64,000 nucleotides of DNA, taken from assembly GCF_003788585.1 (NCBI RefSeq), contig NZ_AYKG01000009.1, forward strand, positions 1-64,000, read 5' to 3'. The notes below the pieces were generated by a model, which saw only the letters and a list, made by a program, of their open reading frames with translations, was not told the DNA's origin and did not search any database. Shown piece after piece: positions 1-64,000 of the stretch; positions within the stretch are counted from its first letter, which is position 1, and the number at the start of each line of letters is the position of its first letter. Both the position numbers and the translations under genes were made by a program. The stretch is from Salinisphaera japonica YTM-1. GTDB taxonomy: Bacteria > Pseudomonadota > Gammaproteobacteria > Nevskiales > Salinisphaeraceae.

Positions 1-28
1 CCATAGTCGATTTTATGGAGCGCTTGGC

Positions 29-60
29 GCGGACTCGTACGAAACGGCAACAGCCCCTAG
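29..60. repeat. 32-bp dispersed upstream repeat, copy 1
   Basis: This segment begins GCGGACTCGTA and ends CCCTAG. It matches positions 40805-40836 at 27 of 32 bases in the same orientation. Both copies lie upstream of a plus-strand gene: this one originally just ahead of the mpgP-like gene before the IS630 insertion, the other directly before the exonuclease gene. The IS630 target TA lies inside its last bases. Whether it is a promoter element, the end of a small mobile element or something else cannot be decided from two copies. Confidence 0.5.
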
Positions 61-1145
61 TGTCCTGTAACAGAAATTCGTTCGCATAGTCGTTCGATTT
101 TGCGAAGTATGGAATCGGCTGTGGCGTACCAGACAAAGGGTGCGCATTGCGCGTTGTGTTGTTCGACAAATCGCTCGATCCGAGACACCAGATCTTTAAC
201 GCTGGTGAACGAACCCCGCCGGATGGCGCGCTCGGTGATATGCCCGAACCATCGCTCGACCTGATTGAGCCACGAGGCGTAGGTCGGCGTGAAATGAAGC
301 TTAAAGCGCGGTCGCTGCGCCAACCAGGCGCGCACCTTCGGATGTTTGTGGGTCGCATAGTTATCAAGCACGAGGTGCACGTCCAGACCCGTCGGCACTT
401 GGCGCTCGATGTGCTTGAGAAAACGCAGAAACTCCTGGTGACGATGTCGGTGTTGGCATTGCGCCATGACCTCGCCGGTCGCGATATTCAACGCGGCGAA
501 TAATGTCGTCGTGCCGTGGCGTACATAGTCATGGGTGACGCCCTCGACGTAGCCCAGTCCCAGCGGCAGCATGGGCTGAGTGCGATCCAGCGCCTGCACC
601 TGGCTTTTCTCATCCACGCAGAGCACCAATGCCTTGTCCGGCGGGTTGAGATACAGCCCGACGACATCACGAACTTTCTCCGCAAAGTACGGATCGGTGG
701 ACAGTTTGAAATGACGCTGACGATGCGGGGCGATCGCAAACGCAGACCATATCCGTTGCACTGTCATATGCGATAGGCCCGCTTCTCGGGCCATACGACG
801 GGTACTCCAGTGCGTCGCATCGTCTGGCGTGCGTTGCAGCGTGTGGTTGAGCAACGCCATGACACGCTCATCGCCAATCTCGCGAGGCCGACCGGGCCGT
901 GTGGCGTCATGTAATCCGGCCACGCCCTGGGCCACAAAGCGTTGACGCCATTTACCCACTGACCGGGGCGTCACGGCCAGCCGGGCAGCCACTGCCTTAT
1001 TGGTCTGTCCTTCGGCGCATGCCAACACGATCTGGGCGCGCTGCACGATACTGAATGGATAGCTGCGTGAGCGCGCCAGCGACCTGAGTTCGTCGGCTTC
1101 GGTCGATGACAATGAAATCGGCGGTAGAAAACGTCCGCGGGGCAT
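57..1145 (-). CDS. IS630-family DDE transposase
   Basis: This protein of about 362 residues starts MPRGRFLPP. The N-terminal third holds helix-turn-helix DNA-binding segments ([20 protein letters not shown]). The catalytic domain shows the IS630 DDE signature: Asp in [15 protein letters not shown], Asp in [12 protein letters not shown], and Glu in [12 protein letters not shown]. An in-frame GTG three codons upstream is a possible alternative start. The stop codon is unusual: the last codons read into the terminal inverted repeat (VTGH), and TAG is formed by the duplicated target TA plus one base of host flank. The protein carries out cut-and-paste transposition into TA sites. The frame appears intact. 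Confidence 0.92.
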
Positions 1146-1202
1146 CGCATACACCCGTGTTGAAGTCTAAGACCAATAGTACGAATTTGGGTTACAGGAC
1201 AC
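60..1202 (-). mobile_element. IS630-family insertion sequence, 1143 bp
   Basis: The element is bounded by terminal inverted repeats at 60-80 and 1182-1202, which start GTGTCCTGTAAC and match at 19 of 21 bases. It is flanked by a TA dinucleotide on each side (58-59 and 1203-1204), the target duplication expected of IS630/Tc1-mariner elements. It contains one transposase gene with an intact DDE domain, so it looks complete and potentially active. It sits about 45 bp upstream of the glucosylglycerate synthesis genes and must have separated them from whatever promoter lay to the left. Confidence 0.92.
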
Positions 1203-1247
1203 TAGCCGAGTGGGTTTTTTATCGGGGCGGGGAGGCGACAGGGTGCT

Positions 1248-2066
1248 ATGACGAAAAACATCAGGAACGCCGTGATCTTCACCGATATGGACGCCACCCT
1301 GCTCGATCACGACACCTACGACTGGGCGCCGGCCGCGGGGGCGCTGGCGGCTCTGGCCGAGCGAGATATCCCGGTATGTCTGTGCACCAGCAAAACCGTG
1401 GCCGAAGTGCGCGACTGGCAGGCGCGCCTGGGCCTGCACACGCCGTTTGCCAGTGAGAACGGCGGCGTGGTGGCGGTGCCTGCCGGCTATTTCGAGTCAT
1501 GCCCGCCCACGACGGATGCCGAGTGGCAGACGACGACGCTTGGCAAGCCACGCGAAGCACTCTGTGCGCTGGCTTATCGCCTGCGTGAACAGCGCGGCTA
1601 TCGTTTCACCGGGTTTGCTGAAATGTCGATCGCCGATATTGGCGCGGCGACGGGGCTGGGCCGCCACGCCGCCGCACGGGCCGCGCAGCGCCAGGCCTCC
1701 GAGCCGCTGCTCTGGCAGGACAGCGATCAGGCCGCCGCCGCATTCAGTCGAGAGATCGAGGCGGCCGGGGCCATGACGCGACGCGGCGGGCGTTTTCTGC
1801 ACGTGCTGGGCCATGCCGACAAGGCGGATGCGCTGGCCTGGTTGCGCGTGCGCTACGAGGCGCGTGGTGCGATTCTTGCTATTGCCCTTGGGGATTCAGA
1901 AAACGACCGGGCCATGCTGGCCGCGGCCGATATCGGTTACTGGGTGGCCCGTACCGACGGCCGTTATTACGCCCCGGCCACGGGCACGATTCGTCATGCG
2001 CCGGGCATCGGTCCGGCCGGCTGGGCGGCGGCGATCAATGCCTTGATCGACCGCGCCGAGCTATAA
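1248..2066 (+). CDS. gpgP: HAD-family glucosyl/mannosyl-3-phosphoglycerate phosphatase
   Basis: This 272-residue HAD phosphatase belongs to the MPGP/YedP branch. Motif I is DMDATLLD (residues about 12-19), with the two catalytic aspartates. A Thr/Ser of motif II lies in CTSKT, and motif IV is GDSENDRAML near the C-terminus. The family removes phosphate from mannosyl- or glucosyl-3-phosphoglycerate. Because the next gene (27 bp away) looks like a GT81-type glucosyl-3-phosphoglycerate synthase, the likely reaction is glucosyl-3-phosphoglycerate to glucosylglycerate in the cytoplasm, a compatible-solute step. Family membership is clear. The choice of glucosyl over mannosyl substrate rests on context. 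The IS630 element ends 45 bp upstream, so expression may now depend on a new or element-borne promoter. Confidence 0.8.
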   Translation: MTKNIRNAVIFTDMDATLLDHDTYDWAPAAGALAALAERDIPVCLCTSKTVAEVRDWQARLGLHTPFASENGGVVAVPAGYFESCPPTTDAEWQTTTLGKPREALCALAYRLREQRGYRFTGFAEMSIADIGAATGLGRHAAARAAQRQASEPLLWQDSDQAAAAFSREIEAAGAMTRRGGRFLHVLGHADKADALAWLRVRYEARGAILAIALGDSENDRAMLAAADIGYWVARTDGRYYAPATGTIRHAPGIGPAGWAAAINALIDRAEL

Positions 2067-2092
2067 GCAGAACAAACAAGGGGAAAAACGCG

Positions 2093-3319
2093 ATGGCGGA
2101 CTTCTATCAGAACGGCAACATCACCACGCTCCACCGGCTGGCCGAGCGCCCGATCGAGGATCTCGAGGCCGAGTTGGCCCGGTATTCACGCCGCCGGCCC
2201 ATGTCGCTGATCCTGCCGTGTCTGTATTCCGAGCTGGAAGGCACGGCGCTGCCGAAAATCGTGGATGCGCTGTCGCAGGTCTCGTATCTGTCCGAGATCA
2301 TCATCGGGCTCGACGGCGCGAATGCCGCGCAATACGACCACGCTTATGAATTCTTTGCCCCGCTGGCACCTCGCCACCGCCTGATCTGGAACGACGGGCC
2401 GCGCGTGCAGGCGATTCTCGAGCGCCTGAAGGCCGAGCGCCTGGCCCCTGACCGGCCGGGCAAGGGTGCCAACGTCTGGAACTGCATGGGTTATTTCCTG
2501 GCCAGCGGCCGGGGGCGCGTGCTGGCCATGCACGACTGTGACATCACCACCTACAGCCGCGACATGCTGGCCCGGCTGTACTACCCGATGGTGCACCCGA
2601 ACTTCGCCTTCAAGTTCTCCAAGGGCTATTACGCCCGCGTGGCCGATGGCCATATCAACGGCCGCGTCGTGCGGCTGTTCATGACGCCGTTGATTCGCGC
2701 GCTGGATACCGTCGTCGGCTCGATGGATTATCTGGATTTCATGGACAGCTTTCGGTATCCGCTGTCCGGCGAGTGTGCGATGAGCGATTCGGTCGCCGAA
2801 TCCATCCGGATTCCCAGCGACTGGGGCCTGGAGGTCGGCATCCTGGCCGAGGTGCACCGCACCTATGGCGGCAACGCCTGTTGCCAGGTCGATATTGCGG
2901 ATCATTACGACCACAAGCACCAGGCCGTGGCGAATCATTCAGCCAATACGGGCCTGGCCAAGATGAGCCTGGATATCGCCAAGGCCCTGTATCGCAAGCT
3001 GGCCACCTACGGCGTAACGCTCACCCCCGAGACGATCCGTACCATCAAGGCCGTATACTTGCGAAACGCGCTCGATGCGGTCGAACGCTTCTATTTCGAT
3101 GCCCAGATCAACGGCCTGACGCTCGATCGACACACCGAGGAGAAAACCGTCGAGGTGTTCGTCGAGTCCGTCATCAAGGCCGGCGATGAATACGTGGCCA
3201 ATCCGATGGAAGTGCCTTTCATGCCGACCTGGAACCGCGTGCGCTCGGCCTGCCCGGACCTGCTCGACGATTTCTACGAGGCCGTCGAGGCCGATCGCCG
3301 TGAGCGGGTCTGCGGCTGA
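2093..3319 (+). CDS. gpgS: Glucosyl-3-phosphoglycerate synthase (GT81-type)
   Basis: This is a 408-residue glycosyltransferase with the GT-A fold. SLILPCLYSELEG opens the nucleotide-binding domain, IIGLDGAN follows, and the DxD-type metal/NDP-sugar site is in AMHDCDITTYS. It closely resembles what I know of the archaeal/Persephonella-type GpgS (about 400 residues) rather than GT55 mannosyl synthases. The predicted reaction is NDP-glucose plus 3-phospho-D-glycerate giving glucosyl-3-phosphoglycerate, in the cytoplasm. It follows the phosphatase by 27 bp with a GGGGA-type ribosome site before the ATG, so the two form an operon making glucosylglycerate, an osmolyte also used under nitrogen limitation in some bacteria. 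The exact sugar specificity is inferred. Confidence 0.78.
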   Translation: MADFYQNGNITTLHRLAERPIEDLEAELARYSRRRPMSLILPCLYSELEGTALPKIVDALSQVSYLSEIIIGLDGANAAQYDHAYEFFAPLAPRHRLIWNDGPRVQAILERLKAERLAPDRPGKGANVWNCMGYFLASGRGRVLAMHDCDITTYSRDMLARLYYPMVHPNFAFKFSKGYYARVADGHINGRVVRLFMTPLIRALDTVVGSMDYLDFMDSFRYPLSGECAMSDSVAESIRIPSDWGLEVGILAEVHRTYGGNACCQVDIADHYDHKHQAVANHSANTGLAKMSLDIAKALYRKLATYGVTLTPETIRTIKAVYLRNALDAVERFYFDAQINGLTLDRHTEEKTVEVFVESVIKAGDEYVANPMEVPFMPTWNRVRSACPDLLDDFYEAVEADRRERVCG

Positions 3320-3363
3320 TACCGCTGGCCCGGTTTGTCGCCTACAACCTACAAGGAACACCC

Positions 3364-3828
3364 ATGCGCTCGACTCATCTTTTCCGTGGCACCATCTCGT
3401 TGGCTCTAGCGGCCTGTTTTGTCGCCGCGCCGGCGCTGGCGGCCCCGAACAACCCGGATGATGTGATCTACCCGCGGGATCTGCTCAAGGCCAAACCGGC
3501 CCAGGCCAAGCAGTATCAGAACGTCGTCAAACCCGTGGCCAGCGAACATGCCTGGATCGGAAAGGGCGGCACCCAGACACCGGTGACCGAGGTCTCGTTC
3601 GGCGGCACCGACTACGCCGTGCTGTCCAGCTGCAAGCCGCACGACTGTGCCAACGAAAACCTTGTTGTCCTGCTGCCGGGCAGCAACACGGCACAGGGTG
3701 AGGCCGTCGGCGCGCTCGTCGCCAATACCGGCGATCAGGGTCTGGGCCCGGCCCGATCCACGATCACCTGGCTCGGCGAGCCGGCCCGCGATCAGCGCCG
3801 TTTTCTGGGGGCGTATCTGTTTCGTTGA
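3364..3828 (+). CDS. ivy: Inhibitor of vertebrate lysozyme family protein (Ivy)
   Basis: This 154-residue secreted protein has a signal peptide of about 26 residues ending APALA-AP. The mature domain carries the hallmark Ivy loop CKPHDC (about residues 84-89), which plugs the lysozyme active site, and the conserved WIGKGG and FGGTDYAVLSSC stretches. The family inhibits C-type lysozymes and can also restrain the cell's own lytic transglycosylases in the periplasm. A ribosome site (AAGGA) precedes the ATG. The gene is 44 bp after gpgS and so probably in the same transcript, an unexpected companion for osmolyte genes. Recognition is strong because of the CKPHDC motif. Confidence 0.88.
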   Translation: MRSTHLFRGTISLALAACFVAAPALAAPNNPDDVIYPRDLLKAKPAQAKQYQNVVKPVASEHAWIGKGGTQTPVTEVSFGGTDYAVLSSCKPHDCANENLVVLLPGSNTAQGEAVGALVANTGDQGLGPARSTITWLGEPARDQRRFLGAYLFR

Positions 3829-3982
3829 ACAACGGCGGCTCCGGCGGGTTCGCCGGCTGATCGCGCGTGCTCATGAAATCAGCGCTCACCCCCGGGCCAT
3901 CGAACCAATCGTCCCAGCGGGAATCACGCGGGGTGGGCCTCGTTAACGTCTCGTGTGTCATCACCATCACCATCACCTGCAA
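3829..3982. other. Convergent gap between ivy and the phosphorylase gene
   Basis: This 154-bp gap between convergent genes holds a 6-bp GC hairpin (CCGGCG-GGTT-CGCCGG, 3841-3856) without a following T run on either strand. It also holds a short ATCACC tandem repeat (about 3958-3976). I see no gene and no convincing intrinsic terminator. Confidence 0.4.
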
Positions 3983-5707
3983 TCAATCGCTGATCCAGGC
4001 TACTTCATAAGCCGCTATATTCAGCATCCGGCGCCCGTCCTCGATCTCGGCGCCGGTGACGACGTTATGCCAGGTGGTGGCGTCGGGCAGGTGATGGGTC
4101 GGGATATCGATCGCAGTATCGCTGACGTTATGGATCGCCAGCAGGGTCTGGCCGCTGGCCTTGCGTTCCAGGGCGAACAGGCCGGGGCCGAGATCGACGA
4201 CGCTTTGGTCCGCGTCGGGATGAAAGGCCGGCTGCGCGGCGCGTACGGCGAGCAGGTGCTTGAGGCGGGCCAGTACGGTGGCCGGCGCGGAGTCTTGCGC
4301 CAGGGTGCGATCCAGTTCGCCGGCGTCGTATCGACGCCGGTTGATGGCCCGGCTCATGCCGGTGGCCTCGACGCCGCCCCGATCGTTGTGGGTGGCCACC
4401 AGGCTATGAAAATACAGCGCGGGGATGCCGGCCAGCGCCATGGTGATCGCCTGGCTGACCACGAAGCGATCGATATGCGCCGGCGTATCGCGCGCCTCGG
4501 GCGCGGCCAGCAGGTCGTAGTAGCTGATGTTCAGCTCGTAGGGCCGTGTGCTGCCGTCGCTCATTGATCGGGTGGAGACGAAGCCGCCGCGGGCGCGCGT
4601 GCTCTCAACCAGTGCCGTCAGCTCGTCCTCGTCAAGAATCGATTCCACCGAGCGCACGCCGATGCCGTCGTGGCTGGCGGTGAAGTTGAGAAAATGACAA
4701 CCGGCCGGCAAGGGCGGCAGGCTCGCTGCCCAGGCCGAAAGCTGGCGGGCATCGCCGCCCAGCAGCGTATGGGCGATCAGCGGCGGCAGCACGAACTGAT
4801 AAGCCACGTGGGCCTCGTCGCCATCGGTGAGATACGAGATGTTCTCGGCGTGCGGCACGTTGGTTTCGGTGATCAGCAGCGCGCCCGGGGCATAACGATC
4901 GATGAGTGCCCGCAGGAACTTGATCACCCGATGGGTCTGCGGCAGATGAATACAGCTCGTGCCGACTTCCTTCCACAAAAAGCCCACGGCATCCAGGCGC
5001 ACCAGGGCGGCCCCGCGGGCGATGTATTCCAGAATGATATCGATGAACTCGCGCAGGACCTGCGGGTTGGAGAAATCCAGATCGATCTGGTCATCCGAGA
5101 ACGTGGTCCATAGATGACGCGGGCCGCGGGCGGTGGCCACCTCGGTCAGAAGCGGGGTGGGCCGTGGTCGAGTGACCGAGCGCAGATCGGTTTTCGGGTC
5201 CATCTCGATGAAATAATCCCGGCCCGGGTCGGCGTTGGCCAGATAATGGGCAAACCACACGCCGCGGCGCGAGGCATGGTTGAGGATCAGATCGAACATC
5301 AGCGGTTTGTCGTCGGACAGATCGTTGATGTCTGCCCAACCGCCGTAGTCGGCGTTGACCGCACGATAATCCTTGACCGAAAAACCGCCGTCGGAGCTGG
5401 CCGGGTAGAAGGGCAGGATATGAACCGCGCTGACGGCATCGGCCAGATGATCGGCCACGAAGTCACGCAGGGTGGCCAGCGGGGCCTCGCCGGGGCGCTG
5501 AACGATATCGGGATAGGTGATCATGAGGTTCAGTGAGGCATCCACGGCCAGCGATACCGTGCGCGGCAAGCCATGACGGCGTGCCGCATCCTGAGCGGCC
5601 TCCACGCATTCGCGGGCCGGCCCGTCGCCGTAGAGCGGCACGAGCCATTCGACCAGATCCTGCTGTGTCGGCGTGGCCGCCAGGCTGTTTGAAACAACAT
5701 CGCTCAT
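3983..5707 (-). CDS. GH13_18 glycoside phosphorylase, probable glucosylglycerate phosphorylase
   Basis: This protein of about 574 residues is of the sucrose-phosphorylase type (GH13 subfamily 18), with a TIM barrel. The nucleophile Asp is in VRLDAVGF, the acid/base Glu in LITETNVPH, and the third carboxylate in FTASHDGIGVR. Subfamily members phosphorolyse sucrose, glucosylglycerol, glucosylglycerate or sucrose-6-phosphate. Convergent placement beside gpgP-gpgS makes glucosylglycerate the best guess: glucosylglycerate plus phosphate to glucose-1-phosphate plus glycerate. I chose the ATG at 5707 (MSDVVSNSL) because AGGA lies 10 bases upstream. ATG 5749 and TTG 5758 are possible longer starts with poorer ribosome sites. 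Substrate specificity cannot be read from sequence alone. Confidence 0.82.
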   Translation of the reverse strand: MSDVVSNSLAATPTQQDLVEWLVPLYGDGPARECVEAAQDAARRHGLPRTVSLAVDASLNLMITYPDIVQRPGEAPLATLRDFVADHLADAVSAVHILPFYPASSDGGFSVKDYRAVNADYGGWADINDLSDDKPLMFDLILNHASRRGVWFAHYLANADPGRDYFIEMDPKTDLRSVTRPRPTPLLTEVATARGPRHLWTTFSDDQIDLDFSNPQVLREFIDIILEYIARGAALVRLDAVGFLWKEVGTSCIHLPQTHRVIKFLRALIDRYAPGALLITETNVPHAENISYLTDGDEAHVAYQFVLPPLIAHTLLGGDARQLSAWAASLPPLPAGCHFLNFTASHDGIGVRSVESILDEDELTALVESTRARGGFVSTRSMSDGSTRPYELNISYYDLLAAPEARDTPAHIDRFVVSQAITMALAGIPALYFHSLVATHNDRGGVEATGMSRAINRRRYDAGELDRTLAQDSAPATVLARLKHLLAVRAAQPAFHPDADQSVVDLGPGLFALERKASGQTLLAIHNVSDTAIDIPTHHLPDATTWHNVVTGAEIEDGRRMLNIAAYEVAWISD

Positions 5708-5849
5708 GCGTGATCTATCCTGTTGCGGGTCGAAAGGGGATTCATCCATGGCACCCAATCAGCAAACAAGATACATACCAGGTCGCTGGCCAGGCCTGAA
5801 TCGCGAGGCGATGTCGTGACCGTGCGGCCTGCCGTGGTGTACGCCTAGC

Positions 5850-7250
5850 ATGGGCTCTACGCGACCTCTCGGCGCGCCGCGCCAGCGCCGCTCCCTGATC
5901 GGCACGCTTGCACGCACCGTGTTGGCCGGTGGACTGGCCCTGGCCGTCGTGTTCGTGGGCCTGCCCTGGCTGGTGGGCCAGCAACTCGAGGCCCGGCTGC
6001 ACGACTCGCTCGAGCAGGGCGCGCACAACGCCGGCCTGCGGCTCGCCGATTGGCGGCTGAAGCGCGGCCTGCGGGCCAGCGACGTCGAAGCACGCCTGGT
6101 GGCCGATACATGTATTAGTGCCTGCACGGCCGCTCGTTTCAGCGGGCGGCTCGTGCATGGCCCGCTCTGGGCCGGGCGCACGGGGGTTGATCTCGGCCTA
6201 GCGCGGCTGACGGGCCGGCTCTCGCGCGAAGCCGGTCATAACGGCCCCGCGCTGCCCGGCCTGCCGGCGCTTCGCGTGGCTGCGACTGCCGATCTGCTGG
6301 GCACCGGCCGTGTGACGATCAGCGCCCCGGCCTTCGAGACCGCGATCATCCGAGCATCCGACACGGCCATCGAGGCTCGCACGCCGCGCCTGGCCGGCGC
6401 GGCCAGCCACGCCGATCTGGCATTCAGTGACTTCGGCCGTCGGCTGGGCGTCTGGCGTGTCGAGATGCCGCGCCTGGTACGTGCTGGGGCCACGGCCGGG
6501 CAGATCGGTGTGCGCGGGCTGACAGCGCGTGGCGATATACAGGCACAGACGCTGAGCATGCACCTGCAACGCGTCGTGGCTGATGACGGCCAGGGCCGGG
6601 CCACGCGAATCCGTGATCTTGCTGCCTCGCTGGCGCCAGCCGATGCCGGGCGCCAGCGATTGGCCGTAGACGCTGACCGGATCCTGTTGCCGGATAATCA
6701 AAATGCGGCCCTGACGCTTGAGGCCGTCGGCAATCGGGCCGTGTTTGTCGCCGGGCCACGTATCGCAGCCGGTTGGCGTGCCCGAGGCGGGCTGGCCGGC
6801 GGCGCGCTCAATCAATCCGGTTTCTATGACGAGACGGTCGCCGAGGCATTGGCCGCGGCGGATCTGGAAGCACAAATGTCTCTCGTGGCCGGCGATGAGC
6901 GTCTGTCCGCACGGCTCATACTGGCCGCACCGCCCGATCTGGGCGGGCCGACCAACGCGGTCGATGTGCTCTCGGCGCTGGACCTGCAAGCCCGTGCTGG
7001 CCTGTCACAACACTGGCTGCGCCGGCTGGCCGCACGAGCCCGGCCACCCGCGCCGATCGACGATACCGAGCGGGTCATCGATCGTATGATCGAGCAGCTG
7101 GTAGCACGCGCGCTGATCGTTCGCGATGGGCCGGCGCGCTACGCCAGCCGGGCTCGGTTCCAGGACGGACGTTTGATCATCAATGGCCGCCCCCGGCCCG
7201 AATGGCGCTCGATCGCCCAGCAGCTCCAGGCCGCGGCCCCGGGGCTCTGA
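5850..7250 (+). CDS. YdgA-like DUF945 family membrane-anchored protein
   Basis: This 466-residue protein has one N-terminal membrane segment (about residues 21-43, after an Arg-rich start) and a long periplasmic region with no catalytic signature. The layout, the VHGPLW motif in the first quarter and the C-terminal FQDGRLIINGRP segment resemble the YdgA/DUF945 family of inner-membrane-anchored proteins, whose molecular role is not known. It stands alone between the divergent phosphorylase gene and mnmG. The call is by overall pattern, and sequence similarity is loose. Confidence 0.55.
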   Translation: MGSTRPLGAPRQRRSLIGTLARTVLAGGLALAVVFVGLPWLVGQQLEARLHDSLEQGAHNAGLRLADWRLKRGLRASDVEARLVADTCISACTAARFSGRLVHGPLWAGRTGVDLGLARLTGRLSREAGHNGPALPGLPALRVAATADLLGTGRVTISAPAFETAIIRASDTAIEARTPRLAGAASHADLAFSDFGRRLGVWRVEMPRLVRAGATAGQIGVRGLTARGDIQAQTLSMHLQRVVADDGQGRATRIRDLAASLAPADAGRQRLAVDADRILLPDNQNAALTLEAVGNRAVFVAGPRIAAGWRARGGLAGGALNQSGFYDETVAEALAAADLEAQMSLVAGDERLSARLILAAPPDLGGPTNAVDVLSALDLQARAGLSQHWLRRLAARARPPAPIDDTERVIDRMIEQLVARALIVRDGPARYASRARFQDGRLIINGRPRPEWRSIAQQLQAAAPGL

Positions 7251-7360
7251 CAGGCCATGCCTGACTGAAGGGCTGATTGGAGCCTGATTTTAGATCACGC
7301 GGGTGCAGGCGTTATCATGCCCACATTGACGGTCAAACCTGTTTCTGACGGCCGCACCCC

Positions 7361-7438
7361 ATGTCTTTCGAGCGTCGATACGCCGACGCCGGAGTTATCG
7401 CATGTCTTTCGATCACGAATCCGCCGGCACGGCCTTGA
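7361..7438 (+). promoter_or_regulatory. Possible 25-codon upstream ORF overlapping the mnmG start
   Basis: An ATG at 7361 opens a frame of 25 codons ending TGA at 7436-7438. It overlaps the first codons of mnmG in another frame. Its first 11 bases (ATGTCTTTCGA) are repeated exactly at the mnmG start (7402), 41 bp later, so this may be a small duplication that left two starts. No good ribosome site precedes it. Translation would compete with mnmG initiation, but this is speculative. Confidence 0.2.
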
Positions 7439-9351
7439 ACCAGGCCCCGGATGTCTTTGATGTCATCGTCGTCGGCGGTGGCCATGCCGGCACGGAAAGC
7501 GCCACCGCCGCCGCGCGCAGCGGCGCCAGGACGCTGCTTCTGACCGACAACATCGAGACCATCGGCCAGATGTCGTGCAATCCGGCCATCGGCGGGATCG
7601 GCAAGGGCCATCTGGTCAAGGAAATCGATGCCCTGGGCGGCGTGATGGGCCGCGCGGCCGATCGTGGCGGCATCCAGTTTCGTACGCTCAATGCCCGCAA
7701 GGGCCCGGCCGTGCGCGCTACCCGTGCCCAGGCCGATCGCGCGTTGTACAAGGCCGCCGTGCGCGATCTCGTCGAGGGCGAGCCCAATCTGGCCCTGTTT
7801 CAGCAGAGCGTGGCCGATCTGATCGTCGAGGACGGCCATGTCGCCGGCGTGATGACCGGCATGGGCCTGGCCTTTCGGGCGCGCGCGGTCGTGCTTACGG
7901 TCGGCACGTTTCTGGGCGGCACGATCCATATCGGCGACAAGCGCTTTGGCGGCGGGCGCGCCGGTGATAGCCCCTCCAACGCGCTGGCCGAGCGCCTGCG
8001 CGGGCTGGACCTGCCGGTCGGCCGGCTCAAGACCGGCACGCCGCCGCGTATCGATGCCCGCTCGATCGATTATTCGCGCCTGGCCGAGCAGCCGGGCGAT
8101 GACCCGGCCCCGGTGTTTTCGTTCATGGGCACCCGCGCCGAGCACCCGCGCCAGGTGCCTTGTCATATCACGTATACCAATCAGGCCACCCACGACATCA
8201 TCCGCGGGCGTCTGCACGAATCCGCGATCTATTCCGGGGCCATCGATTCCGCCGGGCCGCGTTATTGCCCGTCCATCGAGGACAAGATCGTGCGCTTTGC
8301 CGACAAGGACAGCCACCAGATCTTCATCGAGCCCGAGGGGCTGCACTCGAACGAGGTTTATCCCAACGGCATCTCGACCAGCCTGTCGTTCGAGACCCAG
8401 CTGGCGCTCGTGCGCTCGATCGAGGGCTTCGAGAATGCCCATATCACGCGCCCCGGCTATGCCATTGAATACGATTATTTCGACCCGAGAGCGCTGAATC
8501 ACGCGCTGGAGACCCAGGCCATCGGCGGGCTGTATTTCGCCGGCCAGATCAACGGCACCACCGGCTATGAAGAAGCCGCGGCCCAGGGCCTGCTGGCCGG
8601 TATCAACGCCGCGCGGGCCACACGCGGCGAGCCGGCCTGGTGCCCGCGCCGTGATGAGGCTTATCTGGGCGTGCTTGTGGATGATCTGGTCACCCGCGGC
8701 ACGATCGAGCCGTACCGCATGTTCACCTCGCGCGCCGAGCATCGCCTGCTGCTGCGCGAGGACAACGCCGATGCCCGCCTGACGCCCGTCGGGCGTGACA
8801 TGGGCCTGGTCGATACCGCGCGTTGGGATGCGTTCACCGCGCGTCGCGAGGCCGTGGCCGCCGAACAGGTGCGGCTGGCTGCACTCGTGATCAAACCGGC
8901 GGATCTGGGCGATGATCACGGCCAGGCGCTGTTGGGCAGCCCGCTGGCCCAGGCGCAGAGTGCGGCCGATCTGCTCAAGCGTCCGGGCGTGACCCACGGG
9001 GCACTGACCGGCGTGGCCGCTATCGGCCCCGCGGCCTGCCACGGTTTGTCTGTCGAGGCCGCCACGGCGGTCGGGGAACAGGTCGAGATTCAGGCCAAGT
9101 ACGCCGGTTATATCGCCCGTCAGCGCGACGAGATCGACCGGGCGGCAGCCCATGAGGCCACGCGGCTGCCGGTGGATATGGACTATGCCAGCGTCACCGG
9201 CCTGTCCAACGAGCTACGGGCCAAGCTGGGCGCGGTGCACCCGGCCACCATCGGCCAGGCCTCGCGTATTCCCGGCATGACGCCGGCCGCGATCTCGCTG
9301 TTGCTGGTGCACCTGAAGAAATCGGGCGAGCGTCTGGCCAAGGCCGGCTGA
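7402..9351 (+). CDS. mnmG: tRNA U34 carboxymethylaminomethyl-modifying enzyme MnmG
   Basis: This 649-residue protein is slightly longer than the usual length of about 630 because of an N-terminal extension of roughly 15 residues. The FAD-binding Rossmann motif is [14 protein letters not shown] (about residues 17-30), followed by the GidA signatures [16 protein letters not shown] and GTFLGG. Conserved EYDYFDPR and [18 protein letters not shown] segments are also present. With MnmE it installs the cmnm5 group on wobble uridine 34 of several tRNAs. Unlike many gammaproteobacteria, the rsmG-parA-parB genes do not follow; an oppA gene starts 34 bp downstream. Confidence 0.97.
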
Positions 9352-9385
9352 TGTGTCGGGCCGGCGGCTCTGCGCTGAACATGGC

Positions 9386-11107
9386 ATGATCCGTGCTCTC
9401 GGATATGGCTTGAATGGTTTGAATCGTCACGGGGGCATCTTGGCGCGAACCGGCCTATCAATCGCTGCGGGGCTGACTCTGGTGGCCGTACTGACCGGCT
9501 GCGGGGGCGACGAATCCGGCTTTGCCAATCGTCTCGCCCCGGCCGTCGCCGCTGACGGCACCAAAACCCTGCGCTACGGCAACCAGACCGAGCCCGGCAC
9601 CCTGGACCCGCATCAGGCCTCGGGCGTGCCGGCGGCCAACGTGCTGCGCGATCTCTATGAGGGGCTGGTCATCACGGGCGCTGACGACAAGATCATTCCC
9701 GGCGTGGCTGAGTCGTGGACAATCAGCGACGACCGGCTGACCTATACCTTCAAACTGCGCAGTGATGCCCGCTGGTCCAACGGCAAGCCCGTCACCGCCC
9801 AGGATTTCGTCTACAGCCTGCGCCGTGCGGTGGCCCCGACCACGGCTTCGTCCTATGCCGATATCCACGCGCCGATCAAGAACGCCACCGCGATCATCAA
9901 CAATGACAAGCCGCCGGAGACACTGGGCGTTGCCGCCCCCGATGCGCACACGCTGGTCATCCGGCTGAAAGAGCCCACGCCGTTCTTTCTGCAGACACTC
10001 ACGCATCCCAGCAGCGATCCCGTCTATCGCCCGGCGGTCGAACAATGGGGCGATAGCTTCACCCAGCCCGGCCATGCCGTGACCAACGGCGCCTACACGA
10101 TGGACGCCTGGCGGGTGAACGAGCGCATACGCGTCAAGCGCAACCCGTACTACTGGGATAACGCCAATACCGCCATCGACCGGGTCGAGTTCTATCCCAT
10201 CGAGGACGGCAACTCCGAGCTGTCGCGTTACCAGGCCGGCGGGCTGGATTGGGCGGCCACGGTACCGCCGGCGGCCACGGCGCGGATCAAGCGGCATATC
10301 CCGGATCAATATCATGCCGTGCCGACCATCGGCATCGCGTATCTGGGCCTGAACATGCGCCATGCCCCGTTTGCCGATAACCGCAAGCTGCGCCTGGCAC
10401 TCTCAATGGCACTGGACCGCGATGTGATCACCGACAAGATCCTGCGCGGCGGCCAGCCCACGCTCTATAGCGCGGTGCCGGATACCGTGCGCGGCTATAC
10501 GCCGGTCGAATACGACTGGCAGGACTGGCCCGACGACAAGCGCAAGGCCCGCGCGCGCCGGCTTTATCACGAAGCCGGCTACTCGGCAGAACACCCGCTA
10601 CAGGCCGAATATCTCTATCCCTCGGGCGGGGTGGGCAAGACCCTGGGGCTGGTGGCCGTGGCCATGTGGCGCGAGGTGCTGGGCGCCGACATCACGCCGA
10701 TCAACCAGGAATGGAAGGTCTTTCTACAGACCGCCCGCGAAGGCTATGACACCCAGATCTTCTGGGGCGGCTGGATCGGCGACTACGACGACCCGAACAC
10801 GTTTTTCTCGATCTTCAATTCCAAAGCTGCGCTCAACTATACCGGCTACGACAGCCCGGCCTATGACACGGCCCAGGAGCGCTCCAGCCATACGCCAACC
10901 GGGGCCAAACGCACGGCCTTGATGCACAAGGCCGAGGCCACGCTACTGCACGACGCGCCGATCATTCCGGTCTGGGTGTATACCTATCATCAGCTCGTCA
11001 AGCCTTATGTGACGAGCTATCAGCCCAGCGCGCTCGGTAATTATTACAGCAAGAACTTCGATATCCGACCGGGCCAAGACGCCGACGGCGGGGCAGGCGG
11101 GCACTGA
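9386..11107 (+). CDS. oppA: Oligopeptide ABC transporter substrate-binding lipoprotein OppA
   Basis: This SBP_bac_5 family protein has lipobox LTGC followed by GGDES, so it is an envelope lipoprotein. Conserved parts include YGNQTEPGTLDPH at the mature N-terminus, YEGLV, WSNGKPVTAQDFVYSLRR and RKLRLALSMALDRD. It binds peptides in the periplasm and delivers them to OppBC. The start is uncertain: ATG 9386 is given, but TTG 9440 would give a typical 20-residue lipoprotein signal and has GGGGG five bases upstream. The gene ends by overlapping oppB (TGATG). Confidence 0.92.
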   Translation: MIRALGYGLNGLNRHGGILARTGLSIAAGLTLVAVLTGCGGDESGFANRLAPAVAADGTKTLRYGNQTEPGTLDPHQASGVPAANVLRDLYEGLVITGADDKIIPGVAESWTISDDRLTYTFKLRSDARWSNGKPVTAQDFVYSLRRAVAPTTASSYADIHAPIKNATAIINNDKPPETLGVAAPDAHTLVIRLKEPTPFFLQTLTHPSSDPVYRPAVEQWGDSFTQPGHAVTNGAYTMDAWRVNERIRVKRNPYYWDNANTAIDRVEFYPIEDGNSELSRYQAGGLDWAATVPPAATARIKRHIPDQYHAVPTIGIAYLGLNMRHAPFADNRKLRLALSMALDRDVITDKILRGGQPTLYSAVPDTVRGYTPVEYDWQDWPDDKRKARARRLYHEAGYSAEHPLQAEYLYPSGGVGKTLGLVAVAMWREVLGADITPINQEWKVFLQTAREGYDTQIFWGGWIGDYDDPNTFFSIFNSKAALNYTGYDSPAYDTAQERSSHTPTGAKRTALMHKAEATLLHDAPIIPVWVYTYHQLVKPYVTSYQPSALGNYYSKNFDIRPGQDADGGAGGH

Positions 11108-12024
11108 TGCTGGCCTATACCCTCAAACGCCTGGCTGGCGTGGTGCCCACGTTGTTCATCCTGCTCACGGCCACGTTTCTGCTCGTGCACCTGGCGCCCG
11201 GCAGCCCGCTGGACGGTGACCGGCCGATGCCGGCCGAGATCCGGGCCAATCTCGAGGCGAAATATCATCTCGACGAGCCGCTTATTCAGCAGTACGGGCG
11301 TTATCTGGCGAATACCGCGCAACTGGATTTCGGGGCGTCCTATCAATACAAGGACACCTCGGTGAACGATCTGATCGCCACCGGGTTTCCGGTCTCCTTG
11401 GCGGTAGGCGGCTTTTCCCTGCTCTTTGCATTGGTGCTCGGCATCCCGCTGGGGATTCTGGCGGCTGTGCGCCAGAACATGCCGGCGGATTACGGGGCGA
11501 TGGGGGCCTCATTGGCCGGTATCTCGGTGCCCAATTTCGTGCTCGGCCCGCTCATGATTCTGGCCTTTGCCGTGTATAACGACTGGCTGCCGGCCGGCGG
11601 CCTGGGCGGCTGGCAGCACTATGTGATGCCGGTGATCGCGCTGGGCACCATGTATCTGGCCTATGTCACCCGCCTGATGCGGGCAGCGACCATCGAGGTG
11701 CTGCGCGCGCCGTTCATCCGTACGGCCCGTGCCAAGGGGTTGTCCGAGACCCGGGTGTTCGTGGTGCACGTGTTGCCGGCAGCACTCCTGCCGGTCATCT
11801 CGTTCCTGGGCCCGGGGGCGGCCGCGATCCTCACCGGCTCGGTCGTGGTCGAGCAGATCTTTGGCATACCGGGGCTGGGGCGTTTTTTCGTCACCGCCGC
11901 GCTCAATCGCGATTACACGCTGGTGCTGGGCATCACGCTGTTCTACGGCATCATCATCATCGCCTTCAACCTGGTGGTCGACGTGCTTTATGGCTGGCTT
12001 GATCCGCGGGTGACATACCGATGA
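11107..12024 (+). CDS. oppB: Oligopeptide ABC transporter permease OppB
   Basis: This 305-residue inner-membrane permease has six predicted membrane segments. The first starts at residue 10 (LAGVVPTLFILLTATFLLVHL), as in all DppB/OppB proteins. The EAA loop that docks the ATPase is around FIRTARAKGLSETRVFVVHVLPAA, and the typical IFGIPGLGRFFV follows. It overlaps oppA by one base and oppC by four (ATGA), which indicates translational coupling. Confidence 0.95.
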   Translation: MLAYTLKRLAGVVPTLFILLTATFLLVHLAPGSPLDGDRPMPAEIRANLEAKYHLDEPLIQQYGRYLANTAQLDFGASYQYKDTSVNDLIATGFPVSLAVGGFSLLFALVLGIPLGILAAVRQNMPADYGAMGASLAGISVPNFVLGPLMILAFAVYNDWLPAGGLGGWQHYVMPVIALGTMYLAYVTRLMRAATIEVLRAPFIRTARAKGLSETRVFVVHVLPAALLPVISFLGPGAAAILTGSVVVEQIFGIPGLGRFFVTAALNRDYTLVLGITLFYGIIIIAFNLVVDVLYGWLDPRVTYR

Positions 12025-12935
12025 GCCGGGCGGTGACAAAACAGGCCGGGGGCTGGCGCAAGCAACAGGCCCTGGACCGCGCGGCCGCCGGCAACAGCCT
12101 CGGGCGTGACGCCTGGCGCCGGCTGTCGGCCAACCGGGCCGCGATGACGTCGCTCGGCGTGCTGGTGAGCATCACGCTGGCCGTGATCATCGGCCCGTGG
12201 CTGACATCTTATGATTACTTCTCCCAGGATTATGACGCGATCTGGCAGGCCCCGAGCCTGGCGACCGGGCACTGGTTCGGCACCGACCAAGTCGGGCGCG
12301 ATCTGTTTGCCCGCACGCTGACCGGCGGGCGAATATCGCTCATGGTGGGCATCGTGACCACGCTGGTCAGCCTGGTGATCGGCGTGACGTATGGCGCGGT
12401 GGCCGGTTTTATCGGCGGCAAGACCGATTCCTTGATGATGCGAGCCGTGGATATTCTCTATTCGCTGCCGTTCATGTTCTTCGTGATTCTGCTGGTGGTG
12501 TTTTTCGGGCGGAATCTGTTCTTGTTGTTCGCCGCCATCGGCGCGGTGAGCTGGCTGGATATGGCGCGTATCGTTCGCGGGCAGACGCTGGCCATCAAGA
12601 GCCAGCCTTATATCGAGGCCGCGCGTATGGCCGGTGCGGGAACCGCGCGCATCATCGCCCGTCATGTGGTGCCCAACCTGGCGGGCATCGTGGTGGTCTA
12701 TGTCACGCTGACCATCCCGCAGGTGATTCTGTTTGAATCCTTCCTGAGCTATCTGGGGCTCGGCGTGCAGCCGCCAGCGACGTCCTGGGGGGCGCTCATC
12801 AACGACGGTACGGGGGAGATGAGTGTCGCCCCCTGGCTGGTGTTGATCCCGTCGATATTCCTGGCCGTTACGTTGTTCTGCTTCAACTTCATCGGCGACG
12901 GGCTGCGCGATGCGCTCGACCCGAAGGATCGCTAG
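12021..12935 (+). CDS. oppC: Oligopeptide ABC transporter permease OppC
   Basis: This 304-residue second permease has the N-terminal cytoplasmic OppC_N region (RDAWRRLSANRAAMTSLGVL), the conserved HWFGTDQVGRDLFAR segment, five to six membrane helices and the EAA loop IEAARMAGAGTARIIARHVVPN. SYLGLGVQPPATSWGAL is characteristic of the family. The partner permease is the gene it overlaps. oppD begins 3 bp after its stop codon. Confidence 0.95.
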   Translation: MSRAVTKQAGGWRKQQALDRAAAGNSLGRDAWRRLSANRAAMTSLGVLVSITLAVIIGPWLTSYDYFSQDYDAIWQAPSLATGHWFGTDQVGRDLFARTLTGGRISLMVGIVTTLVSLVIGVTYGAVAGFIGGKTDSLMMRAVDILYSLPFMFFVILLVVFFGRNLFLLFAAIGAVSWLDMARIVRGQTLAIKSQPYIEAARMAGAGTARIIARHVVPNLAGIVVVYVTLTIPQVILFESFLSYLGLGVQPPATSWGALINDGTGEMSVAPWLVLIPSIFLAVTLFCFNFIGDGLRDALDPKDR

Positions 12936-12938
12936 GCC

Positions 12939-13733
12939 GTGTTGTTGCGCGTGGATAACCTGGCCATCGAGTTCGCGACCTACAGCGGCACTGTGCCGGC
13001 CGTGCGCGATTTGAGCTTCGCGACCGATCACGGCGAGTCCGTGGGCATCGTGGGCGAGTCCGGCTCGGGCAAGAGTCAGAGCGTGCTGGCACTGATGGGT
13101 CTTGTGGCCGACAACGCGCGTGTGGCCGGCTCGGCGCGGCTGGCCGGGCCGGACGACGCCGCCCCGGTCGAACTGATCGGGGCCCGGGCACGGGTGCTGC
13201 GGCGCGTACGCGGGGCCCGCATCGCCATGATCTTTCAAGACCCCATGACCGCGCTCAACCCGCATCTGCGTATCGCCACACAGATGACCGAGCTGGTGCG
13301 CACGCATCTGGGCGTATCAAAAAGAGAGGCCACCGAACGCGCGGTGGCCATGCTCGAGGCCGTGCGCATACCGCAGGCCGCGCGTCGCATGCGGGCTTAT
13401 CCGCATCAGTTTTCCGGCGGCATGCGCCAGCGGGTGATGATCGCCATGGCGCTTGCCTGTGAGCCCGAGCTGCTCATCGCCGACGAGCCCACCACCGCAC
13501 TCGATGTGACCGTACAGGACGAGATTCTGGAAACCATCGCCGAACTGCGCGCGGCCACAAATACCGCGCTGTTGCTCATCACACATGATCTGGGCGTGGT
13601 CGCCGGCCAGTGCGCACGCACCATCGTGATGCAGAACGGTCAGGTGGTGGAGCAGGGCGCGACCGAGCGTATCTTCGAACAACCCGCTGCAACCTACACC
13701 CAAGACCTGCTCGCCGCGATTCCACGCCTGTAG
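12939..13733 (+). CDS. oppD: Oligopeptide ABC transporter ATPase OppD, short form
   Basis: This 264-residue ATPase has Walker [11 protein letters not shown], the Q-loop in [11 protein letters not shown], signature FSGGMRQRV and Walker [13 protein letters not shown] with H-loop THD. It starts with GTG. It ends at [11 protein letters not shown], where usual OppD/DppD proteins (about 320-340 residues) continue into a C-terminal oligopeptide domain with conserved cysteines. That tail is absent and the next gene starts 9 bp later. The ATPase core is complete, so it should work with OppF, encoded about 4 kb downstream. Confidence 0.92.
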
Positions 13734-13742
13734 ACTGGCCCG

Positions 13743-15188
13743 ATGACCTGGCACGAATGGCTCGATCTGCTGCAGTTCTGGGGCCCGGTGATCATCGTGG
13801 TCGGCAGCGCCGTGGCCGCGGCCGGGCACGCGCTGCTCACCCGCGAGACGCCGGCCAGTGCCTTCGGCTGGATCGGCGTATCGCTGCTCTTTCCGCCGGT
13901 CGGCCCGCTGTTGTATTACGCTTTTGGCGTGAACCGCGTGCGGATTCGCGCCCGCCGGCTGGACCGGGCCTCGCGCCACGGTCTGGGCGCGCATCGGCCC
14001 GGCCCCACGGCCGAGCTGCGTGATTATCGCGGGTTCATCAAGGCCCGGCGCCGCGGGTTGGCGGCCGCCGGCGATCGCCTATCGGCCTGGCCGGTGGTCG
14101 CCGGCAACCAGGTCGACGTGCTCAATAACGGCGAGAAAGCCTATCCGCCGATGCTCGACGCCATCGACGAAGCCCACGGGTTCGTCTATTTGACGACCTA
14201 TATCTTCGAAACCAATCGTATCGGCAAGCGCTTCATCGACGCACTGGCCCGGGCCACGGCTCGCGGGGTGGATGTGCGCGTGCTCATCGACGGCGTGGGC
14301 GAGTGGTATGCCTTGCCCGGCAAGCGCCCGGTCGCGTTGCTGGCGGCCGCGGGCGTGCGCACCGCACGGTTTCTGCCGCCGCGGCTCTGGCCGCCGGCCC
14401 TGCGGCTGAACCTGCGCAACCACCGCAAGATACTGGTCACCGATAACGGTATCGCCTTCACCGGCGGCATGAACATCGGCGATCGACACATGGCCCAGGA
14501 AAAAGGCGGCGTCGCGGATATGCATTTTCGCCTGGCCGGGCCCATCGTGCGCCAGATCGAGGCCGTGTTTCTCTCCGACTGGGCGTTTGCCACCGGCGAA
14601 CAATCGCGCGTGTCGGGCCGGCATCTGCCATCGCTGGGGGCCGCCGGCTGTCGCAGCATCGAAAACGGGCCCACGCGGGATTTCGAAACCCTGTCCACGC
14701 TGCTGCTCACCGCCGTATCCAGCGCCCACCGCCGCGTGACCATCGTCACCCCGTATTTCCTGCCCGGCCAGGCACTCGTCGGCGCGCTCCAATCTGCGGC
14801 CCTGCGCGGGCTGGATGTCTCCATCGTCATGCCCGGACGCAACAACCTGCCTTTCGTGGCCTGGGCCGCCCGCCACGGCCTGGATGAACTGCTGTCCTGC
14901 GGCGCGCGTGTCTACTTCCAGCCGCCGCCGTTTGCCCACAGCAAACTCTTCATCATCGACGACGACTATGCGCTCGTCGGCTCACCCAACATCGACCCGC
15001 GCTCGCTGCGCCTGAACTTCGAACTGGCCGTGGAAATCTACGACAGCACCACCGTCGAAACCCTGCTCGCCCACGTCGACGGCCTGATCGGCCAAGCTCA
15101 CGAATACACCCAGGCCCAACTCGCCGCCCGCAGCTTTCCCGCGCGGCTGCGGGATTCGTTCTTTTGGTTGTTTTCGCCGTATTTTTGA
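13743..15188 (+). CDS. cls: Cardiolipin synthase (ClsA type)
   Basis: This 481-residue protein has two N-terminal membrane segments (about residues 13-32 and 40-60, the PLDNuc_N region) and then two phospholipase D domains with HxKx4D motifs: NHRKILVTDNG near 228 and AHSKLFIIDDD near 398, each followed by GG/GSPNI. It condenses phosphatidylglycerol molecules (or PG with PE) to cardiolipin in the inner membrane. It sits 9 bp after oppD, within the interrupted opp locus, and is probably cotranscribed. Increased cardiolipin is a known salt response, which fits the osmolyte genes nearby. Confidence 0.93.
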   Translation: MTWHEWLDLLQFWGPVIIVVGSAVAAAGHALLTRETPASAFGWIGVSLLFPPVGPLLYYAFGVNRVRIRARRLDRASRHGLGAHRPGPTAELRDYRGFIKARRRGLAAAGDRLSAWPVVAGNQVDVLNNGEKAYPPMLDAIDEAHGFVYLTTYIFETNRIGKRFIDALARATARGVDVRVLIDGVGEWYALPGKRPVALLAAAGVRTARFLPPRLWPPALRLNLRNHRKILVTDNGIAFTGGMNIGDRHMAQEKGGVADMHFRLAGPIVRQIEAVFLSDWAFATGEQSRVSGRHLPSLGAAGCRSIENGPTRDFETLSTLLLTAVSSAHRRVTIVTPYFLPGQALVGALQSAALRGLDVSIVMPGRNNLPFVAWAARHGLDELLSCGARVYFQPPPFAHSKLFIIDDDYALVGSPNIDPRSLRLNFELAVEIYDSTTVETLLAHVDGLIGQAHEYTQAQLAARSFPARLRDSFFWLFSPYF

Positions 15189-15327
15189 CGACGACTCGTA
15201 TTCGACCGAACCGTAGCAATACCCACGGACTCCAAGCCGCGATCAGAGCCTGCTAATGCGCATAGTCGCGTACACATAAACGCGCCTGGCGTATATTGGG
15301 ATACATGCACCCCGATTGGTGATGGCG
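15189..15327 (+). promoter_or_regulatory. Upstream region of the relBE-type pair
   Basis: This 139-bp gap is noticeably less GC-rich near its end. A TATATT sequence (about 15292-15297) can act as a -10 box, and the imperfect palindrome GTAT-attggg-ATAC overlaps it. That is where an antitoxin of the ribbon-helix-helix type would autorepress. No -35 box is clear, so this is a suggestion only. Confidence 0.3.
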
Positions 15328-15555
15328 ATGAGCAAGCAAACGGCCTTAAGGCTCCCCGACGAGACCTACGAACGGCTTCAAGCGCTAGCGGGGCGTACCG
15401 GGCGTACGGCCACGTATTACATAAGAGAAGCCATCGAGACACACCTCGATGATCTAGAGGATATTTATCTGGCGGAGCAAACCGCGGAACGTATCCGTCG
15501 CGGTGAGGAGGCAATCGTTAGCGCGGAGACGTTCTGGCGTGAACTGGACGATTGA
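15328..15555 (+). CDS. RelB/ribbon-helix-helix family antitoxin
   Basis: This protein of about 75 residues opens [15 protein letters not shown], the beta strand and first helix of a ribbon-helix-helix DNA-binding fold. The second helix follows ([14 protein letters not shown]), then an acidic C-terminal tail ([20 protein letters not shown]) of the sort that wraps a RelE toxin. It would neutralise the downstream toxin and repress the pair's own promoter. The start is uncertain among ATG 15328, ATG 15322 and TTG 15316. The 3' end overlaps the toxin start by 17 bp, the usual arrangement for coupled toxin-antitoxin genes. Confidence 0.85.
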
Positions 15556-15805
15556 ATACGCGCGCTCCGTCACGAAAGCCGTTCGTAAAATGGACCCGCC
15601 GACCCGGCAGCGAATCAAAGACTTTCTCGAACATCGCGTCGCTGCCCTGACCGACCCGCGCGAGATTGGCGACCCGCTAAAAGGCGAATTGGCTGGCCTC
15701 TGGCGCTACCGGGTCGGCGATTATCGAATCATCTGCGAGATACGCGAGGAAACATTAATCGTGCTCGTAGTTCGGATCGGTCACAGACGTGCGGTGTACC
15801 GATAA
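15539..15805 (+). CDS. RelE/ParE-family toxin
   Basis: This 88-residue protein starts at GTG ([11 protein letters not shown]), inside the end of the antitoxin gene. It has the RelE fold signature: a basic first half ([18 protein letters not shown]), then [22 protein letters not shown] and a C-terminal [12 protein letters not shown]. The paired arginines and terminal Tyr correspond to the ribosome-dependent mRNA endonuclease site of RelE. It most likely cleaves mRNA at the ribosome when the antitoxin is degraded. The pair is embedded within the opp/cls region and looks like an acquired module. Confidence 0.85.
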
Positions 15806-15839
15806 AAATATAGCTATTGAAAAAATGAAAAATCGGCCG

Positions 15840-16733
15840 TCAGTTCAGCGCCAGCGTTTCCAATACGTCGGCAAGCGCGCGCCGGCCGGCGTCATCGAGT
15901 GTTTGTAGCGGGCGCGGTAGACACTCGGGACTTACCAGGCCGAGCTGTTCGGCCGCGGTCGCGATGACCCGGAGACTGCCGCCGTGCCGGCCGTAGAGCT
16001 GCCAGAGGGGGGACAGCGCATCGCAGCGTTTTGTGGCCAGGCCGGCCTGGCCGGCCCGTGCGGCCTGTGTAATCGCCTGGGCGGCCTCGGGGAACAGTCC
16101 GCCCACAACCGAATACCAGGCATCGCAGCCGGCGTTGAGCCCGCGCGCGGCAAAGGCGTCGCCGCTCACGCCGACGGTCACGCCCGAGGGTAATCGGGCT
16201 TTCAAATCCTTGACCCGGTTGGTGGCTGCGTCGTGATCGGCCGGTACGCCGGGAATCTTGATCGAGCCGATATTCGGCAGACGGGCGATTGCGGCGTGCA
16301 GCTCGTCCGAAAACTCGAAGTGCGTCGTCGTTGGGTTGTCGTAGACACAGATCGGGATATCGACCATGCGCGACACGCTCTCGTACAGCGCGAAGACTTC
16401 CTCGGCCTGTAACGGCTGATACGACATCGGTGGTAACAGCAGTCCGTCGGCGCCGGCGTGCTGTGCGTGCTCGGCATAGGCCAGCACATCGTCGGTAGTC
16501 AACGCGCCGATGCCGATCACGACCGGAATATCGCCGGCATGCGCGACGGCCAGCTGTGTGATGCGTCTGCGCTGATCAGCGCGCAGATACGCATAGTTGC
16601 CGGTTGAGCCCAGCGCACAGATCGAGTCGACCCGGGCCGCGACCAGTCGCGCCATCAAGCCGATAAAAGCAGGTTCGTCAATGCCGTCGTGGCCCAACGG
16701 GCTCAAGGGAAATGCGCTCAGTCCGGTGAACAT
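15840..16733 (-). CDS. Dihydrodipicolinate synthase family aldolase
   Basis: This 297-residue class I aldolase of the DapA/N-acetylneuraminate lyase family has the Schiff-base Lys in GSIKIPG (about residue 158) and the Tyr of ICVYDNP (about 132). The usual GTTGE loop is replaced by GSTGN, and LLLPPMSY follows. The SIKIPG context and GSTGN loop differ from true DapA (GIKEA, GTTGE), so it probably acts on another 2-keto acid, for example in sugar-acid catabolism. No sugar-acid transporter or regulator lies nearby. An EEP-family gene lies 40 bp upstream on the same strand and may share a transcript. Confidence 0.85.
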   Translation of the reverse strand: MFTGLSAFPLSPLGHDGIDEPAFIGLMARLVAARVDSICALGSTGNYAYLRADQRRRITQLAVAHAGDIPVVIGIGALTTDDVLAYAEHAQHAGADGLLLPPMSYQPLQAEEVFALYESVSRMVDIPICVYDNPTTTHFEFSDELHAAIARLPNIGSIKIPGVPADHDAATNRVKDLKARLPSGVTVGVSGDAFAARGLNAGCDAWYSVVGGLFPEAAQAITQAARAGQAGLATKRCDALSPLWQLYGRHGGSLRVIATAAEQLGLVSPECLPRPLQTLDDAGRRALADVLETLALN

Positions 16734-16773
16734 GATGCTCCTTGGGCGCCTGTCGGCGCTGTGTCCTGCGCGG

Positions 16774-17577
16774 TCAGTCGCTCACAGCGCCGCGCGGTGT
16801 CTGCATATCCTTGATGAGTGTATCGGGCAGTCGAACGTCCATCGCCACCGGCCGATGATCCGAGAGTACGGCATCCACCACGCGGGCGTCGGTGATGTCG
16901 AGCGTGTCCGAGCGCAGGATATGGTCGATGCCACGCCGCGGCCGCCAGGCGGGGAAGGTGGGCAGCAGGCGGTCGTAGACCCGCAGGCTCGAGGCGGCCA
17001 GGGCCGGGTCGGCGATGAGTTCGCGGGTGGTGCAATTGGTGTCGCCCATGAGGATGACGTGTTCGTCGTGGGCGACGAGATCGCAGATGGCGGCCAGTTG
17101 TTGGGCACGGCTGGCGGCCCCCAGTGACAGGTGGGTGACGACGACGGTGAGGGCGTTGGCCGGGGTGCCGAAGCGGGCGATGAGCGCACCGCGACCGGGC
17201 ACGCGGCCGGGGAGTTTGTGTTCTTCGACGTTGAACGGTTTGTAGCGGCTGATCAGCCCCAGGCCGTGCTGGGCCACGCGGCCCATGTCGCGATTGACCT
17301 GGACATACCAGTAGGCCAGGCCGGCCTCACGGGCCACGGCCTCGATCTGGTTCTGATAGCGCGAGCGCCGGCTGCCGGCATCGATTTCCTGCAGGCCTAT
17401 GATGTCGTAGTCGGCGATCAGGCGGCCGATGCGGTCGAGGTTGTCGCGCACGCCCTGGCTGGGCAGCAGATGACGCCAGCCGCGGGTGAGATATTCGCGA
17501 TAGCGGCGGGTGCCGATGCCGACCTGCATGTTGAAACTCAACACCCGCAGGGGGGTGTCGTTCTGGGGGGCGGTCAT
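16774..17577 (-). CDS. Endonuclease/exonuclease/phosphatase family protein
   Basis: This 267-residue EEP-fold hydrolase starts LRVLSFNMQVGI. The metal-binding Glu is in IIGLQEID, a catalytic His is in VVVTHLSLG, the Asp/Asn pair is in LMGDTNC, and the terminal RGIDHILRSD and LSDHRPVAMDV complete the active site. There is no signal peptide. Family members cleave nucleic acid or phosphodiester/inositol-phosphate substrates; the target of this one cannot be told. It precedes the DapA-like gene and is divergent from oppF, with an 88 to 115 bp gap holding both promoters. Confidence 0.88.
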   Translation of the reverse strand: MTAPQNDTPLRVLSFNMQVGIGTRRYREYLTRGWRHLLPSQGVRDNLDRIGRLIADYDIIGLQEIDAGSRRSRYQNQIEAVAREAGLAYWYVQVNRDMGRVAQHGLGLISRYKPFNVEEHKLPGRVPGRGALIARFGTPANALTVVVTHLSLGAASRAQQLAAICDLVAHDEHVILMGDTNCTTRELIADPALAASSLRVYDRLLPTFPAWRPRRGIDHILRSDTLDITDARVVDAVLSDHRPVAMDVRLPDTLIKDMQTPRGAVSD

Positions 17578-17692
17578 TCAGACGTCTCTCGGCAGCAAAA
17601 TTGCATACGCCGGGTACGACGTATAGGCGTGTTCGTGGCGGGGCCGCGCAGCGTACTATGACACTTTGCCGATTGCCGAGGCGCTTGTTGCG

Positions 17693-18703
17693 ATGACTCA
17701 CAGTAGCGTTCTGACGGCCGATGCGGTATCGGTCGATTATCCGATCACGCCGGACTGGCCGTGGCAGCGCGCCGGGCGCCTGCGGGCGGTGCATAAGGCC
17801 AGCCTGTCGTTGACGGCCGGCGAAACGCTGGGGCTGGTGGGCGAATCCGGCTGTGGCAAGTCATCGTTGGCGCGCGCGTTGACGGGCCTGGCGCCGGTGA
17901 CGGGCGGGCAGGTCCGTCTCGACGGGCAGACGATGCGCTTCGATCGTCGAGCCGCGACACGCGCGCTCCGGCGTGATGTGCAGATGATCTTTCAGGATCC
18001 GCTGGCCAGTCTCGACCCGCGGATGACGATCGCCCAGATTGTGGCCGAGCCGTTGGCCATATTGCGTGGCGATATCGACAAGGCCGAGCGTCGGCGCCGC
18101 GTCATCGCCATGCTGGAGCGGGTCGGGCTGACCCGGGCCCAGATGGGGCGTTATCCGCACGAGTTTTCGGGCGGGCAGTGTCAGCGTGTGGGCATCGCTC
18201 GGGCGCTTGTGGTCGAGCCGCGGGTATTGATCTGTGATGAGCCGGTTTCGGCGCTGGATGTCTCGATTCAGGCCCGGATTCTCGATTTGCTGGCCGAGCT
18301 GCAGCGCGAGATGGATATCGCGATCCTGTTCATTGCCCATGATCTGGCCGTGGTGCGCCAGATCAGCGATCGCGTGCGGGTGATGTATCTGGGCGCGCCG
18401 ATGGAAGAGGCGCCGGCGGCCGCCTTGTTTGATCAGCCCAAACACCCCTATACCAAGGCGCTGTTATCCGCCGTGCCGCGGCCGGATCTGGCGGCCGAGC
18501 GTGCGCGGCGACGGATACGCCTGCACGGCGAGCTGCCCTCGGCCGCGGACCCGCCGAGCGGCTGTGTGTTTCGTACCCGCTGCCCCTGGGCACAGGCCGA
18601 CTGCGGGGCGCGGGTGCCGGAATGGCGGGCGCTTGGGGGCTCGAGCGTTGCCTGTCACCACGCCGAAGCCATCGCGGCCGGCACGCTCGATCGGTCTGCC
18701 TGA
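17693..18703 (+). CDS. oppF: Oligopeptide ABC transporter ATPase OppF
   Basis: This protein of about 336 residues has Walker A GESGCGKSSL, Q-loop IFQDPLASLDP, signature FSGGQCQRV and Walker B VLICDEPVSALD. A C-terminal oligopeptide domain with conserved cysteines is present (GCVFRTRCPWAQADC). This is the domain OppD lacks. ATG 17693 (MTHSSVL) is preferred; an in-frame TTG at 17666 would add nine residues. It is separated from oppABCD by four unrelated genes and one toxin-antitoxin pair, so the locus looks as if it was split by insertions or rearrangement. Confidence 0.92.
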   Translation: MTHSSVLTADAVSVDYPITPDWPWQRAGRLRAVHKASLSLTAGETLGLVGESGCGKSSLARALTGLAPVTGGQVRLDGQTMRFDRRAATRALRRDVQMIFQDPLASLDPRMTIAQIVAEPLAILRGDIDKAERRRRVIAMLERVGLTRAQMGRYPHEFSGGQCQRVGIARALVVEPRVLICDEPVSALDVSIQARILDLLAELQREMDIAILFIAHDLAVVRQISDRVRVMYLGAPMEEAPAAALFDQPKHPYTKALLSAVPRPDLAAERARRRIRLHGELPSAADPPSGCVFRTRCPWAQADCGARVPEWRALGGSSVACHHAEAIAAGTLDRSA

Positions 18704-18706
18704 GGC

Positions 18707-19936
18707 ATGGCCGGTGGCCGGCGCCTGAGACGTCTTGTATTGGCAAGCGGGCTGGCGGCGGTGCTTGTGCTGGCCATGCTGTGTATCGGCGACCGGCTGA
18801 TCGAGCGTTATGCCGTGGCGGCCACGCTGGCCCCCGAGGATGCGACCTGGGTGCGCGCGCCGGCCGCCCGGCAGATGATCGCCGCGGCGTTTGCCGATCT
18901 GGACGAGGCGTCGGTCGTCGATCACGACGTGGCGTTGATCTCTGTTGGCGGGCAACTGCCGCGCGCACCGGCCAACAACAGCCGGCGGCTGGCCCCGACC
19001 GGGCCACTGGCACGCCTGGATCGCGCGCTCGTGGACCGCGCCGCCCGTATCAGCGGCGCGCCGGATAAGGCAGGCGCGCTGGAGGCGCGCTATGTGTCTT
19101 ATCTGCTGCGCCAGATCACGGCCATGCCGGGCGCTTATCGCGGCGTGATCGCCGGGCGTGACGCGGGCTATGACACCGCGGGCCATCGCCTGGCCAAGAC
19201 AAACGGCCAGATCATCGACAATGCTTATGTCGCCTGGCTGGCCGCACAACGCCCGCGTGCGCTGGCGGCCGCCGTGTCGATTCATCCCGGCGCGCCCCAG
19301 GCGCCGCAGCGGCTGGCGCGTTGGGCCGATGACGGTATCCGCCGTCTGGCCTGGTGGCCGGGGCCACAGCATATCGACCCCGCCGGCCCGGCCTTGCGTG
19401 CGATCACGCCTGTGCTGGCCGACACCGGCATGACCGTATCCTTGACCGTAGGCGCCGTTACCGACCGGCTGGGCAAACGAACCTGGATTGCCCCGGCCAG
19501 CGTGGCCGCGCTGCTGGATCACGATGTGCCCGTGGAGCTGCGCCTGGGCGAATCATTGGGTCCGGCCGGGCAGGTCTTGATGCCCGAACTGGTCGCCCTG
19601 CTGCGCCAGTACCGCGGGCGGGCCGATCTCACGATCAACCTGGGCGGGTTGATCGTGACCGACGACGGGCGAGATCTGCTCGTGGGCCTGCTACAACACC
19701 CACAGTTCTACGATCACCTGGTTTATGGCAGCGGCTACCCCGAATCGATCGTGGCCGAACGCGTGCGCCTGGACGGGTTGGTTGATCGTGGCCTGATCGA
19801 CAGCGCCGACCGGGCGCCGCTTGCCGATATCCGTGCCACCAACCCGTTATTGTTTGTCTATGTGCTGTATCGGCGGCTGCGGCTGCCGGATACCGATCTT
19901 CGCCTGCCCGCTTCGGTGTTCACGGCCGGGTCGTGA
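18707..19936 (+). CDS. Membrane-anchored, amidohydrolase-like TIM-barrel protein
   Basis: This 409-residue protein has an N-terminal membrane anchor (residues about 9-28). The remainder resembles the amidohydrolase-2 (PF04909) barrel: AAVSIHP, GIRRLAWWPGPQHIDP, MTVSLTVGA, LTINLGGL and a final HLVYGSGYPESI. In active members the N-terminus carries a HxH metal site and the last strand reads GSDxP. Here I see no HxH and the Asp is Gly, so catalysis of the usual kind is doubtful. It starts 3 bp after oppF and is probably cotranscribed. The family call is moderate; the function is unknown. Confidence 0.5.
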   Translation: MAGGRRLRRLVLASGLAAVLVLAMLCIGDRLIERYAVAATLAPEDATWVRAPAARQMIAAAFADLDEASVVDHDVALISVGGQLPRAPANNSRRLAPTGPLARLDRALVDRAARISGAPDKAGALEARYVSYLLRQITAMPGAYRGVIAGRDAGYDTAGHRLAKTNGQIIDNAYVAWLAAQRPRALAAAVSIHPGAPQAPQRLARWADDGIRRLAWWPGPQHIDPAGPALRAITPVLADTGMTVSLTVGAVTDRLGKRTWIAPASVAALLDHDVPVELRLGESLGPAGQVLMPELVALLRQYRGRADLTINLGGLIVTDDGRDLLVGLLQHPQFYDHLVYGSGYPESIVAERVRLDGLVDRGLIDSADRAPLADIRATNPLLFVYVLYRRLRLPDTDLRLPASVFTAGS

Positions 19937-19955
19937 GGCGCGTTCTGTTCATATC

Positions 19956-20192
19956 GTCCGCGGATGAACGCGAATGGCAGGACGACAATCCGCCGATGAA
20001 CGCCGATTGACGCAGATGAAAAGACAAGATGAAACGCCACTAAAATTCATCTTGCGGGCCTTCACGGGCCTGCGCGAGCGACGACGACGCGGTGGCGTGC
20101 ACGCCATAGAAGTCATCTGCGCTACATCGGCGTCCATCGGCGGATAAAAACCGCCTGTATTCTTTCGCGCTTATTGGCGTTTATTCGCGGAC
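19956..20192. repeat. Intergenic inverted-repeat element A (237 bp)
   Basis: Outer arms 19956-19975 and 20173-20192 start GTCCGCG and are reverse complements at 17 of 20 positions. Inner arms 19988-20019 and 20113-20145 (ATCCGCCGATG-ACGCCGAT) match almost perfectly, with one mismatch and a one-base indel. The core of about 90 bp between them contains no gene. The whole element fills the gap between two convergent genes. Related elements occur at 36517-36835, 45140-45376 and 59708-60083. No target-site duplication is evident. Confidence 0.8.
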
Positions 20193-20228
20193 CAAAAAAA
20201 CCGGCCACGAAAATAGGGCCGGCTTTTT
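20193..20228. terminator. Bidirectional intrinsic terminator
   Basis: The run of A, CCGGCC, a ten-base loop, GGCCGG and CTTTTT forms a stem flanked by A and T tracts. It can end transcription from both the amidohydrolase-like gene (plus) and the RRM gene (minus), which converge here. It abuts the end of inverted-repeat element A. Confidence 0.8.
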
Positions 20229-20263
20229 GGAAACGTCGGCCCGAGGGCCGCTATCGCGTGGTG

Positions 20264-20539
20264 TTAAAACCGACGCGGGCCGCGGGGGCGTTCTTCGCGC
20301 TCACGGGCTTCGTTCACGCGCAGGGAGCGGCCCTGCAGGTCTTTCTGGTTCATACCGTCGATCGCTTCACGCGCTTCGTTGTCGTTCGGCATTTCGACGA
20401 AGCCGAAACCGCGGGAGCGGCCGGTTTCGCGATCCATGATCACCTTGGCGGAGGTGACTTCGCCGAACGCCTCGAAGGCGCTGCGCAGGTCGTCGTCCGT
20501 GGAGCTCCACGACAGGTTGCCAACGTAAATATTCGTCAC
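20264..20539 (-). CDS. RRM-domain RNA-binding protein
   Basis: This 91-residue protein is made almost entirely of one RNA recognition motif. RNP2 is IYVGNL at residues 4-9, and RNP1 is RGFGFVEM near residues 44-51, with the aromatic residues that stack on RNA. A basic tail follows (REREERPRGPRRF). Proteins of this size are typically abundant, cold-induced single-RRM proteins that bind RNA in the cytoplasm; targets are unknown. It starts with GTG at 20539 and has a credible sigma-70 promoter upstream. Confidence 0.93.
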   Translation of the reverse strand: MTNIYVGNLSWSSTDDDLRSAFEAFGEVTSAKVIMDRETGRSRGFGFVEMPNDNEAREAIDGMNQKDLQGRSLRVNEAREREERPRGPRRF

Positions 20540-20568
20540 GACTGATCTCAGCTCATAAAAGACGTGTC

Positions 20569-20598
20569 ATTACTTGTAAAACCGTCCGGACCCGTCAA
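20569..20598 (-). promoter_or_regulatory. Predicted sigma-70 promoter of the RRM gene
   Basis: Read on the minus strand there is TTGACG (20598-20593), an 18-base spacer, then AGTAAT (20574-20569). This gives a leader of about 20 nt before the GTG start. The -35 box is strong and the -10 box is four of six. Confidence 0.45.
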
Positions 20599-20719
20599 TG
20601 ACACCAGAACTAAGACCAACGGAACACGGCTGAGGCCAGCCGCCCTACATTGAGTCTACCCGATTGGCAAGCCCCCGCAAGACGCCCGATAGGCGTATCG
20701 GACGAACGGTCATCAGCGC

Positions 20720-21523
20720 CTACGGATGCCGGCAGCTCGGCCGGTTCGAGGTCTGTTGATAGATCGCCAGCGCTTGATCCATATGCGATTGCAGCGCCTG
20801 GATACGGTGCTCGTTCGAGGGGTGGGTCGACATGAACTCGCTGGGTTTTTCCCCGTTGGAGGCCTGGCTCATGTTTTGCCACAGCTGGACCGCGGCCCGT
20901 GGGTCAAAGCCGGCCCGGGCCATCAACTCCAGGCCGATGGTATCGGCCTCGCTTTCCTGGGCGCGCGAGAACGGCAGCAGGATGCCGACCTGGGCACCCA
21001 CGCCCAGTGCGGACATGATGGCCTGGCTGCCGGCGCCGCCGCCACCGCCGCCCAGAAACGCCGACAGGGCGGTCAGCCCGCCCTGGGTGGCATATTGTTG
21101 CGACATGCGCTCGTTGGGATGATCGGCGATGACGTGGCCGACCTCGTGACCGATGACGGCGGCCAGCTGGTCGCCGTTCTCGGCCACGCCCAGCAGGCCG
21201 GTATAGACACCGATATGCCCGCCGGGCAGGGCAAAGGCGTTGACCTGCTCGGATTCGAAGACCACGACATCCCAGCGGCCGGTATCAGCGGCCTGGTCGA
21301 GGCCGGGCACGCTCGTGATGTTGTTGGCCACGCACTCGACAAAGCGGTTATCGGCGGCCGAAGCATCGGTCGGGGTCTCTTTCTTGATCTGGGCAAAGCT
21401 TTGTTCGCCCATGGCGGCCATGCGCTCGTTGCCGAAAAAAGCCAGTTGATTGCGACCTGTCGGCGAGGTGGCACAGCCGGCGAGCACGAGCGAGGCCATA
21501 CAAAGCAGGATGACGCGTTTCAT
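20720..21523 (-). CDS. M48 family zinc metalloprotease lipoprotein
   Basis: This 267-residue lipoprotein has lipobox LAGC and the conserved ATSPTGRNQ start of LoiP/YcaL/BepA-like M48 proteases. The zinc motif HEVGHV lies near residue 125, and the third ligand Glu is in QESEADTIGLELMARAGFDP. It has a Gly-rich stretch (GGGGGG) after the active site and no TPR domain, unlike BepA. It would act on the periplasmic side of a membrane in protein quality control of the outer membrane. It is divergently transcribed from uvrD. Confidence 0.92.
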   Translation of the reverse strand: MKRVILLCMASLVLAGCATSPTGRNQLAFFGNERMAAMGEQSFAQIKKETPTDASAADNRFVECVANNITSVPGLDQAADTGRWDVVVFESEQVNAFALPGGHIGVYTGLLGVAENGDQLAAVIGHEVGHVIADHPNERMSQQYATQGGLTALSAFLGGGGGGAGSQAIMSALGVGAQVGILLPFSRAQESEADTIGLELMARAGFDPRAAVQLWQNMSQASNGEKPSEFMSTHPSNEHRIQALQSHMDQALAIYQQTSNRPSCRHP

Positions 21524-21621
21524 CGTTATTGCCTACGAGACGTCGGGACGGATTTGATTGATGTATAGGCTAGCAGGCTGACCTGAACGGTTGGCAGCGT
21601 GCTTTGGGTACAATCACGGCC

Positions 21622-23781
21622 ATGGATGATGTCTCTGAAATTCTCGACGGTCTCAATGATGCCCAGCGCGAGGCGGTCGGCGCGCCGCCGACGCACATGC
21701 GCGTGCTGGCCGGGGCCGGCTCGGGCAAGACCCGCGTACTGATTCATCGCATCGCCTGGCTGATCGGCGTGGAGGGCGTCTCGCCCCAGTCGATTCTGGC
21801 GGTGACGTTCACCAACAAGGCCGCCGGCGAGATGCGGGGCCGGCTCGAGCCGATGCTGCGGATTCCGGCGCGCAGCCTGTGGGTGGGCACGTTCCACGGC
21901 ATCGCGCATCGCCTGTTGCGCATGCATTTCAAGGAGGCCGGGCTGCCCCAGGCGTTTCAGATCCTGGATTCGGACGATCAGCTGCGCCTGGTCAAGCGCG
22001 CCATGCGCGGCTTGGGCGTGGACGAGCAGCGCTGGCCGCCCAAGCAGATGGCCGGCTTCATCAACAGCTGCAAGGACGCCGCCGAGCGCCCCGGTAATCT
22101 GGCCGATAACGGCGACTATGCCCGTACTCAGATGATCGCCATCTACAAGGCTTATGAAACCGCGCGCGAGGCGGCCGGGCTGGTGGATTTCCCCGAGCTT
22201 TTGCTACGCGCCTATGAAATCTGTCGCGATGACGCCAGCCTCTTGGCGCATTATCGCAAGCGGTTCTCGCACCTCATGGTCGACGAGTTCCAAGACACCA
22301 ACGCGCTGCAATATGCCTGGGTACGCCTGCTGGCCGGAGATACCGGCAAGGTGTTCATCGTGGGTGACGATGACCAGTCGATCTATTCCTGGCGCGGCGC
22401 GCGGGTCGACAACATCCTGTCGTTCGAAAACGATTATCCCGACACGCACACCGTGCGCCTGGAACAGAACTATCGTTCGACCGGCACGATTCTGGGCGCG
22501 GCCAACGGGCTGATCGGGCACAACCTCACCCGGCTTGGCAAGGAGTTGTGGACCGCCGGGGTCGACGGCGAGCCGATCGATGTCTACGGCGCTTTCAACG
22601 AGTACGACGAGGCGCAGCACGTCATCACCCAGATCCAGAACTGGATCGCTGGTGGCGGCACGCGCTCGGATGCCGCGATCCTCTATCGCTCCAACGCCCA
22701 GTCGCGGGTGCTGGAAGAACGCTTGATCGCCGCCGAGATTCCGTATCGCATCTACGGCGGGCAGAAATTCTTCGAGCGCGCCGAGATCAAGGACGCGCTG
22801 GCCTATCTGCGCCTGACCCAGTCCCGATCCGACGACGCGGCCTTCGAGCGGATCGTCAACACGCCCACCCGCGGCATCGGTAACACCACGCTCGACAAGA
22901 TCCGCGCGCATGCCCGCGGCGAGATGATGAACCTCTGGCAGGCCGCGGCCGACCTGGCAGACGGCACGCTTTCCGGGCGTGCGGCCAAGGCTGTGAACAA
23001 CTTCATCCAGCTCATCGACGAGTTGGACAACACCCTCGAGGGCATGGCGCTGCACGAAGCCGCCGAGACCGTGATCCGGGCCACCGACCTGAAAACCCAC
23101 CACGGCAAGGGCGGCGACGAGAAAGCCGAATCCCGTAAGGACAACCTCGACGAACTGGTCTCGGCCGCCCGGGCCTATACGCCCGACGACGACGAAACCA
23201 TGGACGAGATCACCCAGTTTCTGGCCTATGCCTCGCTAGAAGCGGGCGAGAACCAGGCGGGCGAATGGGATGACTCGGTCCAGCTCATGACCCTGCACTC
23301 GGCCAAGGGCCTGGAGTTTCCGCTGGTTTTCATGGTGGGCATGGAGGAGGGGCTTTTCCCGCATCAGCGCAGTGCGGAGGACGAGAACGGGCTGGAAGAA
23401 GAACGCCGCCTGGCCTATGTCGGTATGACACGGGCCATGGAAAAACTCTATCTCTCGCACGCCGAAGTACGGCGTATCCACGGCAGCGAGAACCTGTGTG
23501 CGCCGTCGCGGTTCCTGCGCGAAGTACCGGCGGAATACCTGCGCGAGACCCGGCCCCAGGCCGGGATCAAGCAGCCGGTGTTCCGCCCCGGGCGTATCGG
23601 CCAGAACGAAACCCAGGCCGGGGGCCTGAAACTGGGCATGCGGGTCGCGCACAAGAAATTCGGCGAAGGCACGGTGCTGGCCTTCGAAGGCGACGGCGCC
23701 CGTGCCCGCATTCAGGTCAACTTCGACGCCGTGGGCGCCAAATGGTTGATCGCCGGCTATGCCAAGCTGGATCCGGTCTAA
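21622..23781 (+). CDS. uvrD: DNA helicase II UvrD
   Basis: This superfamily 1A helicase of about 719 residues has motif I AGAGSGKTRVL, Ia TFTNKAAGEM, II VDEFQDTN, III VGDDDQSIYSWRGA, IV LEQNYRST, V LMTLHSAKGLEFP and VI RRLAYVGMTRA. The C-terminal Tudor-like part GMRVAHKKFGEGTVL is typical of UvrD rather than Rep. It unwinds DNA 3'-5' in nucleotide-excision and mismatch repair. ATG 21622 is the natural start. A TACAAT box ends only 7 bp before it, so the message may be nearly leaderless. The IS481 element lies immediately after the TAA. Confidence 0.96.
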   Translation: MDDVSEILDGLNDAQREAVGAPPTHMRVLAGAGSGKTRVLIHRIAWLIGVEGVSPQSILAVTFTNKAAGEMRGRLEPMLRIPARSLWVGTFHGIAHRLLRMHFKEAGLPQAFQILDSDDQLRLVKRAMRGLGVDEQRWPPKQMAGFINSCKDAAERPGNLADNGDYARTQMIAIYKAYETAREAAGLVDFPELLLRAYEICRDDASLLAHYRKRFSHLMVDEFQDTNALQYAWVRLLAGDTGKVFIVGDDDQSIYSWRGARVDNILSFENDYPDTHTVRLEQNYRSTGTILGAANGLIGHNLTRLGKELWTAGVDGEPIDVYGAFNEYDEAQHVITQIQNWIAGGGTRSDAAILYRSNAQSRVLEERLIAAEIPYRIYGGQKFFERAEIKDALAYLRLTQSRSDDAAFERIVNTPTRGIGNTTLDKIRAHARGEMMNLWQAAADLADGTLSGRAAKAVNNFIQLIDELDNTLEGMALHEAAETVIRATDLKTHHGKGGDEKAESRKDNLDELVSAARAYTPDDDETMDEITQFLAYASLEAGENQAGEWDDSVQLMTLHSAKGLEFPLVFMVGMEEGLFPHQRSAEDENGLEEERRLAYVGMTRAMEKLYLSHAEVRRIHGSENLCAPSRFLREVPAEYLRETRPQAGIKQPVFRPGRIGQNETQAGGLKLGMRVAHKKFGEGTVLAFEGDGARARIQVNFDAVGAKWLIAGYAKLDPV

Positions 23782-23784
23782 CCC

Positions 23785-24738
23785 CTAAATGTGTAAACCC
23801 ACCAGGTTGTTCACGTCCAAGCCGAGCCGGCTGATTGGTGTGTTGTAGTCGAGGCTGGCATGCGGCCGGTGCCAATTATAGTGATGCACCCAGTGCGGCA
23901 GATGGGCGGCGCGCTGATCCGAATGCGCGTAGGATCGCGCATAAGCCCATTCGTGTAGTGCCGTCTGGATCAGGCGCTCGGCCTTGCCGTTGGTCCGGGG
24001 GCAATAGGCCTTCGTGCGGCGATGGCGGATGCCCAGTCGCCGGCAGGCCTTGGCGAAAACACGCGATTTGTAACAGGGCCCGTTGTCCGTGAGCACGCGC
24101 GTGATACGCACGCCCAGACGGGCGTAATAGCGCACAGCCGCGATTAGCGCGCGCCAGGCGCTGGCGCCCGTCTCATCGGGCTTGATGGTCGCCCAGCTGA
24201 TTCGGCTGTGATCGTCGATGGCGACATGCACGTACTCCCAGCCGGCCCCGCGAGACGCCCCGGCCTGGCGGCTGCCGGTCACCCGATGGCCCGGCCTGTC
24301 GAAGCGGCCGAGTTTCTTGATGTCCAAATGCAGCAAATCTCCGGGCGCGTCGTGTTCGTAACGCTGAATCGGCGGCGCTGGGTCGAGGGCGCTCAAGCGA
24401 TTCAGGCCAGCGCGTTGAAGCACATGAGCAACTGTCGCAACCGGGGTGCCTACGTCACGACTGATATCGCGATAGATACGACGTTCGCGCCGCAGCGCCG
24501 CGATCCTCTGTCGCTTGGCCTCGGGCAATCGATGCGGACAACGCTTGGGGCGCGAACTGCGCTCGGTCAACCCCTGATCGCCTTGATCCCGGTAGCGGCG
24601 TAGCCACTTGTAGGCGGTGCGTGCGCTCACACCCATTGCCTGAGCTGCCTCGATCGGACGCAGGCCATCTTCAACAATACGACGGACCAGCAAGGCTCGA
24701 CCATGAAAGGTCAAACGCGCATTCTTGTGTGTGTTCAT
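23785..24738 (-). CDS. IS481-family transposase
   Basis: This 317-residue protein has an N-terminal helix-turn-helix (RPIEAAQAMGVSARTAYKWL) and an rve-type DDE core: Asp in LLHLDIKKLGRF, Asp in VLTDNGPCYKS, and Glu in RTNGKAERLIQTALHEWAY. HYNWHRPHASLDYNTP closes the domain and is characteristic of IS481. The TAG stop is the outermost trinucleotide of the left terminal repeat. The gene appears intact. Confidence 0.94.
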   Translation of the reverse strand: MNTHKNARLTFHGRALLVRRIVEDGLRPIEAAQAMGVSARTAYKWLRRYRDQGDQGLTERSSRPKRCPHRLPEAKRQRIAALRRERRIYRDISRDVGTPVATVAHVLQRAGLNRLSALDPAPPIQRYEHDAPGDLLHLDIKKLGRFDRPGHRVTGSRQAGASRGAGWEYVHVAIDDHSRISWATIKPDETGASAWRALIAAVRYYARLGVRITRVLTDNGPCYKSRVFAKACRRLGIRHRRTKAYCPRTNGKAERLIQTALHEWAYARSYAHSDQRAAHLPHWVHHYNWHRPHASLDYNTPISRLGLDVNNLVGLHI

Positions 24739-24828
24739 CCGGGTTGCCCCTGTGGTTTAACGGATTCGATACCCATCAACCTCGGGCCCGTGGCCCGGAT
24801 GAACAACCTACTGATAGATCACACCTAG
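23785..24828 (-). mobile_element. IS481-family insertion sequence, 1044 bp
   Basis: Terminal inverted repeats are at 23785-23813 and 24800-24828. They share CTA, TGTG, CA and the ten-base AGGTTGTTCA, 19 of 29 positions in all. The sequence ACCC occurs directly outside each end (23781-23784 and 24829-24832), consistent with a 4-bp target duplication. One intact transposase is carried. The insertion lies at the last base of the uvrD stop codon and at the 3' end of the methyltransferase gene on the other side. Confidence 0.85.
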
Positions 24829-25472
24829 ACCCACATCAGCGCCAGAGCCAGGGTCACGGCCGCCGGCCAGACCCACTCGTGGTTGGCGCTCACGCAGCGC
24901 CAGCTGAAGCGTTGCGTATCGCCGCTATGCCACGGCATGAGCCGCGGCCAGAAATTTGGAACGTGGGCCGCGTGGCGGTCCAGCGCCGGGCCGAAAAACC
25001 GGCGTAACTGGCCGTATTCGCGGCGATACTTGCGCGGGAGGTAGCCGCCGAAAAAGATCAGAAGCCCCAAAGCGCCGGCGGCCCACAGGGCAATACCCGG
25101 CGTGTTATACGGGTTGCCTGCAGCCAGAAACAACCCCGTCATCACCAGCGCCGAGCCGAGATAGGCCGGATTGCGTGTGTGTGCATAGGGCCCGGTGGTC
25201 ACCAGGTGCTGGTTCTTGCGCAAGTGCCCGAAGCTCCAGATTCGAAGGCCCAGCCCGCTCGCGCAGAGTAGGGCACCGCCGCTGAACGCCGGCAGCCAAG
25301 GACATGCCAGCACCAACAGGGCCAGTGATGCGCTATAGACCAGAAAAAGCCGCGGCGTAAGCCGGCGCGCCTTCAAACGCGTAACAAGGCGTGCGTTCTG
25401 TATGGCCTGTTTATCTGGATAGATTGGCCTGCCAACCGCCTGTTTGTCGGGTGGGCCTGACGAAAAAGACAT
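24825..25472 (-). CDS. Isoprenylcysteine/phospholipid methyltransferase-like membrane protein, 3' end altered by IS481
   Basis: This protein of about 215 residues has four or more membrane segments and the ICMT/PEMT-type SAM motif GPYAHTRNPAYLGSAL (about residues 87-102), followed by LPRKYRREYG. The family methylates carboxyl or amino groups of lipidic substrates at the membrane; the substrate here is unknown. ATG 25472 is used. Its stop codon TAG (24825-24827) lies inside the right end of the IS481 element. Removing the element in silico makes the frame continue about 20 more codons into uvrD antisense, so the present C-terminus (LALALMWV) was probably created by the insertion. Confidence 0.78.
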   Translation of the reverse strand: MSFSSGPPDKQAVGRPIYPDKQAIQNARLVTRLKARRLTPRLFLVYSASLALLVLACPWLPAFSGGALLCASGLGLRIWSFGHLRKNQHLVTTGPYAHTRNPAYLGSALVMTGLFLAAGNPYNTPGIALWAAGALGLLIFFGGYLPRKYRREYGQLRRFFGPALDRHAAHVPNFWPRLMPWHSGDTQRFSWRCVSANHEWVWPAAVTLALALMWV

Positions 25473-25610
25473 GTGACGACCGGGCTGAAACCATACCGGC
25501 AAGCCTGTTCCAGGCCGTGTTCGATAGTTGTTCGCCGTGCTTACGAACGTGTAACGCGGGCCTGCTTACGCTTTGTCGGTCTGTTTCGACTCTCGATACC
25601 CGTACGCCAC

Positions 25611-26339
25611 GTGCTTTCTCGCCTCGGCCATCTGTTTTTTCGTACCCGCAACGGGTTGTTTCCGTTGTTGCTGGTTATCGTTTGTGGCGTGTTCTTGCCC
25701 GTGCCGCTGGACCGGGCGGGGGCGCCGTGGCTGATTGGCGGGTTGCTTGTCCTGTTGGCCGGCCAAGGGCTGCGGGTGGTGACGATCGGGCTGGACTACA
25801 TCCAGCGCGGCGGGCGTGACGGGCGTATCCATGCCGAGCGGTTGGTCACCGGCGGCGTCTTCGCGCTATGTCGCAACCCGATGTACACCGGCAACGTGCT
25901 CATGGTGCTGGGATTTTTCCTGCTGACCGGTAACCCGGCCGGCGTCGTCGTTGGCGCGCTGATGGGCGGGTTTGTCTATCGCGCCATCATCGCTGCCGAA
26001 GAGGGCTTTCTTATCCGGCAGTTTGGTGAGGCCTATCTTGATTACTGTCGCGACGTGCCGCGCTGGATTCCCGCGCCTGTGGCGTTGTTGCAGGTGGCCG
26101 GCGGGCATCGGTTTGACTGGGCAGCCGTGGTGCTACGCGAGTACGGCACGTTGTTCACCACGGTGTTGATCGCGGGCGCACTGGTCGCTGTTCGAGCACT
26201 CGAGGCCGACCGGCTGATGGCCATGGCCCCGGCGCTGGTCGCTGTGCTGTTACTGGCCGCGGCGGGCTGGGCCGTGGCGCGATTTCTCAAAAAAAGCCGA
26301 CGTCTCAAGCCGGGACGCAAACGCGTGAGTCGTGCATGA
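25611..26339 (+). CDS. Second isoprenylcysteine methyltransferase-like membrane protein
   Basis: This protein of about 242 residues from GTG 25611 has several membrane helices, the SAM-binding signature GGVFALCRNPMYTGNVLMVLG, and FLIRQFGEAYLDYCRDVPRWIP, typical of the ICMT/methyltransferase family (PF04191/PF04140). A longer frame from GTG 25473 exists but its extra residues look non-coding (Arg/Cys-rich, no pattern). It is divergent from the other ICMT-like gene and overlaps cmoA by four bases (ATGA). Substrate unknown. Confidence 0.8.
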   Translation: MLSRLGHLFFRTRNGLFPLLLVIVCGVFLPVPLDRAGAPWLIGGLLVLLAGQGLRVVTIGLDYIQRGGRDGRIHAERLVTGGVFALCRNPMYTGNVLMVLGFFLLTGNPAGVVVGALMGGFVYRAIIAAEEGFLIRQFGEAYLDYCRDVPRWIPAPVALLQVAGGHRFDWAAVVLREYGTLFTTVLIAGALVAVRALEADRLMAMAPALVAVLLLAAAGWAVARFLKKSRRLKPGRKRVSRA

Positions 26340-27088
26340 TTGAAACGATCGATCAGGTTTTTGATACCGACTGGCACCCGGCCGATTTCGCCTTCGATGC
26401 CGGTGTCGCGCGTGTGTTCGATGACATGGTGTCGCGCAGCGTGCCGTTCTACCACGAGGTCCAGCGCATGCAGACCGAATTGGCGGTCAGCCTGCTGCCG
26501 GCCGGCCCGAGCCGGGTCTATGATCTGGGCTGTTCGACGGCCACCACCCTCATCAACATGGCTGCACATCCGGCGTGCCCGGCTGGTGCCTCGTTCGTGG
26601 GTATCGACAACGCGCCGGACATGCTGTCACGCGGCCGGGCCAAGATCGCGGAGGCTGGTCTTGATGAGCGCATCGAGCTGTCGCCGGGCGAGCTGGATGA
26701 GAGCCTGGCGCTGGCCGGGTGTGACATGGTCATCATGAACTGGACGCTCCAGTTCGTGCGCCCGGTGGCGCGAGAGGCGTTGGTACGGCGTGTGGCATCG
26801 GCCTTGAAGCCCGGTGGGGTACTGTTTCTGTCAGAAAAGATTCTGGTGGCCGAGTCTTTGCTCAACCGGCTGTACATCGAGTTCTACTATGATTACAAGC
26901 GCACGCACGGCTACAGCGACACCGAGATCCGCAACAAGCGCGAGGCGCTGGAGAATGTACTCGTCCCGTATCGAAGCGATGAAAACCGGACATTGCTCTT
27001 GCGCTGTGGCTTCGAGCGGATCGATGCGTTTTTTCGCTGGTACAACTTCGAGTCGCTCGTGGCGATCAAACCGAGCCCTGCGGCCTAG
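26336..27088 (+). CDS. cmoA: Carboxy-S-adenosyl-L-methionine synthase
   Basis: This 250-residue class I SAM-dependent enzyme has FAFDAGVARVFDDMVSRSVPFY, the family's opening helix, motif I VYDLGCSTATT, GIDNAPDML and the MNWTLQFV segment. CmoA converts SAM and prephenate to carboxy-SAM, the donor for the cmo5U34 modification of tRNA made by CmoB. CmoB is not adjacent, unlike in many relatives. Translation appears coupled to the preceding membrane methyltransferase by an ATGA overlap. Confidence 0.93.
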   Translation: MIETIDQVFDTDWHPADFAFDAGVARVFDDMVSRSVPFYHEVQRMQTELAVSLLPAGPSRVYDLGCSTATTLINMAAHPACPAGASFVGIDNAPDMLSRGRAKIAEAGLDERIELSPGELDESLALAGCDMVIMNWTLQFVRPVAREALVRRVASALKPGGVLFLSEKILVAESLLNRLYIEFYYDYKRTHGYSDTEIRNKREALENVLVPYRSDENRTLLLRCGFERIDAFFRWYNFESLVAIKPSPAA

Positions 27089-27094
27089 CCACGC

Positions 27095-27784
27095 ATGAAC
27101 GGCCGGCTTCGTGTGCTGATCGTCGAGGACGACGCCACGCTGGCCGCCAATTTGGGCGACTACCTGGAGGAGCGCGGCCACGAGCCGGATTTTGCCAGCG
27201 ACGGACGGATCGGATTGGCGCTTGCCATCAGTCAGCCTTATGACGCCCTGATTCTGGATTTACGATTGCCGGTGCTCGACGGCGTGAGCGTGTGTCGGCG
27301 TCTGCGCGCGCAGTGTCAGGTGTGTCCGGCTATTTTGATGCTCACCGCACGCGATACGCTCGATGATCGTATCGAGGGGCTCGAAGCGGGGGCCGATGAT
27401 TATCTGGTCAAGCCGTTCTCGCTACGCGAGATGGATCTGCGTCTGCAGGCTATCGTGCGGCGGCATCGTCCGGTGATCCAGAGCCCGCTCGTGATCGGCG
27501 AGCTGGAACTCAAGCCCCAGGAGCGCTGTGTATATTATCGGCAGCGGATCATCGATCTGTCGCCGATTGGTTTCGTGATGCTCGAAACCTTGATGAGCGC
27601 TTATCCGGCGTTGGTGTCGCGCGCCGATTTCGAGACCCGTATCTGGGATGATGAGCCGCCCAACTCGGATGCAGCCCTGCGTGGGCATGTGCATCGTCTG
27701 CGCGAAACGCTGGCCGCCTGTATCGGCACCGACGTGATCCAGACGGTGCACGGCATGGGTTACCGCCTGCTCGATATCCCGTGA
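27095..27784 (+). CDS. OmpR/PmrA-family response regulator
   Basis: This 229-residue protein has a receiver domain with acidic pocket EDD (residues 10-12), phospho-acceptor Asp in LILDLRLPVLDG, Thr/Ser in LTAR and Lys in VKPFSLREMD. A winged-helix DNA-binding domain follows (GELELKPQERCV ... VIQTVHGMGYRL). It starts 6 bp after cmoA and overlaps the histidine kinase gene by four bases (GTGA). By its position before eptA it probably acts like PmrA, turning on lipid A modification. Confidence 0.92.
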   Translation: MNGRLRVLIVEDDATLAANLGDYLEERGHEPDFASDGRIGLALAISQPYDALILDLRLPVLDGVSVCRRLRAQCQVCPAILMLTARDTLDDRIEGLEAGADDYLVKPFSLREMDLRLQAIVRRHRPVIQSPLVIGELELKPQERCVYYRQRIIDLSPIGFVMLETLMSAYPALVSRADFETRIWDDEPPNSDAALRGHVHRLRETLAACIGTDVIQTVHGMGYRLLDIP

Positions 27785-29070
27785 GGTCACGTTGGTTGTC
27801 TTGGCAGCGTCTATCGAGCCTGCGCACGCGCTTGTCGTTGGGATTCCTGTTGGCCACGTTCATTGCCTGCACGGCTTTCGCCGTTGCCACGCATGAGGTC
27901 GTGGATGTCATCCAGGATAAAATCATGCGCGAGACACTAGCCCGCGAACTGGACATGCTGGCCGCCCAGCAGCGCGCGGGCATGACGCTCGTGACCCAGA
28001 CACTGGCCAGCCGGCGTGTGTATGTCAGTGCGCATCCGGATCACGATCCGGCGTTGCCGCCGGTTCTGGATAAGATCAATCAAGGGCATTACCGCACTGT
28101 TCGCCTGCATGGGCACACGTTTTCTGCCAGCCGTATCGATACCGTCCGGGGCAGTATTTTTCTGATGATCAATATCGACACAGTCGCTGCGCTGAAGTAT
28201 CGGCTGATCCAGCTGGGATGGATGACGTTGGCCGCTACTATCGTGCTGGCACTGCTGCTTGCTTTCGTTTTTTCGTCGGTGATTCTGCGCCCGGTTCATC
28301 GGCTGGCGGACAGGCTGACGGCCACCCAGCCCGGGCAGGCTCATACGCCGATTTCTGCCGGTTATGCCGATAAGGATCTAGCCCGTATCGCGCGTAGCTT
28401 CGATGCCCTGGTGGCCCGCTTTGACGCCGCTATCGCCCGTGAGAAAGCATTCACCGAGGACGCCAGCCACGAGTTGCGTACCCCGCTGGCGGTGACCGCG
28501 GGGGCCGTGGAGCTTCTGGCCGGCATGGACAACCTGGATACACGCGCGCAGCAGCGCGTGGCCCGGGCGCAAGAGGGCTGTGCGCGCATGGCGCGCTTGA
28601 TCAGTGCGTTACTGTTTCTGGCGCGCGAGCAGGGCGGCGGGGCCAGCGATCACAGCGATGCCGCCCGGGTGGTTGGTGATGTGTTGTCCTACCAGCAGGC
28701 GGCCCTGGCCGAGCGGCGGATCGAGGCTGTCGTTGAGACCGAGGCGACCCCGCTAGCCGTGCCCGACGGTGTGATCTACAGCGTGCTGCACAACCTGATC
28801 GAGAACGCGATCCGTCATACCCGCGACGGCCAGCTGTTCGTGCAGGTATCGCCCGAGCGGATCCGTATTCGTGATACCGGCAGCGGCATGTCGGCCGAGA
28901 CCCAGGCCCATGTCTTTGCCCGACGCTACCGCAGCGCTAATAGCCCGGGCCTGGGGTTGGGCCTGTATCTGGTGTATCGCATCTGTGAACGACAGGGCTG
29001 GTCGATCGCGCTGACCAGCCGTGAGCAGGTCGGCACCACCTTCGATATACGGCTGGACGGGGCTGTGTGA
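27781..29070 (+). CDS. Sensor histidine kinase, PmrB-like
   Basis: This 429-residue protein has TM1 at about residues 15-37, a periplasmic sensor of about 100 residues, and TM2 at about 142-165. HAMP follows, then the H-box TEDASHELRTPLAV, N-box NLIENAIRHT, G1 RDTGSGM and G2 GLGLGLYLVYRI. It starts with GTG overlapping the regulator's TGA. The sensor domain has no acidic ExxE iron motif that I can see, so its signal is unclear. It would phosphorylate the adjacent regulator and control eptA. Confidence 0.92.
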   Translation: MRSRWLSWQRLSSLRTRLSLGFLLATFIACTAFAVATHEVVDVIQDKIMRETLARELDMLAAQQRAGMTLVTQTLASRRVYVSAHPDHDPALPPVLDKINQGHYRTVRLHGHTFSASRIDTVRGSIFLMINIDTVAALKYRLIQLGWMTLAATIVLALLLAFVFSSVILRPVHRLADRLTATQPGQAHTPISAGYADKDLARIARSFDALVARFDAAIAREKAFTEDASHELRTPLAVTAGAVELLAGMDNLDTRAQQRVARAQEGCARMARLISALLFLAREQGGGASDHSDAARVVGDVLSYQQAALAERRIEAVVETEATPLAVPDGVIYSVLHNLIENAIRHTRDGQLFVQVSPERIRIRDTGSGMSAETQAHVFARRYRSANSPGLGLGLYLVYRICERQGWSIALTSREQVGTTFDIRLDGAV

Positions 29071-29080
29071 TCTAGGGCGC

Positions 29081-29098
29081 GTCTAACATCTGTCTTAC
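29081..29098 (+). promoter_or_regulatory. Direct-repeat operator candidate upstream of eptA (PmrA-box-like)
   Basis: GTCTAAC (29081-29087) and GTCTTAC (29092-29098) are direct 7-mers 11 bp apart, the phasing used by tandem OmpR-family regulators. The known PmrA box is a similar CTTAA-N5-CTTAA repeat. The site lies about 50 bp upstream of the eptA ATG and directly after the kinase gene, as expected for control by the encoded two-component system. Confidence 0.5.
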
Positions 29099-29148
29099 AC
29101 GGCGCGCCGCAGACTCCAGCGATCGCTTTGCTGTCTGCACGGTGTGCC

Positions 29149-30810
29149 ATGAGCCTGCCTGATCCCCCGTCGTCTCGCGGCCACGCGATACCTGCCCGCC
29201 CACAGCTGGGTGTTCCGCTGCTGACCTGTCTTGTCGCGCTGTTCATTGTTGGCGTTGACAATAGGGCGCTCTGGCACGAGCTGGCGGACGTATCGCATAT
29301 CGGCCAGATGGCCGGGCTGGGTTTTACCCTGGCCATGGGGGCGTTTCTCACAGCGGCCATGGCGTTGATCTTCTCGGTCTTTGCGTTTCGTTGGGTCTAC
29401 AAGCCGTTTCTTGTCGTCGTACTGCTGTTGGCGAGCGTCATCGGCTACTTCATGCAGACCTATGGCGTGGTGATCGACGACAACATGATCCGCAACACGC
29501 TGGATACCGATACCCACGAGGCCCAGAGCCTGGCCAACGCGGCACTGGTCGTGCATATCCTGCTTTATGGCGTGTTGCCGAGCCTGTTGGTGGTCTGGGT
29601 AAAGATACGGCGGGCTGTGTGGTGGCGCCAGGCGCTGATACGCATCGGCTTTGGGCTGCTGTTGGCGGTGGTGGCCGGCGGCGCGCTGGCCAGTCATTAC
29701 AAATCGTTCTCCCTGACCCTGCGCGAGCATCGCGCGCTGCGGATGTATATCAACCCCACGTATGCGATCTACGCCGCGGTGAAGCTGGCCAAGGGCGAAG
29801 GCAAGGCGATACACCATACGCTGGTGCCGATCGCGCCGAACGCGCATCGGGTGGGTGCCCACAGCGTGCATCGCAGGATTCTTGTCGTGGTGGTGGGCGA
29901 GACCACGCGCGCCGCCAACTGGGGGCTGTCGGGCTATGCCCGACCCACCACGCCCGAACTTGCCGCGCGCCGCGATATCGTCAACTTCGCGCAGGCCACA
30001 TCCTGTGGCACATCGACCGCGGTATCCGTGCCGTGCATGTTCTCGGACAAGCCACGCCAGGCTTTTGATACCGATCGCGCCGGCTATACCGAAAACCTGC
30101 TCGATGTGCTCCAGCGGGCCGGTATCACGGTGCGTTGGGAAGAAAACCAGCCCGGCGGTTGCAAGGGCGTCTGTGCGCGGGTGCCCACCACCCACGTCAA
30201 CGTGCTGAACGTGGCCGGCATCTGCGACAACGGGCAGTGCCGCGACGAGATATTTCGTGATGATCTAAAACAGCGTATCGCCAATACCTCGGGCGATACC
30301 GTCATCGTGCTGCATACCATGGGCAGCCACGGCCCGGACTATACCGACCGCTATCCGCCAGCGTTTCGTGTCTTTACACCGGTCTGTGATTCCAACCGGC
30401 CCCAGGACTGCTCGCGCCAGGCGTTGATCAACAGCTACGACAATACCGTGCGCTATACCGATCATATGCTCGCCGGCCTGATCGATGCGTTGTCAGCCCC
30501 GGGTATCCAGGCCGACACGGGTTTGATCTATCTCTCCGATCACGGTGAATCGCTCGGCGAGAACGGGATCTATCTGCACGGCTTTCCGTATCTGCTGGCG
30601 CCCGAGGAGCAGACCCGTATTCCGATGATCATGTGGCTGTCGCCAGGGTTGCGTGCCGATACCGGGATCAGGGCAGGGTGTCTGGTCAACCGTGCCCAAC
30701 AGCCCGCCAGCCAGGATGATCTGTTTGCCAGCGTGTTGGGGCTTATGGGGGTGGACGCCGAGGACTACGATCCGCGGCGGGATATCACCGCCGGCTGTCG
30801 CGGGGCATAA
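29149..30810 (+). CDS. eptA: Lipid A phosphoethanolamine transferase (EptA family)
   Basis: This protein of about 553 residues has five N-terminal membrane helices (within residues 20-170) and a periplasmic alkaline-phosphatase-like domain. The first zinc-site Glu is in VVVGETTRAANWGL, the catalytic Thr in SCGTSTAVSVPCMFS, and the Asp-His pair in YLSDHGESLGENGIYLHG. Conserved cysteines (CKGVC, C..GQC, CDSNRPQDC) form the disulfides typical of the family. It transfers phosphoethanolamine from PE to lipid A phosphates, lowering negative charge and giving polymyxin tolerance. ATG 29149 is chosen over an in-frame upstream codon at 29128. Confidence 0.94.
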   Translation: MSLPDPPSSRGHAIPARPQLGVPLLTCLVALFIVGVDNRALWHELADVSHIGQMAGLGFTLAMGAFLTAAMALIFSVFAFRWVYKPFLVVVLLLASVIGYFMQTYGVVIDDNMIRNTLDTDTHEAQSLANAALVVHILLYGVLPSLLVVWVKIRRAVWWRQALIRIGFGLLLAVVAGGALASHYKSFSLTLREHRALRMYINPTYAIYAAVKLAKGEGKAIHHTLVPIAPNAHRVGAHSVHRRILVVVVGETTRAANWGLSGYARPTTPELAARRDIVNFAQATSCGTSTAVSVPCMFSDKPRQAFDTDRAGYTENLLDVLQRAGITVRWEENQPGGCKGVCARVPTTHVNVLNVAGICDNGQCRDEIFRDDLKQRIANTSGDTVIVLHTMGSHGPDYTDRYPPAFRVFTPVCDSNRPQDCSRQALINSYDNTVRYTDHMLAGLIDALSAPGIQADTGLIYLSDHGESLGENGIYLHGFPYLLAPEEQTRIPMIMWLSPGLRADTGIRAGCLVNRAQQPASQDDLFASVLGLMGVDAEDYDPRRDITAGCRGA

Positions 30811-30849
30811 GGCCGTGGCCATCGCCCAACGCGGGCCCTGTGTCAGCGC

Positions 30850-31641
30850 CTAATCTGCCTGGCGGATCATGGTCTCGATGCCGTTGGATTTAAGCCGCTG
30901 GGAGAGCTCCTGGGCGCGCCCGGCCGAGTCCACGCGCGTGGACTGAACGCGATAGATGGTCTTGCCCGAGCTGGTGTTGACCGAGGTGACGTCGGCGGTT
31001 ACCCCCAGCAGGGCCAGCTGGGCCTTGCGCCGGTCTGCGTCGGCGGGGGTCGAAAATGCCCCGGCCTGAATGACGTAAGCGCGGCCGTTGGCCGACGGGG
31101 CCGGGCGCTTGGGCTCGGCCGGGCGTGATGTTGGCGCAGGCGTTGCCGGCTCGGCCTCGTGTGGCTCGTGGCCCGCCGGTGCCTCGGCTCGGCTCTTATG
31201 CGCGCCCTCGGAAACATCGACGTGATAATTCGGCAACATCTTGTAGAACGAAAACCGCGGTTTTTCCTCGGGTTGGGTGGTTTTCTCCGGTGTCTTGGCT
31301 TGTTGCGCGGCCTGGTCGTCGGCGCTCGATTGGCTGGCCGTATTCGATGTGTTTTCGGTGGGCAGGGCGATATTCATTTCGGCCGTACCGCCGGGCGTGC
31401 CGGCCGGGCGCGCGAAGATATAGTAGCCGGAAATCAGCACGATACCCACGAACAGCCCGGACAGGCCCCAGACCCAGCCCGGCGTGCGGCCGCGCGGGGC
31501 GCGGTTGCTCGTTGCGGTGTTCTTCGCCCGCGCGGGGTTTTTCGTTTTTGCCGGGCGCGCGGGCGGGTTGCGCCGGTTGGTCTTGGCCCGCGTGTTCTTC
31601 GGCGCATCGCCGTTGTGGCGCGATGAATAATCCCGTGCCAT
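30850..31641 (-). CDS. ftsN: SPOR-domain cell division protein, FtsN-like
   Basis: This 263-residue protein has a basic N-terminal cytoplasmic region (RRNPPARPAKTKNPARAKN), a single membrane helix (about residues 56-76, WVWGLSGLFVGIVLISGYYIF) and a low-complexity periplasmic linker. The FSFYKMLPNY motif is found in SPOR proteins downstream of argS. A C-terminal SPOR domain (VIQAGAFSTPADADRRKAQL ... SQRLKSNGIETMI) binds denuded septal glycan. It lies 22 bp after argS in the conserved priA-argS-ftsN order, which supports FtsN, the divisome activator. Confidence 0.85.
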   Translation of the reverse strand: MARDYSSRHNGDAPKNTRAKTNRRNPPARPAKTKNPARAKNTATSNRAPRGRTPGWVWGLSGLFVGIVLISGYYIFARPAGTPGGTAEMNIALPTENTSNTASQSSADDQAAQQAKTPEKTTQPEEKPRFSFYKMLPNYHVDVSEGAHKSRAEAPAGHEPHEAEPATPAPTSRPAEPKRPAPSANGRAYVIQAGAFSTPADADRRKAQLALLGVTADVTSVNTSSGKTIYRVQSTRVDSAGRAQELSQRLKSNGIETMIRQAD

Positions 31642-31663
31642 GGCTAGTGTCGTGCCTGCAAAG

Positions 31664-33334
31664 TCACATGCGCTCCGGGGCCGAGATGCCCAGCAGATCG
31701 ATGAGCCCGTTGGCCAGCACTTGCCGGGTGGCGGCCACCAGCGTCAGGCGGGCGTTGCGCAGGCCCGTATCGCCGTCGAGGAATTTCTGGGCGTTGTAGT
31801 AGCTATGAAACGCATCGGCCAGATCGCGTAGATAGTGCGGAATCGCCTGCACGGCCGATTCCTCGGCAGCAGCGGCCACGACTTCCGGGTAGCGCGACAG
31901 GGTAGTGATCAGGCGCTGTTCGTGCTCGCTGGTCAGCTGCGTCAGATCGGCATCGTCGCGCTGCCAGGCGAGATCCTGTTCATCGGCCTGGCGAAACACC
32001 GCACAGATCCGGGCATGGGCGTACTGGATGTAATAGACCGGGTTGTCTTCGGACTGGCTGCGGGCCAGGTCGATATCAAAGGTCTGCTGTGAATCCGGTT
32101 TGCGGGCGACCAGGAAATACCGCGTCGCATCGCGCCCGACCTCGTCGATCAGGTCGCGCAGGGTGACGTAGGAGCCAGCCCGCTTGGAAAGTTTGACCTC
32201 TTCACCGGCCCGCATGACGGTGACCATCTGGTGCAGAATATAGTCCGGCCAGCCGGCGGGGATACCGATATCCAGGGCCTGCAGGCCGGCGCGCACGCGG
32301 GCGATGGTGCCGTGGTGATCCGCCCCCTGTTCGTTGATGGCCCGGCCGAAGCCGCGCTCCCACTTGGCCCGGTGATAGGCCAGATCGGGCACGAAATAGG
32401 TATAGCCGCCTTCGGCCTTGCGCATGACGCGATCCTTGTCGTCGTCATAGTCCGTGGTTTTCAGCCACAGCGCGCCGTCAGCTTCATAGGTATGGCCGGC
32501 GGCCACCAGGGCCTCGACCGTGGCCTCGACCCGGCCATCGGCGTACAGCGCCGATTCCAGGGCATAGTTGTCGAACACGACACCGAAGGCACGCAGATCC
32601 TCGTCCTGCTCGCGGCGCAGATAGGCCACGGCAAATTCACGGATCGCCCCGTGATCGGTCGCATCAGCGGTGGCCGTGACTTCGCGGTCGTCGGCGGTCA
32701 CGGTCTCGCCGGCCAGATAGGCCGCGGCCACGTCGGCCAGGTACTCGCCGCGATAGCCGGCCTCCGGCCAGTCGGCATCGGCCGGGGTAAGCCCGGCACA
32801 ACGCGCGGCCACCGAGGTGGTCAGGTTGTCGATCTGTACGCCGGCATCGTTGTAGTAGAACTCCCGCGTGACCGACCAGCCCGAGGCATCGTACAGACGG
32901 GCCAGCACGTCGCCCACGGCGGCCCCGCGCCCGTGGCCGACGTGCAGCGGGCCGGTCGGGTTGGCCGAGACGAACTCGATGAGCACCTTGTCACCGCCGC
33001 CGATATCTGACCGCCCGTAGGCCGAACCGCTGTCCAGCACGGTCTCAATGGTGCGTCGGAACGCGTTCGGGTTCAGGAAGAAGTTCAGAAAGCCGGGGCC
33101 CGCGATTTCAACACGCGCGATGGTGTCATCGGCCGGCATGGCGTCGACGATGGCCTGGGCGATCTCGCGCGGGTTGCGCCGGGCGGCCTTGGTCAGCTGC
33201 ATGGCCAGGTTCGAGGCGAAATCGCCGTGCGCGGCGTCTTTCGTGCGCTCGACGTGCACGTTGGCAGGAATCTCGATGTCCGGCAGGGCACGGGCAGCGG
33301 CATCGGCCAGAAGGCCTTGAACGAGTGCTTTCAA
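31664..33334 (-). CDS. argS: Arginyl-tRNA synthetase
   Basis: This class I synthetase of about 556 residues has an N-terminal Add-1 domain ([20 protein letters not shown]), the HIGH motif as HVGHGRG within [15 protein letters not shown], and the KMSKS region as [12 protein letters not shown]. The C-terminal DALR anticodon-binding domain ends in [15 protein letters not shown]. It charges tRNA-Arg. The probable start is TTG at 33334 (KALVQGLL), with TAGAG upstream. The open frame extends further but only into sequence antisense or out of frame to priA. It sits in the operon priA-argS-ftsN. Confidence 0.95.
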
Positions 33335-33422
33335 GTCGGCTCTAGGATCGCGTGGGAGACAAGGGCAGAAGTCTAACGTGGGTACTGCACACAGACCATG
33401 TTTGCGCGTATCGCTTGTTGGT

Positions 33423-35618
33423 TTACAAAAGATCCTGCGGGTCCACGTCGATCGACCAGCGTACACGGCGCCCCTGGGGCAGCTCGGGCAGGGCCTGCTG
33501 CCAGTGATCGAGCACGGGGTGCAAAAGCGCGCGCGTTGCTCCGTGCAAGAGCAGCTGGGCGCGATAGCGCCCGGCCCGCCGGGCCATGGGCGCCGGCACC
33601 GGGCCCCAGCAGGCCAGTGCCTCGCCCTGAGGCACCAGCCGGGCGGCCTCGGCCAGAAACGCATGCGGCGGGTCGGGCTCATGGGCCTCGGCGCGCAGCA
33701 GCGCCAGATGGCCGTAGGGCGGCAGAGCCGTGGCCTCGCGCTCGGCCAGTGCGGCCTCGGCAAAGCCGTCGTAGCCCTGGGTGAGCAAGCGTTGCAACAA
33801 CGGATGCTCGGGGTTGCGGGTTTGGAGCCAGACCTCGCCGGGGCGCTCGGCGCGGCCGGCCCGGCCGGCGACCTGTGTCACGATCTGGGCCATGTGCTCG
33901 GCGGCGCGAAAATCGGCCGAGAACAGCCCGCCGTCGATATCCAGCACGCCGACACAGGTCAGGCGGGCGAAGTCATGGCCCTTGGCCAGCATCTGCGTGC
34001 CGACAAGCAGCTGCGTGGTGCCGGCCGCGGCATCGGCGAGCTGGGATTCCAGCCGGCCCTTGCGCGCCATGGCGTCACGATCAAACCGGGCGATCGCCAC
34101 GTCCGGGAAATGGCTGCGCAGGGCGCCGGCCACGCGCTGGGTGCCGGCGCCCAGGGCCACGAGCGTGGTGCCGTCGCAGGCCTCGCAGCGATCCGGGGCC
34201 GCGTGGGCGGCCCCGCAGTGATGACACACCAGCCGTGCGGCCCCGGCGTGGGCTGTCATGGGCGCATCACAGCGCGTGCAGGGCGCGATCCAGCCACAAT
34301 CGTGACAGGCCAGCGCCGGGGAGAACCCCCGCCGATTGATGAACAGCATCACTTGGTTGCCGGCCTCGATATGCGGGCGGATACGCTCGATCAGCGGTGG
34401 CGACAGCCCGCCGGCAAGCGGGCGGCTGCGGATATCGATGATCTTAATCCGCGGCATGGCGGCGCCGGTGGCCCGGCGGGCCAGGCGAACATGTGCAAAG
34501 CGTTTCTGGCGGGCGTTATACAGTGTCTCGAGTGCCGGTGTCGCCGAGCCGAAAACGACCGGGATACCGGCATCGTGGGCGCGCTTGGTGGCTACATCGC
34601 GGGCGTGATAGCGCAGGCCGTCGCCCTGTTTATACGAGCCGTCGTGCTCTTCGTCGATCACGATCAGCCCCAGCCGCGGCATGGGCGTGAAAATCGCCGA
34701 GCGCGTACCGATGACGATATCGGCATCACCCGTGGCCGCGGCCCGCCAGACATCCGCCCGTTCGCCGTCCGAGCGCGCCGAGTGCAACACGCCAATGGCC
34801 ATATCAAAGCGTGCCCGGATACGCGCGATCAGCTGGGGGGTGAGCCCGATTTCCGGCGCCAGGAACAGACATTGCTGTCCGGCGGCCAGGATATCGGCCA
34901 TGCGTTGCAGATACAGCTCGGTCTTGCCAGAGCCGGTCACACCCTCGACCAGCGCGGGGGCAAACCCGTTGGTGGTTCGCAGGGCATCCAGTGCGGTTTG
35001 CTGATCCTCGGTCAGTGCGAGCGGCGTGCCCGCCTGGCCGTGCTCGAGCCCGCCGGGCAGGTCCACGGTCTCGATCAAGCCACGCTCGGCCAGTGCTTTC
35101 AGCGGTCGGGCCGCGGTGGGAAAACGCGCTAGCAGCGTGCCGTGGGCCACGGCCTGACCGGCCTCGGCAAGGGCGGCCAGAATCTCGCGCTGGCGCGGGG
35201 CACGGGCCAGATCAGTCGGCGGCGGGCTGTCGGCATCCACGATCTGCCAGCCGCGATGCCGCGAATCGGTATCAGCCTTGTCCGCGCGGCGCAGGGCCAC
35301 CGGCAAGGCCGTGGCGATCGTCTCGCCGATCGGGTGATGATAATAACGCGCGGTCCAGCGCAGCAGCCGCAGGAGCGGGCCGTCGAAGAGCGGCTCGATG
35401 TCCAGACAGCGGGTGATGCGTCGCAGCCGCTTACGCTCGATGGCCGGCTCGGTATCACAGGCCAGTATCACGCCCACCAGCGGCCGCCGGCCGAACTGCA
35501 GCAGAACGCGTGCGCCCACGGCGACGGCCACATCCGATGGCACCAGATAATCGAACAGCCCCGGCAACGGGACCGGCACAGCCACACGGATGACACGATC
35601 GGGCACCGGGTCCGTCAT
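33423..35618 (-). CDS. priA: Primosomal protein N', replication restart helicase
   Basis: This 731-residue protein has the N-terminal 3'-DNA-binding domain ([16 protein letters not shown]), Walker [17 protein letters not shown] box [11 protein letters not shown], and a zinc-binding insert with cysteine pairs [20 protein letters not shown] and [15 protein letters not shown] and [18 protein letters not shown] form the late helicase motifs. It recognises stalled forks and loads DnaB with PriB/DnaT. It is the first gene of an operon with argS and ftsN; the AT-rich upstream gap is unusual (see that entry). Confidence 0.96.
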
Positions 35619-35825
35619 GGCCTATCCTGTGGATAAGTTGGTGGAAACTTTCTGGAGAAATCGCTCATAGAAGCGAACTAACGGTTAAGAGATTCTGTGT
35701 GGGAAAATAAATATCATTTAAAAACAATAGGTTAAGACTCTCTGGCGACGGGCGCAGGGCGCCGGGTCTTGTTGTGCACAACCGCCATTTGATGTGGAAA
35801 TCTTTATTTTTCCGCCGCGAATCAG
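35619..35825 (-). promoter_or_regulatory. AT-rich priA upstream region with DnaA box
   Basis: This 207-bp gap holds a perfect DnaA box (TTATCCACA read on the minus strand, 35636-35628). It also holds a second, looser palindrome TTGTGCACAA (35772-35781), two direct copies of GGTTAAGA (about 35682 and 35729) about 47 bp apart, and a markedly AT-rich run between them (about 35704-35732). It must contain the priA promoter. The combination resembles an initiator-binding region, but two boxes are too few to call an origin. Confidence 0.45.
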
Positions 35826-36440
35826 TCATTTGAGCGGGGGAGACGGCGGGCGAGAGCGTCGGATGGCAGCCAGCAGCTCGTCGACGACCAACAGACTCAA
35901 GCCCCAGAGCAGGGTCTGGCCGGCACAGTGATAACAGGGCAGGTTCAGCGTGACTCCGCGGCGGCGATAGCGGGTGGTTTTCCGGTGCATGGGCTCATCC
36001 AGCCAGCCCAGCGTGATCCATTGCCAGCCGGCCACTTCGTGATTGGGCGCCAGTGCCTGGGCCGGCTGGGGCCAGCGATAGACGAACGGGGACAGAATCA
36101 GCGGCGCACGGCGGCTGTGATCCAGCGTACGGATATCCGACAGGCGTGTGATGGCGTCTTCGGCTGACAGCGTGAGCCCCAGTTCTTCCCGGGTTTCGCG
36201 GATCGCGGCGGTCGAGCCGCTACGGGCATCGCCTGTTTCAAGACGACCGCCGGGAAACCCAAGATGCCCCGACCAGGGATCCCCCACGCGCTTGGCCCGC
36301 TCGATGACCAGAACCTGTGCGCCCTGATCGGATTCGCGCAGTACCAGCGCGACCGCCGCGCGCTTGAGCCAGCGCCGCGCCGGATGGCGCCGGGCTCGAT
36401 GGCCCGACAGGGCCGATATGATCGGAGCGAGTTCATGCAT
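35826..36440 (-). CDS. NUDIX hydrolase, CoA pyrophosphatase type
   Basis: This 204-residue protein has the Nudix box GGRLETGDARSGSTAAIRET continuing REELGL. It is preceded by the UPF0035/CoA signature IERAKRVGDPWSGHLGFPGG, which distinguishes NudL-like coenzyme A diphosphatases. It likely splits CoA or oxidised CoA to 3',5'-ADP and 4'-phosphopantetheine. It is transcribed toward priA; the gap between holds the priA promoter. Confidence 0.85.
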   Translation of the reverse strand: MHELAPIISALSGHRARRHPARRWLKRAAVALVLRESDQGAQVLVIERAKRVGDPWSGHLGFPGGRLETGDARSGSTAAIRETREELGLTLSAEDAITRLSDIRTLDHSRRAPLILSPFVYRWPQPAQALAPNHEVAGWQWITLGWLDEPMHRKTTRYRRRGVTLNLPCYHCAGQTLLWGLSLLVVDELLAAIRRSRPPSPPLK

Positions 36441-36516
36441 GCCGACAGTCTAGCGCCTGTCGGCGCTCGCCCGGCGCTGAATTGCCTTATGACACCCGGC
36501 CACGTTCCTTCTGATA

Positions 36517-36835
36517 ATCCGCAAATAAACGCGAATTCGCGCGAATGAATACAGACATTTCTATCCGCAGATGGACGCAGATGAAACACAGATGGCTGGG
36601 TCGATAGCCGACATAGCCGACGCCGCTGCCAACAACGCCTCCGGCAAGAGCGTCTTTTATCTCTCGTGTTTATTGACAGTAATCAGCGTGAACTGACGAG
36701 TAACTACCTGTATTCATTCGCGTTCATTCGCGGACGGGTATGTCTTTCATCTCTTGTTTTTATCGGCGGCAATCGGTGTGCATCGGCGGATAACCGTCTG
36801 TATTCATTTGCGCTTATTCGCGTCTATTTGCGGAT
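36517..36835. repeat. Intergenic inverted-repeat element B (319 bp) with tandem internal copy
   Basis: Outer arms 36517-36554 and 36798-36835 (starting ATCCGCAAATA, ending GAATACAG) are reverse complements with only a handful of mismatches over 38 bp. A second module (ATCCGCAGATGGACGC, about 36564-36585) pairs loosely with about 36771-36792. The right side is doubled: 36657-36740 and 36745-36838 are diverged tandem copies with a period of about 90 bp. No gene lies here. It belongs to the same family as the elements at 19956, 45140 and 59708. Confidence 0.8.
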
Positions 36836-36854
36836 AACTATTTCTTTCAGACAC

Positions 36855-36883
36855 AAAAAAGCCGCCCCGAAGGACGGCTTTTT
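36855..36883 (-). terminator. Intrinsic terminator of the pnt operon
   Basis: On the minus strand GCCGTCC, tetraloop TTCG and GGGCGGC form a 7-bp stem followed by six T. It lies 22 bp beyond the pntB stop codon. A run of T also exists on the other strand, so it could work in both directions. Confidence 0.88.
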
Positions 36884-36904
36884 CAAGCGAGCGAGGCGAG
36901 CAGG

Positions 36905-38302
36905 CTAGATCTGCTTCAACCCGCTCGTCAGGTCAGAACAGACCTGTTTGGCATCGCCGAAGACCATGCGCGTGTTGTCGCCGAAGAACAGCGCGTTCTG
37001 GACGCCGGAGAAGCCGGTGCCCTTGCCACGCTTGATCACGTAGACCTCTTGGGCGGCGTCGACGTTCAGGATCGGCATGCCGTAGATCGGGCTGGACTCA
37101 TCGTCCTTGGCGGCCGGATTGACCACGTCGTTGGCGCCGATGACCAGGGCCGCGTCCGCGGTCGGGAACTCCGGGTTGATCTCGTCGATGTCGTAGATCA
37201 TGTCGTAGGGCACGCCGGCCTCGGCCAGCAGCACGTTCATATGCCCGGGCATACGCCCGGCCACCGGGTGGATAGCGAACTTGACGTCCACGCCGTGATC
37301 CTTCTGCAGCGCCTGCACGAACTCCCAGAGTTTATGCTGGGCCTGGGCCACGGCCAGGCCGTAGCCGGGCACGATGATCAAGGAATCGGCATAGGCCATG
37401 GAGGCGGCGGCGTCGAAGCCTTCGACCGATTTCATCTCGCCTTCCGGACCGCTGGCCTCGGCGCCGTCGTCCACGCCGAAACCGGCGAACAGCACGTTGG
37501 TGATCGAGCGGTTCATGCCCACAGCCATCAGCCAGGTCAGCAGCGACCCCGCGGCACCGACGACCATACCGGCGATGATCATGGCCGGGTTGTCGATCAC
37601 ATAGCCTTCAAACGCCACGGCCAGGCCGGTGAAGGCGTTGTACATGGAGATGACCACCGGCATGTCGGCGCCGCCGATCGGAATCGTGAGCAGCACGCCG
37701 AAGATCAGGCTGGCCAGGAAGAACAGCGTGACCAGTACCGGCGCGCCGTCATCCGAGCCCACGATGGACCAGCCCAGGATCACGATCAGCACGGCGAGCG
37801 CGCCATTGATGATCTGTTGGCCCGGCACGCGGAAGCTCTTGTCGAGCTTGCCTTCAAGCTTGGCCCAGGCAATCAGCGAGCCCGAGAACGACACGCCACC
37901 GATCAGCGCGCCGACCACGGCCATGATGATCAAGGCAAAGCCGTGCTCGAAGGCCGCGTGCGAGTACATCTCGACCAGGGCGATGGCCGCGGCCGCGCCG
38001 CCGCCCATGCCGTTATAGAGCGCGACCATCTGCGGCATGGCGGTCATCTGCACCGTCTTGCCGGTCTTGTAAGCCGCGCCGCCACCGATACCGATGGCGA
38101 TCAGCATCAACAGGTAATGCCAGAACCCGCCCTCGATGGCCGGGTGGAAGAAGGTGAAGACGACGGCCACGAGCATGCCGATACCGGCGAGCTTGATGCC
38201 TTTCTTGGCCGTGCGCGGCGAGCCCATCTGCTTGAGGCCGTAGATGAACAGAACGGCCGCGACGAAATAACTCGCGTTGACGATGAAATCCCAGAAACTC
38301 AT
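36905..38302 (-). CDS. pntB: NAD(P) transhydrogenase subunit beta
   Basis: This 465-residue inner-membrane subunit has eight or nine N-terminal helices forming part of the proton channel. The C-terminal NADP-binding dIII domain shows IVPGYGLAVAQAQHKL, HPVAGRMPGHMNVLLAEA, GANDVVNPAAK and IKRGKGTGFSGVQN. With PntA1/PntA2 it couples inward proton flow to hydride transfer from NADH to NADP+, making NADPH. It is the last gene of a three-gene operon with a clear terminator after it. Confidence 0.97.
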   Translation of the reverse strand: MSFWDFIVNASYFVAAVLFIYGLKQMGSPRTAKKGIKLAGIGMLVAVVFTFFHPAIEGGFWHYLLMLIAIGIGGGAAYKTGKTVQMTAMPQMVALYNGMGGGAAAAIALVEMYSHAAFEHGFALIIMAVVGALIGGVSFSGSLIAWAKLEGKLDKSFRVPGQQIINGALAVLIVILGWSIVGSDDGAPVLVTLFFLASLIFGVLLTIPIGGADMPVVISMYNAFTGLAVAFEGYVIDNPAMIIAGMVVGAAGSLLTWLMAVGMNRSITNVLFAGFGVDDGAEASGPEGEMKSVEGFDAAASMAYADSLIIVPGYGLAVAQAQHKLWEFVQALQKDHGVDVKFAIHPVAGRMPGHMNVLLAEAGVPYDMIYDIDEINPEFPTADAALVIGANDVVNPAAKDDESSPIYGMPILNVDAAQEVYVIKRGKGTGFSGVQNALFFGDNTRMVFGDAKQVCSDLTSGLKQI

Positions 38303-38340
38303 GTACAGGTTCCCCTAATTCGTTATGTGGTGGCGGCCGT

Positions 38341-38625
38341 TCAGTCCTTGGAGGACTTGAACATCTCGAGCATGCGCTCGGTCACGACATAGCCGCCGAC
38401 CGCGTTACCGGCGGCCAGGATCGTGCCGACGAAGCCGATCAGCGTCTCCCAGAAGCCGTCTGCGTTGCCCAGGGCCACCATCGCGCCCACGAGCACGATG
38501 CCGTGGACGAAGTTGGAACCCGACATGAGCGGGGTATGCAGGATGGTCGGAACCCGACCGATGATCTCGTAGCCGGTAAAGGCAGCGAGCATGAAGATAT
38601 AGAGTGCGACAAAGCCGGTAATCAT
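38341..38625 (-). CDS. pntA2: NAD(P) transhydrogenase subunit alpha 2
   Basis: This 94-residue membrane protein has about three helices (ITGFVALYIFMLAAFTGYEII, HGIVLVGAMVALGN, TLIGFVGTILAAGNAVGGYVV) with the RVPTILHTPLMSGSN signature that opens the alpha-subunit membrane domain. The alpha subunit is split into two proteins here, as in Rhodospirillum, rather than fused as in E. coli. It lies between pntA1 and pntB with gaps of about 40 bp. Confidence 0.94.
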   Translation of the reverse strand: MITGFVALYIFMLAAFTGYEIIGRVPTILHTPLMSGSNFVHGIVLVGAMVALGNADGFWETLIGFVGTILAAGNAVGGYVVTERMLEMFKSSKD

Positions 38626-38667
38626 GAGGTTATCTCCCTGGGAATTCGCGGGGCGCTGGCGTGGCGA

Positions 38668-39837
38668 TCAGGCACTTTCCAGTGCTTTCTTGACCGATTC
38701 ATTGACCAGCTCGCCGTCGCGGGTGAGCACGGACTTGGCTAGGATCTCGTCGTCCCAGTTGAAATCGATCTTGTAGGTCTTTTCGTCGGGCTTGGCCTCG
38801 TCTTGGCCGTCTTCTTCGACCACGAACAGCTGGATGAAGTTGAGCAGGTTCTGGGCATACATCTCGCTGGCGTGCTCGGCCAGAAGGGCCGGCACGTTGG
38901 AGGGCCCGTGGATGGTCACTGCCCCGTGGCTGACGGTTTCATCGGGCTTTGTCAGCTCGCAGTTACCGCCGCCAGAGGCGCCCAGATCGATCAATACGGC
39001 ACCGGGCTTCATGCCCTCGACCATGGCCTTGGACACGATCTTGGGCGCCGGCTTGCCGGGCACGGCCGCCGTGGTGATCACGGCATCGGCATCGGCCATG
39101 CTCTTGGCCAGCATGTCCTGCTGCTTCTGTTTCTCTTCCGCGGTCAGTTCACGGGCATAGCCGCCGTCGCCTTCGGCCTTCACGCCTTCGGCAACCAAGA
39201 ACTCGGCGCCCAGGGACTCGACCTGTTCCTTGGTGTCGGTGCGCACGTCATAGCCATAGACCTTGGCGCCCAAGCGTCCGGCCGTGGCGATGGCCTGCAG
39301 GCCCGCCACGCCGGCACCGATGACCAGCACCTTGGCCGGGCGGATCGTGCCGGCGGCGGTAGTCAGCATGGGCAGGAAACGCTCGAGCGCGTTGGCCGCC
39401 ATCAGGGCGGCCTTGTAGCCGGCGGCCGCGGCCTGCGAAGACAGTGCGTCCATGGACTGGGCGCGGGTGATACGCGGGATCAGCTCCATGGCGAAGCAGG
39501 TGACCTGCTGTTTTTTCAGTGCTTCGACGACGTCGGGATTGTTGTGGCCCTGCACGAAGCTGACCAGCACCGAGCCCTGTTTCATTTTGGCGATGTCATC
39601 GGTGGACGGCGCGTTGACGGCCAGCACGATATCGCGGCCGAACAGTTCCGAGCTGTCGTCGGAAAAGTTCACGTCGTCTTCAAAGGCATCGTCGGGAATC
39701 CGGCTGGCGTCCCCGGCGCCCTTGGCGATCAGCAGATCGACGTCGAGCTTGGTGAGTTTCTTGGCCACCTTGGGCACCATGGCGACCCGTTTTTCTCCGG
39801 CGGCGGTCTCTCTCGCAACAGAGATCGATACGGTCAT
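38668..39837 (-). CDS. pntA1: NAD(P) transhydrogenase subunit alpha 1 (NAD-binding)
   Basis: This cytoplasmic dI protein of about 389 residues starts at ATG 39837 (MTVSISVARETAAGEKRVAMVP). Its NAD-binding region has VLVIGAGVAGLQAIATAGRLGA, the mobile loop is nearby, and ITTAAVPGKPAPKIV and GGNCELTKP are conserved alanine dehydrogenase/transhydrogenase motifs. An in-frame extension to 39930 has no family similarity. It is the first gene of the pnt operon. Confidence 0.95.
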   Translation of the reverse strand: MTVSISVARETAAGEKRVAMVPKVAKKLTKLDVDLLIAKGAGDASRIPDDAFEDDVNFSDDSSELFGRDIVLAVNAPSTDDIAKMKQGSVLVSFVQGHNNPDVVEALKKQQVTCFAMELIPRITRAQSMDALSSQAAAAGYKAALMAANALERFLPMLTTAAGTIRPAKVLVIGAGVAGLQAIATAGRLGAKVYGYDVRTDTKEQVESLGAEFLVAEGVKAEGDGGYARELTAEEKQKQQDMLAKSMADADAVITTAAVPGKPAPKIVSKAMVEGMKPGAVLIDLGASGGGNCELTKPDETVSHGAVTIHGPSNVPALLAEHASEMYAQNLLNFIQLFVVEEDGQDEAKPDEKTYKIDFNWDDEILAKSVLTRDGELVNESVKKALESA

Positions 39838-39988
39838 AGTTATTCTCGGCGTGATGGTACGAAAAAGCGCCGATACCTTGTTCCGGTCTGTACGTGACAG
39901 GCCTGATCCCCCGGCATCGGCGTGTTTCAAGCAACCCCGAGTCTAACCATAATATCCGGACAATAGCGAGCGCGGCCGGTTTGGACGA

Positions 39989-40762
39989 TCAGCCGGCCGT
40001 GGGCCGCTGTGGCTGTTCCTCGACGTAGGTACGCGGCACATCAAAGCGGCTATCGGGGAGGGTTTTGTGAGAAATACCCGATAGCGTGCGCTGCTCGCCG
40101 GATACGCTGTCGATGAAGCGGATCGGCATGCCGTCGAGGTTTTGATAGGGCAGGCCGATGCCTTCCAGGCCCGTGCCTTCGAGCATTTCCTGGAGCAGGG
40201 CGAACATCGATTGCACGGTCTTGTAGCTCGTGCCGGAAAGCCCCAGCGCACCGGCGCTTGCCACGCACATGGTATCGGCGGCCTCGCCGTTGCGAATCAC
40301 CTGATAGATCTTGCAGGGCACACCGTTGACGGTGTCGCGCGCGCCGGTGGCCTCGAGGCCCACGCGTCCGGTGCCGCCCATGCCGGGGATCTCATCGGCC
40401 ATGGCCACGCGCGCTGCCGTGCGCTTGCCGTCGGGCAACTGGGACAGGCGCTGTTCCATACGGGCACGCATCTGGTCCATCTGGCTGCGGATGCGCGCCG
40501 CACTCGTGCGATCCAGGCGCGTATAGCGGCTCTGGCCGGGCTCGACCGAAAGAATGGCCGGATCATCGGCGCGATAAAGCTGCCACTCGCGGCCTTCGCC
40601 GTCGATGCGTATGGCCTCGGGCGTGATCGCGACATCATACGTGCCTGAGGCACCGACATAGGTCAGCGTGGTATCAGCCTGCGCGTTGCCCGCGCCGACA
40701 AGCCCGGCCAGTCCGCAGGCCAGCGCCGTGGTCGCGGCCAGCCGCTTGGAAAATCGTGTCAT
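39989..40762 (-). CDS. Periplasmic protein of unknown function (DUF4412-like)
   Basis: This protein of about 257 residues starts at ATG 40762 and has a signal peptide ending NAQA-D. The mature part begins TLTYVGASGTYDVAI, continues with a charged helix-rich middle (SQMDQMRARMEQRLSQLPDG), then VNGVPCKIYQVIRNGEAADTMCVAS with two cysteines that could form a disulfide. The pattern resembles DUF4412-type periplasmic proteins, but no function is known. It stands alone, convergent with nothing, upstream and antiparallel to the exonuclease gene. Confidence 0.6.
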   Translation of the reverse strand: MTRFSKRLAATTALACGLAGLVGAGNAQADTTLTYVGASGTYDVAITPEAIRIDGEGREWQLYRADDPAILSVEPGQSRYTRLDRTSAARIRSQMDQMRARMEQRLSQLPDGKRTAARVAMADEIPGMGGTGRVGLEATGARDTVNGVPCKIYQVIRNGEAADTMCVASAGALGLSGTSYKTVQSMFALLQEMLEGTGLEGIGLPYQNLDGMPIRFIDSVSGEQRTLSGISHKTLPDSRFDVPRTYVEEQPQRPTAG

Positions 40763-40804
40763 CTGAAAACTCCTTGGTGTATCCGGCATCGGGCGGCGCT
40801 GGAC

Positions 40805-40836
40805 GCGGACTCGTATGAAACCTCAACACGCCCTAG
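40805..40836. repeat. 32-bp dispersed upstream repeat, copy 2
   Basis: This is the second copy of the repeat at 29-60, with 27 of 32 bases identical and the same orientation. It ends 3 bp before the ATG of the exonuclease gene, so it occupies the position of a core promoter. The exonuclease start has no Shine-Dalgarno sequence. Confidence 0.5.
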
Positions 40837-40839
40837 ACT

Positions 40840-41721
40840 ATGCCGATGCTTCTGATCGATGCCAGTGTCTATATCTTCCGGGCGTTCCATGCCCTGCCGT
40901 CGAGTATCAAGGGCCGCGACGGCCAGGCGCTGAACGCACTGCACGGCTACGCCGACTGCCTGCTGCAGCTACTGGCCGATGACGCAGCCCGCCGGTCGGT
41001 GGTCGCCTGCTTCGATGAGTCGTTGACCTCGTCGTTTCGTAACGCGCTTTATAGCGATTACAAGGCCACCCGCGAGACGCCACCCGAGGCACTCGTTGCC
41101 CAGATTCAGGCATGTCGTGATCTGAGCCAGGCGCTGGGCGTGGCCACGGTCTCGAGTCCGATCTACGAGGCCGACGATCTCATCGGCACGCTGATGCAGG
41201 GCCACGAGGGCCCGGTCACGATCGCCAGTTCCGACAAGGATCTGGCCCAGCTGCTGCGCGACGATCACAACGATACGCTCTGGGATTTCGGCCGCGATGT
41301 GCGCTACGACCGCCAGGCCATTCAGGCCAAATTCGGCGTGCGCTGCGAGCAGATACCGGATTATCTGGCACTGGTGGGCGACACGGTCGACAATATTCCC
41401 GGCGTAGCTGGTATCGGGGCCAAACGGGCCGCGACACTGCTGGCCCGCTGGGCCACGCTTGACGCGCTTCTGGATGATCTCGACGGGCTTGCCGGCGCCG
41501 ATCTGCGCGGGGCGAAAGGGCTGGCCGAGAAGCTGGCCGCCGGCCAGGCCCAGGCCCGGCTATCCAAACGGCTGGCCACGATCGTCACCGATATTGATCT
41601 ATCGAGTGCGGCGCGTGTCGTCGAGCGCGGCCCGGTTGACGATCAAGCCCTGGTTGATCTGTGTGAGCGCGTGGGCGCCGGCCGCGGCCTGCGCAAGAAG
41701 CTGAGTGTGGCCACGGCTTGA
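40840..41721 (+). CDS. 5'-3' exonuclease / flap endonuclease (Xni/ExoIX-like)
   Basis: This 293-residue stand-alone protein resembles the 5' nuclease domain of DNA polymerase I. Metal-binding acidic residues are in LLIDASVYIFRAF, CFDESLTSSFR, YEADDLIGTL and SSDKDL. YKATRETPP forms the arch and YLALVGDTVDNIPGVAGIGAKRA the helix-hairpin-helix. It would remove RNA primers or flaps. Its stop overlaps the TTG start of the next gene. There is no recognisable ribosome site: the 32-bp repeat ends immediately upstream, so translation may start on a leaderless message. Confidence 0.9.
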   Translation: MPMLLIDASVYIFRAFHALPSSIKGRDGQALNALHGYADCLLQLLADDAARRSVVACFDESLTSSFRNALYSDYKATRETPPEALVAQIQACRDLSQALGVATVSSPIYEADDLIGTLMQGHEGPVTIASSDKDLAQLLRDDHNDTLWDFGRDVRYDRQAIQAKFGVRCEQIPDYLALVGDTVDNIPGVAGIGAKRAATLLARWATLDALLDDLDGLAGADLRGAKGLAEKLAAGQAQARLSKRLATIVTDIDLSSAARVVERGPVDDQALVDLCERVGAGRGLRKKLSVATA

Positions 41722-42608
41722 GCGACGAGACGATCAGCCAGGCGCTGGCCGGCATCATCACCACGGCCACCGGCCGGGCGTTCTCGTTGCAGGGCCAGCA
41801 GCGCGCGCTGGGCGGTGACGCCAGCCAGGCGAGCGTGCTCACCGGTGACGATGGCCGGCGGTTTTTCGTCAAGCTCGACCACGCCGCGGCCGAGCCCTTG
41901 TTGGCCGCCGAGGCCGCCGGCCTGGAAGAGCTGGCCCAGTCGCGCACGATTCGTGTGCCCGCGGTAATCGCGGTCGGCCACACGCAAGGCCGGGCTTATC
42001 TCGTGATCGAGCATGTCGGTCTGCGCCGGGCTGATCGCGCCTGTCTGATTCATTTTGGCGAAGCCCTCGCCGAGCTGCACGGCATTGTCGCCCCGCGTCA
42101 TGGCTGGCACCACGACAACCTGCTGGGGGCGACACACCAATACAACACCCCCCACGGCGACTGGCTGGAGTTCTGGCGTGAAAACCGCCTGGCGGTGATG
42201 CTCGACGCGCTGGCCGCCGATGAGCCGGCGCTGGCCCGTGACGGGGATCGTCTGCTTTCGGTGCTGCCCACACTGCTGGCCGGCCATGCGCCGGAGCCCT
42301 CATTGCTCCACGGTGATCTCTGGTCCGGCAACATGGCGATGGACGAAACCGGGCGCCCGGTCATCTATGATCCGGCGGTGTATTACGGGGATCGCGAAAC
42401 CGATCTGGCCATGACCGAGCTGTTCGGCGGGTTCGGCCCGGCCTTCTACGAGGCCTACTGGGCCAGCTGGCCGATGCGCGCCGAATACCGCGAAATCCGC
42501 CGCCCGCTGTATCAGCTGTATCATCTGCTCAACCACGCGCGGCTGTTCGGTAGCGGTTACGTCGCGCCCAGCCAGCGCATCATGCGTCAACTTGTGGCCA
42601 TGGCCTGA
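41718..42608 (+). CDS. Fructosamine kinase family protein
   Basis: This 296-residue kinase-fold protein starts with TTG, overlapping the exonuclease stop. It has the Lys-binding FFVKLDHA strand, AYLVIEHVGL, the catalytic LLHGDLWSGNMAMD loop and the metal site PVIYDPAVYYGDRETDLAMTEL. The latter two are the fructosamine-3-kinase/YniA signature. It phosphorylates ketosamines (Amadori adducts) on proteins or small molecules, leading to deglycation. Confidence 0.9.
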   Translation: MSDETISQALAGIITTATGRAFSLQGQQRALGGDASQASVLTGDDGRRFFVKLDHAAAEPLLAAEAAGLEELAQSRTIRVPAVIAVGHTQGRAYLVIEHVGLRRADRACLIHFGEALAELHGIVAPRHGWHHDNLLGATHQYNTPHGDWLEFWRENRLAVMLDALAADEPALARDGDRLLSVLPTLLAGHAPEPSLLHGDLWSGNMAMDETGRPVIYDPAVYYGDRETDLAMTELFGGFGPAFYEAYWASWPMRAEYREIRRPLYQLYHLLNHARLFGSGYVAPSQRIMRQLVAMA

Positions 42609-42704
42609 TATTTGGCGCGGCGGGGGCGGCTGTGTTAACAACACGCCGCACGCAAGTCGCACGACCAGCTCGTGGGCGACGATTTTCTTTGCGATGGGCC
42701 CATC

Positions 42705-43532
42705 ATGAGCGATATTCCCGTACTGGACACGCGCCCACCCGCCGGCCTGAGCCCGGGCGGTGTCGCGGCCAAGAAGCTGACCAAGCGCATCCGCCGGCTG
42801 ACCGGCCAGGCCATTGTGGATTACGACATGATTCGCGACGGCGATCGCGTGATGGTATGTCTGTCCGGCGGCAAGGACAGTTATACCCTGCTGGACACCT
42901 TGTTATACCTGCAGCGCGTGGCCCCCATCGACTTCACCATCCGCGCGGTCAATCTGGACCAGAAACAGCCGGGTTTCCCCGAGCATATTCTGCCGAACTA
43001 TCTGGCCGAGCTCGGCGTGGACTATGAGGTCATCGAGCGCGATACCTATTCGGTCGTGACCGAAAAGATTGCGCCCGGGGCGACCATGTGCGGGCTGTGC
43101 TCGCGGCTCAGGCGCGGCATTCTGTATCGCTACGCGCGCGAGCAGGGCTTCAACCGCATCGCCCTGGGGCATCATCGTGATGACATCGTCGAGACCATGT
43201 TTCTCAACATGTTTTACGGCGGGCGCATGGCCGCCATGCCGCCCAAGCTGCTCTCCGACGATGGCGATAACGTGGTGATTCGGCCGTTGTCTTACTGTGC
43301 TGAGAAAGACATCGAGAAATTCTCGCGTCTGTCACAACACCCGATCATTCCCTGCAACCTGTGTGGCTCACAAGAGAATCTGGCGCGCCAGAACGTCAAG
43401 GCCATGCTCGCCGAGTGGGAAACCGCCGATCCGGGGCGCTCGGAGCGCATCTTTCGTTCGATGACGCGCATCGCGCCCTCGCAGATGGCCGATCGTGACC
43501 TGTTCGATTTCGCCGGGCTGACCGCAGACTGA
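42705..43532 (+). CDS. ttcA: tRNA 2-thiocytidine biosynthesis protein TtcA
   Basis: This protein of about 275 residues starts at ATG 42705. The PP-loop is [11 protein letters not shown] and the Fe-S cluster cysteines are in [12 protein letters not shown] and [10 protein letters not shown]. The conserved [29 protein letters not shown] region is present. It thiolates cytidine 32 of tRNA using a 4Fe-4S cluster and ATP. The in-frame codon at 42672 is rejected because ATG 42705 gives the usual N-terminus. Confidence 0.96.
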
Positions 43533-43653
43533 ATCGCCGGTCGCAATGGTTTAGCCGTGTTTTGATAGCCTGAACCTCAACGCGGTATTTCTTCGATAGC
43601 GCTGGGCAATAGCCGGAATCCGAAATGATACGGAGCCCGTAAGCGCATATTTC

Positions 43654-43682
43654 TTGAAAACCATTCTCAGCCGCCGCATACT
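43654..43682 (+). promoter_or_regulatory. Predicted promoter and inverted repeat upstream of the desaturase
   Basis: TTGAAA (43654-43659), a 17-bp spacer and CATACT (43677-43682) form a credible sigma-70 promoter. An inverted repeat GTGTG-tacggttgtg-CACAC starts just past the predicted transcription start (about 43691-43710) and could be an operator for a fatty-acid regulator. The leader is about 55 nt. Confidence 0.45.
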
Positions 43683-43746
43683 TAATGCATGTGTGTACGG
43701 TTGTGCACACCAACGATTTTCTAGTGTCTGACGAGGTTCGCCTGCA

Positions 43747-44937
43747 ATGAGCGAAAGACGTTTCCCGGGCAATCAGCACATGGATGACCACTTCGACTGG
43801 TGGAACTTCATTCCCATGGGCCTGATGCACCTAAGCCTCATCGGTATTTTCTGGACCGGCTTCACCGTGACCTCGGTCGCGCTGTGCGTGGGTCTATATA
43901 TCCTCCGTGTGTTCGGTATCACGGGCGGCTATCACCGATATTTCTCCCACCGCGGCTACAAGACCAGCCGTGTATTCCAGTTCGTCATGGCGTTTCTGGG
44001 CGCGACCGCGATGCAGAAAGGCCCGCTCTGGTGGTCGGCCAAGCATCGCGAGCATCATCGCGACACCGACGAACCCAATGACGGGCACAGCCCGCGCCAG
44101 TACGGTTTCTTCGATGCCCACGTCGGCTGGATCTATCGCGAAGCGCGGTCCAACCCCGACATGGACCTGATGAAGGACTTCTCGAAGTATCCGGAACTGC
44201 GCTGGGTCGAACGGCATCAATACATGCCGGGTATCCTGACGGCCATCTTCTGTGGTCTGGTCGGCGGCTGGTCAGGCTTCTTGGTGGGCTTCATGCTCTC
44301 CACGATCCTGGTTTATCACGCCACGTTCACGATCAACTCGCTGAACCACATGATCGGTCGTCAGCGTTATTTGACTGGCGACGACTCGCGCAACAACTGG
44401 TTCCTGGCGATCCTGTCGCTGGGCGAAGGCTGGCACAACAACCATCACTATTATCCGGCGACTGCACGTAACGGGTTCTTCTGGTGGGAAATCGATGTGA
44501 CCTATTACATGCTGCTGGGCCTGTCGAAGGTTGGCCTGGTCTGGGATCTGCGTCAGCCGCCCAAGACCATTCTGGCCAATGAGAAAGCGCCCACGCAGAA
44601 GATCATCGACAAGTGCGCGGTGTATATCGCCGAGGGTTTCTCGGCCGACCGCATCACCGCCAACCTGCGCACGCGCTGGGAAGGCAGCCACATCATGGAT
44701 GACCTGCGCGGTCATGCCCGTGACAAGTGGAGTGCTGCCGAGGCTTATGTGGCCGAGCTGGAGCTGCCGGATCTGCCGAGCGCCGACGAGCTCAAGACGC
44801 GTGCACAGAAGCAGTTCAAGATCCAGCACGAAGGGCTTGATCGGGCCATCGAGCGGGCACAGGCCATGCTGCGACGCTCGGTCTCCGAGCGCCTGATTGA
44901 ACAGGCTGCTCGTGACGAGCGCCAAGCGGCTGCCTGA
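43747..44937 (+). CDS. Acyl-CoA delta-9 desaturase (membrane fatty-acid desaturase)
   Basis: This 396-residue di-iron membrane enzyme has three His boxes: HRYFSHR, HREHHRD and EGWHNNHH, plus HATFTINSLNHMIG. There are four membrane helices in the first 210 residues. A long charged C-terminal extension (residues about 285-396, helical) goes beyond the usual core; its role is unknown. It introduces a cis double bond in saturated acyl chains to keep membranes fluid. It stands alone with a promoter upstream and a strong terminator downstream. Confidence 0.93.
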   Translation: MSERRFPGNQHMDDHFDWWNFIPMGLMHLSLIGIFWTGFTVTSVALCVGLYILRVFGITGGYHRYFSHRGYKTSRVFQFVMAFLGATAMQKGPLWWSAKHREHHRDTDEPNDGHSPRQYGFFDAHVGWIYREARSNPDMDLMKDFSKYPELRWVERHQYMPGILTAIFCGLVGGWSGFLVGFMLSTILVYHATFTINSLNHMIGRQRYLTGDDSRNNWFLAILSLGEGWHNNHHYYPATARNGFFWWEIDVTYYMLLGLSKVGLVWDLRQPPKTILANEKAPTQKIIDKCAVYIAEGFSADRITANLRTRWEGSHIMDDLRGHARDKWSAAEAYVAELELPDLPSADELKTRAQKQFKIQHEGLDRAIERAQAMLRRSVSERLIEQAARDERQAAA

Positions 44938-44971
44938 TCGACGGCTAGAAAATCCGCTCTAACGAGCGACA

Positions 44972-45003
44972 AAGCCCGCTCTCTTCGGAGGGCGGGCTTT
45001 TTT
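44972..45003 (+). terminator. Intrinsic terminator after the desaturase
   Basis: AAGCCCGC, a short UUCG-type loop region and GCGGGCTT form a stem followed by six T, 35 bp after the stop codon. Confidence 0.92.
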
Positions 45004-45139
45004 ATGTTCGGAGGCCGCGTTTTCAGCGCGCACCCGCCGATGGGGTCGATTGAAAAGCGCGTAGGGGTAGCGTCGAGACGAGTAGCCTAGCCCGTCGGCT
45101 TATAGCCTGTTGCGGCTGCGAGGGCGTTCTCGAAAAATC

Positions 45140-45376
45140 ATCCGCAGATTTCACAGATTAGGGCCCCGGGGGGGCTTTTTGACACGGTGCGCAAATGAGC
45201 GCGAATAGACGCCAATTTCACGGATTAAAACCCGGGATGAAAAACCTCCGCCGGTGAGTCATGATGACTCGTGAGCCGTCGCGCCCGTCAGCCAATCTGT
45301 GTCATCTGTGCAATCTGCGGATTGTCTTCTTTTTATCTGCTTTCTTATTCGTGTTTATTGGCGTCCATCTACGGAC
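45140..45376. repeat. Intergenic inverted-repeat element C (237 bp)
   Basis: ATCCGCAGATTTCACAGATT (45140-45159) is mirrored by AATCTGTG and CAATCTGCGGAT (45293-45322). An inner GCGCAAATGAGCGCGAAT module with GACGCCAAT (45187-45217) is mirrored by 45347-45376, which ends in ACGGAC. The order of the two modules differs from elements A and B. Near the centre is a perfect 15-bp palindrome GAGTCATGATGACTC (45256-45270). There is no coding content; it lies between convergent genes. Confidence 0.7.
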
Positions 45377-45427
45377 AAAAGAGCGCTGGTGTAGGCCCGA
45401 AACGCAGCGCTACAAGAGCCAGCCCGA

Positions 45428-46312
45428 TCAGTCGAGCTTGTCGCGTGCCTTGGCCTGTTCTTCGTCGTCCACTTCTTCGTCTTCGGGATCCTCTTCCAGG
45501 TCGCCGCCGCAGTATTTGCAATAGTGGGCGTCGCCCTCGTGGCCACTGCGTTCGCAGTGCGGACACATGATCTTCTGGCGATTATTGCGGATTTCGTTGG
45601 TCAGTTCGGCGGTGATCACGCCGGTGGTCACGGCAAGCACCGAGTAGCCGATCAGAATAGCGATGCCGGCAATGGTCTGGCCGACCGGCGTAGCCGGGGA
45701 TATATCGCCGTAGCCAACGGTCGTGATGGTGACAATGGCCCAGTAGATCGAGCGGGGAATGCTCGTGAATCCCGTGGCCGGGCCCTCGACCACGTACATG
45801 ACGGCGCCCAGAACGGTCACGAACAGCGCCAGCGCGCCGAGAAAGATCTGCAGCTTGCGCTGGGCCTGTCGCAGCGAGCGTTGCAGCAGCTGCAGATCGT
45901 TGGCGTATTCCACGAGCTTGAGTACGCGAAAGATACGCATGATGCGCAGCACGCGAATAGCGATGAAGAAATGCGAGCTGGGCACGACGAGTGCGATATA
46001 CATCGGTAGGATCGAGGCCAGATCAACCAGGCCATAGAAACTGCGGATATAGGCCAGCCGACGCCGCGCGGCATAGATACGCACGACGTATTCAACGGTG
46101 AAAAGGCCCGTGAAGACCCACTCGAGAATGTTGAGCAGGCCGCCGATCTGATCTCGAATCGCGGCGACCGAGAGCAGCATCAGGTTGACGACGCTGGCCA
46201 CGATCACGACCAGCAGAATGACGTCGAACGTCCAGCCGCCGCGCGTGTCGGTGCCGAAGATGATGCGCCACAGTTCCTGGCGCAGCCCGCTCATCTCGTT
46301 TTTATCGTTCAT
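45428..46312 (-). CDS. Voltage-gated-type potassium channel with C-terminal zinc ribbon
   Basis: This 294-residue protein has six membrane segments. The S4-like helix IRVLRIMRIFRVLKL has Arg every third residue, the pore loop carries selectivity filter TTVGYGDISP, and S6 is GIAILIGYSVLAVTTGVITAEL. The cytoplasmic tail has CPHC ... CKYCGG, two Cys pairs that can bind zinc, then a very acidic end (EEDPEDEEVDDEEQ). Selective potassium passage across the inner membrane is expected. The gene is monocistronic, convergent with the desaturase across repeat element C. Confidence 0.9.
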   Translation of the reverse strand: MNDKNEMSGLRQELWRIIFGTDTRGGWTFDVILLVVIVASVVNLMLLSVAAIRDQIGGLLNILEWVFTGLFTVEYVVRIYAARRRLAYIRSFYGLVDLASILPMYIALVVPSSHFFIAIRVLRIMRIFRVLKLVEYANDLQLLQRSLRQAQRKLQIFLGALALFVTVLGAVMYVVEGPATGFTSIPRSIYWAIVTITTVGYGDISPATPVGQTIAGIAILIGYSVLAVTTGVITAELTNEIRNNRQKIMCPHCERSGHEGDAHYCKYCGGDLEEDPEDEEVDDEEQAKARDKLD

Positions 46313-46408
46313 CCCGACCGATCTGGCGTAAGGTCATGTCTCAGGGTAAACGATACGACGCCGGGCAGTGGCAGGCGTGACTGCTGCCAGGCGGCGGCGG
46401 TCAGTGCA

Positions 46409-47008
46409 TCAAAGATTGCTCGGGTCACCCGTGCCGGGGCCGCGATTGGCAAGCACGCGTCGGGACTGCCAGTAGTGATGCCGCCAATAGACGTTGTCCA
46501 GGCGCGAGATCGTCACGCCGGCGCTGCTCGAGGCGTGCATGAAGCGCCCCTGGCCCATATAGATGCCCACGTGTCGCGACAGATGCCCGGTCTTGAAGAA
46601 GACGAGATCCCCGGTGCGCAGATCGGTCTTGGGTACCGATAGCCCGATGCGGGCCTGTTGCACGGTGGTCCGTGGCAGCTCGAAGGATTCCACCTGGTCG
46701 AGGGTCTGTTGAACAAAGCTCGAGCAGTCCACGCCGTGCTTGGACTCGCCGCCGTAGCGATAGGGCGTGCCGGCCCAGCTGTCATACACGCCGTGGAGTG
46801 CAGCGCGCAGCTTGTCGCGCGCGGCGGCCAGCCCGCTCGCGCCGGCCTCGAGCCAGGACTGCTCGTCATCGGCCGAAGCTGTCTGGCGTTGATGCCCGCC
46901 GCCTGCGCCGGCGGCATCCGGCCCGCCGCCAACACGTGCCGTACCGGCACAGCCGGAAACCAGCAGCGTGATCAGACACATCATCAACAGGTGCTGTCGA
47001 TAGGCCAT
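46409..47008 (-). CDS. NlpC/P60 family lipoprotein, peptidoglycan endopeptidase
   Basis: This lipoprotein of about 199 residues starts at ATG 47008 (MAYRQHLLMM) with lipobox VSGC. The NlpC/P60 domain has the catalytic Cys in HGVDCSSFVQQ, the His in LSRHVGIYMGQGRFMHAS, and YRYGGESK before it, as in Spr/MepS. It would cleave meso-DAP cross-links of peptidoglycan from the outer-membrane side. The frame extends to 47059 but that part has no signal-peptide logic. Confidence 0.9.
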   Translation of the reverse strand: MAYRQHLLMMCLITLLVSGCAGTARVGGGPDAAGAGGGHQRQTASADDEQSWLEAGASGLAAARDKLRAALHGVYDSWAGTPYRYGGESKHGVDCSSFVQQTLDQVESFELPRTTVQQARIGLSVPKTDLRTGDLVFFKTGHLSRHVGIYMGQGRFMHASSSAGVTISRLDNVYWRHHYWQSRRVLANRGPGTGDPSNL

Positions 47009-47201
47009 GTGTGAGCGCGAGATAACGCGCGCCGTCGAAATCAAAAGCGTATTCGCCACGATGCAGGTGCCCCGCCCGGTCGTATTGATAGTGTTCCTGC
47101 CTGCCCACTCGCCCGGTCATGGGTGGTGAGTGGGTTGATACCGCCTGCGGATTGGCAAATAGCCCTCTGCCAACCCGCCGCTAACCGATCATACCCTGCG
47201 G

Positions 47202-47309
47202 GTGCGGGCCAAATGTTCGTGGATCAACCACGACACGGTGCCCAACGGCCACGAAAAGATGATCGACGATGCGCGCATGGCGCTCGCACGCCGGTTCAAC
47301 AGGGCCTAA
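47202..47309 (+). CDS. Possible 35-codon small ORF or gene remnant upstream of ppx
   Basis: This frame starts GTG (RAKCSWINHD) and ends NRA before TAA at 47307-47309. About 86 percent of its third positions are G or C, as in real genes here, and it ends 9 bp before the ppx ATG. It has no good ribosome site, and I do not recognise it. It could be a leader peptide or the tail of a lost gene. The rest of the 300-bp gap (47009-47318) shows nothing else I can support. Confidence 0.25.
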   Translation: MRAKCSWINHDTVPNGHEKMIDDARMALARRFNRA

Positions 47310-47318
47310 GATAGTGTG

Positions 47319-48884
47319 ATGACGAGCGCTTTGAAAACCCCTGCGGCCGAAAACACGGCGTTGACCCTGGCCGCGGTGGATCTCGGCTCCAACAGTTTTC
47401 ATATGATCGTGGTGCAGGTCGAGGGCGGCCAGCAACGCATCGTGGATCGGCTGAAAGAGTCCGTGCGCCTGGCCGGGGGGCTGAATCCCGACGGCTCGTT
47501 GGATAGCGCGACCCGCGAGCGGGCGCTGGCCTGTCTATCACGGTTCGGCCAGCGGCTGGCCCAGCTGCCGGCCCTCCAGGTGCGCGTGGTGGGTACCAAC
47601 ACGCTGCGCCAGGCCCGCCAGGCTGCGGACTTCCTGGCTCAGGCAGAGGCCGCTCTCGGTCATCCCATCGAGATCATCTACGGCGCCGAAGAGGCCCGCC
47701 TGATCTACGCTGGCGTCTGTGAAGATCTGGGTGATACCCACGAGCAGCGTCTGGTTGTGGATATCGGCGGGGGGTCGACCGAGCTGGTGATCGGCCAGGG
47801 CCATCACACACGACACGTCGAAAGCGTGGCCCTCGGGGCCGTGACCTTCACGCGCGAGTTCTTCGGCGACGGCAAGATCAGCAAATCACGCTGGCAGGCC
47901 GCGGTCATGGCTGCACGCGTGGTTCTCGAGCCTTTGGCCTATACCTATCGCCAGGCCGGCTGGACGCACGCCATCGGTGCCTCGGGCAGTATCAAATCCA
48001 TCCTGCGGGCCACCGGCGTGGAGGATCCCATGGGCGTGATCACGCCCGACGCACTCAAGGATCTGGCGCGCCAGGTTCGAAAGACCGGCCAGATCCAGAA
48101 GCTGTCACTGCCCGGGCTGGCCGATGACCGCCAGGCGATCTTCGCCGGCGGCCTGGCGGTTCTGGTGGCGGTCTTCGAAAGCCTGGGCGTTGAGCGCATG
48201 AGCGTGTCGGACAAGGCCCTGCGCGAAGGGGTGATCAGCGATCTGCTGGACCGCCTGGCCGCGCATGATTCACGCGACGACGGCGTGGAAGAGGCCGCCG
48301 AGCGTTTCCATGTGGATATGGCCCACGGCATGCGGGTCGCGGCGACCGCCGAGCGGCTGTGGGCCAGCGACCGCCCGGAGAACGCCGCCGATGAAAGCGC
48401 GGCCGACCACGCCATGCGCCAGACCCTGGGCTGGGCCGGCATGCTGCACGAGATCGGCCTGGCGATCGCGCATCGCGGCTACCACAAGCACGGGGCCTAT
48501 CTGCTGGCACACGCTGATCTGCGCGGGTTTTCACAGGCGGATCAGCATCGCCTGTCGTTGCTTGTGCGCCTGCATCGAGGCCGGCTGCGCACCGAATTGC
48601 TGGACGATGTGCCCGAGCTTTGGCGGGCCCGCCTGCTACGGGCCGCGCTCATGCTGCGCCTGGCGGTGATTTTGCACCGGGCGCGTAATCCCGCCAATCG
48701 GCCACAGGCGCGGGTCGCGATAGCGCAATCACGTATCGTGCTCACGCTCGATGCCGAGTGGCTTGCCGATCGACCGTTGGCCCGTGCCGATCTGGATGCC
48801 GAAGTCGCGCGCCTGGCCAAGGCCGGCTTTGAGCTGTCGGTCGAGACATTCGCCGAGGCCGAGCCGCCCGAGACGACAGGCTAG
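47319..48884 (+). CDS. ppx: Exopolyphosphatase Ppx/GppA
   Basis: This 521-residue protein has ASKHA-fold phosphate loops: AAVDLGSNSFHM at residues about 19-30 and VVDIGGGSTELVIG near 148, with EIIYGAEEARLIYAGV between. The C-terminal HD-like domain has HDVAHG-type elements (VDMAHGMRVA, AGMLHEIGLAI and HRGYHKHGAYL). It releases phosphate from polyphosphate ends and/or hydrolyses pppGpp. No ppk gene lies in the window. GTG 47316 directly precedes ATG 47319 in frame. Confidence 0.93.
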   Translation: MTSALKTPAAENTALTLAAVDLGSNSFHMIVVQVEGGQQRIVDRLKESVRLAGGLNPDGSLDSATRERALACLSRFGQRLAQLPALQVRVVGTNTLRQARQAADFLAQAEAALGHPIEIIYGAEEARLIYAGVCEDLGDTHEQRLVVDIGGGSTELVIGQGHHTRHVESVALGAVTFTREFFGDGKISKSRWQAAVMAARVVLEPLAYTYRQAGWTHAIGASGSIKSILRATGVEDPMGVITPDALKDLARQVRKTGQIQKLSLPGLADDRQAIFAGGLAVLVAVFESLGVERMSVSDKALREGVISDLLDRLAAHDSRDDGVEEAAERFHVDMAHGMRVAATAERLWASDRPENAADESAADHAMRQTLGWAGMLHEIGLAIAHRGYHKHGAYLLAHADLRGFSQADQHRLSLLVRLHRGRLRTELLDDVPELWRARLLRAALMLRLAVILHRARNPANRPQARVAIAQSRIVLTLDAEWLADRPLARADLDAEVARLAKAGFELSVETFAEAEPPETTG

Positions 48885-48917
48885 CGCGGCCCGCGGCGGC
48901 CCGACTGATGCCTCGGG

Positions 48918-50537
48918 TCAGCGCGTGTGGCCGGTATTGAACTCGCGCACGGCGGCAAAGCTGATGTCCGGCCAGCGTTCTTCGGTGAGCTGGAGTTTCA
49001 CGCGCGAGGGGGCCAGATAGACCAGGGCGCCGGCGTGATCCTCGGCGATGCCGGTATCCATCTTGTTGCGAAACCGATCGATCTCGCGTGGTTCGCCGTA
49101 GATCCAGCGGGCGGTGAAGACCTCGATGCCTTCGAAGCCGGCATTCACGTTGTATTCCGTGCGCAGGCGTTCGGCCACCACGTCGAACTGGAGCGTGCCG
49201 ACCGCGCCCAGAATCACGTCGTTGTTATGCAGCGGGCGAAAGACCTGCGTCGCGCCTTCTTCGCACAGCTGGTCAAGGCCCTTGTGCAGCGCCTTGGCCT
49301 TGAGCGGGTCACGCAGCACCACGCGCTGGAACAGTTCGGGCGCGAAATTCGGGATACCGGTGAAGGCCAGCTCCTCGCCCTCGGAAAAACAATCGCCGAT
49401 GGCGATCGTGCCGTGGTTGTGGATGCCGATGATATCGCCCGGCCAGGCGGTGTCGGCGTGCTCGCGCCGATTGGCCATGAAGGTGATGGCATCACCCACG
49501 CGGATATCCTTGCCCGCGCGCAGATGGCGCATCTTCATGCCTTTCTGATAATGCCCGGAGCAGATCCGCATGAAGGCGATACGGTCGCGATGCTGTGGAT
49601 CCATGTTGGCCTGGATCTTGAACACGAAGCCGGATAACGGTTTTTCGGTCGGCGTGACCTCGCGCGAGACGGTCTCGTGCGCCTGTGGGGCCGGGGCCCA
49701 TTCCACGAACGAATCCAGCAGGGGCCGGATGCCGAAATTATTGACCGCCGAGCCAAAGAACACGGGGGTGACTTCGCCGGCCCGATAGCGTTCCAGGTCG
49801 AAGCCAGAGCCGGCCTCGCGCACCAGCTCGATCTCCTCGAGCAGATCGTCGTAGTAATCGCCGGCGATCTCTTTCAGGCGATCATCCGCCAGCCCGTCGA
49901 GCGTGATCGTGCGCCCGCCGGCCTCGTTGTCGCTGCCTTCGTAGAGATGCACCTTGTCTTCGAGCAGGTGATACACGCCCTTGAACGCCCGGCCCATGCC
50001 GATCGGCCAAGTGATCGGCGCGCACTCGATCTTCAGGATATCCTCGATCTCGTCGAGCACCTCGATCGGCGGGCGCCCGTCGCGGTCCATCTTGTTGATG
50101 AAGGTGAAGATCGGCGTGGTACGCAGCCGACAGACCTCCATCAGTTTGATGGTCCGGGGCTCCACACCCCGGGCGATATCGATGACCATCAGGGCCGAGT
50201 CGACGGCTGTCAGCGTGCGGTATGTGTCTTCGGAGAAGTCTTCGTGGCCCGGTGTGTCCAGCAGGTTGACGATGCGCTCGTTGTAAGGGAACTGCATCAC
50301 CGACGTGGTCACCGAAATACCACGCGATTGCTCCATGGCCATCCAGTCGGAGGTGGCGTGCCGTGAGGCCTTGCGGCCCTTGACCGTGCCAGCCAGCTGG
50401 ATCGCACCGCCGAACAGCAGCAGCTTTTCTGTCAGCGTGGTTTTGCCGGCGTCCGGATGAGAAATGATGGCGAACGTGCGGCGCAGATCGGCTTCCTGCG
50501 CAGTCGCGGCATCGGCAACCGCTTCGGGCTGATTCAT
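48918..50537 (-). CDS. prfC: Peptide chain release factor 3
   Basis: This 539-residue translational GTPase has G1 [11 protein letters not shown], the G2 region [13 protein letters not shown]3 DTPGHEDF and G4 FINKMDRDG. The RF3-specific [15 protein letters not shown] and GPTGALQ-like QFDVV regions lie near the C-terminus. It recycles RF1 and RF2 from the ribosome. GGAG lies 7 bases before the ATG, and a 9-bp inverted repeat sits in the leader. Confidence 0.96.
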
Positions 50538-50548
50538 TTGAAACTCCG

Positions 50549-50574
50549 TAGATACGACCGGTCGATCGTATCTA
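50549..50574. promoter_or_regulatory. 9-bp inverted repeat in the prfC leader
   Basis: TAGATACGA (50549-50557) and TCGTATCTA (50566-50574) are perfect inverted arms around an 8-base centre, 12 bp ahead of the prfC start. It could be a repressor operator or a hairpin near the ribosome site. A looser symmetric TATAG-N7-CTATA lies at about 50601-50617 in the promoter zone. Confidence 0.45.
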
Positions 50575-50669
50575 TCTGACTGGACTCGGTTTAATAAATG
50601 TATAGTGCAGTGCTATATGCAATACAGGCAGAAACAATTAGCGGATTAAAAACGATCCGACTATAGTCT

Positions 50670-50851
50670 TAATCGAACGCAACGGAGCAATTCCGTTGCT
50701 ACAGCAGAACCGGTGTTCCCCCTTCACCGACTCTGCGGATGCAGCCGCCTCTTACCCGAGTCCGGTGGCTGCTTCCTCCGTGTCGTCCGCCCCCTGGCGG
50801 CACGGTTAAGCTGGCCCGGGTCGGATGCCCTCCCGATCCGGGCCTCTTTTT
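50670..50851 (+). ncRNA. Candidate structured small RNA with intrinsic terminator
   Basis: This non-coding stretch of about 180 nt between prfC and acyP is transcribable only rightward: a TATAGT -10 box (50662-50667) precedes it and a strong terminator ends it. Hairpins in order are 50679-50699 (8-bp perfect stem) and 50711-50729 (5 bp). Next come either 50733-50744 (CTGC-GGAT-GCAG) or the mutually exclusive 50741-50772 (9-bp stem). 50778-50805 follows (two stacked 5-bp stems with a bulge), then the terminator. GGA sits in exposed loops more than once, reminiscent of CsrA targets. It matches no RNA family I can name. Confidence 0.42.
50813..50851 (+). terminator. Strong intrinsic terminator of the candidate sRNA
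   Basis: GGCCCGG (50813-50819) extended by five further pairs matches CCGGGCC (50838-50844), giving a stem of about 12 bp and then TCTTTTT. There is no T run on the minus strand, so it serves a plus-strand transcript, although both neighbouring genes are on the minus strand. Confidence 0.85.
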
Positions 50852-50859
50852 GTCTGGTC

Positions 50860-51138
50860 TCAGCGAATCTCGAACGGCTGCTGCAATACCGTTTGTGTAT
50901 CTGCAACGCCTGTTTCGGCGATTTCGCGCACCACCGCACCGGCTGGCCCGTGTCCCAGCCAGCGAGCCAGCGTATCGAGTGCCTCTGCCGGGCCGGCGGC
51001 CGTGACCTCGACATCGCCGTCCGGGCGGTTGGCGACCCAGCCCGCCAGATCCAGGCGTCGCGCCTCGGCCTGTGTCGCGGCCCGAAAGCCCACGCCCTGA
51101 ACGGTGCCCGTGACACGGAAATAGCGGGTTTCGGACAT
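50860..51138 (-). CDS. acyP: Acylphosphatase
   Basis: This 92-residue protein has the two acylphosphatase signatures: VTGTVQGVGFRAAT with the catalytic Arg (residue about 19) and GWVANRPDGDVEV with the catalytic Asn (residue about 37). It hydrolyses carboxyl-phosphate bonds such as acyl phosphates. Its end converges with the candidate small RNA. It is divergent from the hypothetical gene at 51196. Confidence 0.94.
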   Translation of the reverse strand: MSETRYFRVTGTVQGVGFRAATQAEARRLDLAGWVANRPDGDVEVTAAGPAEALDTLARWLGHGPAGAVVREIAETGVADTQTVLQQPFEIR

Positions 51139-51195
51139 GCTTAAAGGCGTATACTCAGGGCGAGCCGTGAATTATACATGCTCGGAGGCACGCGC

Positions 51196-51894
51196 ATGTG
51201 GCAGGAATTGACCCAGGTCTTTACATCGAGCCGGTCCGAGAACGTGCCCGGCACGCGTCGGGCACGTCAGACCCATCTGCAATTCAGATTGCCCAACCCG
51301 TACGGCGGCAAGCCGTGGGTCACGGCCACGCTGGCGCTATCCAGCACGCCGGCGACCCAGGGCGATACGGTGCGTGTCCGCGCCCATATCGATAGCTGTT
51401 TTCACGCGCCGGCGGCCCCGGCCGATCGCACGGCACTGGCGCACGATTCAGGTAAAGACAGCGGCGGACGTCGTCGGGCGCTGGCGCGTCACGGCAAGAC
51501 CCTGGCGGCCAACGCGGCCCGCCGCGGGTTGGAGTACGTGCCGCGCCCGATCATGCGGCGCCTGGCCGAGCAGCGCCACCAGCGCTGGCTGGATATGCAG
51601 ATCAGTACCGCGCCGCTGGATGCGGGCGCGGCCGCGCTCATGCCGGCCGCGCTCAAGGCGCGCTACGGTGATGCCTTGCCACGGCTCATTCAGGGCGCGC
51701 CCCGTGTGGGGATCTGGTCCGGGCCGGCCGGCGGGGCGCTGGGCGGTGTCGCACGCTTGGCAATGGTGCAGTTTGACGACCGTGACCTGGCACCGGGCAC
51801 GGACAAGCCACGCGACGAGCGGTTCAGTCTGAACCTGACGATCGGCGAGCTCATCGAGCCGGTTAGCGCGCACGCCGACGACGATCTCGACTGA
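51196..51894 (+). CDS. Conserved-looking protein of unknown function in a cytochrome operon
   Basis: This protein of about 232 residues starts at ATG 51196, which has GGAGG seven bases upstream. It has no signal peptide or membrane segment, an Arg- and Ala-rich middle (GRRRALARHGKTLAANAARRG) and a more structured C-terminal half (LPRLIQGAPRVGIWSGPAGGALG). I do not recognise the family. It begins an apparent four-gene operon with two cytochromes c and a small membrane protein, spaced by 4 bp or overlapping, so a role connected with that electron-transfer unit is possible. Confidence 0.7.
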   Translation: MWQELTQVFTSSRSENVPGTRRARQTHLQFRLPNPYGGKPWVTATLALSSTPATQGDTVRVRAHIDSCFHAPAAPADRTALAHDSGKDSGGRRRALARHGKTLAANAARRGLEYVPRPIMRRLAEQRHQRWLDMQISTAPLDAGAAALMPAALKARYGDALPRLIQGAPRVGIWSGPAGGALGGVARLAMVQFDDRDLAPGTDKPRDERFSLNLTIGELIEPVSAHADDDLD

Positions 51895-51898
51895 GCGG

Positions 51899-52249
51899 GT
51901 GCCGGGCATAGGTCATCGCAGCCGCCGCGTGTGGCTGTTGCTCGTGCTGGCCGGACTGGGCCTAAGCGCGGCGACGGCCGCGCCGATCCCGGGTAATGCT
52001 GATCATGGGCAGGTGCTGTTCGAGACCTGTCGTGGCTGTCATGCCATCGACGGTTATCGCAACGCCTATCCGAATTATCCGGTGCCGCGGGTTGCCGGCC
52101 AGCAGCCGGACTATATCGTGGATGCCTTGAAAGCCTATCGCGCGGGCAAGCGCAATCACCCGACGATGCAGGCGCAGGCGGCGAGCCTGTCGGATCAGGA
52201 CATGGCCGATATCGCGGCCTATCTGGCCGGCCACGGACACACACAATGA
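51899..52249 (+). CDS. Small secreted c-type cytochrome
   Basis: This 116-residue protein starts GTG and has a signal peptide (RRVWLLLVLAGLGLSAATA, cleavage near AAP). The mature class I cytochrome c domain has one haem site CRGCH and a distal Met in HPTMQAQA. LSDQDMADIAAYLAGHG is the C-terminal helix typical of cytochrome c4/c553 units. It is a periplasmic electron carrier. Its stop overlaps the next gene by four bases (ATGA), so the two cytochromes are translated together. Confidence 0.88.
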   Translation: MPGIGHRSRRVWLLLVLAGLGLSAATAAPIPGNADHGQVLFETCRGCHAIDGYRNAYPNYPVPRVAGQQPDYIVDALKAYRAGKRNHPTMQAQAASLSDQDMADIAAYLAGHGHTQ

Positions 52250-52632
52250 CGGCGCGGCGGCCTGCGACATTGGCTTTATTGCTGCTTGGCCTGCTTGGCG
52301 CCTGCAGCTCGGACAATACGCCCGACGTCGACGGCCAGGCGCTGGCCGGTCGACGTGCGGCGTGTGCGGCCTGTCACGGCAAGACCGGTATCGCCCAGGC
52401 GCCGAATTTCCCGACGATCGCCGGCCAGCCGACCGAGTATCTGGTGCAGGCGATGACCGCTTATCGCGAGGGCCGTCGTGACAACGCGATCATGAACGGC
52501 CAGATGCGCGGCTTTACCGACGCCGAGATTCAGGCACTGGCCATCTATTATCACCAACAATCGTCGCCGCTGGCGCGCATGCCCGAACATGCTGGCGCCC
52601 GAGTGGACAACGACCAGGGAGTAACACAATGA
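52246..52632 (+). CDS. Lipoprotein c-type cytochrome
   Basis: This 128-residue protein has lipobox LGAC, so it is anchored to a membrane on the periplasmic side. It has one haem site CAACHG, QAPNFPTIAGQPTEYL and the Met ligand in IMNGQMRGFTDAEIQALAIYY, the pattern of one half of a cytochrome c4. With the preceding soluble cytochrome it may act as the two halves of a c4-like shuttle. It overlaps the next gene by four bases. Confidence 0.88.
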   Translation: MTARRPATLALLLLGLLGACSSDNTPDVDGQALAGRRAACAACHGKTGIAQAPNFPTIAGQPTEYLVQAMTAYREGRRDNAIMNGQMRGFTDAEIQALAIYYHQQSSPLARMPEHAGARVDNDQGVTQ

Positions 52633-52844
52633 CGAACTTCACGATTTATATGCTGGGTGTGATCGTCGCCATCGGCGCGATGGGCTACGGCGCGTTTGCG
52701 CTCGGGGTCGACCCGATGTGGATCGGCATCGGCGTGGCCGTACTGTTCGGCCTGGGATTGATGGGCGCGGCCCGCAAGGCGGGCATCGGCCGCGATAACC
52801 CGGATAACGCCCGCGGGCCGAACAACACCGAGCGTCGGCGCTAG
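52629..52844 (+). CDS. Small two-helix membrane protein
   Basis: This 71-residue protein has two hydrophobic helices (residues about 5-26 and 30-48) and a polar, basic C-terminal tail (ARKAGIGRDNPDNARGPNNTERRR). It is translationally coupled to the lipoprotein cytochrome. I do not recognise the family. It could anchor or assemble the cytochromes. It ends 7 bp from the convergent parB stop. Confidence 0.7.
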   Translation: MTNFTIYMLGVIVAIGAMGYGAFALGVDPMWIGIGVAVLFGLGLMGAARKAGIGRDNPDNARGPNNTERRR

Positions 52845-52851
52845 TCAGGGC

Positions 52852-53721
52852 TTAGTCCTGGCGCTGATAGCCGAGCTTGGCCAGCAGCCCGTCGAATTCG
52901 TCGAGGTCGTGAAAAGCGATTCGTAGTTCGCCCTTGCGGGTATCGGGCATGAAACGGATCGATACCGTATTGCCCAGGTGTTCGGCCAGTGCGCGTTCCA
53001 TCGCGCCCAGATCGGCGCCGGTGTCGGTATCCGGGGCCGGCGGGCCGGCTGCCTCGGGCGTGTCGTCCTTGGCCCACTGCTCGAGTTGACGCACGGAGGC
53101 GCCGGCTTTGGCCGCCCGCTGCGCCAGCTCGATCTGGCGCAGCGGGGCCAGCCCGGCCAGAACCTTGGCATGCCCGAGCGATAGCCGGTGTGCATCCAGC
53201 AGACTCTGCACGCTGGGCGCCAGCTGGCGCAGCCGCAGGTAGTTGGTGACATACACGCGCGATTTGCCGATGCGCTGGGCGATGGCTTCGTGCGTCAGGC
53301 CGTGGGCGCCCCCCAGGCGCGCCAGGCCGTTGGCGGTGTCCATCACGCCCAGCGATTCGCGTTGCAGGTTTTCGATCAATCCGAGAACGCCGGCATCCGC
53401 GGGCGACAGATCGTTTCGCACGATCGCCGGCAGCTCGGCCAGGCCCGCACGCTGGGCCGCGCGCCAGCGACGCTCGCCGGCGATCAGCGTATAACCCTGG
53501 GTTTCGTCGCCGCTCACCACCACCGGCTGGACAACGCCGGCCGTGGCGATCGAGTCGGCCAGTTCGGCCAGGCTCGCCGCGTCGAAGTGCGTACGCGCCT
53601 GGTCACGATCGCGCTTGATCCACTCGATGGGCAGGGCGACGATTGTGTTTGTCGTGGTGTTTGCCGCGCTGTCCGCCGCGGCCCCGGTCGCGCGGGGCAT
53701 TTTGGCATTTTCAGTGGTCAT
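52852..53721 (-). CDS. ParB/RepB/Spo0J family DNA-binding protein without ParA
   Basis: This protein of about 289 residues has a ParB N-terminal CTPase-type domain: LPIEWIKRDRDQARTHFD, TLIAGERRWRAAQRAGL and LIENLQRESL. Next is the helix-turn-helix HEAIAQRIGKSRVYVTNYLRLRQL and a C-terminal region (VSIRFMPDTRKGELRIAFHDLDEFD) for dimerisation. It looks like a chromosome-type ParB, but no parA is adjacent and no parS (TGTTTCACGTGAAACA-like) was noticed. Its gene converges with the cytochrome operon and is divergent from the lipid operon. It may be the true chromosomal ParB separated from ParA, or a paralogue such as a Noc-like factor. Confidence 0.9.
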   Translation of the reverse strand: MTTENAKMPRATGAAADSAANTTTNTIVALPIEWIKRDRDQARTHFDAASLAELADSIATAGVVQPVVVSGDETQGYTLIAGERRWRAAQRAGLAELPAIVRNDLSPADAGVLGLIENLQRESLGVMDTANGLARLGGAHGLTHEAIAQRIGKSRVYVTNYLRLRQLAPSVQSLLDAHRLSLGHAKVLAGLAPLRQIELAQRAAKAGASVRQLEQWAKDDTPEAAGPPAPDTDTGADLGAMERALAEHLGNTVSIRFMPDTRKGELRIAFHDLDEFDGLLAKLGYQRQD

Positions 53722-53827
53722 CAACAGGCGTTTGCCCCGTGCTAAACTCGATCTACGTCGGTGCGAGTGTAAACATTCGTGCTTGATCGAGGTTCGGCCC
53801 GAGCCGGGGGAGGATCAAGTCCTGACT

Positions 53828-54646
53828 ATGCGTACCCGCAGATATCTCAAATCACGGCTGGTGCCGCGTGACGTCGAAGCGATCGTCGACGGCCTGCGGC
53901 TCGGCCATACCGGCTCGACTGGCTATGACCCCTGGGGGCTGAACCCCGACACCACAAAGATGACCTTCACCGTGGTGCGCTGGCTCTACGAGCGTTATTT
54001 CCGGGTCGTGGCCCACGGGCTGGACAACGTACCCGCAAGCGGGCGTGTCCTGTTGGTGGGCAACCACGGCGGCCAGCTGCCGCTGGACGGTGTGCTGGTC
54101 TCCTATGCCGTGGCCAGCCGCGGATCGGGCGCGCGCCTGCCGCGCTCGATGATCGAGCGCTGGTTTCCCTCGGTGCCGTTTCTGGGTAATTGGATGAGCT
54201 CGGTCGGCGGCGTGATCGGTGACCCGAAGAACTGCGCCAAGATGCTTGAGCGCGACGAGGCGCTGGTGGTGTTTCCCGAAGGCATTCGTGGCTCGGGCAA
54301 GCCGTATCGGCTGCGCTATCAGCTCCAGCGGTTCGGCCACGGCTTCATGCATCTGGCCATGGAGCACGACACGCCGATCGTGCCGGTCGGTATCGTCGGC
54401 TGTGAAGAGACCATGCCATCGCTGGGCAACATGCGCCCGCTGGCCCGGATGCTGGGCCTGCCGTATCTACCGCTCGCGCTGCCGGCGGTGTTGCCGGCGC
54501 GGGTGGTGCTGAATTTCGGCGCGCCCCTGTATTTCGGCGGTGAGCCCGGTAGCGAGGCCGAGGTCGCGCAGCGGGTCGAGACGGTCAAGGACGCCATCCG
54601 CGATCTGATCGACCAGGGCATCGCCCAACGACGGGATTTGATCTGA
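53828..54646 (+). CDS. Lysophospholipid acyltransferase family protein (PlsC-like)
   Basis: This protein of about 272 residues has the acyltransferase motifs VGNHGGQLPLDGV (catalytic His and Asp), FLGNWMSSVGGVIGDP and FPEGIRGSGK. There is no N-terminal signal or clear membrane helix. It would acylate a lysophospholipid or glycerol-phosphate type acceptor at the inner membrane. It is the first of five close-set genes on the plus strand; its TGA overlaps the next ATG by one base. Confidence 0.85.
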   Translation: MRTRRYLKSRLVPRDVEAIVDGLRLGHTGSTGYDPWGLNPDTTKMTFTVVRWLYERYFRVVAHGLDNVPASGRVLLVGNHGGQLPLDGVLVSYAVASRGSGARLPRSMIERWFPSVPFLGNWMSSVGGVIGDPKNCAKMLERDEALVVFPEGIRGSGKPYRLRYQLQRFGHGFMHLAMEHDTPIVPVGIVGCEETMPSLGNMRPLARMLGLPYLPLALPAVLPARVVLNFGAPLYFGGEPGSEAEVAQRVETVKDAIRDLIDQGIAQRRDLI

Positions 54647-55635
54647 TGACAGCCGCCACAGCGCACGCGATGCCCCGCACTCGGTCGGACGGTATCGGCC
54701 ACGGCAGCCGTGGCAAGGTCATGGTCACCGGCGCGGCCGGGGCGCTGGCCCAGCACGTCATCGCCGATCTGGTCGAGGCCGATTACGAGGTGGTGGGCAT
54801 CGAATTCCGCGGCCTGGGCGATGATTATCCCGATACGGTCGATTATGTCGTGGATTTCAATCAGCGCCCGTTCGAGGATGTCTTTCGCGAGCACGATTTC
54901 GTGGGCATCGTGCATCTGGGGCGTATCCGGTTCACCCAGTCCACTCGCGGCCGGCGGTACTCGGCTAACGTCGTGGGCACATCGCGCCTGCTGCGTCTGG
55001 CGCGCAAGTACGGCGTGACCAAGGTCCTCGCACTATCGACCTACCATGTCTACGGCGCGGATCCGGCCAATCCCAGCCTGATCGACGAGGAGTATCCGAT
55101 GCGCGCGGCCAACCTCATGCCCGAGGTGGTCGATGCGGTCGAGCTGGAGAACCTGTTTAATATCCAGCTCTATAAACACCCCGAGCTGAATATCGTGATC
55201 CTGCGGCCGTGCAATATCGCCGGCCCCGGCATCAACAACGAGATCAGTCGCATGCTGGCTCAGCGTGTCGCCCCGTGCCTGGTCGGCTTTTCCCCGCTGA
55301 TGCAGTTCATCCACGTGGCCGATATGTCGCGCGCGGTGTGCATGGCATTCGAGCAAAACCATCCCGGCGTATATAATGTTGCGCCGAATGATTATGTAAC
55401 CTATCAGGACGCGCTGGTCGCGGCCGGCTGTCGTCGTCTGTTTCTGCCCTCGGTGCCGCCAGGGCTTGCCAGACGATCGATGCGTGCGCTGGGTCGTCTG
55501 GCGCCGCCGGCCTATCTGGTCGATTTCTTCAAGTACGCGGTCATCGTGGATGGTTCCCTATTTGCGCGTACCTTCGATTTCCAGCCGAATTATGCGCTGG
55601 AGAGTCTGTTCGCGGACTACCGCGCCCGTAAATAA
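54646..55635 (+). CDS. Extended SDR (epimerase/dehydratase-like), YxxxK motif not seen
   Basis: This 329-residue NAD(P)-binding protein has the Rossmann motif VTGAAGALAQHVI at about residues 26-38, VVGIEF, ALSTYHVYG, RPCNIAGPG and a VYNVAPND segment, all of extended SDR layout. At the place where the catalytic YxxxK usually stands the sequence reads MPEVVDAVELENLFN, so the normal Tyr/Lys pair is missing. It may bind NAD(P) without standard oxidoreductase chemistry. It is coupled to the acyltransferase gene. Confidence 0.8.
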   Translation: MTAATAHAMPRTRSDGIGHGSRGKVMVTGAAGALAQHVIADLVEADYEVVGIEFRGLGDDYPDTVDYVVDFNQRPFEDVFREHDFVGIVHLGRIRFTQSTRGRRYSANVVGTSRLLRLARKYGVTKVLALSTYHVYGADPANPSLIDEEYPMRAANLMPEVVDAVELENLFNIQLYKHPELNIVILRPCNIAGPGINNEISRMLAQRVAPCLVGFSPLMQFIHVADMSRAVCMAFEQNHPGVYNVAPNDYVTYQDALVAAGCRRLFLPSVPPGLARRSMRALGRLAPPAYLVDFFKYAVIVDGSLFARTFDFQPNYALESLFADYRARK

Positions 55636-55671
55636 GAACCCGTTTGTGGGCTCTTTCGAGGTCTAGCCTTC

Positions 55672-56460
55672 ATGCCAACGCTTACACGTCTATTCGCTCC
55701 GCTGGGCGGCCTGATGGCCATGCTGGTCCTGGCCGGGTGCGTGCACAGCCCGCCGTCGGATCCCTGGGATCCGTTAGAGCCGGTCAACCGTTTCAACTAC
55801 AAGGTCAACGACAAGGCCGACACCTATATTCTGCGCCCGGTGGCCAAGGGCTACGACACGATCGTGCCCGACCCGGTACAGGCCAGCGTGTCGAACTTCT
55901 TCGATAACGCCAGCCAGCCGATCACCATGGCCAACAGCCTGCTTCAGCTCAAATGGGGCAAGTTCAACCAGTCGCTGGGCCGGTTCATGATCAACACGAC
56001 CGCCGGCGTGGGCGGGTTGTTTGACGTGGCCACAAACCTGAACGTGCCGCATCCGGACGAGGATCTGGGCCAGACGCTGGGTTTCTGGGGGCTGGGTGCC
56101 GGGCCGTATCTGTATCTGCCGCTGCTGGGCCCGTCCAGCGGGCGTGAACTGGTGGGCAGCCTGGGCGACCAGTTCGCCAACCCCATCAACTACATCAACG
56201 AGTTCGACGAGATCGACGACGACTACCCGTGGGTGCCCTGGGTGCTGCGTGGTGTGCAGGGCGTCAACCTGCGGGCCAGCCTGCTTGGCTTTGACCAGAC
56301 GCTGGCACAGCAGTTTGATCCGTACGCGTTCGTGCGCAGCTATTATCTCGAGAACCGGCTGAAGAAAGTCTACGACGGCGACGTGCCCCCGGAGCTGACC
56401 GCGCCCAACGACACGGCCGACTTCCCGACGGCCAACGCCACCGACGATACGGCCGACTGA
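55672..56460 (+). CDS. mlaA: MlaA (VacJ) outer-membrane lipoprotein
   Basis: This 262-residue protein has lipobox LAGC. The MlaA domain has DPLEPVNRFNYKVNDKADTYI, VSNFFDNASQP, FMINTTAGVGGLFDVA, EDLGQTLGFWGLGAGPYLYLPLLGPSS and a final ENRLKKVYDG. It forms a channel in the outer membrane that removes mislocalised phospholipids from the outer leaflet and passes them to MlaC. No mlaFEDCB genes are nearby; here it sits with acyltransferases and a kinase-like gene. Confidence 0.95.
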   Translation: MPTLTRLFAPLGGLMAMLVLAGCVHSPPSDPWDPLEPVNRFNYKVNDKADTYILRPVAKGYDTIVPDPVQASVSNFFDNASQPITMANSLLQLKWGKFNQSLGRFMINTTAGVGGLFDVATNLNVPHPDEDLGQTLGFWGLGAGPYLYLPLLGPSSGRELVGSLGDQFANPINYINEFDEIDDDYPWVPWVLRGVQGVNLRASLLGFDQTLAQQFDPYAFVRSYYLENRLKKVYDGDVPPELTAPNDTADFPTANATDDTAD

Positions 56461-56467
56461 TCTGATC

Positions 56468-57163
56468 ATGTCGCCTGCGGCCGACCGGGCGGCGCTGCTT
56501 TGCATGACCCGTCATGAACTGCACGCCGCGGCCCGGCAGTATTTCAAGACCGCCGGGCCGACCGAGCCCGAGGTGGCGCTCGTTGAACACGGCGATACAC
56601 GGCTGGTGTTCAAGGATTATGGCCGGGCGCGCGGCTGGTTCGCGCGCATCATCGCCCCGATCCTGATCGCGCGCGAAGCCTCGGGGCTGGTGCATCTGCA
56701 GCACGTCGCCGGCGTGCCGCAGCTGGTGCGCCGGGTCGATCGCCGTGGGTTGCTCATCGAGTATTGCCCGGGGGTGCCCTGGGGCCAGGCCAAGCCGAGT
56801 GAGGCCGCGTATGGCCGCCTGGCGGATCTGCTGGCAACGATCCATCGCGCGGGTATCGCCCACGGCGATCTGCGCGGCGGCGGTAATTTTCTGGTCGACG
56901 ACAACGATCGGCCTTATATCGTGGATTTCGTGGCCCGCGTGAAACGCGGCTCGGCCTGGAATCTGGTCTGGAACTGGGTGTTCACTCGGTTTATGGCTGC
57001 CGACAACAGCGCGCTGGTCAAACTGCGGGCGCGACATGCCCCGCATCTGGTCAGCTTGGCCGAGAAACAGGCCATGGCCCATCGGGGACGCTTCGAGCGA
57101 CTGGCCCGGTCGGCCGGCGAAACCATCCGGCGTGCCACCCGGCATTTCGCGACCCGCGACTGA
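56468..57163 (+). CDS. Lipopolysaccharide-kinase-like protein (Kdo/WaaP fold)
   Basis: This 231-residue protein resembles the small Kdo/heptose kinase branch of the protein-kinase fold: LVFKDYGR (Lys), LLIEYCPG, catalytic loop IAHGDLRGGGNFLVDD, and PYIVDFVARVKRG, where the metal-binding DFG/DFD appears as DFV. It may phosphorylate an LPS-core sugar or a glycolipid on the cytoplasmic face. It lies 7 bp after mlaA and 15 bp before plsB, firmly within the phospholipid operon. Confidence 0.75.
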   Translation: MSPAADRAALLCMTRHELHAAARQYFKTAGPTEPEVALVEHGDTRLVFKDYGRARGWFARIIAPILIAREASGLVHLQHVAGVPQLVRRVDRRGLLIEYCPGVPWGQAKPSEAAYGRLADLLATIHRAGIAHGDLRGGGNFLVDDNDRPYIVDFVARVKRGSAWNLVWNWVFTRFMAADNSALVKLRARHAPHLVSLAEKQAMAHRGRFERLARSAGETIRRATRHFATRD

Positions 57164-57178
57164 TTTTCAAGGTTTTCG

Positions 57179-59671
57179 ATGACGCGTCTGCTGGTTCGAC
57201 TTCTGCTGATCTTCATGCCGCTCGTGCGTTGGCCGCTACGGGCCTGGATCCGTACCAAGGTCACGCCGACCGATCTCGACGAGCTGGATCTGGATCTGGA
57301 TAAGCCTGTCTGCTACGTGCTGCCGGCGGCCAGCGTGCTCGACTGGCTGGCCCTGGAGGCGGTGTGTGTGGCGCGTGGGCTGCCGCGGCCATATCTGGCC
57401 GGCAATCGCCCGCCCACGGTACGCCGCGCCGTGGTGCTGGCTGTGCCGGTCGGGCGCTCGCGTCATCGCACCGAGCTACAGCGTATCGTCACCCGTACGC
57501 TGCACGATCACTCGTTTGATGTGCAGATGGTACCCGTGTCGGTCTTCTGGGGGCGTAACCCGGTTCAGGAAACCTCGATCACGCGGATCCTGTTCGCCGA
57601 TTCGGATCGTTCCAGCCGGCTGCGCAAGCTGTTGATCGTGGCGATCAACGGCCGCAACACGCTGGTGCATTTCGGCCAGCCCGTGGATTACCACACCGTC
57701 ATGGGCCAGCCGGCCACGCCGGGGGTGCTGGTGCGCAAGCTGGTACGCGTACTGCGCGTGCATTTCCGCCGCCAGCGGGCCGCCACGCTCGGGCCGGGCG
57801 TGTCCCGGCGCAGCCAGCTCATCGATACGTTGATCGCCGATCCCGAAGTGGCCCACGCGATCACCGAAGGCGCACGCCGCGAGAAGAAAAACGTGGCCGT
57901 GTTGCGTGCTCGTGCCCGTGAGTACGCTGACGAGATCGCCGCCGATCATTCCAATATCGCCATCGGCTTCATGCTGCGCGTGTTGACCTGGCTATGGAAT
58001 CGCATCTACGACGGCATCGACGTCAAGCATCTGCCACGCCTGCGTAGTGCGGCGCATGACAATCGCGAGATCATCTATCTGCCGAGCCATCGCTCGCATA
58101 TGGATTATCTGCTGTTGTCCTACATCCTGTATCAGGAAGGCCTGGCGCTGCCCCAGATCGCCGCCGGCGTGAACCTGAATTTCTGGCCGGTGGGCGGCTT
58201 GTTGCGTCGCTGCGGTGCCTTCTATCTGCGTCGCAGCTTCAAGGGCGATCGGCTGTACACGGCGGTCTTTCGGGCCTATGTCGAAACGCTGGTCGCCCGT
58301 GGCCAGCCCATGAAATTCTATCCCGAGGGCGGGCGCAGCCGGACCGGGCGGCTGCTGGTACCCAAGACCGGCATGCTGCAGATGACCGTGGCCAGCGCGC
58401 TTTCGGCCAGCCGCGATGCACCGGTCTCGGTGGTGCCCGTCTATATCGGCTATGACCGCGTGATGGAGGTCAAGGGCTATTTCGACGAATTGAGCGGCAC
58501 GCGCGTGAAAAAAGGCGAGACCATGGGCGATCTCGTTCGCGGCTCGACCAAGGTGCTCTCGCGCAAGTATGGCCGGGTGTTTGTCTCGTTCGGCGAGCCG
58601 ATCGAACTGCAGGCGTTTGCGGATAAGCATCTGCCGGACTGGCGCGCCCGCATGGCCGACTTGTCGCTGGATGCGCGCCCGAAGTGGCTGCAGGGCTTTG
58701 TCGATACCCTGGCCACCGAAGTCATGTGCGGCATCAACGCCACCGCCACCCTCAACGCCACCGGCCTGGCCTCGCTCGTGCTGCTGGCCGCGCCCCAGAA
58801 ATCGGTGGCCGAGGACGAAATGGTACGCACGCTCGGCCTGCTGGCCGAAGTGGCCCGAGCCTGCCCGTATTCAAAGGATGCCAGCGCCCCCGAGCCCGAT
58901 GGCGCCGCGATTCTGGCCGAGGCCGAGCCGTTGATGCGCCTGATCCGGGCGCCGCATGCCTGGGGCGATATCCTGACCGTGGATTCACGCCAGAGCGTGC
59001 TGCTGACCTATACCCGTAACAACGTAATGCATCTGTTCGCGTTGCCCTCGTTGATCGCCAATTTCTTTGCCCACTTCGAGCAGCGCAACGAAAAAGCCCT
59101 GCTGGCCGACGCCGTGGAGCTGTATCCGCTATTGGCCTCCGAGCTTTTCCTGCGCTGGCCGGTCGATGACTGTCGCGATGCGCTGGTCGAAACCGTCAAC
59201 GGGCTGATCAGCTGCGGACTCCTGACGCGTACCGAAAAAGGCACGCTCAAGCGTCCCAAAGCTGGCAGCGACGGTTTCGCGGCTCTGAACAGCTTGGCCC
59301 GTATCATGCGCGAGTCGCTCGAGCGCTATGCCATGACCGCCACGCTGTTGTCGCATAACCTGGATACCGGCACCGTCGAACGCGCGCGCTTCGAGCGCCA
59401 GTGTCAGCTCATGGCCGAACGCATGGCGCTGCTGACCGGGCGTAACAGCCCCGAGTTCTTCGACGCGCGGCTGTTTCGCAACCACGTGGAAACCCTGGTG
59501 CGGGTCGGCCTGTTGCGCCGCGAAGGCAGCACGCTGCATATCGACGCCGAACTGCGCCATCTGGCCGAGCATGCCCTGCGTCTGCTGGGTTCGGATATTC
59601 GCCAGTCGATCGCTCACCTGACCTCGTTATCGCGCCTTGAGGACGGAGCGCCGAGTAATGCGCTTACTTGA
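57179..59671 (+). CDS. plsB: Glycerol-3-phosphate 1-O-acyltransferase
   Basis: This 830-residue protein has the PlsB acyltransferase blocks: LPSHRSHMDYLLLSY (HX4D), GAFYLRRSFKGDRLYTAVF, FYPEGGRSRTGRLLVPKTGML and VVPVYIGYDRVMEV. It uses acyl-ACP or acyl-CoA to make lysophosphatidic acid, the first step of phospholipid synthesis. It is the last gene of a five-gene operon that also carries a second acyltransferase, an SDR, mlaA and a kinase-like gene. Confidence 0.96.
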   Translation: MTRLLVRLLLIFMPLVRWPLRAWIRTKVTPTDLDELDLDLDKPVCYVLPAASVLDWLALEAVCVARGLPRPYLAGNRPPTVRRAVVLAVPVGRSRHRTELQRIVTRTLHDHSFDVQMVPVSVFWGRNPVQETSITRILFADSDRSSRLRKLLIVAINGRNTLVHFGQPVDYHTVMGQPATPGVLVRKLVRVLRVHFRRQRAATLGPGVSRRSQLIDTLIADPEVAHAITEGARREKKNVAVLRARAREYADEIAADHSNIAIGFMLRVLTWLWNRIYDGIDVKHLPRLRSAAHDNREIIYLPSHRSHMDYLLLSYILYQEGLALPQIAAGVNLNFWPVGGLLRRCGAFYLRRSFKGDRLYTAVFRAYVETLVARGQPMKFYPEGGRSRTGRLLVPKTGMLQMTVASALSASRDAPVSVVPVYIGYDRVMEVKGYFDELSGTRVKKGETMGDLVRGSTKVLSRKYGRVFVSFGEPIELQAFADKHLPDWRARMADLSLDARPKWLQGFVDTLATEVMCGINATATLNATGLASLVLLAAPQKSVAEDEMVRTLGLLAEVARACPYSKDASAPEPDGAAILAEAEPLMRLIRAPHAWGDILTVDSRQSVLLTYTRNNVMHLFALPSLIANFFAHFEQRNEKALLADAVELYPLLASELFLRWPVDDCRDALVETVNGLISCGLLTRTEKGTLKRPKAGSDGFAALNSLARIMRESLERYAMTATLLSHNLDTGTVERARFERQCQLMAERMALLTGRNSPEFFDARLFRNHVETLVRVGLLRREGSTLHIDAELRHLAEHALRLLGSDIRQSIAHLTSLSRLEDGAPSNALT

Positions 59672-59707
59672 GGGGAGCTGGCTTTGCGGCTTCGTTCTTT
59701 CTGTGAT

Positions 59708-60083
59708 CGTCCGCAAATAAACGCCAATACATGCGAATGTGGGTGTTCCGGGGCGGCTGGCGCAGCGTCGTAGCGCGGCTTGGCGGTGCCCTTCACCGCG
59801 GCGTCTGAGAAGGCGCGCGTGGGCCGCGGACCGTTTTCTTGTCGCACTTGTGGGCTGAATCCGCGCGGTCCTTGTGGCGAAGAACGCAAATGCTGTGGCT
59901 GGGTGCGGTGTTGTTGTGTCTGCGCGATGGTGGATTTGCGCTTGTTGTTCGTCCGTGAATAAAGACGGGCCATTTGCGATTCCGGGATCACGCATCAGTC
60001 ATTTGCGTTCATCGCGAATTAGGCCTGGAAGCGACTTCGATCCCGCCGTACTTCTCAGCCCATATTCGCGTTTATTTGCGGAC
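59708..60083. repeat. Intergenic inverted-repeat element D (376 bp)
   Basis: GTCCGCAAATAAACGCCAAT (59708-59727) and its mirror in 60064-60083 are reverse complements at 19 of 20 bases; the outward extension also pairs weakly. Degenerate inner modules are GCGAAGAACGCAAATG (59878-59893), TTCGTCCGTGAATAAAGACG (59948-59967) and TTTGCGTTCATCGCGAATTA (60002-60021). No gene is visible in the 536-bp gap 59672-60207 apart from this element. It is the longest copy of the family seen at 19956, 36517 and 45140. Confidence 0.75.
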
Positions 60084-60207
60084 AATAGTTCTAAAAAAGC
60101 CAGAATGAATACCCCGGCCGGCGACGCCACAGCAACGGGAATCGACGTTCACCGCGGCCCGTGGCAGTCTTTCACGATCTGATCGCTTTCAACCGAGCTT
60201 TTACCCC

Positions 60208-60471
60208 GTGCCGATTACTTCCCTGCTTTTCATCATCCTGTTCGTCGTGGCCAGCCTGTTTTATCTCGGGGCGGCGGTGGTTTGTTATCGGCGCGGCGAT
60301 CGATTGGCCTGGACACGGTTGGGCACGGGCATTGGTTTTGCCTTGATGGCCATCGGCTCGATCGCGCGCGATGATGCGCCGGGCAATCTGGTATTCATCG
60401 GCGCGATCATCGTGTTCGTCTCAGCCATTCTGACGGCGGTGCTCACGGCTCGCCGTGGGCGCCGCGGCTAG
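60208..60471 (+). CDS. Small three-helix membrane protein of unknown function
   Basis: This 87-residue protein from a GTG start has hydrophobic stretches at about 5-27, 40-53 and 61-80 and a basic end (RRGRRG). It has no recognised motif. It follows repeat element D and converges on sppA. Likely expressed, because its codon pattern matches neighbours, but no homologue is recalled. Confidence 0.55.
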   Translation: MPITSLLFIILFVVASLFYLGAAVVCYRRGDRLAWTRLGTGIGFALMAIGSIARDDAPGNLVFIGAIIVFVSAILTAVLTARRGRRG

Positions 60472-60494
60472 GCCACGGCCAAGCCACGGCCAGG

Positions 60495-61502
60495 CTAGCG
60501 CGCCAGCCCGCGCCAGAGATACAACGGCGTGGTGGCGTCGGTCAGCGTGCTTTCGGCCAGCTGGGAGACAAGGCTGGCCGAGGCGCCGTGGGTGCCCGCA
60601 GCGGCCCCGGCCGAAAGCGTGTCCGGGGCCCGCTTGCCACGGTAATAACGCACGAGCCGGGCATCGCTCGCGCCGATACGGCGCTCGGCGCGGGTGACGA
60701 CTTCATCCCGATGGGCGATGGCATCGACGAGTCCCAGCCGCTGGGCGGCGGTGGCTGAAAAGATACGTCCGTCGGTGATGGTCGCCAGCTGATCGCGGTC
60801 CAAGCGGGCGCCGCGGCTGGTGCGGACCACGCCCACGAAGCGTTGAAACAGCGCATCGACCACATCGTCAACGATCGCCTGCTCGTCAGGACGGGGCGGG
60901 CGTAGCGGCGAGAGCAGATCCTTGTGTACGCCCGAGGTCACGCTGGCATCACGCAGGCCCAGTTTGTCGAGCAGCCCGGCAGCGTTGACGTTGACGATGA
61001 TCACGCCGATCGAGCCGGTAATCGTCGTGGGCTGGGCGATGACTTCATCGGCCGCCATGGCGATATAGTAGCCGCCCGAGGCCGCAACGCCGCCCAGGCT
61101 GGCGATCACGGGCTTGCCGGTGGCCTGATGAAACGCGGTGATCCGGTGATAGATCTCGTCGCTGGCGGCGACCGTGCCGCCGGGACTGTCGATACGCAGG
61201 ATGACCGCCTTGATCGCGTCGTCGTCTGCGGCCTTGTCGAGGCTGCGCTCGATCTGGGTCAGCGCCGAGTCGTTATGCACCAGGCCAAACGCGCTCGACT
61301 GCGGGTGCGAGGCAATGAAGCCGGTCACCGGCAGCCACAGGATCTTGTCGGCCCCGCCGCCGGAGATCGTGGTTTCGTGCAGGCCGGGATCACCGGCGCT
61401 GGACAGCGGGGCATTCACGGTGATGCAGCCGGCCAGTGCCGACACGACGGCAAGGGCGACGGTGAATGCCAAGAGCCGGCGCTGGATTCGATAGGCCGAC
61501 AT
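60495..61502 (-). CDS. sppA: Signal peptide peptidase SppA, S49 family (short form, lipoprotein)
   Basis: This 335-residue protein has lipobox LAGC. The S49 core has AVILRIDSPGGTVAASDEIY, a catalytic Ser in LGGVAASGGYYIAMAADEV and ITGSIGVIIV, with GLVDAIAHRDEV at the end. It is the single-domain form of about 300 residues. An N-terminal lipid anchor instead of the usual transmembrane helix is the main oddity. It would digest cleaved signal peptides or membrane proteins. Its ATG overlaps the stop of the preceding gene by one base. Confidence 0.93.
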   Translation of the reverse strand: MSAYRIQRRLLAFTVALAVVSALAGCITVNAPLSSAGDPGLHETTISGGGADKILWLPVTGFIASHPQSSAFGLVHNDSALTQIERSLDKAADDDAIKAVILRIDSPGGTVAASDEIYHRITAFHQATGKPVIASLGGVAASGGYYIAMAADEVIAQPTTITGSIGVIIVNVNAAGLLDKLGLRDASVTSGVHKDLLSPLRPPRPDEQAIVDDVVDALFQRFVGVVRTSRGARLDRDQLATITDGRIFSATAAQRLGLVDAIAHRDEVVTRAERRIGASDARLVRYYRGKRAPDTLSAGAAAGTHGASASLVSQLAESTLTDATTPLYLWRGLAR

Positions 61503-62011
61503 CAGTGGCTGGTTTCCTGCCAGGCCTCGATCGAGGCGATGACCTGCTGGCTGGCCTGTTTCAGACAGTGCTTGGCCTGTTCGCGATCATCCTGGTCCAG
61601 ATACGAGGCAGCCATGGCCGAAAAGCGCGCCGCGCCGTCGATCACGTCTTCTTCATGCAGGCGCTTGTAGGCGGCCTCCAGGGCGGATAACAGCTGTCGC
61701 GTGGTCTCGGGCTCGAGTTTGGCCTGCTGAAAGACCATCACACACGCCGCGGTGGCCGCGCCTTCGAGCAATGGCCGATGGCTGTCCGGCATGTCCGGGT
61801 GAAAGGTCTGATAGCTATCGGCCAGCCGCGTGACGATATCCACCAGCGCCAGCATGGCTGGCATGTCGTCGAATAGATGCTTGTGCCCGCGCTTGGCCGC
61901 GATATCGGCCACGATCTCGAGCGCGGGGCCGACGGTGCGGTGATAGACATGGGGCGGCAGGGCGTTGGGGTCGAGCTGGTCGGGATCGACCGTGCTGTTG
62001 TTTTCAGACAT
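61502..62011 (-). CDS. Cytoplasmic protein of unknown function between phoQ and sppA
   Basis: This 169-residue, mostly helical protein is without signal peptide or membrane segment; it has an acidic N-terminus (MSENNSTVDPDQLDPNALPP) and a regular helical repeat pattern (AMLALVDIVTRLADSYQTF, LLSALEAAYKRLHEEDVID). I do not recognise a family. It lies 26 bp after the PhoQ-like gene and overlaps sppA, so all are probably one transcript, which would place it in the regulon or operon of the two-component system. Confidence 0.65.
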   Translation of the reverse strand: MSENNSTVDPDQLDPNALPPHVYHRTVGPALEIVADIAAKRGHKHLFDDMPAMLALVDIVTRLADSYQTFHPDMPDSHRPLLEGAATAACVMVFQQAKLEPETTRQLLSALEAAYKRLHEEDVIDGAARFSAMAASYLDQDDREQAKHCLKQASQQVIASIEAWQETSH

Positions 62012-62037
62012 GGCAATCGCGTTCTTTGAACAGGCGA

Positions 62038-63384
62038 CTAGCTTAACGGAATCCGCACGATCACTCGGGCACCGCCGTTATTGGCGCTGCCCAGCTCGAT
62101 CGTGCCGGTGTAGCTGCGCACGATTTCTGCCGCCACGGCCAGGCCCAGGCCCTGGCCCTCGTGGCTGCTGTCGGCCCGTACGCCGCGCTCGAGCAGGCGC
62201 TGCGGGGCCGAGTCGGCAAAGCCGGCGCCGTTATCGTCGACCCAGAGCTCGAGCGCGCGATCGATGATGCGCGCATCCACGATCACGTGGTCTCGGCCGT
62301 ATTTGGCGGCATTGTCCATGAGCGTGCCCAGCAGCTCGGTGATGTCGCCCTCGTCGAGCGGCGCCCGCAGCCGTGTATCGATCGCGATATCGAACGTTGT
62401 TGCCTGCTCGGCGTAGACCTTGGTCAGGGCGCGGCCCAGACGTTCGGCGATCGGGCGTAGGGCCAGTGGCCGGGCCAGCGTGCGTTTGCCGGCCGCCGCG
62501 GCTTTTTGTAGCTGGTAGTCGAGGATATCGTTCATTCGCGCCAGCTGGCTGCGCAGCGGATCACGGGTTTCCGCGGCCAGGTTCTTGTCCTCGGCCATGC
62601 CGCGCAGTATGGCCATGGGTGTTTTCAGGCTGTGTGCCAGATCCCCCAGGGCGTTTCGATACCGGGTGAGCCGGGCCTGATCGTTGGCCAGCATGGTGTT
62701 CAGGTTGGACACCAGCGGCTGGATTTCGTCGGGATAGTTGCCTTCCAGGCGTCGATCCCGGTCGGATTCCAGATCCGCAAGATTACGGGCCAGGCGACGC
62801 AGCGGGGCCAGTCCCCAGCGCAGAATCAGCAGTTCGACGATCAGCAGCGATATCGCCGACACCGATAACAGCGTCCACAAGACGCTGCGAAAGCGTGTCA
62901 TCTGTTTCACAAACGCCTGGGCGTTTTCAGCCACGACCAGCGTATAGCGATAATCGTCGCCTTGTTCGGTCACCCAGCGAAACCCGAACGACAACGAGAT
63001 CAGCTCGCCGTTGCCCGGTGCCTGGATACGCATCTGTTGCCATTGGCCGACCGCGGGCAGGTCGGGTACATCGATATCGCCCAGCAGCGACGGCGAATGC
63101 CAGATCATGCGGCCCTGGCCGTCGAGTACCGCGGCATACAGGCCGGAATCCGGTCGGGTGAGATCAGATTCGGGCAGCACGCGCGGGGCCAGATTGAAGC
63201 CGCCGGCGTCGGTGATATCGGCACTGCCCAGCAGGGCATACGACAGCCCTTGCAGGCGGTCATGCTCGGCCTGATCGGCGCGCTCGCGCACGGCGGTCTG
63301 CAGGGCCAGGCCTGTCAGCACGGTGAAGGCCAGAAGAAGAACCGCGGTCGCTGCCAGTAGCCGCGCCCGCAGTGAGTTGATCAT
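62038..63384 (-). CDS. PhoQ-like sensor histidine kinase
   Basis: This 448-residue protein has TM1 at about residues 10-29, a periplasmic sensor region of about 130 residues, and TM2 at about 168-188. HAMP follows, then the DHp motif DLAHSLKTPMAILRG (phosphorylated His), N-box LLGTLMDNAAKYG, G1 WVDDNGAGF and G2 GQGLGLAVAAEIV. The H-box SLKTP and overall layout match the PhoQ group. It overlaps the regulator gene by four bases. It would sense envelope conditions such as divalent cations. Confidence 0.88.
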   Translation of the reverse strand: MINSLRARLLAATAVLLLAFTVLTGLALQTAVRERADQAEHDRLQGLSYALLGSADITDAGGFNLAPRVLPESDLTRPDSGLYAAVLDGQGRMIWHSPSLLGDIDVPDLPAVGQWQQMRIQAPGNGELISLSFGFRWVTEQGDDYRYTLVVAENAQAFVKQMTRFRSVLWTLLSVSAISLLIVELLILRWGLAPLRRLARNLADLESDRDRRLEGNYPDEIQPLVSNLNTMLANDQARLTRYRNALGDLAHSLKTPMAILRGMAEDKNLAAETRDPLRSQLARMNDILDYQLQKAAAAGKRTLARPLALRPIAERLGRALTKVYAEQATTFDIAIDTRLRAPLDEGDITELLGTLMDNAAKYGRDHVIVDARIIDRALELWVDDNGAGFADSAPQRLLERGVRADSSHEGQGLGLAVAAEIVRSYTGTIELGSANNGGARVIVRIPLS

Positions 63385-64000
63385 GAGTGCTCGACGGCTG
63401 CCGCGTTACGCGGCCGGTCATCCCGGGCCAGGCGATAGCCACGCCCGCGCAGGGTCTCGATCGGCTTGCGGGTGCCGTCGGGGTCGAGCTTGGCGCGCAG
63501 CCGGCGTACGAAGACCTCGATCACGTTCGAGTCGCGCTCGGCGTTTTCTTCGTAGATATGCTCGGTCAGCGCGGTCTTGGAGATCACCTCGCCGGCATGG
63601 AGCATCAGATACTCCAGCACGCGGTATTCATAGGCCGTCAGATCGATCGAATCCTCGCCGACGAAGACTTCCTGGCGTGAGGTATCGAGCACGATATCGC
63701 CGGACTCCAGGCGCGGCTGAGCCCAGCCGCGCGAGCGGCGCACCAGGGCCTGAATACGCGCAGACAGCTCTTCCGGCTGGAAGGGCTTGACGACATAATC
63801 ATCGGCCCCGGCTTCCAGGCCTTCGACCTTGTCCTGCCAGCGGCTGCGCGCGGTGAGGATAAGAATCGGATAATCCAGGCCGGCCTCGCGCACCTCGGTG
63901 ATGATATCCAGGCCGGTCGGGCCGGGCAGGCCGAGATCCACGATCGCGATATCGATCGGGTACTCCTTGGCATAGAACAGGCCTTCTTCGCCCTCGCCGG
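63381..64000 (-). CDS. PhoP-like response regulator, cut by the window end
   Basis: The visible part of about 206 residues covers most of the receiver (phospho-acceptor Asp in VDLGLPGPTG, Thr in LILTARSRW, Lys in VKPFQPEEL) and a complete OmpR-type winged helix (EYRVLEYLMLHAGEVISKTAL ... PIETLRGRGYRLARD). The N-terminal 20 or so residues lie beyond position 64000. It is coupled to the PhoQ-like kinase by an ATGA overlap. Confidence 0.9.
   Translation of the reverse strand, partial: GEGEEGLFYAKEYPIDIAIVDLGLPGPTGLDIITEVREAGLDYPILILTARSRWQDKVEGLEAGADDYVVKPFQPEELSARIQALVRRSRGWAQPRLESGDIVLDTSRQEVFVGEDSIDLTAYEYRVLEYLMLHAGEVISKTALTEHIYEENAERDSNVIEVFVRRLRAKLDPDGTRKPIETLRGRGYRLARDDRPRNAAAVEHS

Follow-up and report, generated by a model that had tools for sequence, protein, structure and literature searches.

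A conserved candidate small RNA with C-rich loops beside prfC in Salinisphaera

The intergenic region between prfC and acyP of Salinisphaera japonica YTM-1 carries what appears to be an independent gene for a structured small RNA (sRNA), here called the prfC RNA. We read it as a trans-acting sRNA with its own promoter and terminator, the C-rich loops of which would pair with G-rich Shine-Dalgarno (SD) regions and repress envelope and uptake genes (probability about 0.72). Gene anatomy, structure, conservation, covariation, loop invariance and complementarity to specific ribosome-binding sites (RBS) are read from the sequence, and from these we infer transcription, its start site, base-pairing in vivo, repression and the target list. 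An earlier note on the window (the whole stretch of 64,000 nt that was analysed) had proposed an independent, structured, plus-strand sRNA at this position, and conservation, covariation, the unchanging promoter box and the terminator all lend this proposal strong support.

Including its -10 box, the gene spans positions 50662-50851 of the plus strand, and lies between the divergent prfC (48918-50537; peptide chain release factor 3, Pfam RF3_C and GTP_EFTU) and the convergent acyP (50860-51138; acylphosphatase, from the Pfam Acylphosphatase match and synteny), both of which are on the minus strand, as had been noted. The TATAGT box at 50662-50667 points to a transcription start at about 50673-50675, and the RNA of about 178 nt would run from 50673 to 50851, where its end is given by the terminator. 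CTATA is invariant in the aligned loci, as is the T two bases further on (TATANT). A scan for sigma70 promoters at the sRNA gave no well-scoring -35/-10 pair and the -35 is weak; a TTRG-type -35 is possible about 18 nt 5' of the -10 box. Upstream of both the sRNA and the divergent prfC is a conserved element, GTATAGTNCANNNCTAT (50600-50616, plus strand), with opposed TATAG/CTATA. It occurs exactly once per genome in 13 of the 14 Salinisphaera genomes, between prfC and the sRNA, and a reversed control has no occurrence. The contig of the fourteenth genome (G011) begins downstream of it, and the element is kept in all congeners whose contig spans its position. It might serve as the promoter of the divergent prfC, as a second promoter for the sRNA or as a dedicated operator.

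Five hairpins, all on the plus strand, make up the predicted RNA. SL1 (50679-50699) is a perfect 8-bp hairpin with a loop that is not C-rich, SL2 (50704-50736) has the loop UUCCCCCUU at 50716-50724, with a predicted unpaired probability of about 1.0, SL3 (50737-50776) is a double stem with CUUACCCGAG at its apex, SL4 (50778-50805) carries the loop CGCCCCCU, and SL5 (50813-50851) is an intrinsic terminator with a 12-bp stem (50813-50844), a loop with GCCCUC and a T-tract at 50845-50851. C-rich loops are thus found on four of the five (UUCCCCCUU, CUUACCCGAG, CGCCCCCU and AUGCCCUC). The TATAGT box, the 8-bp stem-loop, the double stem and the plus-strand terminator stem followed by TCTTTTT had all been described earlier and are present where they were placed. 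The SL4 hairpin is present too and had not been singled out, and the run of C-rich loops, the conserved feature, had gone unnoticed.

The plus strand folds at -95.4 kcal/mol, compared with -62.4 ± 4.3 kcal/mol for shuffled sequences (z -7.68; 0 of 200 as low). Its complement gives a z of -4.8, so the fold alone leaves the strand unfixed; the T-tract together with the unchanging -10 box sets it. Compensatory changes, which the earlier note had suggested looking for in related genomes, were found. In an alignment of 13 rows with a consensus structure of 47 pairs, 96.6% of cells are paired and 16 pairs show double changes (42 cells), among them three in SL1, four in SL3 and seven of the ten in SL4, where covariation is clearest. 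None of 500 shuffled alignments reached the observed values on any measure, and pairing drops to 33–52% when the consensus structure is slid along the alignment. The conservation of structure and loops across the 13 further congeners is far beyond chance.

The sRNA is single-copy in its own genome, and DNA searches recovered homologues in all 13 other Salinisphaera genomes (14/14 in total); a pattern scan of named genomes led to S. hydrothermalis, S. halophila, S. shabanensis, S. orenii and others of the genus. By tblastn, it adjoins prfC wherever the locus covers that gene; the G011 contig opens with the sRNA itself. With a covariance model made from 13 sequences, matches of 54–57 bits were obtained in two sister-genus genomes, also between prfC and acyP. 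Covariance-model searches of 85 genomes of the order gave no recognisable copy beyond Salinisphaera and the sister genus. No such RNA was recognised at 30 prfC loci from other genera, among which the third genus of the family is without a recognisable copy, and the 369 genomes sampled from the class yielded no credible additional homologue. The sRNA would seem either to have originated in the lineage of Salinisphaera and its sister genus or to have been retained only there.

Several weaker matches were set aside. That of G153 in the class sample (43 bits) starts within the last part of what looks like a PEP-CTERM gene, close to the end of its contig. Two further matches within the genus were not taken as paralogues: a weak second one in G009:C14 spans the 3' end of a protein-coding gene and a terminator, and that in G003:C50 is a lone terminator-like match. 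In several congeners (loci L008, L009 and L011-L014) the sRNA terminator is separated from acyP by some 800 bp of additional DNA. The sequence NZ_JAGHQU010000005.1, titled Endozoicomonas sp. G2_2, falls within Salinisphaera by kinship and by its sRNA, and is probably from a mislabelled genome. A protein-coding reading was also rejected: the homologues are 189–201 nt long with indels of 1–2 bases, and since their lengths differ by single bases no reading frame is kept. An overlapping 143-aa ORF (50713-51144) runs antisense through acyP and was discarded as a gene.

Within the genus, the loop tracts are near-invariant (CCCC and UCACC in SL2, CCCGA in SL3, CCCC in SL4 and GCCCUCCCGA in SL5). The stems of the two sister-genus genomes are largely different in sequence, and still UUCCCCCUU persists in the SL2 loop, which reads UUUUCCCCCUUU or UUUCCCCCCUUU (UUYCCCCCUU), and ACCCCCUAG (ACCCCCU) is retained in the loop of SL4; the SL3 apex and SL5 loop are not C-rich there, though the terminator is kept. 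As the SL2 and SL4 loops are C-rich in both genera they look like ancestral seeds, and the seeds of SL3 and SL5 look like a Salinisphaera feature.

Under the proposed mechanism, the RNA would be transcribed from its own housekeeping-type promoter, end at the intrinsic terminator and fold into the five hairpins, and its C-rich loops would serve as seeds that pair with the G-rich SD regions of trans-encoded mRNAs, blocking ribosome binding and so repressing translation. The predicted repressed set comprises binding proteins of the DctP (TRAP) and OpuAC (betaine) types, OmpW-like proteins and, probably, TonB receptors. Eight bases of the SL2 loop are exactly complementary to AAGGGGGA, and the genus has 99 occurrences of the pattern AAGGGGGA-N2-8-ATG versus about 16 of the reversed pattern. 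Targets were sought by pattern and 88 of these places were taken and translated, so that the gene sets are samples. A hydrophobic N-terminus is found in 55 of the 73 AAGGGGGA genes of at least 80 aa (75%) and in 6 of 22 AAGGAG controls (27%; p = 7e-5), a pooled p-value that overstates independence because related genomes contribute the same orthologues; for the S. japonica YTM-1 genome alone, the counts are 8/10 and 6/22 (p = 0.008). The control set is small (22 genes), and the candidate target genes were picked for complementarity. AAGGAG was used in place of a first control, AAGGAGGA-N2-8-ATG, which gave just four sites. G5-type RBSs are unusually common in this genome (12 sites of the AAGGGGGA pattern versus the four of the AAGGAGGA pattern).

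The genes preceded by AAGGGGGA appear to encode mostly exported or transport proteins. Recurrent groups are DctP-type solute-binding proteins (six genomes), TonB-receptor-like (five members), OpuAC-like (four) and outer-membrane-like proteins (three), and further genes code for a pilin, symporters and lipoproteins. Pfam searches of the S. japonica YTM-1 set matched OpuAC, DctP and NMT1-like, with OmpW just below the cut-off; the names of the other groups are our reading of the sequences. At the dctP RBS, GGGGG is present in all nine orthologues with a readable start region while the flanks change, and the predicted pairing of prfC RNA loops at this site, about -12.5 to -17.5 kcal/mol, beats nearly all shuffles in every case but one; among the loops tested, that of SL2 ranks first or close to first. 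The opuAC RBS has GGGGG only in S. japonica YTM-1 (G000) and the close relatives G010 and G011, and GGGAG or GAGGG elsewhere. Since G-rich motifs are also ordinary SD variants, part of this RBS signal is expected without any sRNA, and the targets are predictions.

The polA-engB gap of Salinisphaera holds a second C-rich sRNA system, a tandem array with 47 units in 12 genomes (3–6 each), for which the flanking genes polA and engB were read in two genomes (loci L095 and L097). That of S. japonica YTM-1 is at G000:C8:6559-7490 (L095 3040-3973, minus strand). At locus L098 (G006:C9, genome G006), an IS5-like transposase element, recognised by eye, has apparently inserted between array units at about 3380-4730. 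Ahead of most units stands GGAACTT or GAACTC, followed after about 16 bases by GTCT, which we take to be the form of sigmaE promoters. The units reach 48.3 bits with the sX13 model (gathering score 50) and also match the anti-hemB, ar14 and ErsA models, and a match to several family models indicates that these models respond to a common design. The polA-engB gap is the locus of ErsA (PMC8575079), which is sigma22-dependent (PMC7565897), and sX13 is encoded downstream of polA (PMC3771888). A model of the array units recognises SL4 and the terminator of the prfC RNA at 26–33 bits. One could imagine, tentatively, that the prfC RNA (constitutive and multi-loop) and the polA-locus family (induced by envelope stress through sigmaE) form one two-branch system, competing for or jointly silencing the same GGGGG-type RBSs. 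If true, G5 RBSs would mark an uptake and envelope regulon that could be addressed through nothing but loop sequence.

With their similar C-rich loops, the polA-locus sRNAs could be what really regulates these mRNAs. Alternatively, the prfC RNA might be a sponge or decoy, its loops mimicking the polA-locus loops or the anti-SD and competing for a shared protein or RNA partner with no repression of mRNAs. The presence in the same genomes of three to six polA-locus sRNAs with similar loops (UUUUCUCCCUGA, UUCCCCCAAG and UUCCCCC) agrees with this, as does the recognition of SL4 and the terminator by the array model. However, like loops do not pair with one another, so that titration would require a common target, and most of the tested RBSs are matched better by loop 2 than by the array loops; we regard a decoy as unlikely. 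A cis-acting element, whether a leader or switch for some gene downstream or an element that regulates prfC, is very unlikely, even though the RNA shares its intergenic region with the divergent prfC promoter, given that its neighbours are on the opposite strand and that it terminates before acyP, a gene about 800 bp distant in several congeners. The idea of a switch came from a shared GCAG (50741-50744), which is indeed able to pair with CTGC at 50733-50736 or at 50769-50772, but the competing CUGC/GCAG hairpin is not conserved: 8 of 13 sequences pair it in full, the others break it with no compensating change and it shows no covariation, while both main stems stay paired.

The terminator lies some 15 bp beyond the stop codon of acyP, and the minus strand could make use of its stem, so the locus might be construed as a bidirectional terminator, or a 3' structure of acyP, accompanied by chance hairpins and having no function of its own. 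This is highly improbable in view of the four additional hairpins with covariation, the fixed loops and the invariant -10 box; moreover, a scan gave no minus-strand terminator there, and the sRNA is conserved even where acyP is 800 bp away. The earlier, weak suggestion of a CsrA/RsmA-binding role, here considered as that of a sequestering RNA, drew on GGA motifs, and the window does have GGA in SL1 and near the base of SL3, but most congeners have GGGGC, GGCGC or GGGGT in place of the GGAGC of SL1, and the sole widely kept GGA sits in the terminator stem. Several conserved GGA motifs in exposed loops characterise CsrB, RsmY and RsmZ, whereas the prfC RNA has no conserved loop GGA, its sites are too few and Rfam returned no Csr-RNA match; a CsrA/RsmA role is scarcely credible.

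Read as a trans-acting repressor, the prfC RNA would add a lineage-wide case in halophilic gammaproteobacteria to the C-rich-loop sRNAs, which are known from a few distant groups. It would also be genetically simple, with one copy, a fixed locus, differing loops on one molecule and a short predicted target list, one that includes an osmoprotectant binding protein. Alongside the sigmaE-type polA array, it offers a natural system for studying how overlapping C-rich seeds divide their targets.

A search of the whole window against Rfam, on both strands, gave no family at its gathering score, nor the opposite-strand match that would have spoken against a plus-strand RNA, and a literature search for sRNAs of prfC/acyP or of Salinisphaera returned nothing relevant. 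Relaxed searches showed weak likeness to ar7, sX13 and ctRNA_pGA1, all at about 21–22 bits. The sRNA sX13 of Xanthomonadaceae (RF02232), in which C-rich loops act on G-rich mRNA motifs near start sites independently of Hfq (PMC3771888), resembles the prfC RNA in its apical CCCC/CCCCC loops on hairpins and in having little unpaired sequence, and C-rich apical loops on stable stems, a feature of that family, are found here. However, sX13 has three stems, is about 115 nt long and is always downstream of polA, whereas the prfC RNA has five stems, is about 178 nt long and lies beside prfC; its sX13 score is 20.8 bits against a gathering score of 50, with no match above the cut-off in the genus. In alpha-r14/NfeR1, three loop anti-SD motifs on variable stems silence mRNAs at the RBS, including those of ABC transporter binding proteins and ntrBC (PMC10746234). 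This RNA and the cuckoo RNAs (RF02344, alphaproteobacteria) share with the prfC RNA the conserved loop anti-SD motifs on sequence-variable stems, but homologues of the prfC RNA score 33–41 bits (best 41.2) and do not reach the gathering score of 58.8, and the three hairpins of alpha-r14 with their identical CCUCCUCCC motifs contrast with the five of the prfC RNA, in which the motifs differ between loops and CCUCCUCCC is absent. Alpha-r7 (RF02342), with C-rich apical motifs in three stem-loops (PMC3771888), gives a weak full-length match (21.4 bits; gathering 60) and differs in stem number. ErsA of Pseudomonas aeruginosa (RF01719), a gammaproteobacterial regulator, is similar in kind to the polA-engB array and differs from the prfC RNA in locus, promoter type and architecture. 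The differences from these families in stem number, loop sequence, locus and score indicate a new family of a known kind. The prfC RNA bears conserved C-rich seeds, that of SL2 predicted to be unpaired, as in the sRNAs that block RBSs with C-rich loops, and on the basis of this anatomy we propose that it works like sX13 and alpha-r14/NfeR1.
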